Program-made: the position numbers and the translations under genes | From: a virus | DNA length: 32,542 nt | Direction: 5' to 3' (one strand) | IMG/VR virus record: IMGVR_UViG_3300045136_000380 | Location: 1-32,542 of that record | Shown here: one piece after another, positions 1-32,542 of the stretch | Layout: each line of letters begins with the position of its first letter | Numbering within the stretch: the first letter of the stretch is position 1 | Notes under the pieces: model-generated | Databases searched by the model: none | What the model was told of the DNA's origin: nothing | The model's input: the letters and a program-made list of their open reading frames with translations, nothing else

Positions 1-206
1 CGGCGAGCCCGATTACGATTACGTACGTGGCGGGCTGGGCCACGGTGGCGGACATTCCGCAGCGGTACAAACATGCAATTCAGCTCATCATCGCCCACTG
101 GTACGAGAATCGGGAAGCTGTCGTCTCGTCTGGCGCCGTACCAAAACAACTGGAATTAGCTGTAGATGCGCTGCTAATGACGGACAGAGTCTATGCAAGC
201 TGGTAG
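1..206 (+). CDS. Head-tail connector, gp6-like, C-terminal part
   Basis: Open from the window edge in the frame beginning at base 3, ending at TAG 204-206. The 67 visible residues carry the features of gp6-like (HK97/SPP1 gp15-type) connector C-termini: ITITYVAGWA, then an amphipathic helix with IIAHWYENREAVV and a closing LAVDALLMTDRV. In the family this protein forms the ring under the portal. The matching N-terminal part is at 32168-32542, so this is the second half of one gene cut by linearisation. The frames do not join exactly: one base (or 1+3n) is missing between the window end and start. It overlaps the next gene by 14 bases, as is common in tightly packed head genes. Confidence 0.85.
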   Translation, partial: ASPITITYVAGWATVADIPQRYKHAIQLIIAHWYENREAVVSSGAVPKQLELAVDALLMTDRVYASW

Positions 207-531
207 GTTACGCCACCGGGTGACCATTCAGGTTGCTGCAGAGAACCAGAATATGTACGGTGAGACGATACAGTCGTGGTCGGACGTGGCTACTGTCTGG
301 GCAGCCGTGGAGCCGCTGCGGGGACGGGAGTATCTGGCGGCAACACAGGAGCAAAGGGAATTGACAACGAGGATTACCATTCGTTGGCGCCCTGGGGTGA
401 ACCCTGGTAATCGCGTAGTCTGGACTGACCCTGGCGGAATCACTCATATCTACGACATCGAGGATGTTATCCCGGATCCCACGGGGCATCGCTGGATAGA
501 GCTCATGTGCACGGAGGATGTCGATGCCTGA
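193..531 (+). CDS. Head closure / head-tail joining protein
   Basis: 112 residues. The start MQAGRLRHRVTIQ is the hallmark opening of the SPP1 gp16 / HK97 gp7-like head closure family, followed by the usual WSDVATVWAAVEPLRGREY segment and a C-terminal beta-barrel ending in YDIEDVIPDPTGHRWIELMC. In the family it caps the connector ring and prevents DNA leakage until the tail attaches. The ATG lies 14 bases inside the connector gene. No closer alternative start exists and the family-typical N-terminus begins exactly here. The next gene starts inside its 3' end, so translational coupling is likely. Family-level call is firm; exact homologue not determined. Confidence 0.85.
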   Translation: MQAGRLRHRVTIQVAAENQNMYGETIQSWSDVATVWAAVEPLRGREYLAATQEQRELTTRITIRWRPGVNPGNRVVWTDPGGITHIYDIEDVIPDPTGHRWIELMCTEDVDA

Positions 532-976
532 GGTGATTAGAGTTCAGCTCGAAGGTGAACGCGAACTCATTCAGCGACTACAACGCATCGGTGTTTCTGT
601 TGGGAAGATCGTGGAAGCTGCAACACTGGCTGGAGCAGAGGTTGTTCGGAGAGAAGCAAGCAGCAGAGCTCCAGGTCCGTTCATTGGAGCAGAAACGACA
701 CAGCGTAGCGGCTCGCAGGCTGTCGTTGATGTCGGACCTGACAAGAAGCACTGGTACTATCGTTTCAGCGAATCTGGGAGCAAGAGCCACATCATACGTC
801 CCAAGAGAAAGAAGGCTCTGGCCTTCAGTGGCGATCATGGTGAACGGATCGTCAGGCGTCAGGTCAGACACCCAGGATATCCTGCTCGTCCGTTCCTGCA
901 ACCGGCCATGGACGCTAAACGTGATGAGGCGTCCAAAGTCATGGGGGATCAGTTTAAGAAGGCGCTGGAGGACTAG
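524..976 (+). CDS. HK97 gp10-like minor head/tail joining protein
   Basis: 150 residues. It resembles HK97 gp10-like/tail terminator-associated proteins: an N-terminal strand plus helix (VQLEGERELIQRLQR), a helix containing AEVVRREASSRAP, a beta-rich centre with YYRFSESGS, and a C-terminal VRHPGYPARPFLQPAMD followed by a helix. The motif P-G-x-x-A-R-P-F-L is the strongest family signature. I chose ATG 524 rather than ATG 518 because GGAGG at 513-517 then sits six bases upstream; with 518 it would touch the start codon. It overlaps the previous stop by 8 bases. It acts in joining tail to head; exact position in the virion is inferred from family and gene order. Confidence 0.8.
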   Translation: MPEVIRVQLEGERELIQRLQRIGVSVGKIVEAATLAGAEVVRREASSRAPGPFIGAETTQRSGSQAVVDVGPDKKHWYYRFSESGSKSHIIRPKRKKALAFSGDHGERIVRRQVRHPGYPARPFLQPAMDAKRDEASKVMGDQFKKALED

Positions 977-977
977 C

Positions 978-1391
978 ATGGCTCTGGTAGAGCAGGCTCT
1001 CAGAACGCTGGTGCTGTCATCGCCTCAGGTGACGTCGCTGATTGGCAACCGCTACTATCCTCTGGTCATTCCGGTTTCAGCGCCACTTCCCGCAATTGCA
1101 TCTCAAAGGGTGTCTGGTCCCAGAGAATACAGTCACAGCGGCTTTTCGGGTCTAGTATCTTCTCGGGTCCAGCTGACCTGTGTCGCATCGACATATGCGC
1201 AGGCCAAGACGCTGGCTGATGCTGTACGCAGAGTGATCAGTGGCTACAGAGGTACCGTTGACGGTGTGTCACTGGGTCCAGTACTGGTACAAAACGAGAC
1301 TGATTCTTTCAACGAAAGCGCCTCAGAAGAGGCCAATAGTTATCTCACTCTTTTGGACGTTTTGATCTGGCATCAGGAGGAAACAACATGA
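978..1391 (+). CDS. Tail completion/terminator protein (DUF3168-like)
   Basis: 137 residues. The pattern of an N-terminal helix (ALVEQALRTLVLSSPQV), a short IGNRYYPLVIPVSAPLPAI segment, the SRVQLTCVASTYAQAKTLADAVRRVI stretch and a final strand in TLLDVLIWHQ matches the DUF3168/tail-completion family found between gp10-like and tail tube genes in HK97-like phages. Members cap the tail tube and stop its polymerisation. The ATG begins one base after the upstream TAG (974-976), and the stop TGA overlaps the start of the tail tube gene as ATGA. The frame is open further upstream, but that part is a shadow of the gp10-like gene. Confidence 0.8.
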   Translation: MALVEQALRTLVLSSPQVTSLIGNRYYPLVIPVSAPLPAIASQRVSGPREYSHSGFSGLVSSRVQLTCVASTYAQAKTLADAVRRVISGYRGTVDGVSLGPVLVQNETDSFNESASEEANSYLTLLDVLIWHQEETT

Positions 1392-1810
1392 CGAGTGCAA
1401 TTGCAGCCTATGGAACTAGATTGGAGATAGGGGACGGTGGGACACCAGAGACATTCACACAAATCGCAGAGGTTTTGGATATCTCTGGCCCGGAGTTCTC
1501 TGCCGATACCGAGGATGTTACCAGCCACAGCAGCACAGGTGGCTGGGAAGAGCACATTCCCACCATCCTACGTTCTGGTGAAATTTCGTTCGAAGTGAAT
1601 CTGGTTCCCTCCGACACCAGCCATGCGGCGCTGAGGACGGCGTTCACTAACAGAACGCGCCGCAACTGGAAGCTCGTCTTTCCTGACAGCTCCAGCACCA
1701 CCTGGTCATTCGCTGCGTATGTCACGGGATTTTCCGTCAGTGCACCTGTGGCTGGAAAGCTGGGAGCAGAGATCACCCTTAAGCTGACTGGTCAGCCCAC
1801 GCTGAGCTAA
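1388..1810 (+). CDS. Major tail tube protein
   Basis: 140 residues; it forms the hexameric rings of the siphovirus tail tube. Visible family features are an early beta strand (TRLEIGDG), the loop segment EVLDISGPEFSADTEDVTSH, then IPTILRSGEISFEVNLVPSD and a C-terminal AEITLKLTGQPTLS strand. This order of strands and the D-x-T-S-H motif are typical of TP901-1/lambda gpV-like tail proteins. AGGAGG lies just upstream (1376-1381) and the start overlaps the previous stop by 4 bases. There is no C-terminal Ig-like extension. The next genes are the tail chaperones, as expected. A highly expressed virion protein. Confidence 0.85.
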   Translation: MTSAIAAYGTRLEIGDGGTPETFTQIAEVLDISGPEFSADTEDVTSHSSTGGWEEHIPTILRSGEISFEVNLVPSDTSHAALRTAFTNRTRRNWKLVFPDSSSTTWSFAAYVTGFSVSAPVAGKLGAEITLKLTGQPTLS

Positions 1811-1821
1811 GAAGAAGGCTT

Positions 1822-2199
1822 ATGAGCAAATATTTGCGTAGGGAAGACATTTTGAATGCCCCTGACATCCTCTACGAAGCCGTGGAAGTGCCTGAGTGGG
1901 GAGGTACCGTTCGAATCCGGGGGCTGACAGGCTCCGAACGCGACGAGTTCGAGGCCAGTATCATTCAGCGTCGCGGCAAGGATATAGAGGCCAACCTCAA
2001 GAACATACGTGCTAAATTGGTCTCCCTGGCAGCAGTCGATGAAGAGGGAAACAGGATCTTCACTGAAGAAGATGTGGTGGCCCTGGGGAGGAAAAGCGCT
2101 CGGGTGCTGGATCGCCTGTTCAGCGTGGCCCAGCGGCTCTCCGGCCTGTCCAGTGAGGATGTGGAGGATTTGGCAAAAAACTCCGTGAACGGCCAGTGA
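1822..2199 (+). CDS. Tail assembly chaperone, G-type
   Basis: 125 residues, charged and mostly helical, in the position of lambda gpG between tail tube and tape measure. The segment VPEWGGTVRIRGLTGSERDEF resembles the start of phage tail assembly chaperones of the TAC family (a strand followed by 'G-L-T/S-x-x-E-R-D-x-F'). In the family, G coats the tape measure protein together with the frameshifted G-T product. The stop TGA (2197-2199) is bypassed by a -1 frameshift signal at 2175-2225, described separately. Start ATG 1822 follows GAAGAAGGC. Function rests on position, the motif and the frameshift signal together. Confidence 0.85.
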   Translation: MSKYLRREDILNAPDILYEAVEVPEWGGTVRIRGLTGSERDEFEASIIQRRGKDIEANLKNIRAKLVSLAAVDEEGNRIFTEEDVVALGRKSARVLDRLFSVAQRLSGLSSEDVEDLAKNSVNGQ

Positions 2200-2225
2200 G
2201 GCGATTGGCCTTCCAGCTGGCCGTT
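2175..2225 (+). promoter_or_regulatory. Programmed -1 ribosomal frameshift signal (G to G-T)
   Basis: The heptamer A-AAA-AAC lies at 2175-2181 in exact X-XXY-YYZ phase with the G reading frame. Six bases downstream starts a perfect 9-bp stem: AACGGCCAG (2188-2196) pairs with CTGGCCGTT (2217-2225), with an additional inner AGGC/GCCT pairing (2199-2202 with 2208-2211). The -1 frame is open from 2181 to the stop at 2529-2531. Slippage would yield a protein of about 236 residues. Slippery site, spacer and stem are all at canonical distances. The lambda G/GT precedent is established knowledge; its use here is inferred. Confidence 0.9.
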
Positions 2226-2531
2226 CTCCTTGGCTGGCCATCTGTGGAGTGGGGCCTGAGACACATCAGCAGCAGAGAGCTCAGCGAGTGGATGGCTTTT
2301 TTCCAGGTTGAGGGACCACAGGGATTCCAGCGCGCAGACTGGCACGCTGGCATTGTCGCTGCCACCATCGCCAATGTGCATCGAGACCCCAAGGCTCAAA
2401 AGAAACCATATACTCCTGAAGACTTTTTGATTCGTCCACCCATTTCTCAACAGGAGAGACAGGAGATGCTGCTGTCCAAGGTGGAACGGCTCAACTCTCT
2501 GCTCCAAGGTCGTGATTTGAGACGCAATTGA
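2181..2531 (+). CDS. T part of frameshifted tail chaperone G-T
   Basis: This -1 frame region encodes about 116 residues when entered from the slippery site at 2175-2181. Reading begins LRERPVRRLAFQLAVLLGW and continues to LLQGRDLRRN at the stop 2529-2531. The body contains RELSEWMAFFQVEGPQGFQRADWH, which resembles the T-domain motif of many TAC proteins ('l-s-x-r-e-l-x-e-W-x-a-y-f-x-l-e-p-x-g'). In lambda-like phages the T domain recruits tail tube protein to the chaperone-coated tape measure. A GTG at 2196 could also start this frame independently, but no ribosome site precedes it, so the frameshift product is the better reading. Confidence 0.85.
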   Translation, partial: LRERPVRRLAFQLAVLLGWPSVEWGLRHISSRELSEWMAFFQVEGPQGFQRADWHAGIVAATIANVHRDPKAQKKPYTPEDFLIRPPISQQERQEMLLSKVERLNSLLQGRDLRRN

Positions 2532-2547
2532 TGGGGGACTGGAGCTT

Positions 2548-4440
2548 ATGGCCACCCTGTCCACGCTGGTAGTCCGCTTGATTGGGGACGTCTCCGACTT
2601 CCAGGAAAAGATGGAAGACTCAGTCAAGCGGATCGACAAGCTTGGCAAAAACATGAAGGAGATTGGTCAGGGGTTAACCACCAGGGTCACTCTTCCCCTG
2701 GTTGGCGTCGGTGCTGCGGCCATTGCAGCAGGAACACAGCTGAACGCTGGGATGGCCAATGTGGCGTCCCTGGGGGTCGCTTCAGAACGGGTCACTGAGC
2801 TTAAAGCTGCCGTCCAGGAGATGGCGATTGATGTGGGAAAATCCACAGGGGACCTGGCAGATGGCCTCTACCAGGTCATCTCAGCGTTCGGCGACTCTGC
2901 CGACACAGTGGCCATCCTGGAGACCAACTCTAAAGCGGCTGCTGCCGGTCTGGCGACTACTACGGATGCCATCAATCTGACCTCTGCCGTAACCAAGGGC
3001 TATGGGGACGTTTCAGCAGAGGCAGTCCGACACGCTGCAGACCTGGCGTTTCAAACTGTGCGCCTTGGACAGACCACGTTCCCAGAACTCGCAGCTGCCA
3101 TCGGTGCCGTGGTCCCGATCTCGGCCAGTTTGGGTGTGGCACAGGAGGAGTTGTTTGCCATAATGGCTACTGGGACCGGTGTTACTGGCTCTGCTTCTGA
3201 GGTGGCGACACAATTCCGAGGGATCCTGCAGGCTCTGATGGCACCCACAAAATCCATGTCGGAGTTGTTGGAGGAGATGGGGTACCAATCAGGGCAGGCA
3301 ATGCTGGAGCAACTTGGCTTGCAGGGCACCATCGAAGCCATTGTTCAGGCCGCAGAGGCCAGCAATCAGCCCCTCCAATCCTACATCAGTAGCATCGAGG
3401 GACAGACCCTCGCTTTGGCATTGGCCGGTCCGCAAGCAGAAACGTTTACGCAGAAATTGGCCGCCATGCAGGAGGCAACGGGAGCTACGGAGGCCGCTTT
3501 CGCTGCGCAAACCCAGGGCATCAACGCCAATGGATTCGCCATGCAGCAGCTGGCCGTCAAGACCCAGGTGCTGCTGGAAAAGCTGGGGGATGGCCTGGCA
3601 CCGGCACTGACCAAAGCGCTGGATGCCGCGGAGCCACTAATTGATGCACTGGTACGTGCTGCTGACTGGTTCTCAAACCTGGACAGCCGTACTCAGACCA
3701 CCATCGTGACCATCGCGGCATTGGTCGCTGGAATTGGTCCACTGCTCATGGTCCTGGGAGCAGCTGCTTCAGGAATCTCTGCCGTCATGGGAGCAGTCGG
3801 TGCCATGTCCGGGGCCATGGCCGCTGCTGGGCCAGTCATCGGGGCGATTACGGCGGCCATTGGTGCCATTGGAGCACCTGTGCTGCTGGTCATTGGCGCC
3901 ATCGCCGCCCTGGCTCTGGCGTGGAAAAACAACTGGTTTGGCATCCGCGACCTGACCAAACAGGCCGTGGATGCAATCATCGGCTTTTTCAGTGGGCTCC
4001 CAGGAGCAATCGCTGCCATTGCCACACGCATGTGGGAGGGGCTAAAATCCAAGTTTAATGAAGTTGTGCAGGGCGTCCGTGACTTCGTTGGAAAGATTCG
4101 AGACCTGTTACCAGGGAGCGACGCCAAGGCTGGGCCCCTTTCGGATCTCTTCGCCTCTGGCCGTGGTCTCCCCGCCACACTGGCAGCCGGAATCCGGGCT
4201 GGAGCAGGGATTCTGGACCGCGCAGTCACCGACATTCTGCCGTCCCCAGACATCTCACTATCCGCACCCTCTCCATCCTCCGTGCCTTTTGTGGCTCCAG
4301 TGACAGCAGCCAGCGAATCCGTTAGCCAAAACCGTGGAATCACCGTCATCATCAACAATCCCACTGGAGAGCCCTCCGAGACCTCCATCCGTAAACAGTT
4401 GCAGACGCTGTCGGCACTGGGTGTACTGGAGGCGGTATAA
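2548..4440 (+). CDS. Tape measure protein
   Basis: 630 residues, in the tape-measure position right after the G/G-T chaperones. The first 50 residues form a coiled-coil start (GDVSDFQEKMEDSVKRIDKL), followed by a TP901-type tape-measure core at about 60-370 (helical, with alternating Ala/Gly/Thr and phrases such as AAAGLATTTDAINLTSA). Residues about 385-470 form a long hydrophobic stretch, rich in Ala and Gly, with several potential membrane helices. The rest is a polar, proline-rich C-terminus. At about 1.5 A per residue it predicts a tail of roughly 90-100 nm. It probably takes part in DNA ejection across the membrane. ATG 2548 is preceded by GGAG at 2540-2543. Confidence 0.92.
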   Translation: MATLSTLVVRLIGDVSDFQEKMEDSVKRIDKLGKNMKEIGQGLTTRVTLPLVGVGAAAIAAGTQLNAGMANVASLGVASERVTELKAAVQEMAIDVGKSTGDLADGLYQVISAFGDSADTVAILETNSKAAAAGLATTTDAINLTSAVTKGYGDVSAEAVRHAADLAFQTVRLGQTTFPELAAAIGAVVPISASLGVAQEELFAIMATGTGVTGSASEVATQFRGILQALMAPTKSMSELLEEMGYQSGQAMLEQLGLQGTIEAIVQAAEASNQPLQSYISSIEGQTLALALAGPQAETFTQKLAAMQEATGATEAAFAAQTQGINANGFAMQQLAVKTQVLLEKLGDGLAPALTKALDAAEPLIDALVRAADWFSNLDSRTQTTIVTIAALVAGIGPLLMVLGAAASGISAVMGAVGAMSGAMAAAGPVIGAITAAIGAIGAPVLLVIGAIAALALAWKNNWFGIRDLTKQAVDAIIGFFSGLPGAIAAIATRMWEGLKSKFNEVVQGVRDFVGKIRDLLPGSDAKAGPLSDLFASGRGLPATLAAGIRAGAGILDRAVTDILPSPDISLSAPSPSSVPFVAPVTAASESVSQNRGITVIINNPTGEPSETSIRKQLQTLSALGVLEAV

Positions 4441-5279
4441 TGGCTCAATTCTGGACGTACGACGGTGTCTCGCTGAACTCTCTGGCCTATAACGTGCGTT
4501 TAACAGGAGCCCCCATCAACGTCCCTGTTCGCAGAGGTGAGAACCTGGAGATACCGGGCCTGACGGGACGCCGTTACATGCCAAAATTCCACGACCAGCG
4601 ACTGGTCACCCTGGCCATGTTCGTGACGGACCGCCACCCACTGACAGGGCAACCTGGGGGCGAGGCGCAGATGCAGGCCAATTTGGACACCCTGCGGAGC
4701 CTGTTCGCTCGACCGGGGGAACGAACGCTAACGCACTCCTGGAACGGAGAGACCAGAGTGGCCCAGGCTGAGGTTGTCGATCTGGTCGAGTTTCAGCCCC
4801 GAGGTGCTAACAACCTCTACGCTTTTTCCGTGGATTTTCTGCTGGCATGGCCGTGGTGGGAGAGCGTAAACACTATCATCGTTCAAGAATCAGGCATCAC
4901 ATCCCTACCCCACATGGTATCCGTCAACTACGGAGGCACTGCCAGAGCCGAGAAAATGACGATCCTGGTCCATCTGCTGGACGGGACCACCATCAACCAT
5001 TTGCGCATCAGCAATGGAAGTGTTTACGTGGAATATGCTGCCATCAGAAGCATCAACGACGAGGATGGGGCCGATATTACTATTGACACAGAGAAATGGT
5101 TGGCCACATGGCAGCAGTATGGCCCCACACTGACTGATAATATCTCATCCCAGATCGAGCATGATGGTGACCTGCGCTGGATGGTTCTGGAGCCTGGGCT
5201 GAATGAGCTGACTCTCTCTGCCGATTCTTTCAGTGGGCAGATGAATTTCAGCATCGCCTATAAGGAGCAATTCGTATGA
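4440..5279 (+). CDS. Distal tail protein (Dit-like)
   Basis: 279 residues. After the N-terminal MAQFWTYDGVSLNSLAYNV comes a beta-rich body with the motif VPVRRGENLEIPGLTGRRYMPK, typical of siphovirus distal tail proteins, then a central segment with ANLDTLRSLFARPG and a C-terminal galectin-like half (RIS-NGSVYVEY to GLNELTLSADSFSGQMNFSIAYKEQFV). Dit forms the hexameric hub joining the tail tube to the tip fibres. The start overlaps the tape measure stop (TAATG) and the stop overlaps the next start (ATGA), so the tail genes are translationally coupled. The Dit name rests on position and the first-half motif. Confidence 0.8.
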   Translation: MAQFWTYDGVSLNSLAYNVRLTGAPINVPVRRGENLEIPGLTGRRYMPKFHDQRLVTLAMFVTDRHPLTGQPGGEAQMQANLDTLRSLFARPGERTLTHSWNGETRVAQAEVVDLVEFQPRGANNLYAFSVDFLLAWPWWESVNTIIVQESGITSLPHMVSVNYGGTARAEKMTILVHLLDGTTINHLRISNGSVYVEYAAIRSINDEDGADITIDTEKWLATWQQYGPTLTDNISSQIEHDGDLRWMVLEPGLNELTLSADSFSGQMNFSIAYKEQFV

Positions 5280-6394
5280 GCCGCATCCTCACTGTTGGCT
5301 ATGAGCTGGGCCTGGATGAATTCGGCGACACCGAAGCCTGGTCTACAGGCAGTGTATTCGCAGGCTTTGACAGCTCTGGCGCTCGTACGGGGCGCTATGG
5401 CGCCATCTACAACCTGATGAATGCCAACAGCGGCGGATATTTGCGCAGAATACCTCTGGAAGAAACTGTTTCTGAACTGTACTGGCGCATCTGCGTACGG
5501 GCGTCCGGCCCCTGGTATTCCTGGGGGCCAATCACATCGCAACTGATGATGATTTTTGTGGGACAAAACGGCCGAGGTCAGGGAGTGTTTGGCTGGAAGC
5601 CAGGGGGCAACGGTGGGAATCGTCCCTGGTACGACAGGGTGGTGCTCTGGGATCATCCTGGCGATTTTGCATCCATGAATGTTGCCACTTCCGGCGCCGA
5701 ATTGATTCCGCGCCAATACCACGTGTTGGAGGGACACGTAAAATTCGCCACAGACAATACAGGACTGGTGTCCCTGAAAGCGAACGGCAACACTGTGGCT
5801 GGGGCCGCCAATGTCCCCACGGCCTATAATGATCCAAACATCGAAAGCGTCTGGCTTGGACTTCGCATTCTGGGGGGCGGACAGCATCTGTCACAGCAGG
5901 ATGCCTACCTCCACCTGGATGACATAGCCATCAATTCTACCACTGGACCTCGTCACAACAGCTATCCGGGATTCGGGGGCATCCTGATTTTGCCTCCGGT
6001 TGCAGATGTAGAGACCGGTTTTAACCCATACCCACCGGGACCTCATTATCAGACGGTGGACGAGCTGACAGCTGACGACGAGACCAGTTTTCTTTCCACA
6101 CAGGTTCCCGGACGGACGCTATTTGATGTGGCCGACCTACCAGCCACCGTCGTCCGTGTAGATACTGTTCAGATGATTATGCGAGCCATGGCCTCAGATC
6201 CGTGGTCATGGCGACCGCTGTTGGTCGTCAATGGAACGGAGGTGCAGGGAGCGACACAAAACACACTAGACGACGGGATGTACCACAATTATGGCAGCGA
6301 GGTCTATGCAGTGAATCCCCTGACAGGGAAACCCTGGAGCATGGAGGAGGTAAATCAGCTCCGATTGGGACTTGAGGTCATCGATGTTTTGTAG
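5276..6394 (+). CDS. Minor tail protein with jelly-roll lectin-like fold
   Basis: 372 residues, no recognised enzyme motif. Residues 1-225 look like a concanavalin-type jelly roll: GSVFAGFDSSGARTGRYGAIYN at the start, a middle strand pair (EGHVKFATDNTGLVSLKANG) and the closing strand QDAYLHLDDIAIN, a signature often seen in phage surface-binding domains. Residues about 250-372 form a second beta domain with TVDELTADDETSFLST and the ending PWSMEEVNQLRLGLEV, typical of phage tail proteins. Likely role: receptor or glycan contact at the tail tip. It overlaps the Dit gene by 4 bases. AGGAGG lies just after its stop and serves the next gene. Confidence 0.65.
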   Translation: MSRILTVGYELGLDEFGDTEAWSTGSVFAGFDSSGARTGRYGAIYNLMNANSGGYLRRIPLEETVSELYWRICVRASGPWYSWGPITSQLMMIFVGQNGRGQGVFGWKPGGNGGNRPWYDRVVLWDHPGDFASMNVATSGAELIPRQYHVLEGHVKFATDNTGLVSLKANGNTVAGAANVPTAYNDPNIESVWLGLRILGGGQHLSQQDAYLHLDDIAINSTTGPRHNSYPGFGGILILPPVADVETGFNPYPPGPHYQTVDELTADDETSFLSTQVPGRTLFDVADLPATVVRVDTVQMIMRAMASDPWSWRPLLVVNGTEVQGATQNTLDDGMYHNYGSEVYAVNPLTGKPWSMEEVNQLRLGLEVIDVL

Positions 6395-6405
6395 GAGGAA
6401 ATGAA

Positions 6406-6825
6406 ATGGCAGGACAACTGACACAATATGGTGCTAACCGGGCAGTACAAGCTGGGGTTGGGCAGTCTGTCTCGGCTGCCTCAGGCATGTACGTGGCGTT
6501 GGCCACGGCGCAGCCAGCCTCGCCAGACACGGCCACTCTGGCCACTTTCGCATCCAACGAAATCAGCGACAGTGGCTATAGCCGCCAGGCTGTAACCTGG
6601 AGTAGCCCCAGCGGGGACCCTAGTCAGGTGAGCAACAGCGCCGACATCACGTTCGGACCGTTCAGCGGTTCACCTGGCACAATCACACACTGTTTTCTGT
6701 GTGACGCTGCCAGTGGTACCAGTGGAAACGTGTTGGCGTACTGGACTCTAGACGCCAGCAAAACGCCAACCGCAGGGGAATCGCTTAAGTTCGCCACAGG
6801 AGATCTGACCATGAGCGTAGACTAG
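6406..6825 (+). CDS. Small minor tail protein
   Basis: 139 residues. The protein starts MAGQLTQYGANRAVQAGVGQ and continues with a Ser/Thr/Ala/Gly-rich beta sequence containing VALATAQPASPDTATLATFASNEI, SGYSRQAVTW, ITFGPFSG and a closing strand ALKFATGDLTMSVD-like end. This pattern is common in small phage proteins encoded next to tail fibre or tip genes, where they decorate the tip or head. Start ATG 6406 has GGAGG at 6393-6397. A plus-strand terminator (6860-6907) follows, so this gene closes the head-tail transcription unit unless read through. Exact function is not known. Confidence 0.6.
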   Translation: MAGQLTQYGANRAVQAGVGQSVSAASGMYVALATAQPASPDTATLATFASNEISDSGYSRQAVTWSSPSGDPSQVSNSADITFGPFSGSPGTITHCFLCDAASGTSGNVLAYWTLDASKTPTAGESLKFATGDLTMSVD

Positions 6826-6859
6826 CAGTAGACTAACATGTGCATGTAGCGTCAGGCAT

Positions 6860-6907
6860 CTCCCCGCCCGCCTCAGAGCTGAGCTGAGGAGAGCGGGGAG
6901 TATTTTG
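6860..6907 (+). terminator. Rho-independent terminator after tail genes
   Basis: CTCCCCGC (6860-6867) pairs with GCGGGGAG (6893-6900), with an inner CCTCA/TGAGG stem, followed by TATTTTGT. It falls in the 104-base gap before the large tip gene, so the tip gene either has its own promoter or relies on readthrough. Confidence 0.75.
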
Positions 6908-6929
6908 TGAGCTTTGTGGGGAGATAGCC

Positions 6930-9900
6930 ATGGCGTGGTGGCTGGCCGGGGGCATTGATAACGATGATGTAGTGGCTGTGTACCAGCCCTATGGGGCCCC
7001 CTCTTACAGTGCATCGTTGCAAAACCTGGCCCATGACGACCATGATATTGTTAGCGGTTCTGCAGGGTGGTCGTCTTCGGGTGGCTGGCAATTCAACGGA
7101 ACCAGCCATTATTTTGTGACAGACATTACGCCCTCGAGCAATTACACGGTAATTGTCCGCTATGTCAATGTCACAAAAAACAATTCGGTTCTGATCGGCG
7201 AGTTCGCACAGAGCGGCGGCGCAGACTTCTATGTCCAGGTCAGGGGCAATAACGGGGCTGCGAACCGCTGGGGTTATGGTAATGGATTCTACACGAGCAG
7301 CATTGTAACCAGTGGCGCTATGGCGCTGGCTGGTGGGGATGCGTACCAGGACACCACGCTAAAACAATCCAACATTGGCTCCTGGAGTGGTACCCCGAGA
7401 GTTTTTTGGATTGGCGAACTGAACGGATTCACCAATAATAAATGCAACGGTTACATCCGTGCCATCGCCATCTATAGCCGAAAATTATCCTCCTCAGAAG
7501 TTCAGGCCGTTGTCGCGGCCATGAACAACCTATCCTCCAGTGATTTTGGTTCCATAATCGCCAATGGCGCTTCTTCATCTTCAGGAACTGCCAGTGCATC
7601 CCTGGAATCACGCGGACAAATGTCCGCTTCTGGCGCCAGCCAATCTGCTGGCAGCGCACTCATTGCTATTTCACCACACCGGGCATCCGCTGTTGCCTCA
7701 TCCGCATCTGGCGGCACAGGTATTGCCCGGCTTGAGATGCTGTTGTCGGCAAACGCCAGCAGCATCAGCGCAGGCGCTGGCCTACTGGGACTGATTCGTC
7801 CAATCATTGCTGCCGGCTCCAGCACTTCCACTGGGGCAGCAGCAATGATCCTGATCCTTCCCCTGTCCTCCGCAGGAGCATCCCAGTCTTCAGGGACAGT
7901 CGTTGCGCTGTTGCTACTGAAGGCCACCGCTAATGGCACATCCGCCTCCACGGGCGTGGCGATAGCAGCCATTGAGATATATTTGGCCACAGCTGGGGGC
8001 ACATCCGTTGTTTATGGGGATGCCAATATCCTGCTGCAGGGGAGGCTGTCGGCGGCTGGTAGTGCCATATCTGTTGCCTCCGCCAACCTGATATTGCGGC
8101 TGCCAATATCGGCAGCTGGCGCCAGCGTATCGGCCGGGCAGGCGCTGGGCACACTAGAGCTAAAAATTGTTGCCACAGGCACCAGCCAGTCTGCTGGTAC
8201 AGCATCTACAGGGCTGATACTCCGGGGTTTAGCGGCTGGCAGCAGTATCTCTGTCGGAAGGTCCAGTGCACTCCTGGAGCTGGTAGCCTCAGCATCTGGC
8301 TCCAGCGTCTCTGCTGGCCAGGCGGATATGGCTGGAATTGACACCATATCAGCATCTGGTACCAGCGTATCTCAGGGACAGGCATCCGGGAGCCTACAGC
8401 TATTAGTCCAAACGTCAGGAGCCAGCAGCTCGCTGGGCCATGCTGCCATCCTGATACCACAGCTGGTTGCTGAAGCCAGTGGCGCCAGCACATCAGCAGG
8501 GATTGCATTCGCAGTTCGGCTTATGCCTCTGGCTGCAACAGGAAGCAGCGTTTCCAGCGGCAATGCCATGGGGCTGCTGACACTGGCAGCCACAGGCCGC
8601 GGATCCAGCCAATCTGCAGGCCAGGCACTGGCTCTGCTTGACACTCTGGCATCAGCTGCCGGCACGTCCACATCTCATGGAAATGCCAACCCTGGCGGTG
8701 TTGCATATGTAGAAGCATCAGGAGCCAGCACATCGGCAGGAACAGCTGCTATTGCCACAGTGATTCATGTCAGCGCTGCCGGTCTCAGTTTGTCTTCTGG
8801 CTCTGCCAGTGCCAGGCTTTTCCATACGACTGCATCCGGCGCCTCCCAGTCAGCTGGAGATGCATATGGGCGCGTGGACTGGTTGGCCCGAGCTGTCGGG
8901 ATGTTGCAGACCTCGGGCACAGCACGAGCCCTGATCGACGCGCTGCACATTACACAGCTACTGCTCCTGGTTGAGGCCAGAGTTGTTGCAGCTCCACCGG
9001 CCATAACGTTCTGGGAGTTCCACGTCCATGACCGTTTCGGGAACTGGCTGGCCTACCTGGACGGAGCCATGGACAAGAGCTATCAGGCCGCGCTTAATGA
9101 ACCAGGCGGTGGGAGCTTCCGCATCCATTTGAATGACCACAGCTACCGGCACATAGCACACCACAACGTGGTGGTGGTCCGGTATGGCCGCCAGCGAGTG
9201 GGAGCTTTTGTCATCGAAAACATCGATGAGGAATTAATTGCAGGTAGTCGCTCTGAAGAGGTGGCTCGGGTTTCAGGGCGAGGGCTGCTGGGGCTGCTGG
9301 AACACGTGATTGTGTGGCCAGAGATTCCGGGGAGTGGGGAAACAGAACGCAGTTTCTCAGCTACAGCAACGGCGATCATGCATCGCCTGCTTGAAGAGGC
9401 GGAGAGCAGGGGCGCACACCACCTGGCGGCAGCGTTCTCGCCACAATATGACTCCAGAGGTATTTTGGCCACACAGGTACTGACTCGAAAATATGGTGTT
9501 GGGCAGACGCTGCTGGAGGTAGTCCGGAACCACGTGGCCAGCGGAGTAGAGGTTACCACAGACGCAGACAGACGTCTCTACTACTGGATACAGGGAGCAG
9601 GAACAGATAAAACCAGAGAAATTTCCTTTCGCGAAGGCAAAAATCTTCTCCGTTTCAGACGCAGCCGAGCCGCCAGTGAACTGAGAAATGCCGTTTTGGT
9701 TAAGGGGGAGGGGAAGGACGTGGTCAAAACCAATGGAGCCAGCATTGTAGCCTACGGTCGCCTTGAGGCTGGCCAGGACAGCCGTTCCGCCGACACCACG
9801 TACCTGAATCTAGTAGGAACGCGGTTCTTGGCAGAGCACGCCACACCGCATGACACCATGCAGGCTGTGGTCGCAGCGGACCCCAGGCCATTCCTGGAGT

Positions 9901-10118
9901 ATGGCCTGGGTGATGTTGTAGCCGTCATCAGCCCGACTCGAGGAATTCGAGCTGAGTACAGGGTCTATGAAATCACAGTCACTGAGCGTGGGGGGCCGAC
10001 AGCGTTGGAGGTCCAGCTAACCCTGGGGAAGCCTATCCCAGACTATTTGATTCGTTTGAGTCGAACGCTGGAGGCGTACACGGCTCCTGTATATGTTGGG
10101 GCCAGTGGACTGCGATAG
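6930..10118 (+). CDS. Large tail-tip protein: lectin fold, 20-residue repeats, Gp37-like hub
   Basis: 1062 residues in three parts. Residues about 1-205 look like a laminin-G/concanavalin-type domain (YVNVTKNNSVLIGEFAQ; late strand GYIRAIAIYSRKLSSSEV). Residues about 211-672 are 23 tandem repeats of about 20 residues with consensus x-x-G-(A/S/T)-S-x-S-A-G-x-A, then a hydrophobic alternating half. Residues about 680-1062 resemble the siphovirus ReqiPepy6 Gp37-like family (FHVHDRFGNWLAYLDGA; RVSGRGLLGLLEHVIV; REGKNLLRFRRSRAASELRNAV), a tail-hub component. Likely role: tail hub carrying a receptor-binding extension. Having repeats and lectin N-terminal to the hub in one chain is unusual. GGGGAG lies eight bases before ATG 6930. 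Confidence 0.75.
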   Translation: MAWWLAGGIDNDDVVAVYQPYGAPSYSASLQNLAHDDHDIVSGSAGWSSSGGWQFNGTSHYFVTDITPSSNYTVIVRYVNVTKNNSVLIGEFAQSGGADFYVQVRGNNGAANRWGYGNGFYTSSIVTSGAMALAGGDAYQDTTLKQSNIGSWSGTPRVFWIGELNGFTNNKCNGYIRAIAIYSRKLSSSEVQAVVAAMNNLSSSDFGSIIANGASSSSGTASASLESRGQMSASGASQSAGSALIAISPHRASAVASSASGGTGIARLEMLLSANASSISAGAGLLGLIRPIIAAGSSTSTGAAAMILILPLSSAGASQSSGTVVALLLLKATANGTSASTGVAIAAIEIYLATAGGTSVVYGDANILLQGRLSAAGSAISVASANLILRLPISAAGASVSAGQALGTLELKIVATGTSQSAGTASTGLILRGLAAGSSISVGRSSALLELVASASGSSVSAGQADMAGIDTISASGTSVSQGQASGSLQLLVQTSGASSSLGHAAILIPQLVAEASGASTSAGIAFAVRLMPLAATGSSVSSGNAMGLLTLAATGRGSSQSAGQALALLDTLASAAGTSTSHGNANPGGVAYVEASGASTSAGTAAIATVIHVSAAGLSLSSGSASARLFHTTASGASQSAGDAYGRVDWLARAVGMLQTSGTARALIDALHITQLLLLVEARVVAAPPAITFWEFHVHDRFGNWLAYLDGAMDKSYQAALNEPGGGSFRIHLNDHSYRHIAHHNVVVVRYGRQRVGAFVIENIDEELIAGSRSEEVARVSGRGLLGLLEHVIVWPEIPGSGETERSFSATATAIMHRLLEEAESRGAHHLAAAFSPQYDSRGILATQVLTRKYGVGQTLLEVVRNHVASGVEVTTDADRRLYYWIQGAGTDKTREISFREGKNLLRFRRSRAASELRNAVLVKGEGKDVVKTNGASIVAYGRLEAGQDSRSADTTYLNLVGTRFLAEHATPHDTMQAVVAADPRPFLEYGLGDVVAVISPTRGIRAEYRVYEITVTERGGPTALEVQLTLGKPIPDYLIRLSRTLEAYTAPVYVGASGLR
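7560..8945 (+). repeat. 23 coding repeats of ~60 bp in the tail-tip gene
   Basis: Degenerate in-frame tandem repeats of about 60 bases encode the ~20-residue units (for example ASGASTSAGIAFAVRLMPLA and ATGSSVSSGNAMGLLTLAAT). Unit length is nearly constant (19-22 residues). The Ser-rich turn is conserved while the hydrophobic half varies, as in beta-solenoid rungs. DNA identity between units is low, so the array is old rather than a recent slippage product. Confidence 0.85.
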
Positions 10119-10224
10119 AGGAAGAGAACAGCAGATAAATGCACGCGTACTTTTGTTTCGACAGTGTGTTTATTTCGCGCGTTCATTTCGCTACCCTCCG
10201 TTAACCAACACCCCGTTGTTCTGA

Positions 10225-10380
10225 TTTGACTATCGAGAAGACGAGGAGGGCAATCCGGCACCGCCTCCGCCTCCTGCGGTAGATGAAAAATGGGTGGAGG
10301 AGCAGCTCAAAAAGGCCGGGTATGAGTGGAAGGGAAACGCCCGGCGCTGGGAGAGCAAAGCGGCGCCGGCAGAGATATAA
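10225..10380 (+). pseudogene. Gene remnant without start codon
   Basis: The reading frame between TGA 10222-10224 and TAA 10378-10380 encodes 51 residues that look like real protein: an acidic start, five consecutive prolines, then VDEKWVEEQLKKAGYEWKG and an Ala/Pro end. The W-x-x-x-x-L-x-x-A-G-Y-x-W-x-G pattern is known from small phage and plasmid domains. No ATG lies in frame; a GTG at the W-V step would give only about 30 residues and has no ribosome site. I read this as the 3' remnant of a decayed gene. The rest of the 10119-10415 gap shows only a 21-codon ORF at 10139-10204 and a terminator. Confidence 0.4.
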
Positions 10381-10407
10381 AAAGCACCGGGCGCCATTGC
10401 CCGGTGC
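10376..10407 (-). terminator. Rho-independent terminator of the accessory operon
   Basis: GCACCGGGC (10384-10392) and GCCCGGTGC (10399-10407) form a perfect 9-bp stem with a 6-base loop. On the minus strand the stem is followed by TTTTTATATC. It ends transcription of the minus-strand gene at 10416-10964 and faces the converging plus-strand tail genes. Confidence 0.85.
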
Positions 10408-10415
10408 TGCCTGAC

Positions 10416-10964
10416 CTATTTCGTTAACGCAGAACGCTCGCCCCTATCCCGGGCCAGGCGCTCCACATCTGCCCGGGCCACCCGGCGGCGCCTCTGCGGG
10501 TTGGGTTCCCGCGGGTCCACGTAGGCCTGCAGGCGGCCCCTGTAGATATACCCATCGACGGCCTGCATGCTACGACCCAGCATATCGGCCGCCTCCGAAA
10601 TGGAGATGAGCTGGTTGCCGGATGCCCGGACATAGGCGGCCGACCAGAGCCGGCCAATTTCTGTGTCGTACCACCACTCCGGGATGGAATAGTGGCCGGC
10701 ACCAGGCGGCTGGAACAGCCACCTGGCCATCTCCTGGCAGGCGGTCACAATGTACGCCGGGTCGGCGTCCACCTCGCCGGCGCCATACTGGGCCACCAGA
10801 AGCCAATCATATGGCGCCGGCACGGGGTCATGGTCAGGACGCGCCTCCTGACGAGGCGCGTCCTGTGGCGATGCGTCTGCACACGGAGACAGAAGCTCCG
10901 CCTTGGAGCGGAGCCATTCGCGACAAACATTTACAAAATCCTTAACGATCATATCTGTTTTCAT
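10416..10964 (-). CDS. Excisionase/MerR-like helix-turn-helix protein
   Basis: 182 residues. The C-terminal third reads ISISEAADMLGRSMQAVDGY, then a YRGRLQAYVDPREP wing, then RRVARADVERLARDRG: the arrangement of the HTH_17/excisionase-like winged helix-turn-helix. The middle is Trp-rich (ACQEMARWLFQPPG, PEWWYDTEIGRLWSAAYVRA) and unrecognised; it may sense or dimerise. ATG 10964 is preceded by GGGAGGAAAA; the TTG at 10976 would overlap this site, so I reject it. It could be a phage regulator or a recombination directionality factor, but no integrase is present. It is the last gene of the minus-strand accessory region and ends at a strong terminator. Confidence 0.6.
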   Translation of the reverse strand: MKTDMIVKDFVNVCREWLRSKAELLSPCADASPQDAPRQEARPDHDPVPAPYDWLLVAQYGAGEVDADPAYIVTACQEMARWLFQPPGAGHYSIPEWWYDTEIGRLWSAAYVRASGNQLISISEAADMLGRSMQAVDGYIYRGRLQAYVDPREPNPQRRRRVARADVERLARDRGERSALTK

Positions 10965-11012
10965 TTTTCCTCCCAAAATATTGAATTTGCTTGTTGTTCA
11001 GTTATAATTGTA

Positions 11013-11106
11013 GTAGCACCGGGTGGCCTGGTGACGTCGGCGGTATTCAATCCGTGGCTGTAGTCAGGCATTAGCTCCCGGCACGAAAGGGACCCCCCGG
11101 TGCTAC
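11013..11106. ncRNA. Structured RNA candidate closed by an 11-bp stem
   Basis: GTAGCACCGGG (11013-11023) and CCCGGTGCTAC (11096-11106) are perfect inverted arms enclosing 72 bases with further pairing (TCCC/GGGA around GGCACGAAA; CGG/CCG around TATTCAAT). No ORF uses the stretch. It lies in the 255-base gap between minus-strand genes, upstream of the HTH gene. The plus-strand reading reminds me of HEARO/omega-RNA type sequences, but I cannot verify this and no IscB gene is in the window. The 7-bp GCACCGG/CCGGTGC end looks tRNA-like, but there is no T-arm. Direction is undecided. Confidence 0.35.
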
Positions 11107-11125
11107 TGTTACCGCTTTAACTGGA

Positions 11126-11154
11126 GCGCCCCCGCCCGGGCACGGGGCGCGTAC
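11126..11154 (-). repeat. Partial copy (D) of the GC-rich leader core
   Basis: The minus strand reads TACGCGCCCCGTGCCCGGGC followed by GGGGGCGC. This matches the distal hairpin core of the three intercistronic elements at 11700-11840, 13081-13208 and 13501-13640, but lacks their GGGAAGCGGGC tail and does not abut a ribosome site. Confidence 0.6.
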
Positions 11155-11161
11155 AACGAAC

Positions 11162-11220
11162 AACAAAACCGCGGTCCTCTGGCGGGTAGAGAGGATCCCT
11201 CCCGCCAGAGGGCTGCGGTT
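11162..11220 (-). terminator. Rho-independent terminator of 11220-11699
   Basis: CCTCTGGCGGG (11176-11186) pairs with CCCGCCAGAGG (11201-11211), extended by AACCGC (11167-11172) with GCGGTT (11215-11220). On the minus strand the stem is followed by TTTTGTTGTT. It starts at the last base of the stop codon of the gene at 11220-11699. Confidence 0.85.
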
Positions 11221-11699
11221 CATTTGTAGATGGTCGTTACCCGTTCCCCCCTGGCCGCACACAGGTGCGACCAGGACAATTTCAGGCCGTCCTTGGAGGC
11301 CGGCCCGAACACCCGGTCAAACGGATTGCTCGACCGGGCCCACAGAAAAACGAATTTCTTCCCCGCGAGAGAAACGCGCGTCTCTCGCGGGTCGTCCGAC
11401 CCGGAGAACATGGCCGATATCTCGTAGATGTCGGCCGCCGTTAGTTCGCACGGCGCGGTAAACCGCACCACGCCGTTGCGAAACACGACCTTGGTCTTCA
11501 TGACGGGAAACCGGAGTTCCCCGTCCTCGAACCGGGCCGGGATTCTCTCCCACTCCACCGGCTCGGTGGAGTGGTAAAAAAAGCTTTCCCCCATGAAGGG
11601 CCTCGTGACGACGAAACCCTTCATGGTCCTGCAGTACCAGTACTGCAGGTCGTTGATGAGAACTCTCTGGGGATTGACCCCAGATATCATGGCCTCCAT
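11220..11699 (-). CDS. Unrecognised protein of the leader-bearing operon
   Basis: 159 residues, family not recognised. It starts MEAMISGVNPQRVLINDLQY and is mixed alpha/beta with many aromatic residues (YWYCRTMKGFVVTRPFMG; KFVFLWARSSNPFDRVFG). There are no membrane segments, signal peptide or clear catalytic motif. The lone cysteines do not form a zinc motif. Its 5' side is structured element A (11700-11840), ending in GGGAGGAAA directly before ATG 11699; its 3' side is a strong terminator. The gene is therefore the last of a transcript that includes 11841-12803. Small cargo genes of this kind in temperate phages are often superinfection or anti-defence factors, but nothing in the sequence proves it. 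Confidence 0.7.
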   Translation of the reverse strand: MEAMISGVNPQRVLINDLQYWYCRTMKGFVVTRPFMGESFFYHSTEPVEWERIPARFEDGELRFPVMKTKVVFRNGVVRFTAPCELTAADIYEISAMFSGSDDPRETRVSLAGKKFVFLWARSSNPFDRVFGPASKDGLKLSWSHLCAARGERVTTIYK

Positions 11700-11840
11700 T
11701 TTTCCTCCCTCGCCCGCTTCCCGCCCCCCTCCCGGGCCATGGGGCGCATACTAGCCACGCCAGCACTGACGTTAGCGTCAGCGCTCCACCGACTTCACGG
11801 TGGCGCCGACCTCCCAGCAAGGCCGGCCGCACGACTGGCC
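11700..11840 (-). promoter_or_regulatory. Intercistronic structured leader element, copy A
   Basis: On the minus strand the element begins just after the TGA of the upstream gene. A closing stem GGCCA/TGGCT encloses three hairpins: GCCGGCCT/AGGTCGGC, CCACCG/CGGTGG (11786-11803, loop TGAAGT on the minus strand) and CTGACG/CGTCAG. Then follow GTATGCGCCCC, a GC-rich core and GGGAAGCGGGC, ending at the GGGAGGAAA ribosome site of the gene at 11699. Copy B has the same plan with compensatory changes in two hairpins. Confidence 0.65.
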
Positions 11841-12803
11841 TCAACCCATAGAGTGGGGCCTAAGCTCGTTGAGCCACCAATATGGAAAATTGAACTTCTG
11901 TAATTCTTCAATTAAAACCTCATCCAACGTTGCGTGAAAATTTTTCACGCAACGTTTCAGCGTGTTGTACAAGCTTGCTGAGCTATACCTTTCGCTCAGA
12001 CAAGCCATTGTCTTTATTACATCTTTCGTTTCGGCCCGGCTGATTATCATCAGCTCCAGGGCCAATCCAATTTCCGTTTCGCAGATTTCGATCACCTGCT
12101 CATAGTTACCGCTGAGCAGGTTTTCCAATATTTGCTTTGCTTTCAAAGCGTGGTACCCGTTTGCGCGATCCAGAATTACCAAAATTTCCTCTGCTTGATC
12201 GCACAAAACGGCAGCCCTGAGCATTGTCCAAACCGAATAAAACGGTTTTGCGTTGGACAACACAACGGTCTCCAGCATCCGTGTTGCGGCTTCCGCAACA
12301 CTTTTGATTTCTTCGGTCTTGGACAACTTAAGATTGCTAAAAATCGAATCGCATATCATTTTTTCCAGAGTGTTATCCCAACTGTCGGCGGACAGTTGGG
12401 CAACCTTTTCGTGCACAGCGGCTATGCCGCGTACACCAAAATAAACGGAGGACTCCGCCAGAACCCCCAAAACCTGGTCGAAGCCCTCCAAATAGGCATT
12501 GAAAATATATTTTAACGTCGTTTCTGGGTCCTCAACCTCATACAGGACCCTGGCTCCCTGGGCACGCCAACCCAGGGTGCCTACCACTGTTCTGCCTTCA
12601 GGCAGCACCAAAAAGATGCTGCCCAGGTAAGACGATGCGACCTCCATCGTGGCCGCGAAGATTCCGTTGCCACGCTCGAGATCGCCATCTCCAGCCCTTA
12701 GGACATAGGACCCGTCTGCAGACGGGAACCACTCCGTGCCTTGTACCGGAGAAATTAACTTATCTTCCTTTTGAATCAAAGCCTTAAAACCAACATATTT
12801 CAT
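11841..12803 (-). CDS. Unrecognised 320-residue protein
   Basis: The first ~95 residues (MKYVGFKALIQKEDKLI to GTLGWRAQGARVLYEVEDPE) have the feel of a phage/plasmid domain with 'G-I-F/Y-A-A ... V-L-x-x-G ... G-W/Y-R-A-x-x-A-R' spacing; I have no firm family name (DUF7666-like is one option). Residues 100-320 are almost all helical (ESSVYFGVRGIAAVHEKVAQ; NYEQVIEICETEIGLALELM), like helical-repeat scaffolds. No membrane helices. The DNA is visibly more AT-rich than both flanks, which suggests separate acquisition. ATG 12803 has GGGAG seven bases upstream. A terminator (12852-12901) lies upstream, so it probably has its own promoter near 12810-12860. Confidence 0.65.
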   Translation of the reverse strand: MKYVGFKALIQKEDKLISPVQGTEWFPSADGSYVLRAGDGDLERGNGIFAATMEVASSYLGSIFLVLPEGRTVVGTLGWRAQGARVLYEVEDPETTLKYIFNAYLEGFDQVLGVLAESSVYFGVRGIAAVHEKVAQLSADSWDNTLEKMICDSIFSNLKLSKTEEIKSVAEAATRMLETVVLSNAKPFYSVWTMLRAAVLCDQAEEILVILDRANGYHALKAKQILENLLSGNYEQVIEICETEIGLALELMIISRAETKDVIKTMACLSERYSSASLYNTLKRCVKNFHATLDEVLIEELQKFNFPYWWLNELRPHSMG

Positions 12804-12823
12804 CTTATTCTCCCTTCTATTGC

Positions 12824-12843
12824 ATTCGCCCAGAAGTGCGAAT
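12824..12843. promoter_or_regulatory. Small inverted repeat upstream of 12803 gene
   Basis: ATTCGC (12824-12829) and GCGAAT (12838-12843) are perfect arms around 8 bases, with TATGAT (minus strand) just upstream as a weak -10-like box. It could be an operator for the helical-protein gene. No good -35 box is visible. Confidence 0.35.
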
Positions 12844-12851
12844 CATAATTG

Positions 12852-12901
12852 CTAAAAATAAATGGCACCTGATCCCGCGCGTTCGCGCAGGACAAGGCGC
12901 C
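12852..12901 (-). terminator. Rho-independent terminator after 12905-13075
   Basis: On the minus strand GGCGCCT...AGGTGCC (12864-12901) encloses a second stem TCCTGCGC/GCGCGGGA with a GAAC loop, followed by ATTTATTTTTAG. It ends the transcript that starts at the 13929-13957 promoter. Confidence 0.75.
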
Positions 12902-12904
12902 ATC

Positions 12905-13075
12905 TTAAACATGGACCGGAACCTCTTCAGGCTCCGGTTCAACAACCGGCTCATCGACTGAATCCCAACCCGGCTCGTCAGCCGGGTCAGTATCCCAGTC
13001 CGGGATTGTGTCAGGAACCCAAGTTTCGGGTTCCTGGACAGGATCAATGACCTTCACGATTTTCCCGATTTCCAT
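12905..13075 (-). CDS. Very acidic 56-residue protein
   Basis: MEIGKIVKVIDPVQEPETWV and on, with 17 acidic and 2 lysine residues, four prolines-glutamate steps and three tryptophans. No known family. The N-terminal K-I-V-K-V-I-x-D-P-V motif recurs in the next upstream gene (KFAKVIGLSDPVP at 13206-13499), so the two may be paralogues that share both leader and N-terminus. Such acidity would suit a DNA mimic that blocks a DNA-binding enzyme, but that is inference from charge alone. GGGGGAGGAAGT directly precedes ATG 13075 and is the end of leader copy C. The frame extends upstream through the leader, which I regard as non-coding. Confidence 0.6.
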   Translation of the reverse strand: MEIGKIVKVIDPVQEPETWVPDTIPDWDTDPADEPGWDSVDEPVVEPEPEEVPVHV

Positions 13076-13080
13076 ACTTC

Positions 13081-13208
13081 CTCCCCCGTGCCCGCTTCCC
13101 GCCCCCGCCCGGGCCTGGGGCGCGTAGGCTTGCCTCATCAGCGCCAGGGTTGCCACCACCTGGCGGACGGCGGGGTGGGTGGACGCCCACCCCCACCGTT
13201 TCGGCCTA
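13081..13208 (-). promoter_or_regulatory. Intercistronic structured leader element, copy C
   Basis: On the minus strand it starts with the TAG stop of the upstream gene: TAGGC (13208-13204) can pair with GCCTA (13129-13125). Inside are hairpins GGGGTGGGCG/CCCACCCC and CGCCAGG/CCTGGCG, then CGCGCCCC, the GC core and GGGAAGCGGGC up to the ribosome site of 13075. The last ~35 bases are identical to copy B, while the hairpins differ in sequence but keep the same plan. Confidence 0.6.
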
Positions 13209-13232
13209 GAGCCCACTAGCTCTAGGCCGAAA
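13199..13232 (-). terminator. 13-bp hairpin spanning a stop codon
   Basis: TTTCGGCCTAGAG (13199-13211) pairs perfectly with CTCTAGGCCGAAA (13220-13232), with an 8-base loop. The TAG stop of 13206-13499 lies inside it. There is no U-run, so it may be a pause or attenuator hairpin. It cannot coexist with the TAGGC/GCCTA closing stem of element C. Confidence 0.5.
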
Positions 13233-13499
13233 AGTCAGGTAGGCCTGGCCGGAATTGGCGCTTCCGTGCCAGAACAAATACTCCCACGCGGGGCATAACG
13301 CCCCGTCCAGACGGCGCCGTAATACAACTGGGCGCCGCTGTGGCACCCAGTCGGTACCCCCGCGCCGGGGGTACTGCTCGTCGGGGAGCTCCTCCCACTC
13401 CCCGACTGGAACAATTTCAATCCCTTTTCGGGGTACTACCCGAAAAGGGACGGGATCAGATAGACCGATTACTTTTGCGAATTTGTCAAAGTTAAACAT
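13206..13499 (-). CDS. Small unrecognised protein, paralogue-like to 12905-13075
   Basis: 97 residues: MFNFDKFAKVIGLSDPVPFR, a central GEWEELPDEQYPRRGGTDWV and a C-terminal CPAWEYLFWHGSANSGQAYL. Pro/Trp/Arg-rich, no membrane helix, no recognised family. The N-terminal K-x-x-K-V-I-x-x-x-D-P-V motif is shared with the acidic protein downstream. AGGAGGAAAG before ATG 13499 is the end of leader copy B. The stop codon lies in a 13-bp hairpin (13199-13232). Both flanks are structured elements, so expression is probably controlled at RNA level. Position in an accessory operon suggests a non-essential, host-interaction role (inference). Confidence 0.65.
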   Translation of the reverse strand: MFNFDKFAKVIGLSDPVPFRVVPRKGIEIVPVGEWEELPDEQYPRRGGTDWVPQRRPVVLRRRLDGALCPAWEYLFWHGSANSGQAYLTFRPRASGL

Positions 13500-13500
13500 C

Positions 13501-13640
13501 TTTCCTCCTCTGCCCGCTTCCCGCCCCCGCCCGGGCCTGGGGCGCATACTAGCCACGCCGACGCCGGCAACAGCGGCGTCCCACCGACTTTACGGTGGCA
13601 CCGGCCCCCAGCGGGGGGGGGCCGGACGCACGACTGGCTA
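13501..13640 (-). promoter_or_regulatory. Intercistronic structured leader element, copy B
   Basis: The minus strand starts at the TAG stop of the upstream gene: TAGCCA (13640-13635) pairs with TGGCTA (13554-13549). Three hairpins lie inside: CCGGCCCCC/GGGGGCCGG, CCACCG/CGGTGG (13581-13598, loop TAAAGT) and GACGCCG/CGGCGTC. Then GTATGCGCCCC, GC core, GGGAAGCGGGC and AGGAGGAAAG before ATG 13499. Compared with copy A, hairpins 1 and 3 differ on both arms yet still pair. Confidence 0.7.
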
Positions 13641-13862
13641 CCCGGCTGAATGTCCCCTGACTGACCAGTGGACATCGAAATAAAACTCCTCCACGTCAGA
13701 CGGGTCGTACAACAACCCGTCTGAGCAGGCACATTTCGGGTGCCAAACCCTGATCCCCTGCTCCACAACCTCCCGTGGGAGGTTGTATTCTCGGAGAGCC
13801 GCCTCAACGGCGGTCTCCAGGTCGACCACCGGGTCTCCGCAATTGCGACATGACAGTTTCAT
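13638..13862 (-). CDS. Small protein with putative zinc site
   Basis: 74 residues: MKLSCRNCGDPVVDLETAVE, a helix through AALREYNLPREVVEQGIRVW and then HPKCACSDGLLYDPSDVEEF. The C-x-x-C pair near the start and the H-x-x-C-x-C in the middle suggest one bound zinc ion. No catalytic motif. It is the first gene after the consensus promoter at 13929-13957 and has GAGGAGG upstream of ATG 13862. Its stop codon TAG forms the first bases of leader element B. Family unknown; a small adaptor or regulator is possible. Confidence 0.7.
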   Translation of the reverse strand: MKLSCRNCGDPVVDLETAVEAALREYNLPREVVEQGIRVWHPKCACSDGLLYDPSDVEEFYFDVHWSVRGHSAG

Positions 13863-13928
13863 CTTTTTCCTCCTCATTATTGGAAGTTGTTTGGCCTCGA
13901 GGCCGTTTTCTATCGGCCTCTTGACCAT

Positions 13929-13957
13929 AGTATACACCAACTACGCGTATTTGTCAA
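13929..13957 (-). promoter_or_regulatory. Consensus sigma-70 promoter of the accessory operon
   Basis: On the minus strand TTGACA (13957-13952), a 17-base spacer and TATACT (13934-13929). A start point near 13922 gives a ~60-base leader to ATG 13862. It is the best promoter in the window and touches the operator-like inverted repeat at 13960-14010. Confidence 0.85.
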
Positions 13958-13959
13958 TA

Positions 13960-14010
13960 CCCAATTTCACGAATTTGCCACGAATTTTCAGGCAAATTCG
14001 TGAAATTGGG
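13960..14010. promoter_or_regulatory. 20-bp-arm inverted repeat, putative operator
   Basis: CCCAATTTCACGAATTTGCC (13960-13979) and its exact reverse complement (13991-14010) flank ACGAATTTTCA. Each arm is itself dyadic: CAATTT-CACG-AATTTG and CAAATT-CGTG-AAATTG. The repeat ends two bases from the -35 box of the accessory promoter. A related CAATTT-TGT-AAATTG sits between the divergent promoters at 18375-18389. A repressor or activator site is likely; a partition or telomere-like site is a less likely option. Confidence 0.7.
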
Positions 14011-14064
14011 GCGCATGACCTTACGAAAAACATTACAAAAACACAGCACTACACGCAACTAACC

Positions 14065-14382
14065 TTAACGGCACACTGGCGCGTCGGCCCGGTGGACGAC
14101 GTCCTCGGCCGTGCCGGCCGGCAGCAGGATGACCTCCTCCTCGCGCCGGGGCGCCAGTGCCAGGCGCTGGGCCTGGCAGGTGGCCCGGCATCGCCAGCAC
14201 GGCTCTATCTCCTGGCGGCGCCGCTCGCCGGCCAGCATGAGCACGCCAATGGCCACGCTGGCCCCAACACCGAGCAGGACGCCAACGGCCATGGCGATGG
14301 CGTCGCTGTTGAGCGCCCCGCCAATGCGCCAGATGGCGGCGGCGGCCATCATGAGCAATCCAGCCACGATAATGCGTATCAT
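14065..14382 (-). CDS. Small membrane protein coupled to the translocase
   Basis: 105 residues. Two predicted membrane helices: about 3-21 (IIVAGLLMMAAAAIWRIGG) and 29-51 (IAMAVGVLLGVGASVAIGVL). The C-terminal half is charged with CWRCRATC, a possible metal site (C-x-x-C-x-x-x-C). ATG 14382 overlaps the translocase stop codon as TAATG, so it is translated with that gene and may be its membrane partner or accessory. No known family recognised. A holin role is conceivable from size and topology, but the tight coupling with the translocase makes a partner more likely. Confidence 0.65.
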   Translation of the reverse strand: MIRIIVAGLLMMAAAAIWRIGGALNSDAIAMAVGVLLGVGASVAIGVLMLAGERRRQEIEPCWRCRATCQAQRLALAPRREEEVILLPAGTAEDVVHRADAPVCR

Positions 14383-16001
14383 TATTTGCTCTCTCCTCTC
14401 TCATTAAAAACCTCGCTCACATATCCACGGGCCACGTGGATGCCACGGGCCCGGCACCAGTCCCGAAAATCTGCCTGGCTGCCGCCAATATGCTCTATCC
14501 ACCATCGGATGAGCTCCCGTTTTGGCGCCTCACGACCCGGTTCGTTCGGCGGTGGGGGTGGGGGGCTGTAGGCATCGTTCGCCGTTCGTTCGGTACCGAA
14601 TTCGTTCGGCGAATCGCCATCTACCTCTGGAACAGCCGTTCGTTCGGCGCTCCCGAGCAGCCGAACGCCGGCGTTCGGCGCCGAACAGGCTGCCAGCAAA
14701 CGCGGTAGCTCAGGCCGCACGTGCCAGGAGCGGTACCGGCGTCCCCGGTGCAGGAACACGCCGCGGGCAGGCAAACGCGCAGCGTGGTACTCCTCCAGCC
14801 TGGCTCCCTGGCCGGGGCCGAGCTGGTAGATAGCGCGCCATTTCACGGCGGCGAGCACCTGCTGGCTCCAGTGCTCTGGATACTGGTCCACCAGCAGGAG
14901 CGATAGGCTCAATTTGCGGCCGCCCCGCAGGATAATATCCAGCATGTCGTCCACCTGGCCTGCGGCGCGGCCATGGGCCATGCGCACCTGCTGGATCAGG
15001 CCGCCGTACTCCTCGATGATGACCAGTACCCGGGTTGGTGCCTGGCCGTCGAGGGACGCCAGGTTGACGGCGCCACTCTCCATGAGCAGGCGGCGGCGCT
15101 GCTCATAGAACCGGTAGAGCTCTCGCACCTGGTCGGGGAAAACCCCGTAATCCGTCTCGTGCCATTCGGCCACCGGCGCAAAATCGCGCCAGTCCGCGCC
15201 GCCATCCGGATCCAGGATGATGACGTGCCAGCCATGCATGAGCGCCTGCAATGCAATGGCAAATGCCGCGCCCGTCGTTTTACCGGTGCCGGTGGCTCCA
15301 ACCACCGCGGCGTGGGCATGCAGGGCCGGATTGTAGGTGGCCAGCGCGCCACTATCCGGATCCTGGCCGACCAGCCAGGCCTGCTGCTCCGACTGTGCCA
15401 GCGCCTCCTCTAGCGACAGCAACGGCTGCGCAGATAATTGCCCCGGCGCCTCCTCGGCTACCGGCACGCGGCCAGGCCGGTGGTAGTATCCGGCCAGCAG
15501 CTTGGCCGTCGACGCGTTGGCGACCGGTGGCTGGCCACGGGCCAGCGCATCGGCGGCCAACGCATTGAGATGCAGCGTAGCCTGGGCCGCGCGCGCAAAC
15601 GATTCCTGCAAATGCCAACCTGCGGCTGGCGCGACCTGATAGATGTTGTCGTGGATGATGATGGCCAGGCCGATGTCGTGATTTGGGTTGTAGAGAAGGC
15701 GGGGGTTGGGGCGGCCACGCAGCCAGTTGAGCACGCGCCGCCACCACGGGAGCAAATGGTACTCCCGCAGCGGAAACACGCCGCGCACTGGCAGGCGCGT
15801 GCGCTGCAGATGGGTGCGCACGACGGCGATGCCGACACACAGGGCCAGCAGTGCCAGCACTATCATCGCGGCCGCAATGGCCGTCGCGATGATTTGTGCC
15901 GCAGCTGCCACAACAACAGCAATTTGCTGCCGGTTGTCGTAGTAGATGGCCATGGCAACTATCGTCGCGCAGCTGATGGCAAAAATGGCGACCTGGCGCA
16001 T
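14382..16001 (-). CDS. FtsK/HerA-like membrane-anchored DNA translocase
   Basis: 539 residues. Two N-terminal membrane segments (about 4-20 and 25-58), a ~150-residue linker domain, then a P-loop ATPase: Walker A VVGATGTGKTTGAAFA, IILDPDGGADWRDFAP, and Walker B VLVIIEEYGGLI. A proline-rich linker (PPPPPP) leads to a C-terminal winged-helix-like end (QADFRDWCRARGIHVARGYV). This plan matches FtsK/TcpA/HerA-type DNA pumps of plasmids and conjugative elements. ATG 16001 has GGAGGATCC upstream; the longer frame runs through hairpins and is rejected. It may move or segregate DNA in a plasmid-like state. Repeated TTCGTTCGG motifs lie inside its 3' coding part. Confidence 0.8.
   Translation of the reverse strand: MRQVAIFAISCATIVAMAIYYDNRQQIAVVVAAAAQIIATAIAAAMIVLALLALCVGIAVVRTHLQRTRLPVRGVFPLREYHLLPWWRRVLNWLRGRPNPRLLYNPNHDIGLAIIIHDNIYQVAPAAGWHLQESFARAAQATLHLNALAADALARGQPPVANASTAKLLAGYYHRPGRVPVAEEAPGQLSAQPLLSLEEALAQSEQQAWLVGQDPDSGALATYNPALHAHAAVVGATGTGKTTGAAFAIALQALMHGWHVIILDPDGGADWRDFAPVAEWHETDYGVFPDQVRELYRFYEQRRRLLMESGAVNLASLDGQAPTRVLVIIEEYGGLIQQVRMAHGRAAGQVDDMLDIILRGGRKLSLSLLLVDQYPEHWSQQVLAAVKWRAIYQLGPGQGARLEEYHAARLPARGVFLHRGRRYRSWHVRPELPRLLAACSAPNAGVRLLGSAERTAVPEVDGDSPNEFGTERTANDAYSPPPPPPNEPGREAPKRELIRWWIEHIGGSQADFRDWCRARGIHVARGYVSEVFNERGESK
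14541..14685. repeat. Clustered TTCGTTCGG motifs inside translocase gene
   Basis: Four direct copies of TTCGTTCGG start at 14541, 14585, 14601 and 14639, followed by GTTCGGCGCCGAAC (dyad, 14672-14685). They sit in the codons for the linker between ATPase and winged helix. Such clustering suggests a DNA-binding site array, but part of it may reflect a low-complexity linker. Confidence 0.5.
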
Positions 16002-16021
16002 GGATCCTCCGAAATAAAATG

Positions 16022-16144
16022 GCCCGCACCGCGGTGCGGGCACTTGTAATCCTGGCGACCAGATGCTATGATGTCGCCGATTGCCTCGCGGCCTGTCCCC
16101 GCGGTGCGGTCGGTGCGGCCTGGCTACCCACCAGCCAGGCCGCA
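16022..16144 (-). promoter_or_regulatory. Structured leader upstream of translocase
   Basis: The 150-base gap holds, on the minus strand, a perfect 12-bp hairpin TGCGGCCTGGCT/AGCCAGGCCGCA (16144-16114), a GGCGAC/GTCGCC hairpin and GCCCGCAC-CGCG-GTGCGGGC (16041-16022) followed by CATTTTATTT and at once by the GGAGGATCC ribosome site. The last looks like a terminator placed right before a gene, so an attenuator is possible. Confidence 0.55.
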
Positions 16145-16151
16145 CATTCGC

Positions 16152-16787
16152 TCAGATGTTCTGCTGGCGCATCCACGACAGCAAATTGTCGTAGGAGCGC
16201 CGCACCTCCTCGCACTGGGATACCCAAATGTCCAGCTCCATGCCGGAGTAGCCCATTTGTTCCCCCAGCGCCCGATACGTAGCCACGATTTCGTCGTGGC
16301 GCTCCATGGCGTCTCGGATGCGACGCCGGAGCTCAGTGTCAATGTCGTTCATGATTTCGCCTCCTGTTAGGCTTTTTCGTGCCTGTTCCAATTCGTCAGC
16401 AATCGCCAGGTAGGTGGACTGGTATTCTCTATCCGGCTCGTTGTTGGCCGCTTTGTCCAGCATCAGGGATGCTGCGCCCATGGCCACAACAGCCCGGCCT
16501 ACAGCCGCATACCGGGGAATATAGGTCCAATAGCTCATGGCCACCCCGGCGGCCTGCATGGCATCTATCACGTCGATGATGGACAACGCCCTCAGTGCAT
16601 GCCCCAACTCGTCAGCAGTCAACCGGTAATTAACCCGGCTTCCCCCCCTGTCCATCTCGTTGTTGGCCGCCCTGTCCAGCATCAGGGATGCTGCGCCCAT
16701 GGCCACAACGGCCCGGCCTACAGCCGCATACCGGTTGCCCATGGCGTCCCGTATACGACGCCGGAGCTCAGTGTCAATGTCGTTCAT
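16152..16787 (-). CDS. Helical protein with internal gene duplication
   Basis: 211 residues, family not recognised. The N-terminal MNDIDTELRRRIRDAM recurs at residue 146, and RYAAVGRAVVAMGAASLMLD occurs twice (about residues 19 and 92). The second start carries its own GGAGGCGAAATC ribosome site and ATG at 16352, which would give a 66-residue product ending in SYDNLLSWMRQQNI. The ORF thus looks like two tandem small genes fused in frame by duplication, with the internal start still usable. ATG 16787 overlaps the stop of the RecT-like gene (ATGA). Helical, no membrane segments; perhaps a helical-bundle DNA or protein binder (inference). Confidence 0.65.
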   Translation of the reverse strand: MNDIDTELRRRIRDAMGNRYAAVGRAVVAMGAASLMLDRAANNEMDRGGSRVNYRLTADELGHALRALSIIDVIDAMQAAGVAMSYWTYIPRYAAVGRAVVAMGAASLMLDKAANNEPDREYQSTYLAIADELEQARKSLTGGEIMNDIDTELRRRIRDAMERHDEIVATYRALGEQMGYSGMELDIWVSQCEEVRRSYDNLLSWMRQQNI

Positions 16788-16803
16788 GATTTCGCCTCCT
16801 GTT
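16306..16803. repeat. Two pairs of direct repeats (48 and 79 bp)
   Basis: 16321-16368 is repeated at 16756-16803 (48 bases, including ribosome site and start codon), and 16437-16515 is repeated at 16656-16734 (79 bases, three mismatches). The order of the two repeat types shows a nested or multi-step duplication rather than one simple tandem event. Confidence 0.85.
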
Positions 16804-17683
16804 TCTGGGCCAGCTTCTCCAGCTGGCGGCGATAGAATGCGTCGTAAAGGGCCGGCAGGTCCTCGTGCCGGATGCTCCCCTCACCATGCAATTCCCGGGC
16901 GATTTTGGCCCAGGAATTGCGGGCCTCAAACGCGTTGGCGCAGGCGCCAACCTCAACTGCCCAGCGCTGGGCCTCCGGTGGCGATTTCCAGTCGGGCCGC
17001 TGGTTGCCCTGGCCACCGGCCGGCGCCGGGTCGGCGAACGATAGCGGCTCAACGTCGTCTAGGGACTCCGGCAGGCGGCCTTCGTCGGCCCGGTCGATGT
17101 CGGCCTCCGTGGACGGCGGCACCTCAACCACGTCGCCGTCCATTACGAAATCGTCAGGAGGAAGCTCGTTGGAGCCGCCCCCGGACAGCTCCTCCCGGAC
17201 GTAGACGACGTTGCCCGCGAACACGTCCGGGCAAAACCAGCGCACGCCGTTGCTGAGCGCCCGGGCAAACAGCATATTGCGGGGAAATTTGCGCCAGTTG
17301 TCCCGGCCTGCCAGGCCGGCGGCCTTGGCGTCCTCAACGGAAAATCTGGAGACGCCCAGGCTGACCCCGTCCTGGAAAAACTCGATGGCGGCCTCAGCAT
17401 CGTCGAGCCGGCGCACCCGGTAGTCGTAGCGCGGGTGGGCCTTAACGGCGGCCGCCATCAAATTGGCCGACAGGACGGGCTGGCCCTGGATGATGTGGAT
17501 GCCGCTGACGCTGGCCCAGGGGCCGAAACCCAGCTCGCGGCCGGCCAGGATTTTGGTGGCCACCTGGGCCAATGCCTGCTGGGGGTTGCGGCTAGCCTCG
17601 AAAAATCCCGAGGCCAGCATCATTCTGGCCGTGCGCTGGATTGTCTCCAGCGCTTCACTGTCAACAGGTGCCGGCAGATTCAT
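16784..17683 (-). CDS. RecT-like single-strand annealing protein (putative)
   Basis: 299 residues. Residues 35-175 carry a pattern seen in phage RecT-like proteins: KILAGRELGFGPWASVSGIH, IIQGQPVLSANLMAAAVK, FFQDGVSLGVSRFSVEDAKA, then DNWRKFPRNMLFARALSNGV and CPDVFAG. RecT proteins anneal complementary strands in phage recombination and repair. After it comes an acidic Pro-rich linker and a C-terminal helical part (WKSPPEAQRWAVEVGACANA). No partner exonuclease (RecE/YqaJ) is adjacent; the VRR-NUC protein lies elsewhere. It overlaps both neighbours by 4 bases (ATGA), so the operon is tightly coupled. The family call is by motif memory, not by a search. Confidence 0.55.
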   Translation of the reverse strand: MNLPAPVDSEALETIQRTARMMLASGFFEASRNPQQALAQVATKILAGRELGFGPWASVSGIHIIQGQPVLSANLMAAAVKAHPRYDYRVRRLDDAEAAIEFFQDGVSLGVSRFSVEDAKAAGLAGRDNWRKFPRNMLFARALSNGVRWFCPDVFAGNVVYVREELSGGGSNELPPDDFVMDGDVVEVPPSTEADIDRADEGRLPESLDDVEPLSFADPAPAGGQGNQRPDWKSPPEAQRWAVEVGACANAFEARNSWAKIARELHGEGSIRHEDLPALYDAFYRRQLEKLAQKQEAKS

Positions 17684-17976
17684 TTTCCGCCTTCCTCCTC
17701 CAGTATTCTCACCTGATATCTCGTCAATCTGGCCCCGTACGTATCCATTTCCTCCGGGGTCAGATCCTGCCCCCGCCTATCCGGCGGGAGCCCCGGCATA
17801 TCGATGGCCACCACCTCGGCAGTCAGGGCGGCGAGATGCAACGGCAAAACACCGTATACAACTCGGCCTCGCACGTTGTCAGAGGTGGCGTGCGCGACCA
17901 CCTCACCGACGATTCCGTGGCGCTCCAGCCATGCAATCAAGCCGGCGTGTCGGGTAACAATGAGAGGCGTATTCAT
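17680..17976 (-). CDS. csx16: Csx16-family protein (possible type III anti-CRISPR ring nuclease)
   Basis: 98 residues, the full family length. Matches the VVA1548/Csx16 family from type III CRISPR loci: IVTRHAGLIAWLERHGI at the start, VVAHATSDNVRG, the core YGVLPLHLAALTAEVVAIDM, then PPDRRGQDLTPEEMDTYGAR and RYQVRI. The R-H near residue 9-10, L-P-x-H-L-A-A and R-G-x-x-L-T-x-x-E-M motifs are the family hallmarks. Csx16 proteins associate with type III CRISPR and, to my knowledge, have been reported to act on cyclic oligoadenylate. On a phage this could switch off host type III signalling, like AcrIII-1. ATG 17976 follows AAGGAGAAAAGGAC; it overlaps the RecT-like start. No cas genes are nearby. 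Confidence 0.75.
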   Translation of the reverse strand: MNTPLIVTRHAGLIAWLERHGIVGEVVAHATSDNVRGRVVYGVLPLHLAALTAEVVAIDMPGLPPDRRGQDLTPEEMDTYGARLTRYQVRILEEEGGK

Positions 17977-17992
17977 GTCCTTTTCTCCTTTC

Positions 17993-18133
17993 TCATGCAA
18001 TGGCCTGCACCAGGCCGGCCACCACGGTGCCGGCCGCAAACAAAAACAGCAGCATGACCAGGAAACAGCCGTCCCTGTCCTGCTGCTGCTGTGGCCGTTC
18101 ATTATCGCCGTTTCCGTTCCAGTTCGTGCTCAT
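17993..18133 (-). CDS. 46-residue single-helix membrane protein
   Basis: MSTNWNGNGDNERPQQQQDR is a polar, glutamine-rich head; residues about 24-43 (FLVMLLFLFAAGTVVAGLVQ) are one clear membrane helix, ending AIA. GGAGATGGAG precedes ATG 18133. It begins inside the end of the next upstream gene, in another frame, and sits 16 bases before the Csx16-like gene. Too short for automatic ORF lists but well formed. It could be a small holin-like or regulatory membrane peptide; nothing decides this. Confidence 0.6.
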   Translation of the reverse strand: MSTNWNGNGDNERPQQQQDRDGCFLVMLLFLFAAGTVVAGLVQAIA

Positions 18134-18293
18134 CTCCATCTCCTCTCTCAACATCCGATTCCGCATCTGCACGTAACGCCCGCCACCAGCCGCGGCGCTG
18201 GTGGATGTTCTCGCAGGCATCCACCGGTTCGCCGCGCTGGTACCGTTCCATGCCGACGAGGTACTGGCGGAACGATTCTGGTATTTCTGGCAT
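18102..18293 (-). CDS. Small charged protein, first gene of the leftward operon
   Basis: 63 residues: MPEIPESFRQYLVGMERYQR, a GEPVDACENIHQRRGWWRAL segment, and a highly charged tail (DADSESDVERGDGDEHELERK-like). Family not recognised. It is the first ORF after the leftward promoter at 18342-18370. GGGAG lies seven bases before ATG 18293. The position next to the switch, opposite the XRE gene, is where Cro-like or early regulators often lie, but this sequence shows no helix-turn-helix. Confidence 0.6.
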   Translation of the reverse strand: MPEIPESFRQYLVGMERYQRGEPVDACENIHQRRGWWRALRADAESDVERGDGDEHELERKRR

Positions 18294-18341
18294 GACAAAC
18301 TCCCAAAAACAAACTCATGAGCCACAACGACAACACTCACA

Positions 18342-18370
18342 AGCATAAAACACATAGTGCTAATTGTCAA
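18342..18370 (-). promoter_or_regulatory. Leftward promoter of the divergent switch
   Basis: Minus strand TTGACA (18370-18365), 17-base spacer, TATGCT (18347-18342). The spacer reads ATTAGCACTATGTGTTT. The AGCACTA heptamer is at spacer positions 4-10, exactly as in the opposing promoter. Confidence 0.8.
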
Positions 18371-18374
18371 CGTA

Positions 18375-18389
18375 CAATTTTGTAAATTG
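18375..18389. promoter_or_regulatory. Inverted repeat between divergent promoters
   Basis: CAATTT-TGT-AAATTG lies between the two -35 boxes. It matches the half-arm motif CAAWTT-N4-AAWTTG of the repeat at 13960-14010 with one base less in the spacer, so a common regulator may bind both regions. Confidence 0.55.
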
Positions 18390-18409
18390 GCGGACCGTTA
18401 TGCCACCCG

Positions 18410-18438
18410 TTGACAGCCAGCACTAATGGTGCTAGAAT
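18410..18438 (+). promoter_or_regulatory. Rightward promoter of the divergent switch
   Basis: TTGACA (18410-18415), 17-base spacer, TAGAAT (18433-18438). The spacer contains the dyad AGCAC-TAATG-GTGCT. Its AGCACTA is at spacer positions 4-10, as in the leftward promoter. It drives the XRE gene and probably the replication genes. Confidence 0.85.
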
Positions 18439-18482
18439 GGCAGTCGACGAAAACCAACGAGGCGATTTTTCAGGAGAAAAAA

Positions 18483-18695
18483 ATGAACCAGACCTTCGGC
18501 CATAACGTGCGACGACTCCGGCTCCAGCGCGGCCTGTCTCAGGTCGAGCTGGCCAAACAGGTCGGCGTCTGGCAAACCTATATTTCCCGAATCGAGCGCG
18601 GGGACACGCCATCTATTGAGGTGGCACAGCGACTGGCCCGGGCGCTCGGAGTTACCATTGACGACCTGCTCGCCGAGCAGGTCGTTTTAGATTAG
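18483..18695 (+). CDS. XRE-family HTH repressor
   Basis: 70 residues, essentially one Cro/CI-type helix-turn-helix: FGHNVRRLRLQRGLSQVELA, the recognition helix QTYISRIERGDTPSIEVAQR and LARALGVTIDDLLAEQV. It binds operator DNA as a dimer in known relatives. ATG 18483 has AGGAG seven bases upstream. The gene follows the rightward promoter with the AGCACTAATGGTGCT dyad, so autoregulation is likely. There is no C-terminal peptidase domain, so a LexA/RecA-type self-cleavage is excluded; induction must work otherwise. As the first gene of the replication operon it may also be a Cro-like switch protein. Confidence 0.88.
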   Translation: MNQTFGHNVRRLRLQRGLSQVELAKQVGVWQTYISRIERGDTPSIEVAQRLARALGVTIDDLLAEQVVLD

Positions 18696-18709
18696 GAAAA
18701 ACCGCATGA

Positions 18710-19144
18710 ATGGAATACACGTACTCCAAATTTTTTTTGCTGGCCCAGAGGGGACCCTCTGGTCCCAACCGGCCAGCCCACGTGTTCCGGGAGCGGATGG
18801 AGCAGGAGCTCCGCGAGCTCCTGGAGGCCGTGGACAACGGCGACCAAGAGGGCGCAGCACTGGAGTTGGCTGATGTGGGCTACTACGGGGCGCTGTACTC
18901 CTACCAGGCGCGCACGCCATTCGACGTTGAGGTCGTTCTCGGGGAGCATGCCCAGCGACTCAGGGAGCTGCTGGGTATGGATCCGCTGGACGACCTCGAC
19001 TGGTGGGCCGCCAGATTCGCGCTCACCAAATACCATACCCGGTTCGTCAAAAACGACTGTTGCAAAGACGACGCCGTTGAGCGCCTGGCAATTCGCCAGG
19101 TGATGCCCAGCCAAACAAATTCTGGAGGAGAAAATGGAAAATGA
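18710..19144 (+). CDS. MazG-like nucleotide pyrophosphohydrolase (putative)
   Basis: 144 residues. The segment RERMEQELRELLEAVDNGDQ followed by EGAALELADVGYYGALYS fits the all-alpha NTP pyrophosphohydrolase motif E-x-x-E ... E-x-x-D (E in EL-RE and E-L-A-D). The C-terminal part (DWWAARFALTKYHTRFVKND, two cysteines) is unassigned. MazG-like enzymes hydrolyse NTPs or alarmone-like nucleotides, and phages often encode them near replication genes. ATG 18710 has only a weak GGAAAA site; an out-of-frame ATG four bases upstream is a dead end. Its stop overlaps a possible helicase start (ATGA). Confidence 0.55.
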   Translation: MEYTYSKFFLLAQRGPSGPNRPAHVFRERMEQELRELLEAVDNGDQEGAALELADVGYYGALYSYQARTPFDVEVVLGEHAQRLRELLGMDPLDDLDWWAARFALTKYHTRFVKNDCCKDDAVERLAIRQVMPSQTNSGGENGK

Positions 19145-19150
19145 CTGAGC

Positions 19151-19178
19151 AAAAAAAGAGCCCGGCCAGCGGCCGGGC
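19151..19178 (-). terminator. Minus-strand terminator between MazG-like and helicase genes
   Basis: GCCCGGCC (19160-19167) and GGCCGGGC (19171-19178) form a perfect 8-bp stem with loop AGC. On the minus strand it is followed by TCTTTTTTTGC. It would stop antisense transcription entering the switch region. It also argues that 19145-19248 is non-coding. Confidence 0.65.
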
Positions 19179-19248
19179 AGAGGAGGAACTGCCGAGGGGT
19201 AAACCGTCCAACCAGATTAATTGTAGCACGACAAACAGAGGAAATCAA

Positions 19249-20604
19249 ATGACGGAAAACAACTATGAGGACGAAGAGGCCAGATGGCGGCGAGTCGAAG
19301 CCCTGCTGGAGGAGGCGCTCGTCCCGGAAGAGGAACTCGCCAAAGAGAGGCAACGGCTGGAGGAGGAGAAAAGGGGCTCCGGCCATCGGAATACGGATAC
19401 CGACTCTCGCCATCGAGAGGTGAGCGCCAAAATAGCAGCCGACCTGGAGCAGTGGGGCTACGACCTCTGGATGAACGAACTGGACGACAGCGTATGGAAC
19501 GGGCAGGAACGCTGGACAGATGCAGCACATGCCACGCTCCGAATGCTGGCCAGAGACAACGGCTATGCACAGGATAGGCTCCTCTCAGCGCTAGATGATT
19601 CAATATTGGCAATCGCCAGTAGCCATCGCCGGCACCCTCTGAGAGAATATCTGGATTCGCTGAAATGGGACGGCGAGGACCACATCGCCACCCTGGCGAA
19701 ATATTTCCAAGACGAACACCCCACAATAGAGTACAAATCAGGTAAAAAACAAACCGTTTTCCACGCATTCCTAACCCGTTGGCTGGTCGGCTCCGTCGCC
19801 AAAATCTACGGCGATGTCAAAGCCGCGCGCAGCAATTTCGTTCTGGTCCTGGCCGGCGGCCAGGATATTGGCAAAAGCCATTTTTCCGAATGGCTGTGCC
19901 CGCTGCCGGAGTATTTTGCCGAGGGCAGCATCAACCCCGACAACAAAGATTGTAGCTTGCGCAGAACAAACACGTGGATATGGGAAATCAGCGAACTCGG
20001 GGCCACCACGCGCCGGGCAGATGTGGAGGCCCTGAAAAGCTTTATTACCGTGACCGAGGTGCGGGAACGCAGGCCCTACGCCCGCTACGACGTAACCAAA
20101 CCGGCCATCGCCAGCTACATCGGCACCGTCAACCCAGATGGAGCCGGTTTTCTGCTGGACTCGACCGGAAACAGGCGATTTGCTGTGGTTGAACTCAAAT
20201 CCATTGATTGGAAATACGAAGGCGTCAGCCTGGAACAGGTTTGGGCGCAGGCCCGGGCTATGTATATGGCAGACAGAGTTGCCTACCGAATGGCCCCGGA
20301 GGAGGCCCAGATGCGCTCGAGAAACGCAGAAGCACACACCGGCCCAGACATTTTCGCAGACGCACTGGCGAAGACCTACGAGATCAACCCGGACATGTCA
20401 GGCGTTCCAGGATGGCGCCAGACGACGGCCGAAATCCTGGAACGTTTGCGCACATTCGGCGGTCTCTCCCGCAGCAACGACATATCGCAGGCCAGGGCAC
20501 TGGCGCGCTCATTGCGGGAGCACTGGGGCATCACAGGGAAGAGGAGCCACGGCGTCACCTACTACGAGGGGCTGTCGCCGAAGAGTGACCTGCAGCGTGA
20601 TTAG
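19249..20604 (+). CDS. VapE-type superfamily 3-like replicative helicase
   Basis: 451 residues from ATG 19249 (GAGGAAATCAA upstream). The frame is open from ATG 19141, but the extra 36 residues are low-complexity and lie over a terminator hairpin. The N-terminal ~110 residues are helical and acidic; the VapE/primase-C-terminal domain follows: HPLREYLDSLKWDGEDHIAT, Walker A LAGGQDIGKSHFSEW (about 202-215), NKDCSLRRTNTWIWEISELG (Walker B region), FITVTEVRERRPYARYDV, IGTVNPDGAGFLLDSTGNRR with the R-finger-like N-R-R-F. Such helicases open the origin in phages and satellites. The candidate origin and the primase lie directly downstream. Confidence 0.85.
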   Translation: MTENNYEDEEARWRRVEALLEEALVPEEELAKERQRLEEEKRGSGHRNTDTDSRHREVSAKIAADLEQWGYDLWMNELDDSVWNGQERWTDAAHATLRMLARDNGYAQDRLLSALDDSILAIASSHRRHPLREYLDSLKWDGEDHIATLAKYFQDEHPTIEYKSGKKQTVFHAFLTRWLVGSVAKIYGDVKAARSNFVLVLAGGQDIGKSHFSEWLCPLPEYFAEGSINPDNKDCSLRRTNTWIWEISELGATTRRADVEALKSFITVTEVRERRPYARYDVTKPAIASYIGTVNPDGAGFLLDSTGNRRFAVVELKSIDWKYEGVSLEQVWAQARAMYMADRVAYRMAPEEAQMRSRNAEAHTGPDIFADALAKTYEINPDMSGVPGWRQTTAEILERLRTFGGLSRSNDISQARALARSLREHWGITGKRSHGVTYYEGLSPKSDLQRD

Positions 20605-20786
20605 TACGCGCCGTTCCGCGCAGAAAACGGGTGCAGGTGCAGATGGGTGCAGATGTTCCTATATTTAAGTATGTATGAATAGTAGGGGGGGTAGACATAT
20701 ATATATATAGCACCCATCTGCACCATCTGCACCATCTGCACCCGTTCGGCTGTCAGGCGCCATGCAGTACGCTCCGTTCCGCGCAG
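20603..20786. other. Putative replication origin with iterons
   Basis: Tandem 9-mers GGTGCAGAT lie in opposite orientation on both sides of a ~54-base AT-rich centre containing ATATATATATATA: left array 20627-20655, right array 20710-20745, both bounded by ACGGGTGCA. Outside them is a 21-bp direct repeat (20603-20623 and 20766-20786, one mismatch) containing CCGTTCCGCGCAG. The region has no ORF and lies between helicase and primase genes. This is the normal design of an initiator-bound origin. Confidence 0.8.
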
Positions 20787-20819
20787 GAGGAGCGAGTGAG
20801 AGGTAAGGCGGTGGTTTAT

Positions 20820-20870
20820 AACAACAATAACAACAATCACAACAATAACAACAATAACAACAATCACAAC
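20820..20870 (+). repeat. AAC/AAT/CAC triplet-type array
   Basis: About 51 bases of AACAACAATAACAACAATCAC-like triplets (a 21-base unit repeated with small changes). It is unstructured, A/C-only on the plus strand, next to the putative origin and 44 bases before the primase start. It may be a single-strand-friendly element for primase or helicase loading. Confidence 0.75.
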
Positions 20871-20913
20871 TATCCCCTGGGGCGCTATGGTTATCTCATC
20901 CTAGGGGGGCTCG

Positions 20914-22164
20914 ATGGCTGAACAACACCTGATAGAGCGAGCCCGGCACGCCGACCTGTTGGCGCTCGCTGGGCAGCACACGCAGCTGCACCGGGAGAGC
21001 GCCCGGGAGATGAGCGGCCCCTGCCCCAGATGCGGCGGCCGGGACCGCTTCCACTGCACGGCTAGCTGGTTTTTCTGCCGCCAGTGCCATCCGCGGCGCG
21101 GCGACGCCATCGAGTTTGTTCGATGGCTAGGCCTGGCACCAGATTTCCGGTCTGCCATCCAGATGCTGCTGGACGGAAAACCGATGGCGGCAGTGCGCCC
21201 CGCCAGACAGCCTGCACGGCCACAACAACGACAGCAGCAGCGCGCCGATGATGGCCGGGATGATGGCTGGGCGGAACGAGCTGACGGAATCGTAAGGCAG
21301 GCACAAAATACCCTCTGGGATGATACCCAGGGGCAACCGGCCCGCGACTATCTGCTGGGCAGGGGCCTGGACCCCCAGACCTGGCTGGCCTGGGGGTGGG
21401 GCTATAGGCCAGATGTAGCGGTACCCGGCACCAATGGCTCTGTGCGTGCTCCAGCAATCGTGCTGCCGTGGTACGTTGCCGGGCGCCTGGTAGCCGTGCG
21501 CTACCGGTTCCTGGAGGTCCAGGCCGGGCACAAAATGGCCTCCCTCCATGGCTCCAGATTCGCCGGGCACATGTACGGCGGCCACCTGCTGCCAGAGTTT
21601 GTGCGCCTGCCCCCAGACCCCGGCCGGAGGCCCGTTGAGGCGCTCTCCACGCTGCTCATCTGCGAAGGGGAGCTCAATGCCGCCAGCATCTGGCAGGTGG
21701 CCGCCGGGACGCGGCTGGATGTGCTCAGCCTGGGCAGCGAGAGCCAGCGGCTGCCGGATGGGGTAATCGAGCTGGCGGGGCGCTATGGCCAGGTGCTGGT
21801 CTGGATGGATAGGCACGAGCTGGCCCAAAAGCTGGCAGCGCCGTTTCCAAATGCTCGTGCCCTGGGCAGCCCCAACGGCCAGGATGCCAACGATTTGTTG
21901 CGGGCTGGCGACCTGGGCTATATTCTGGGCCTGGCCCGGATGCGGGCCTGCGAGGGCGACAGGTACCGACTGGAGGGCCTGCTGTGGGAGCTGTGGGATG
22001 CGGCCGACAGCATCCAGGGCGTGGATGCTGGCACAGCCAGGATAATCCGGGCTTTGGCGGGACAGCTGGGGCACCAGGTGGAGCTGTACGAGTTCGAGCC
22101 TGGGCGGTTCCATACCAGCCGAATATTCTGGATTGTCGCGTCCATAGTAGGAGAAGGGCCATAA
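20914..22164 (+). CDS. DNA primase: zinc finger plus TOPRIM
   Basis: 416 residues. Zinc-binding domain with CPRCGGRDRFHC and CRQC (Cys 37, 40, 55, 58), then a linker rich in Gln/Arg, a primase core with GRGLDPQTWLAWGWGYRP, and a TOPRIM domain: LLICEGELNAASIW (Glu251), VLVWMDR (Asp299) and NGQDANDLL (Asp324). This is the DnaG/phage primase plan without its own helicase part, which the VapE-type helicase encoded upstream supplies. ATG 20914 has GGGGGG seven bases upstream. The stop TAA starts the inverted repeat at 22164. It makes RNA primers for phage replication. Confidence 0.85.
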   Translation: MAEQHLIERARHADLLALAGQHTQLHRESAREMSGPCPRCGGRDRFHCTASWFFCRQCHPRRGDAIEFVRWLGLAPDFRSAIQMLLDGKPMAAVRPARQPARPQQRQQQRADDGRDDGWAERADGIVRQAQNTLWDDTQGQPARDYLLGRGLDPQTWLAWGWGYRPDVAVPGTNGSVRAPAIVLPWYVAGRLVAVRYRFLEVQAGHKMASLHGSRFAGHMYGGHLLPEFVRLPPDPGRRPVEALSTLLICEGELNAASIWQVAAGTRLDVLSLGSESQRLPDGVIELAGRYGQVLVWMDRHELAQKLAAPFPNARALGSPNGQDANDLLRAGDLGYILGLARMRACEGDRYRLEGLLWELWDAADSIQGVDAGTARIIRALAGQLGHQVELYEFEPGRFHTSRIFWIVASIVGEGP

Positions 22165-22244
22165 AAACGTTTTCTTTTCGCTTGTTTTTGGAGTTTACGT
22201 GTTCTTACACTTGTTGATGATAAAAACGCAAAAGAAAACGTTTT
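22164..22244. repeat. 15-bp inverted repeat with AAAACGTTTT dyads
   Basis: AAAACGTTTTCTTTT (22164-22178) and its exact reverse complement (22230-22244) flank 51 bases. Each arm contains the self-complementary AAAACGTTTT. The first arm starts in the primase stop codon. It could be a paired operator, a second origin element, or a large AT-rich hairpin. It is the beginning of a 305-base gap without a gene. Confidence 0.7.
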
Positions 22245-22302
22245 CTCGGGGTCTACGGCAAATTTGGTATGACGTCCTGCAACACATTTTGACAACGCCT
22301 GG

Positions 22303-22445
22303 GGTGCGACGGGGCTGGGCAGCAGTCGCCGGGGTTTTCGCGTAGCCGTGTGGGGTGAGCGGCTACAGCCTCCTCCCCCCCGTTACATGGGCCGGCCTGG
22401 GGCCATCCTGGTGGGGCGACTCTGACAGGGTGGCGCCGTCGCACC
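22303..22445. ncRNA. Non-coding region closed by a 10-bp stem
   Basis: GGTGCGACGG (22303-22312) and CCGTCGCACC (22436-22445) are perfect arms 123 bases apart. Inside is a hairpin GTAGCCG/CGGCTAC (22342-22366) and GGCC-rich complementary stretches. No ORF and no good promoter are seen. It could be a structured 5' leader of the zinc-finger gene at 22470 or a separate RNA. Confidence 0.4.
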
Positions 22446-22469
22446 GTAACAAAATGTAAGGTCGAAAAA

Positions 22470-22904
22470 ATGAAATGCGACAACTGCAACCTGAATCCCG
22501 TCTGGAAAGAGGGCCTTTGCCTGCCGTGCCACACCTACCAGCAGCTGCATGGCCGTCCACGCCCGGCCAGCCTCTACCTCCATCAGCAGCACTGCATCAA
22601 CTGTGGCGCCCCCAGGGACTACACCATCGACGTAGGATTTATTTATGGTATTTGCCCGGCCTGCTATCGTTACATGCGCAGGTACGGTCGGACGCGGCCA
22701 CCCCAACTCTGGTTCATGCCGCCGGACGTGGAGCTGTGCGAATGCGGCCAGCCTGCAGAGCATGTGGTGCGCGTACGCATATGCCGTCATTACGAGATAT
22801 TTGTTATCTGCGCGGATTGCTACGCTGCAGAGATGGAGATGAGGACCATCACATACTCTGATGTGCCACGTTATCGGCTGCGGTTGCGGGGAACGGTAGT
22901 TTGA
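22470..22904 (+). CDS. Multi-zinc-finger protein
   Basis: 144 residues with four clusters of C-x-x-C type: CDNCN at the start, CLPCH, CINCGAPRDY, CPACYRYMRRYGR and C-terminal CECG with CADC. Repeats of 'C-x-x-C-Y/H-x-Y-x-x-x-x-G-R-x-R-P' (CLPCHTYQQLHGRPRP, CPACYRYMRRYGRTRP) show internal duplication. Such phage proteins may bind DNA, RNA or host polymerase. ATG 22470 follows TAAGG, then seven A-rich bases. It begins the plus-strand run towards the terminase genes. No specific family recognised. Confidence 0.7.
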   Translation: MKCDNCNLNPVWKEGLCLPCHTYQQLHGRPRPASLYLHQQHCINCGAPRDYTIDVGFIYGICPACYRYMRRYGRTRPPQLWFMPPDVELCECGQPAEHVVRVRICRHYEIFVICADCYAAEMEMRTITYSDVPRYRLRLRGTVV

Positions 22905-22921
22905 TAAGGAGGTTTAGAGCC

Positions 22922-23122
22922 ATGGAACAAACTGAGAAATGCAGATGGCGCGAGGGTTGGGAGGGATACGGCTGGGAGTCGGAATGCGGAAACGTGTTCG
23001 CGGTTTTCTCCGGGACACCAGCCGAGAATGGCATGAGATTCTGCCCGTACTGCGGCAGGCACCTGGTAGAGATTTTGATGGAGGAAGACGAGGAGGAAAC
23101 ATGCGCCCAAACATGTATCTAA
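22922..23122 (+). CDS. Small zinc-ribbon protein
   Basis: 66 residues. C-x-(n)-C-G near the start (CRWREGWEGYGWESECG) and FCPYCGRHLVEI form a zinc ribbon of the short phage type, with an acidic tail (MEEDEEETCAQTC). ATG 22922 has AAGGAGG upstream. The next start (23101) lies inside its 3' end. Function unknown; such ribbons often bind nucleic acid or a partner enzyme. Confidence 0.7.
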   Translation: MEQTEKCRWREGWEGYGWESECGNVFAVFSGTPAENGMRFCPYCGRHLVEILMEEDEEETCAQTCI

Positions 23123-23367
23123 CCGCGCGAGACGTTTTTGATTGTGCCGAACGATTTTGGCGACAGTGGCCTAGTAAAGACGCCAAAATCACACTGCTAA
23201 ATTTTTTGGATCAGCTGACGGAGCTGGCAGACAAATCCACGCATTTGCACGTGCTATCGATGGCCAAGACCATTCAACAGCAGGACGCAGAAATCCAGCG
23301 CCTGCGCCAGGAACTGGCTCAGCTCCGGGAGGAACTGGAACGCCAGACCGGAGGCACAACGTCTTAA
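23101..23367 (+). CDS. Coiled-coil small protein
   Basis: 88 residues. The N-terminal half is helical (MYLTARDVFDCAERFWRQWP), and residues about 55-82 form a coiled coil (IQQQDAEIQRLRQELAQLRE). GAGGAGGAAAC directly before ATG 23101. It overlaps the zinc-ribbon gene by 22 bases in another frame. No family recognised. It may be a dimeric adaptor or regulator. Confidence 0.65.
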   Translation: MRPNMYLTARDVFDCAERFWRQWPSKDAKITLLNFLDQLTELADKSTHLHVLSMAKTIQQQDAEIQRLRQELAQLREELERQTGGTTS

Positions 23368-23450
23368 TCCCCTTCCGAGGATTCGGTGAATTCTGACGGC
23401 GCAACCAGGTGCCATGTTGACTGCCGACACAGAAATGAGGAATTATTGCT

Positions 23451-23927
23451 ATGGGACGAGACATTATCCAGCTGCTCAGGAATCTGTCGCCAGACGTGCT
23501 GGAGCTCAACCGGGAGCTCCTGTCCGGCGCCACCACGCCAGCGCCAGCACCAGCACGGACATCGAACATCAGTTCTGAGCGGGAACTGCAGCAGGCCATT
23601 TTGGACTGGTATGCCGCTCAAATCCAGCTGCGCAACCTCGCCGATTGCGACGTGCTCATGGCCATCCCCAATGGCCAGTACCGTCCCGGCCAGCGTCCAG
23701 AGCCAGGGATGCGTCCGGGCGTGCCCGACCTGTTCCTGCCAGTGGCCCGACGCGGCTACTATGGTTTGTGGCTGGAACTCAAATGGGGCCAAAACAGGCC
23801 GACCCCAGAACAGGAGGCCTGGCTGGCGCGCCTGCAGAAGCTCAATCACTGCTGCGCCGTGGTACGCAGCCTGGAGGAGGCGCAGGAGCTCCTGTCCTGG
23901 TACATGGGTTGGAGCCAGTCGCCCTGA
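23451..23927 (+). CDS. VRR-NUC family nuclease
   Basis: 158 residues. After a ~40-residue linker, helix SERELQQAILDWYAAQ, the IPNGQYRPGQ turn, G-V-P-D-L-F-L (Asp93), L-W-L-E-L-K-W-G (Glu109, Lys111) and PTPEQEAWLARLQ (Gln121): the PD-(D/E)xK fold of the VRR-NUC group. Members cut branched or flapped DNA, as in Holliday junction resolution, and phage versions serve recombination or packaging. It precedes the CHAT-like and terminase genes. GAGG lies 11 bases before ATG 23451, a weak site. Confidence 0.85.
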   Translation: MGRDIIQLLRNLSPDVLELNRELLSGATTPAPAPARTSNISSERELQQAILDWYAAQIQLRNLADCDVLMAIPNGQYRPGQRPEPGMRPGVPDLFLPVARRGYYGLWLELKWGQNRPTPEQEAWLARLQKLNHCCAVVRSLEEAQELLSWYMGWSQSP

Positions 23928-23998
23928 CGCTCAGGGTCGGGCAATAGCGGTTGTCGGGCGCTTTTATATCCACAACAATTGATGATAAAATCGTCAGT

Positions 23999-24820
23999 AT
24001 GGCTGCGCATGTGGATTTGTCGTCGATAGCCCCCTGGCTCATAGCCATCATTGCCATGGTCGGCGCGCTGTGGCTGTACATCAACGGCCACAGCACGCAG
24101 GCCAACATCTACATCGAGGTCGGAGAGTTGAGACGCCAGGTAGAAAATCAGCAGCGCATCATAGAGGAGCAGCGCCAACGCATTGCACTCCTGGAGCAGC
24201 AGCTGGATGAGCTGCGGCGGTTGTATCAGGAATCGTTGCAGCGAGAGAATGCAGCCACCGCGCAGCTCCTGGATATGCAACGCCAGTTGCAGGCCATGCG
24301 CCAAAATGGCCACGGCGGCAAAAACTGGCTCAATGTGCTGGCCATCTGTCCAGATAGCGATTTGGATATGGTTTCGGTACGGAACGCGCTCTACGATGCC
24401 GGCATCCCCTACCGGGCACTGGTCGGCACGGTGCGGAAGGACGACATCGTCCGGGCCCTGGAGGAGGGCTCCTACACCGTTCTGGAGGTGGACGCCCACG
24501 GCCGGAGCGACGGCATCGAGCTCAGCGACGGCCTGGCCAGGCCCGGCTGGTGGGCCAGCGTAATCGGCCAATCCGGCAAACGTATCCGTCTGGCCGTGTT
24601 CATGGCATGCGACAGCCTGGACGTGGCGCGAGCGGTGAAACGGGCTGGGGTGCGCTGGGTGGTGGCCGTGCGTGGCCAAATCCAGGACGAGGATGCCGTC
24701 AGGTTTCTGGTCCATTTCTACGAGGCCCTGGCCAATGGTTATGCTGTCCGGGACGCCATCAGGAGGGGCGAGTCGTTAATCGGGCTGGATGCAGCGGATG
24801 CCGTGACGCTGCTGGAATGA
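23999..24820 (+). CDS. Membrane-anchored coiled-coil CHAT-like protease
   Basis: 273 residues from ATG 23999. One membrane helix (about 12-28, PWLIAIIAMVGALWLY), a ~60-residue coiled coil (43-103), then a C-terminal caspase-like/CHAT domain: YTVLEVDAHGRSDGIELSDG (His167-Gly168), RLAVFMACDSLDVARAVKRA (Cys204), WVVAVRGQIQDEDAVRFLVHF and YEALANGYAVRDAIRRGE. The His/Cys dyad and the 'D-x-x-A-x-x-F-x-x-x-F-Y-x-x-L' helix are CHAT hallmarks. CHAT proteases act in bacterial immunity and cell death. A phage copy is unusual. Role unknown; it could cleave host immune factors or act in lysis. GTG/TTG starts upstream lack a site. Confidence 0.75.
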   Translation: MAAHVDLSSIAPWLIAIIAMVGALWLYINGHSTQANIYIEVGELRRQVENQQRIIEEQRQRIALLEQQLDELRRLYQESLQRENAATAQLLDMQRQLQAMRQNGHGGKNWLNVLAICPDSDLDMVSVRNALYDAGIPYRALVGTVRKDDIVRALEEGSYTVLEVDAHGRSDGIELSDGLARPGWWASVIGQSGKRIRLAVFMACDSLDVARAVKRAGVRWVVAVRGQIQDEDAVRFLVHFYEALANGYAVRDAIRRGESLIGLDAADAVTLLE

Positions 24821-24914
24821 TAGTCCCCCCCTCCCTAATAGGGAGCAACGCAGATATCTGAGCAGTGGCTGCGGCCTCCGCTCTCCGATTGATGCCCCCC
24901 ACGTGGAGGATTTT

Positions 24915-25256
24915 ATGCCGTATACCGCCCCCACCACCTGCAAAAGCCCAGGCTGCCCAGGCAGGGTTCGCGATGGCAAATGCCAAGTCTGCGGGCGAGC
25001 ACAGCGGCAGCGCAGTCAGCCAGGTAGCAGGCCATCAGCCACGCAGCGCGGCTATGGATACAGGTGGCAGCGATTGCGGCGCATGTACCTGGCTGCCCAC
25101 CCGCTCTGCGCCGAGTGCCTGCGCCACGGACGTGTTGAGGCAGCAACGGACGTGCACCATAAGGTGCCTCGTCGTGATGGCGGCGGCGATGACTGGGATA
25201 ATCTGGAGGCTCTCTGTCACGTGTGCCACGGCCGGATTACGGCAGCCGGGGGGTAG
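24915..25256 (+). CDS. HNH endonuclease
   Basis: 113 residues. Four cysteines near the start (Cys9, 14, 23, 26) and C-A-E-C at 65-68 frame a zinc site, then DVHHKVPRRDGGGDDWDNLE and CHVCHGRIT: the HNH motif (His81-His82, Asn97, His105). In HK97-like phages the HNH protein next to the small terminase is needed for cos cutting in packaging. Gene order HNH-TerS-TerL agrees. GTGGAGGATTTT precedes ATG 24915; the GTG at 24903 is the ribosome site itself. Confidence 0.88.
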   Translation: MPYTAPTTCKSPGCPGRVRDGKCQVCGRAQRQRSQPGSRPSATQRGYGYRWQRLRRMYLAAHPLCAECLRHGRVEAATDVHHKVPRRDGGGDDWDNLEALCHVCHGRITAAGG

Positions 25257-25346
25257 GGGGTCGAAATCTCTGACGTCTTCGTAAGCTGGACAGCGGCCGG
25301 CGCCAACTTGCGGCGCCCGCGAAAATCCGATGGGGAGAGCGAAACA

Positions 25347-25832
25347 ATGGGACGGGGACGACCACCGAAACCGACGGTGTTGAAGCGCTTGGCCGGCAAC
25401 CCAGGCAAGCGGACACTGAATCCCAACGAGCCGGATCCGCGGCGCGACGATGTGGCGCCGTCGCCGCCGCGCCATCTGAGCCGGGAGGCCAAACGGGAAT
25501 GGCGCCGCGTGGTGCCTGAATTGCACCGGCTGGGCCTGCTCACTCGGATTGATACCGCTGCATTGGAGGCCTACTGCGAGGCCTACGCGACATGGGTGGA
25601 TGCTACCAAACGGGTTCGGGAGCAGGGCATGGTATTCAATTCTCCCAACGGCTGGCCGGTGCAAAACCCGTATCTGAGCATTGCCAATCAGGCGGCGAAG
25701 GAGATACACCGCTGGCTGGTGGAATTTGGCATGACCCCGGCCAGCCGGAGCCGCGTCAGCGTTGAACGTAAGGATGAAAAGGACCCGTATGAGGATTTGT
25801 TGAGCATATGGGGGCCTGACGACGAGCAATAG
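25347..25832 (+). CDS. terS: Terminase small subunit, P27 family
   Basis: 161 residues. MGRGRPPKPTVLKRLAGNPG is the classical P27 start, followed by EPDPRRDDVAPSPPRHLSRE, the helix AKREWRRVVPELHRLGLLT, IDTAALEAYCEAYATWVDAT and a C-terminal LSIANQAAKEIHRWLVEFGMT. It recognises the packaging site and delivers DNA to the large subunit. ATG 25347 has GGGGAGAG nine bases upstream; the TTG at 25308 would add 13 residues without a site. Large terminase follows after 45 bases. Confidence 0.92.
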   Translation: MGRGRPPKPTVLKRLAGNPGKRTLNPNEPDPRRDDVAPSPPRHLSREAKREWRRVVPELHRLGLLTRIDTAALEAYCEAYATWVDATKRVREQGMVFNSPNGWPVQNPYLSIANQAAKEIHRWLVEFGMTPASRSRVSVERKDEKDPYEDLLSIWGPDDEQ

Positions 25833-25877
25833 CTGCGATGGCCACCAACAACATGAAACCGTCCTGGAAATACGGGC

Positions 25878-27548
25878 ATGCGAGAGTCCATAACTCGCTA
25901 CATTGATGATGTGCTCAATGGTCGGCGCACCTGTGGCCGGTGGGAACAGGCCATGGTCCGGCGCCATATTGACGACCTGGAACACGGCGCGGACCGCGGC
26001 CTGCGTTTTGACGAGCGCCTGGCTGCCAGGGCCTGCGCATTTTTCCCCCGGTTCCTCCGTCACAGCAAGGGGGAGTGGGCCGGGTACCCGCTGCATTTGG
26101 AGCCGTGGCAACAGTTCATTATCTGGAGCCTGTTCGGCTGGCTCCGGGATGATGGAGCGCGCCGGTTTCGCACCGCCTACATGGAGGTGGCGCGCAAGAA
26201 TGGGAAAACGACCCTGGCCGCAGGCATTGGGCTGTACCTCCTGGATGCGGACGGCGAGCCAGGGGCGGAGGTGTATACGGCGGCCACAAAACGGGACCAG
26301 GCGCGCATCGCCCATGGCGAGGCGACTCGCATGGTAAAAGCCAGCCCACTCCTGCGCAGGCGCATCCGGGTATACCGCGACAACCTCCACGTGGTGGAGA
26401 CGGCCAGCAAATTTGAGCCCCTGGGCCGGGATGCGGACAGCATGGACGGCCTCAACGTCCATGGGGCCATTGTGGACGAAATCCACGCGCACCGGACCAG
26501 GGACGTGTGGGACGTGCTGGACACAGCCACCGGCAGCCGGCGCCAGCCGCTCATTGTCGGCATCACGACGGCCGGATTTGACCGGCAGTCCCTCTGCTGG
26601 GAGCTGCATGAGTACACCGAGAAGGTTTTGGATGGCGCGCTTCAGGACGATAGCTGGTTCGGCGCCATCTATGCCATTGATGACGCGGACAATGACCCAT
26701 TTGACGAATCCATCTGGCCGAAGGCCAACCCAAACCTGGGCGTGTCGGTCAAACTGGACGACATGCGTAGATTGGCCATGAAGGCTAGGGAAATGCCGTC
26801 GGCCCTCAACTCGTTCCTGCGTTTGCGGCTCAACCGCTGGACCCAGGCAGAGAGCAGCTGGATCAACATGGATGTGTGGAGGGAAAATGCTGCTCCTGTG
26901 GACGCCGACGCGCTGAAGGGCCGCACATGCTACGGCGGCCTGGATTTGTCCAGCACCACCGACATCACCGCTTTTGTATTGGTTTTCCCGCCTACTGGGG
27001 CGGGTGACCGATACCATGTGCTATGCCGATTTTGGATCCCGGAGGACTCCATGCGGGAGCGCAGCCTCCGGGACCGGGTACCGTACGATGCCTGGGTGCG
27101 GGACGGCTACATCACGGCTACGCCGGGCAATGTCATCGACTACGATTATGTGTTGGCCCAGATTGACGAGGACGCACAGCGCTACGACATCGCGGAAATC
27201 GCGTTCGACCGCTGGGGGGCCACCCGGATCGTGCAGGACCTGGAGGATGCGGGCATGGCCGTGGTGCAGTTCGGCCAGGGGTTTAGCAGCATGAGTTCGC
27301 CAACAAAAGAGCTGGAGCGCCTGCTTTTGGCAAGAAAATTAGCACATGGTGGCAATCCTGTGCTATCCTGGATGGCGGGCAACGTGGTGGTGCGCGAGGA
27401 CCCGGCGGGCAACATTAAGCCGGACAAGGGCCGGTCCAGCGAGAAAATCGACGGCATTGTGGCCCTAATCATGGCCCTGGACCGGGCCCTGCGACACACG
27501 AAGGCGGCCGGGTCTGTCTACGAGGAACGTGGTTTGGTAATCCTATGA
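25878..27548 (+). CDS. terL: Terminase large subunit
   Basis: 556 residues. Packaging motor ATPase: Walker A-like MEVARKNGKTTLAAGIG (about 102-118), Walker B HGAIVDEIHAHR (195-206) with the coupling TTAGFDR segment; nuclease domain from GGLDLSSTTDITAFVLV with its Asp cluster, and a C-terminal FDRWGATRIVQDLEDAG, GFSSMSSPTKELERLL, KIDGIVALIMALDRAL, all typical of the HK97/Terminase_1 group. It moves DNA into the prohead and cuts it. ATG 25878 follows a weak GGAAAT; the alternative ATG 25839 is in another frame and ends after 22 codons. Confidence 0.95.
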   Translation: MRESITRYIDDVLNGRRTCGRWEQAMVRRHIDDLEHGADRGLRFDERLAARACAFFPRFLRHSKGEWAGYPLHLEPWQQFIIWSLFGWLRDDGARRFRTAYMEVARKNGKTTLAAGIGLYLLDADGEPGAEVYTAATKRDQARIAHGEATRMVKASPLLRRRIRVYRDNLHVVETASKFEPLGRDADSMDGLNVHGAIVDEIHAHRTRDVWDVLDTATGSRRQPLIVGITTAGFDRQSLCWELHEYTEKVLDGALQDDSWFGAIYAIDDADNDPFDESIWPKANPNLGVSVKLDDMRRLAMKAREMPSALNSFLRLRLNRWTQAESSWINMDVWRENAAPVDADALKGRTCYGGLDLSSTTDITAFVLVFPPTGAGDRYHVLCRFWIPEDSMRERSLRDRVPYDAWVRDGYITATPGNVIDYDYVLAQIDEDAQRYDIAEIAFDRWGATRIVQDLEDAGMAVVQFGQGFSSMSSPTKELERLLLARKLAHGGNPVLSWMAGNVVVREDPAGNIKPDKGRSSEKIDGIVALIMALDRALRHTKAAGSVYEERGLVIL

Positions 27549-27552
27549 TGGT

Positions 27553-27708
27553 ATGATGGATCGATACGACGTAACTGCCATAGTAGGATTCGCCATGTTG
27601 TCGTGGGCAGCGTGGAGCATGGCGGGTGCCACTGGAATAATCGCCGTGTTTGGCGCCGTACTGGTGCTGGTGGCTGTGGTCGGCGCGCAGGGCAGACGGA
27701 GCGACTGA
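27553..27708 (+). CDS. 51-residue two-helix membrane protein
   Basis: Between TerL and portal, too short for usual ORF lists. MMDRYDVTAIVGFAMLSWAA begins a first membrane segment, and GIIAVFGAVLVLVAVVGA is a second, followed by the basic end QGRRSD. The stop TGA (27706-27708) overlaps the portal ATG. Small membrane proteins occur at this place in many HK97-like phages; a holin or prohead-membrane role is possible. The ATG may be 27553 or 27556. Confidence 0.6.
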   Translation: MMDRYDVTAIVGFAMLSWAAWSMAGATGIIAVFGAVLVLVAVVGAQGRRSD

Positions 27709-29693
27709 TGGGCCTGCTATCACGACTGCTGGAGCAGAGGTCGAGTGCCAGATATCCTCCGCAGTGGCTGCTGGAGGCAGTGCGCGGCGGCGTTGATACG
27801 TCTGCCGGGATAAGCGTGTCGCCCTCCACCAGCCTGCAAAGCACGGCCGTTTTCGCCTGCGTGCGCATTCTGGCAGAATCTGTGGCGTCCCTGCCCCTCA
27901 TCCTGTACGAGCGCCTGGAGAGGGGGAAGCAGCGAGCTACTGGCCATCCACTCTATTTCATCCTCCACGACCTCCCCAACCCGGAAATGACCAGCATGGA
28001 GTTTCGCGAGGTGCTGATGGGCCATCTAGCGCTATGGGGAAATGCCTATTGCGAGATTGTGGCCGACGGCAGCGGGCGCGTGCTGGAACTGTGGCCGTTG
28101 AGGCCCGACCGGATGCAGGTGCTGCGGGAGAACGGAAACCTGATTTACAAATATAGCCTCCCGAGCGGAGGTACTGTCCTGCTGCGCAATGACCAGGTCA
28201 TGCACATTCGGGCGTTCGGAACGGATGGCGTCCTAGGCCTGAGCCCTATTGCGCTGGCCCGACAGGCGGTTGGCCTGAGCCTGGCGACGGAGGAATTCGG
28301 CGCGCGCTTTTTTGGCAACGGTGCCCGACCCGGGATTGTGCTGCAGCATCCTGGCCGGCTGAGCGAGGAGGCGGTCAGGCGCCTGCGCATGAGCTGGGAG
28401 GATCGGCACCAGGGCCTGAGCAATGCCCACCGTATTGCCATCCTGGAGGAGGGCATGAGCGTGGCCCAAGTGGGCATCCCTCCCGAGGACGCCCAATTTT
28501 TGGAGACGCGGCGATTCCAGGTCACTGAAATCGCACGCATTTTCAGGGTGCCGCCGCACATGTTGGCCGATCTGGAGCGCGCCACGTTCTCCAACATCGA
28601 GCACCAGAGCATCGAATTCGTCACCCACACCGTGCGGCCCTGGCTGGTGCGCTGGGAGCAGGCCATCAACCGGGATCTCATCCTGCCACGGGAGCGGGGG
28701 CGCTATTTCGCAGAGTTTTTGGTGGACGGGCTTCTGCGGGGGGACATTGAGAGCCGCTATCGCGCCTACAGCATTGCCCGGCAGAACGGTTGGCTGAGCG
28801 CCAACGACATCCGGGAATTGGAAAACATGAACCCCATCGACGGTGGCGGCGTGTACCTCATCCCCATGAACATGGTTCCTGCCGGCGGCGATGGCACGCC
28901 AGTTGCCCCTGCTCCAGCGCAACAGCAGGAGGAGGGCAACCGGGCGCTTCATGGGGATGTGGAGACCAGGGCGCAGAACGTGGCGGCGGAGAGGCGACGC
29001 CTGGCAGAGGCTATGCTGCCCGTGCTACAGGATGTGGCCGCCAGGATTGTGCGTCGGGAGGCGGCGGACGTAGGGCGCATGGCGCAAAAGCTGCTGACCA
29101 GGGACCCAGCAGCATTCCTGTTCTGGCTGGACGATTTTTATCGGGAGCATCGGGATTTTATCAATAGCGCCATGCGGCCTGTGGCCATCAGCTACATTGC
29201 CCAGATTGTGGATGCGGTGCGCCGGGAGGTGGCACAGCAGCCCAACGAACAGGACGTTCTGGCATTTTTGGATGAGTACCTGGAAATATTGGGCCTGCGC
29301 TATGTCGGGGAAAGCTCAGGCGTCATAAAAAAAATCCTCCGGGAGGAAACGGAAAAGCCACCGGAGGAAGCTGTCCAGGAGCTGCTGGATGGCTGGAAGG
29401 AGAAGAGGCCGGCGGCCACAGCCCGGGAGGAGGCGTATCGCATGAACAATGCATTCAGTCGAATCGCCTACGCATCGGCCGGCATTCTACGCCTGCGATG
29501 GGTGGCCACGGGCGAAAGCTGCCCCTATTGTCGCAATTTAAATGGCAAAATTGTGGGAGTACAGGCATTTTTCCTGCCTGGCGGCACAGATTTTTTGCCG
29601 GAGGGGGCCGAACGCCCCATCAACCTGCGCAGCCCTGTGCGCCATCCCCCACTGCACGACGGATGCGACTGTATGATTGTGGCAGGAGTATAG
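27708..29693 (+). CDS. Portal protein with MuF-like C-terminal domain
   Basis: 661 residues. Residues 1-390 are an HK97-type portal: SPSTSLQSTAVFACVRILAE, SLPLILYERLERGK, the EFREVLMGHLALWGNAYCEI motif, SLATEEFGARFFGNGARPGI and RVPPHMLADLERATFSNIEH. The C-terminal ~250 residues are an alpha-helical MuF-like domain ending RWVATGESCPYCRNLNGKIV and HPPLHDGCDCMIVAG. The portal is the ring for DNA entry and exit; MuF domains are minor head proteins. A fused form is less common than separate genes. Start ATG 27708 overlaps the previous stop. The frame is open further upstream, but that part is the small membrane gene. Confidence 0.92.
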   Translation: MGLLSRLLEQRSSARYPPQWLLEAVRGGVDTSAGISVSPSTSLQSTAVFACVRILAESVASLPLILYERLERGKQRATGHPLYFILHDLPNPEMTSMEFREVLMGHLALWGNAYCEIVADGSGRVLELWPLRPDRMQVLRENGNLIYKYSLPSGGTVLLRNDQVMHIRAFGTDGVLGLSPIALARQAVGLSLATEEFGARFFGNGARPGIVLQHPGRLSEEAVRRLRMSWEDRHQGLSNAHRIAILEEGMSVAQVGIPPEDAQFLETRRFQVTEIARIFRVPPHMLADLERATFSNIEHQSIEFVTHTVRPWLVRWEQAINRDLILPRERGRYFAEFLVDGLLRGDIESRYRAYSIARQNGWLSANDIRELENMNPIDGGGVYLIPMNMVPAGGDGTPVAPAPAQQQEEGNRALHGDVETRAQNVAAERRRLAEAMLPVLQDVAARIVRREAADVGRMAQKLLTRDPAAFLFWLDDFYREHRDFINSAMRPVAISYIAQIVDAVRREVAQQPNEQDVLAFLDEYLEILGLRYVGESSGVIKKILREETEKPPEEAVQELLDGWKEKRPAATAREEAYRMNNAFSRIAYASAGILRLRWVATGESCPYCRNLNGKIVGVQAFFLPGGTDFLPEGAERPINLRSPVRHPPLHDGCDCMIVAGV

Positions 29694-29701
29694 GAGGACA
29701 T

Positions 29702-30676
29702 ATGCCTGCTATCCCGACCCACAGGACAGAAACCAGCGACCGGCCCTGGGACGGGCCAGCCAACGAGGCCCGGCTGCGCACTGGGGAAGACGAGGGCTAC
29801 TACCGGCGGGCCTATGCCTGGCAGGATCCCGACGGGGACCCGACCACCAAAGCCGTCTACAGATTCATCCACCATTTTGTGGATTCTGACGGCAACATCG
29901 GCGCGGCCTCTACCCGTGCCTGCATTACCGGAATCGCCGTGCTCAATGGCGCCCGGGGTGGGACCACCATCCCAGAGCGGGACAAAAGCGGCGTCTGGCG
30001 CCATCTGGCCAGCCATTTGGAGGACGCCGGCCTGGAGCCGCCGCCGCTGCGCGAGGCGCCGGCGGACTACGACATTCGCACCACAACAGCGGGCGAGATA
30101 CGGGCCCTGGTCGACGATGATGGCCAGCGGCGCATCACCGGCTACGCCGTGGTGTGGGACTCCCTGAGCGAGGACCTGGGTGGTTTCCGGGAGAGATTCC
30201 AGCGCGGGGCGTTCGACCTGGGCGGCGATGTGGCTGCCCTGTGGAACCATGACAAAAATTGGGTGCTGGGCCGGACCACCAACGGCACATTGCGCCTGGA
30301 GGAGGATGACTACGGCCTGAGATTTGAGCTGTTCCCTCCCGACACCCAATGGGCCAGGGACGTCATGGTGAGCATCAGCCGTGGTGATGTAAGCGGCATG
30401 TCGTTTGGCTTCCGGGCCACCGACGACGCCTGGGGTAGCGACAATGGTCAGCTCATCCGCACAGTCCGCAGGGCGCGCCTGATTGAAATATCGCCGGTGA
30501 CGTTCCCGGCATATGCTGCCACCAGCGTTACTGTTCGGGAGGCGTTGCGATACATCAATGAGCATGTCTCGGCGAGCCAGGGGGACGCCGAGACATTCAA
30601 CAGCGACCAGGGGGTCGCATGGCGTCAATGGGTTGATTTCTACCGCAACTGGATAGAACTTCTGGAGGCGTTATGA
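29702..30676 (+). CDS. Prohead protease, HK97 type, with extra N-terminal domain
   Basis: 324 residues. The N-terminal ~120 residues (WDGPANEARLRTGEDEGYYR; YRFIHHFVDSDGNIGAASTR; GGTTIPERDKSGVWRHLASH) form a domain often attached to phage capsid maturation proteins. The protease follows from ~128: GYAVVWDSL, the NHD histidine (His183), SGMSFGFRA (Ser234) and LIEISPVTFPAY (Glu262): the U35/HK97 His-Ser-Glu set. It removes the delta domain of the capsid protein. AGGAGGACAT before ATG 29702. The stop overlaps the capsid start by 4 bases. Confidence 0.92.
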   Translation: MPAIPTHRTETSDRPWDGPANEARLRTGEDEGYYRRAYAWQDPDGDPTTKAVYRFIHHFVDSDGNIGAASTRACITGIAVLNGARGGTTIPERDKSGVWRHLASHLEDAGLEPPPLREAPADYDIRTTTAGEIRALVDDDGQRRITGYAVVWDSLSEDLGGFRERFQRGAFDLGGDVAALWNHDKNWVLGRTTNGTLRLEEDDYGLRFELFPPDTQWARDVMVSISRGDVSGMSFGFRATDDAWGSDNGQLIRTVRRARLIEISPVTFPAYAATSVTVREALRYINEHVSASQGDAETFNSDQGVAWRQWVDFYRNWIELLEAL

Positions 30677-31968
30677 ACATCCGAGAACTACGTGATAAGC
30701 GCATGCAGGCCATCACCAGCATGCGCCAGCTTGTGGAAACGGCGGAGGGGGAAGAGCGCACCCTGAACGCCGAGGAGAAGGAACAGTTCCAGCGGCTCAG
30801 AGACGAGGTTCGCCAGCTGGACGAGCGCATCCAAGCCATCGAGACCACCGACAACCTCCTGGAGGAGGCGCGGCGGTCCGGCGCGATTCGACCGGCTCCC
30901 GAAATTGGCATGAGCCGGAACGAGGTTCGGCGCTACAGCCTGATTCGCGCCATTCGGGCCGCGGCCACCGGTGACTGGCGGGGGGCTGAGCTGGAGCGGG
31001 AAGCCAGCGAGGCCACGGCGCAGAAACTGGGGCGCGAACCACGGTCGTTTTTCGTGCCGTACGACTGGATGGCTGCAGAGACGCGCGACCTGGTGGTGGG
31101 CACTGCATCGGCCGGCGGCCACCTGGTGGCCACCGACCTTCTAGTGCAGAATTTCATTGAGTTATTGCGCAACCGCATGGTGACTGACCAGGCGGGGGCC
31201 ACCGTCCTCACCGGCCTGGTCGGCAATGTGGCCATCCCGCGGCAGACCGGTGGAGCCACCGCTTACTGGGTGGCTGAGTCGGGCAGCCCCACCGAAAGCC
31301 AGCAGGCGTTCGACCAGGTGACCCTGAGCCCGAAAACGGTTGGCGCGTTTACCGACATCAGCCGGAAGTTGCTGCTGCAGACCAGCATGGACGTGGAGCG
31401 ATTTGTCCGCAACGACCTGGCCACCGTTCTGGCACTGGCCATCGACTATGCGGCATTGAACGGCTCAGGGACCGGCAATCAGCCTTTAGGGATTGCCAAT
31501 GTCACTGGCATCGGGTCGGTTGTCGGTGGAGCAAATGGCGCTGCTCCCACCTGGACGCACATTGTGCGGCTGGAGACAGAGGTGGCCATGGACAACGCGG
31601 ACGTGGGCCGACTGGCCTATGTCACCAGCCCCAAGGTGAGAGGGAAGCTGAAGACGACCGAGAAAGCCAGCGGGACAGCTCAGTTCATCTGGGAAAACGG
31701 CAACACGCCCCTGAACGGCTACCGGGCCCTGGTCTCCAACCAGGTGCGGGACAACATCACTAAAGGGACCGGCAGCAACCTGAGCCAGATCTTTTTTGGC
31801 AACTGGGGCGACCTCATCATCGGCCAGTGGGGCGCCCTGGACATCCTGGTAGACCCGTACACCGGGTCCACCAGCGGCACCGTGCGAGTAGTGGCCCTTC
31901 AGGACGTGGACATCGCGGTCCGGCACGCGGAGTCGTTCGCCCTGATGGCCGATGCGGACGCCAACTGA
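30673..31968 (+). CDS. Major capsid protein, HK97 fold
   Basis: 431 residues. A coiled-coil delta-like segment (about 1-75, ending DNLLEEARRSG) is followed by the capsid body: RDLVVGTASAGGHLVATDLL, the E-loop region with ATVLTGLVGNVAIPRQTGGA, YWVAESGSPTESQQAFDQVT, GAFTDISRKLLLQTSMDVER and C-terminal FFGNWGDLIIGQWGALDILV with RVVALQDVDIAVRHAESFAL. All are typical of phage HK97 gp5-like proteins. Processing by the protease encoded upstream is expected near residues 75-110. Confidence 0.95.
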   Translation: MNIRELRDKRMQAITSMRQLVETAEGEERTLNAEEKEQFQRLRDEVRQLDERIQAIETTDNLLEEARRSGAIRPAPEIGMSRNEVRRYSLIRAIRAAATGDWRGAELEREASEATAQKLGREPRSFFVPYDWMAAETRDLVVGTASAGGHLVATDLLVQNFIELLRNRMVTDQAGATVLTGLVGNVAIPRQTGGATAYWVAESGSPTESQQAFDQVTLSPKTVGAFTDISRKLLLQTSMDVERFVRNDLATVLALAIDYAALNGSGTGNQPLGIANVTGIGSVVGGANGAAPTWTHIVRLETEVAMDNADVGRLAYVTSPKVRGKLKTTEKASGTAQFIWENGNTPLNGYRALVSNQVRDNITKGTGSNLSQIFFGNWGDLIIGQWGALDILVDPYTGSTSGTVRVVALQDVDIAVRHAESFALMADADAN

Positions 31969-32168
31969 TGCGCATCCAACTGACCCGCAACGTGGTGATC
32001 CGCGGCGAGCACCACGTTGCGGGCACCATCATGGAGCTGCCGCCGCCTCTGGCTGTCCAGCTGCTGGACATGCAGAAAGCCATCCCGGCGCCGGAGGGGA
32101 TGGAGACGGCGGAGGCCCCTGAGCCGGAGCGGAGCACACCGCGGAAACGCAAGCCGAGGGACGACTGA
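31968..32168 (+). CDS. Small head-associated protein
   Basis: 66 residues: MRIQLTRNVVIRGEHHVAGT, a short helix PPPLAVQLLDMQKAI, and a Pro/Glu/Lys-Arg-rich tail. It stands between capsid and connector genes with one-base overlaps on both sides (TGATG). The 'R-N-V-V-I-x-G-x-x-x-x-x-G-x-x-x-x-L/V' opening resembles small proteins common in this gene slot of HK97-like phages. Role in head completion inferred from position only. Confidence 0.7.
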   Translation: MRIQLTRNVVIRGEHHVAGTIMELPPPLAVQLLDMQKAIPAPEGMETAEAPEPERSTPRKRKPRDD

Positions 32169-32542
32169 TGGCAGAGCTGACGCTGGTCGCAGGTCCAACC
32201 AGTGAGCCTATCACACTGGCAGAGGCAAAAATGCATCTGCGCGTGGATATCAATGATGATGACGCTCTGATCTCCGGCCTCATCAAGGCGGCGCGGGAAT
32301 ATGCAGAATCGCTGTCTGGATGGACGCTGTTCACAACGACATGGCGGTTGGTTCTGGACGGCTGGCCGAGCCATGATTTTATCTCGTTGCCACGGCCGCC
32401 GCTACAGTCTGTGACCAGCGTGGTATATGTGGACAGCGATGGCAACACCAATACGTGGCCGACCACGGAGTACGTGGTGGAGACGAATCGCATCCCGGGG
32501 CGCATCCATCTAGCCTATGGAAAATCGTGGCCCATGGCAAAG
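32168..32542 (+). CDS. Head-tail connector, gp6-like, N-terminal part
   Basis: 125 residues, cut by the window end. MAELTLVAGPTSEPITLAEA, KMHLRVDINDDDALISGLIK, AAREYAESLSGWTLFTTTWR and LPRPPLQSVTSVVYVDSDGN are classical for the phage gp6-like head-tail connector (DNA-packaging) family, ending here at IHLAYGKSWPMAK. The family continues with a V-T/I-x-Y-V-A-G-W/Y segment, which is found at the window start (bases 3-206). Joined, the protein has about 193 residues. The start overlaps the previous stop (TGATG). Confidence 0.9.
   Translation, partial: MAELTLVAGPTSEPITLAEAKMHLRVDINDDDALISGLIKAAREYAESLSGWTLFTTTWRLVLDGWPSHDFISLPRPPLQSVTSVVYVDSDGNTNTWPTTEYVVETNRIPGRIHLAYGKSWPMAK

Follow-up and report, generated by a model that had tools for sequence, protein, structure and literature searches.

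A Csx16-family protein encoded in an early-type operon of a tailed phage, a probable ring nuclease directed against type III CRISPR

A small gene, csx16 (17680..17976, minus strand), of a tailed phage encodes a Csx16-family protein that is probably a functional cA4 ring nuclease used against type III CRISPR, as judged from family membership, alignment and a structural model. To our knowledge, the list of ring-nuclease anti-CRISPRs beyond AcrIII-1 is short. In the proposed course of infection, csx16 would be made early from a leftward operon together with a RecT-like recombinase, while host Cas10 senses phage RNA and makes cA4. Csx16 would cut cA4 and hold its level under the activation threshold, and effectors of the Csx1, Can and Cam types would stay off once the signal is removed. 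Both the early timing and the benefit to the phage are inferred. The preliminary description of this DNA had proposed an anti-type III CRISPR factor with a fold unrelated to AcrIII-1; Csx16 identity, location on a phage, placement in an operon and the absence of type III genes all favor the proposal, whereas the fold claim and the novelty of the idea do not hold, as set out below.

The csx16 reading frame extends on the minus strand from an ATG at 17976 to 17680 and consists of 98 codons and a stop. The complete product reads MNTPLIVTRHAGLIAWLERHGIVGEVVAHATSDNVRGRVVYGVLPLHLAALTAEVVAIDMPGLPPDRRGQDLTPEEMDTYGARLTRYQVRILEEEGGK, organized as MNTPLIVTRHAGLIAWLERHG...LPLHLAAL...RRGQDLTPEEMDTYGARL. 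Upstream of the ATG lies GAGAAAGGAGAAAAGGAC, with the strong Shine-Dalgarno sequence GAAAGGAG. An in-frame ATG further upstream, at 18102, would give a 140-aa frame; it is less likely to be the start, since a gene beginning there would run into the 46-aa gene before it and gain residues outside the family match. PF09652 (Cas_VVA1548), the only Pfam family matched, covers residues 6-89 with 74.3 bits (E=9.1e-21; gathering score 25), and the PADLOC Csx16 models match at 2.9e-19, confirming the family, motifs and coordinates first described, to which the minus strand is now added. The TIGR02620 search suggested at that stage gives a match (E=5.4e-8) whose 33 bits fall short of the curated cut-off of 46.35, TIGR02620 being a hypothetical equivalog model. 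By these sequence matches, the protein is a member of the broad Csx16 family, divergent from the CRISPR-linked core. A PHROGs search gave no convincing family for the product. The residues R9, H10, G42, P45, R68, G69 and L72, invariant in type III-linked copies, are all intact, and the RH pair near the N terminus, H29, G-x-LP and RG-x-[DE]-L are present; H29 is replaced in two viral relatives. In a sequence search of the PDB, the top matches were ankyrin look-alikes to ‘PLHLAA’ and were dismissed as chance.

The AlphaFold2 model of the protein, built from a six-sequence alignment (pLDDT 93.4, pTM 0.81), shows five main strands with alternating helices, the five-stranded alpha/beta fold expected for Csx16. 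Foldseek returned no significant match to this model in the PDB or in a viral-structure library. The best of the non-significant PDB matches are structures of Cad1, a CARF protein, with cA4 in place (E=0.02); 2J6B is matched weakly (E=2.2, TM 0.44/0.40, rmsd 3.4). This outcome, weak by itself, agrees with the published description of Csx16 (PMC12409355), in which the fold is called CARF-like, a derived form of the Rossmann fold, and DALI matches it to 2J6B, a viral Crn2 homologue; in the literature Csx16 is modelled as a dimer. The ‘unrelated fold’ initially ascribed to the protein is therefore too strong a statement.

Purified Csx16 degrades cA4, and neither cA3 nor cA6 (Hoikkala et al. 2025, PMC12409355). 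This biochemistry, combined with the family identity, makes a cA4-cleaving role likely, cleavage by the phage protein itself being extrapolated by analogy with the published enzyme. According to the same study, 68 type III loci contain Csx16; it also reports two carriers among 28,114 phage genomes, within its section on phage ring nucleases, and the idea of a phage Csx16 is thus not new. The two genomes are probably those of Methanobacterium viruses Drs3 and PhiF3. Their Csx16 proteins are also virus-borne, without annotated Cas10; they lie outside annotated cas loci and are annotated ‘putative CRISPR-associated protein’. They differ from the phage protein studied here in being about 35% identical to it, of the long form, encoded by archaeal viruses and placed among other neighbours. 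The proteins described below give the suggestion that phages may use cellular ring nucleases specific candidates for assay. AcrIII-1 / Crn2 (DUF1874) shares with the phage protein a small size and the proposed destruction of cA4 during infection, and the weak 2J6B match may reflect a distant CARF-like resemblance to its AFV3-109-like fold, but it forms a separate family without a sequence match to the phage protein. Crn4b (PMC12830947) is likewise a cellular ring nuclease family found on phages and plasmids and proposed to act as an anti-CRISPR; it is unrelated to Csx16 in fold and sequence, and also cleaves cA3.

The window, meaning the whole stretch of 32,542 bases analysed, is a virus record without end repeats and probably nearly complete. 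Its genes for head closure, tail terminator, major tail protein, tape measure, small and large terminase subunits, portal, head protease and capsid identify a tailed phage. The terminase large subunit (TerL; 25878..27548, plus strand; phrog_9, 1.9e-195) was used to find relatives. Just upstream of the terminase genes, a gene on the plus strand (23951-24820) encodes a protein with a CHAT protease domain (PF12770, 27.7 bits, cut-off 24) at its C-terminal, preceded by an N-terminal hydrophobic segment and a spanin-like coiled coil. No Cas10 or RAMP gene was found over the whole 32.5-kb record, so the earlier statement that cas genes are absent is borne out for these two. The virus encoding csx16 is accordingly without a type III system of its own. 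The protein is like the Csx16 of type III loci (PF09652, TIGR02620, VVA1548) in family, size, conserved residues and five-stranded alpha/beta fold, but its gene is phage-borne, with no type III genes on the record, and lies outside any type III CRISPR locus, the typical context of the family.

In a leftward early-type operon, csx16 occupies the third position. A 63-aa gene (18102..18293, minus strand; no informative family match) comes first, followed by a gene for a small 46-aa protein with a single transmembrane segment assigned by hydropathy only (17993..18133, minus strand), directly upstream of csx16. Downstream lie the gene for a RecT-like ssDNA-annealing protein (16784..17683, minus strand), a 211-aa gene and a HerA/FtsK-like ATPase gene (14382..16145, minus strand; PF01935, 9e-6). 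The csx16 stop and the start of the RecT-like gene share 4 nt (ATGA). The placement in an early-type operon beside a RecT-like gene, as originally proposed, stands: the RecT-like product matches phrog_561 (E=1.7e-16), and the gene matches annotated phage ssDNA-annealing proteins in tblastn. Of the ‘small membrane proteins’ reported in the same proposal, one remains, the 46-aa protein with its single hydrophobic segment; the 63-aa product is non-hydrophobic. Within the 211-aa gene (16152-16787, minus strand), whose product has no informative family match, an internal direct duplication is seen, with DNA copies 93-95% identical at 16304-16368/16739-16803 and 16429-16515/16648-16734.

Upstream of the operon, a sigma-70-like promoter (TTGACA-17-TATGCT; 18342..18370, minus strand; consensus match) faces leftward. 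A divergent promoter-like site (TTGACA-17-TAGAAT, with TG before the second hexamer; 18410..18438, plus strand) faces the rightward genes, giving two sigma-70-like sites in the region against 0.6 expected. Rightward of this divergent region (18.34-18.44 kb) are a Cro/CI-type HTH regulator (18426..18695, plus strand; PF01381, 2e-19; probable start at an internal ATG near 18483), a gene with a weak MazG-like match, a VapE-like helicase and a primase. The operon layout and the promoter match would fit early expression of csx16, and the arrangement resembles, by analogy, the leftward recombination operon of lambdoid phages. Counter-defence genes are common in such operons.

Csx16 was found in 12 further IMG/VR virus records by scans with degenerate patterns for RG-x-[DE]-L-[ST], confirmed by profile search; the count is a minimum, since the scans relied on a single motif. 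Scans for exact peptides taken from the window protein or the Drs3 Csx16 found no relatives. One viral match (G059), a 27-residue fragment with a stop, was dropped. No Cas10 was found in the 12 records, and structural or packaging genes are present in all seven that were scanned for them. Csx16 is thus a recurring viral cargo, present in thirteen IMG/VR virus records or more. In one of the 12, a 55.9-kb virus record (G058; L226: 16342-18903, minus strand), genes for a RAMP protein, a probable Cas5-like protein and a PAPS reductase are located at least about 48 kb away from csx16; as a set, they look like a type IV-B CRISPR module.

The presence of an excisionase-like HTH gene alongside the CI/Cro-like regulator suggests that the window phage may be temperate. 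In a lysogen, csx16 could then damp self-toxic type III activation in the service of the host, in the manner of cellular Csx16, and cellular ring nucleases may indeed prevent aberrant activation (PMC12409355). Such a role is very improbable here: a recT operon behind an early-type promoter fits the lytic phase, and unrelated tailed phages carry Csx16, one of them with a contractile tail sheath.

A relative of the window phage (G1116; 69% identity in TerL, 67% in MCP and 47% in portal) carries a csx16 that is 63% identical, located at a different place, on the other strand relative to the terminase and among different neighbours. This placement suggests repeated gain or retention of the gene. 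In 48 other TerL relatives searched, no Csx16 was found, and csx16 is therefore dispensable. This dispensability among relatives, along with the score under the TIGR02620 cut-off, counts against an anti-type III role. The absence from most relatives would also suit an unselected passenger picked up by chance from a type III locus, the least likely of the alternatives and a scarcely credible one. The ORF is intact, with a ribosome-binding site and conserved residues; its composition is like that of the genome (GC 0.599 versus 0.595 for the rest); the related phage has kept its copy elsewhere; and csx16 recurs in many unrelated phages.

In cellular genomes of Pseudomonadota, by contrast, Csx16 scores above the cut-off in 11 of 398. 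All 11 also have Cas10 or RAMP matches, which in eight genomes share a contig with Csx16 and lie no more than about 11 kb away. These 11 copies, two from Allochromatium beside csm6 and cas1, and those of Aeromonas and Photobacterium in type III loci make up a set of 15 type III- or CRISPR-linked copies, a phylogenetically narrow sample in that all are from Pseudomonadota. The window protein is 31-42% identical to the CRISPR-linked copies sampled and lacks four residues after LPxHLAA that all 15 linked copies have. The short form comprises nine viral and five plasmid proteins, being mobile in 14 of 14 cases in the sample and represented by none of the 15 type III-linked copies. Without type III linkage the count is 14 short to 6 long, and with linkage 0 to 15 (Fisher 1.8e-5, kinship ignored).

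In a first tree of Csx16, a mobile-element clade of seven sequences was seen at 99/97. After the addition of four sequences, one of them a very fast-evolving plasmid sequence, support for this clade was gone, leaving a split between mobile and CRISPR-linked sequences at 75/92. The claim of a mobile form therefore rests on the deletion and not on a clade, although the viral sequences appear largely separate from the CRISPR-linked ones. Whether the short form constitutes a separate phage and plasmid lineage, a dedicated anti-type III CRISPR enzyme with its own kinetics or ligand spread across unrelated phages, is doubtful on this evidence, if conceivable. Were it so, the lineage would merit an AcrIII name of its own, and a short form that proved faster or different would represent a housekeeping off-switch turned into counter-defence.

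The deletion might also change the substrate or yield a binder instead of a cutter. A sponge that binds cA4, or another cyclic nucleotide, without fast cutting would accord with the loss, after LPLHLAA, of the four residues seen in every CRISPR-linked copy sampled, and phages do encode proteins of this kind (cited in PMC12409355). The retention of R-H and R-G, as in the family with shown cleavage, makes this unlikely.

Another alternative is a shift of the family's target in mobile elements to a different signal, for instance a CBASS cyclic oligonucleotide. The confinement of the short form to mobile elements in the sample is in keeping with such a shift, and so is the condition of the presumed host phylum, which is itself without Csx16. 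The nearest cellular TerL, at 66%, comes from an Anaerolineae MAG, and a host in Chloroflexota is a weak guess from TerL only. Cas10-palm matches at E<=1e-3 occur in 89 of 150 genomes of that class (79 above the cut-off), some of them probably other cyclases, since E. coli also matches. Csx16 was found in none of 298 Anaerolineae genomes and not above the cut-off among 400 of the phylum; if the host is one of the Anaerolineae, the phage brings in a ring nuclease foreign to it. A changed signal is nevertheless quite improbable, as the Csx16 tested is cA4-specific and nothing here points to another substrate. Cleavage of cA4 against type III CRISPR is retained as the probable function of the window protein.

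Plasmid-borne Csx16 is found in Deinococcus proteolyticus, Allomeiothermus silvanus, Paenibacillus polymyxa and an uncultured archaeon, without annotated type III genes in the stretch shown. Allomeiothermus silvanus has two plasmid proteins with tandem Csx16 domains (L006, 5998-8013, and L235, 7989-8774 of pMESIL02), one fused to a large C-terminal region and the second (L235) encoded beside conjugation genes. On Paenibacillus polymyxa pSC2 (L232, 5722-6270), a 183-aa protein combines an uncharacterised N-terminal part with a C-terminal Csx16 domain. Its gene lies near plasmid-borne rpsL, rpsG and fusA, in a plasmid stretch without cas genes.

Separately from csx16, the window carries a structured RNA element on the minus strand at 11752-11842 and 13550-13641. 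Elements of the same type occur on the plus strand of IMG/VR 3300002460_000067 (L255) at 1436-1511, 1774-1855 and 2111-2192, one of these three copies being found by the covariance model alone (55 bits, E=5e-11). The element consists of a closing stem, GCCAGUCGUGC...GGCGUGGC, and three hairpins, one of them with an almost invariant CCGUNAAGUCGG; several pairs show two-sided changes. It is positioned before the start codons of small phage genes, has no match in Rfam, and is possibly a new self-cleaving or 5'-UTR element. A type II hammerhead ribozyme is located nearby at 13123-13206 (minus strand; RF02276, 40 bits, gathering score 37). Its downstream module of a hairpin and a Shine-Dalgarno sequence recurs behind the RNA element at 11.7 and 13.5 kb, and partly at 11.13 kb, indicating that the hammerhead and the RNA element fill equivalent 5'-UTR slots.
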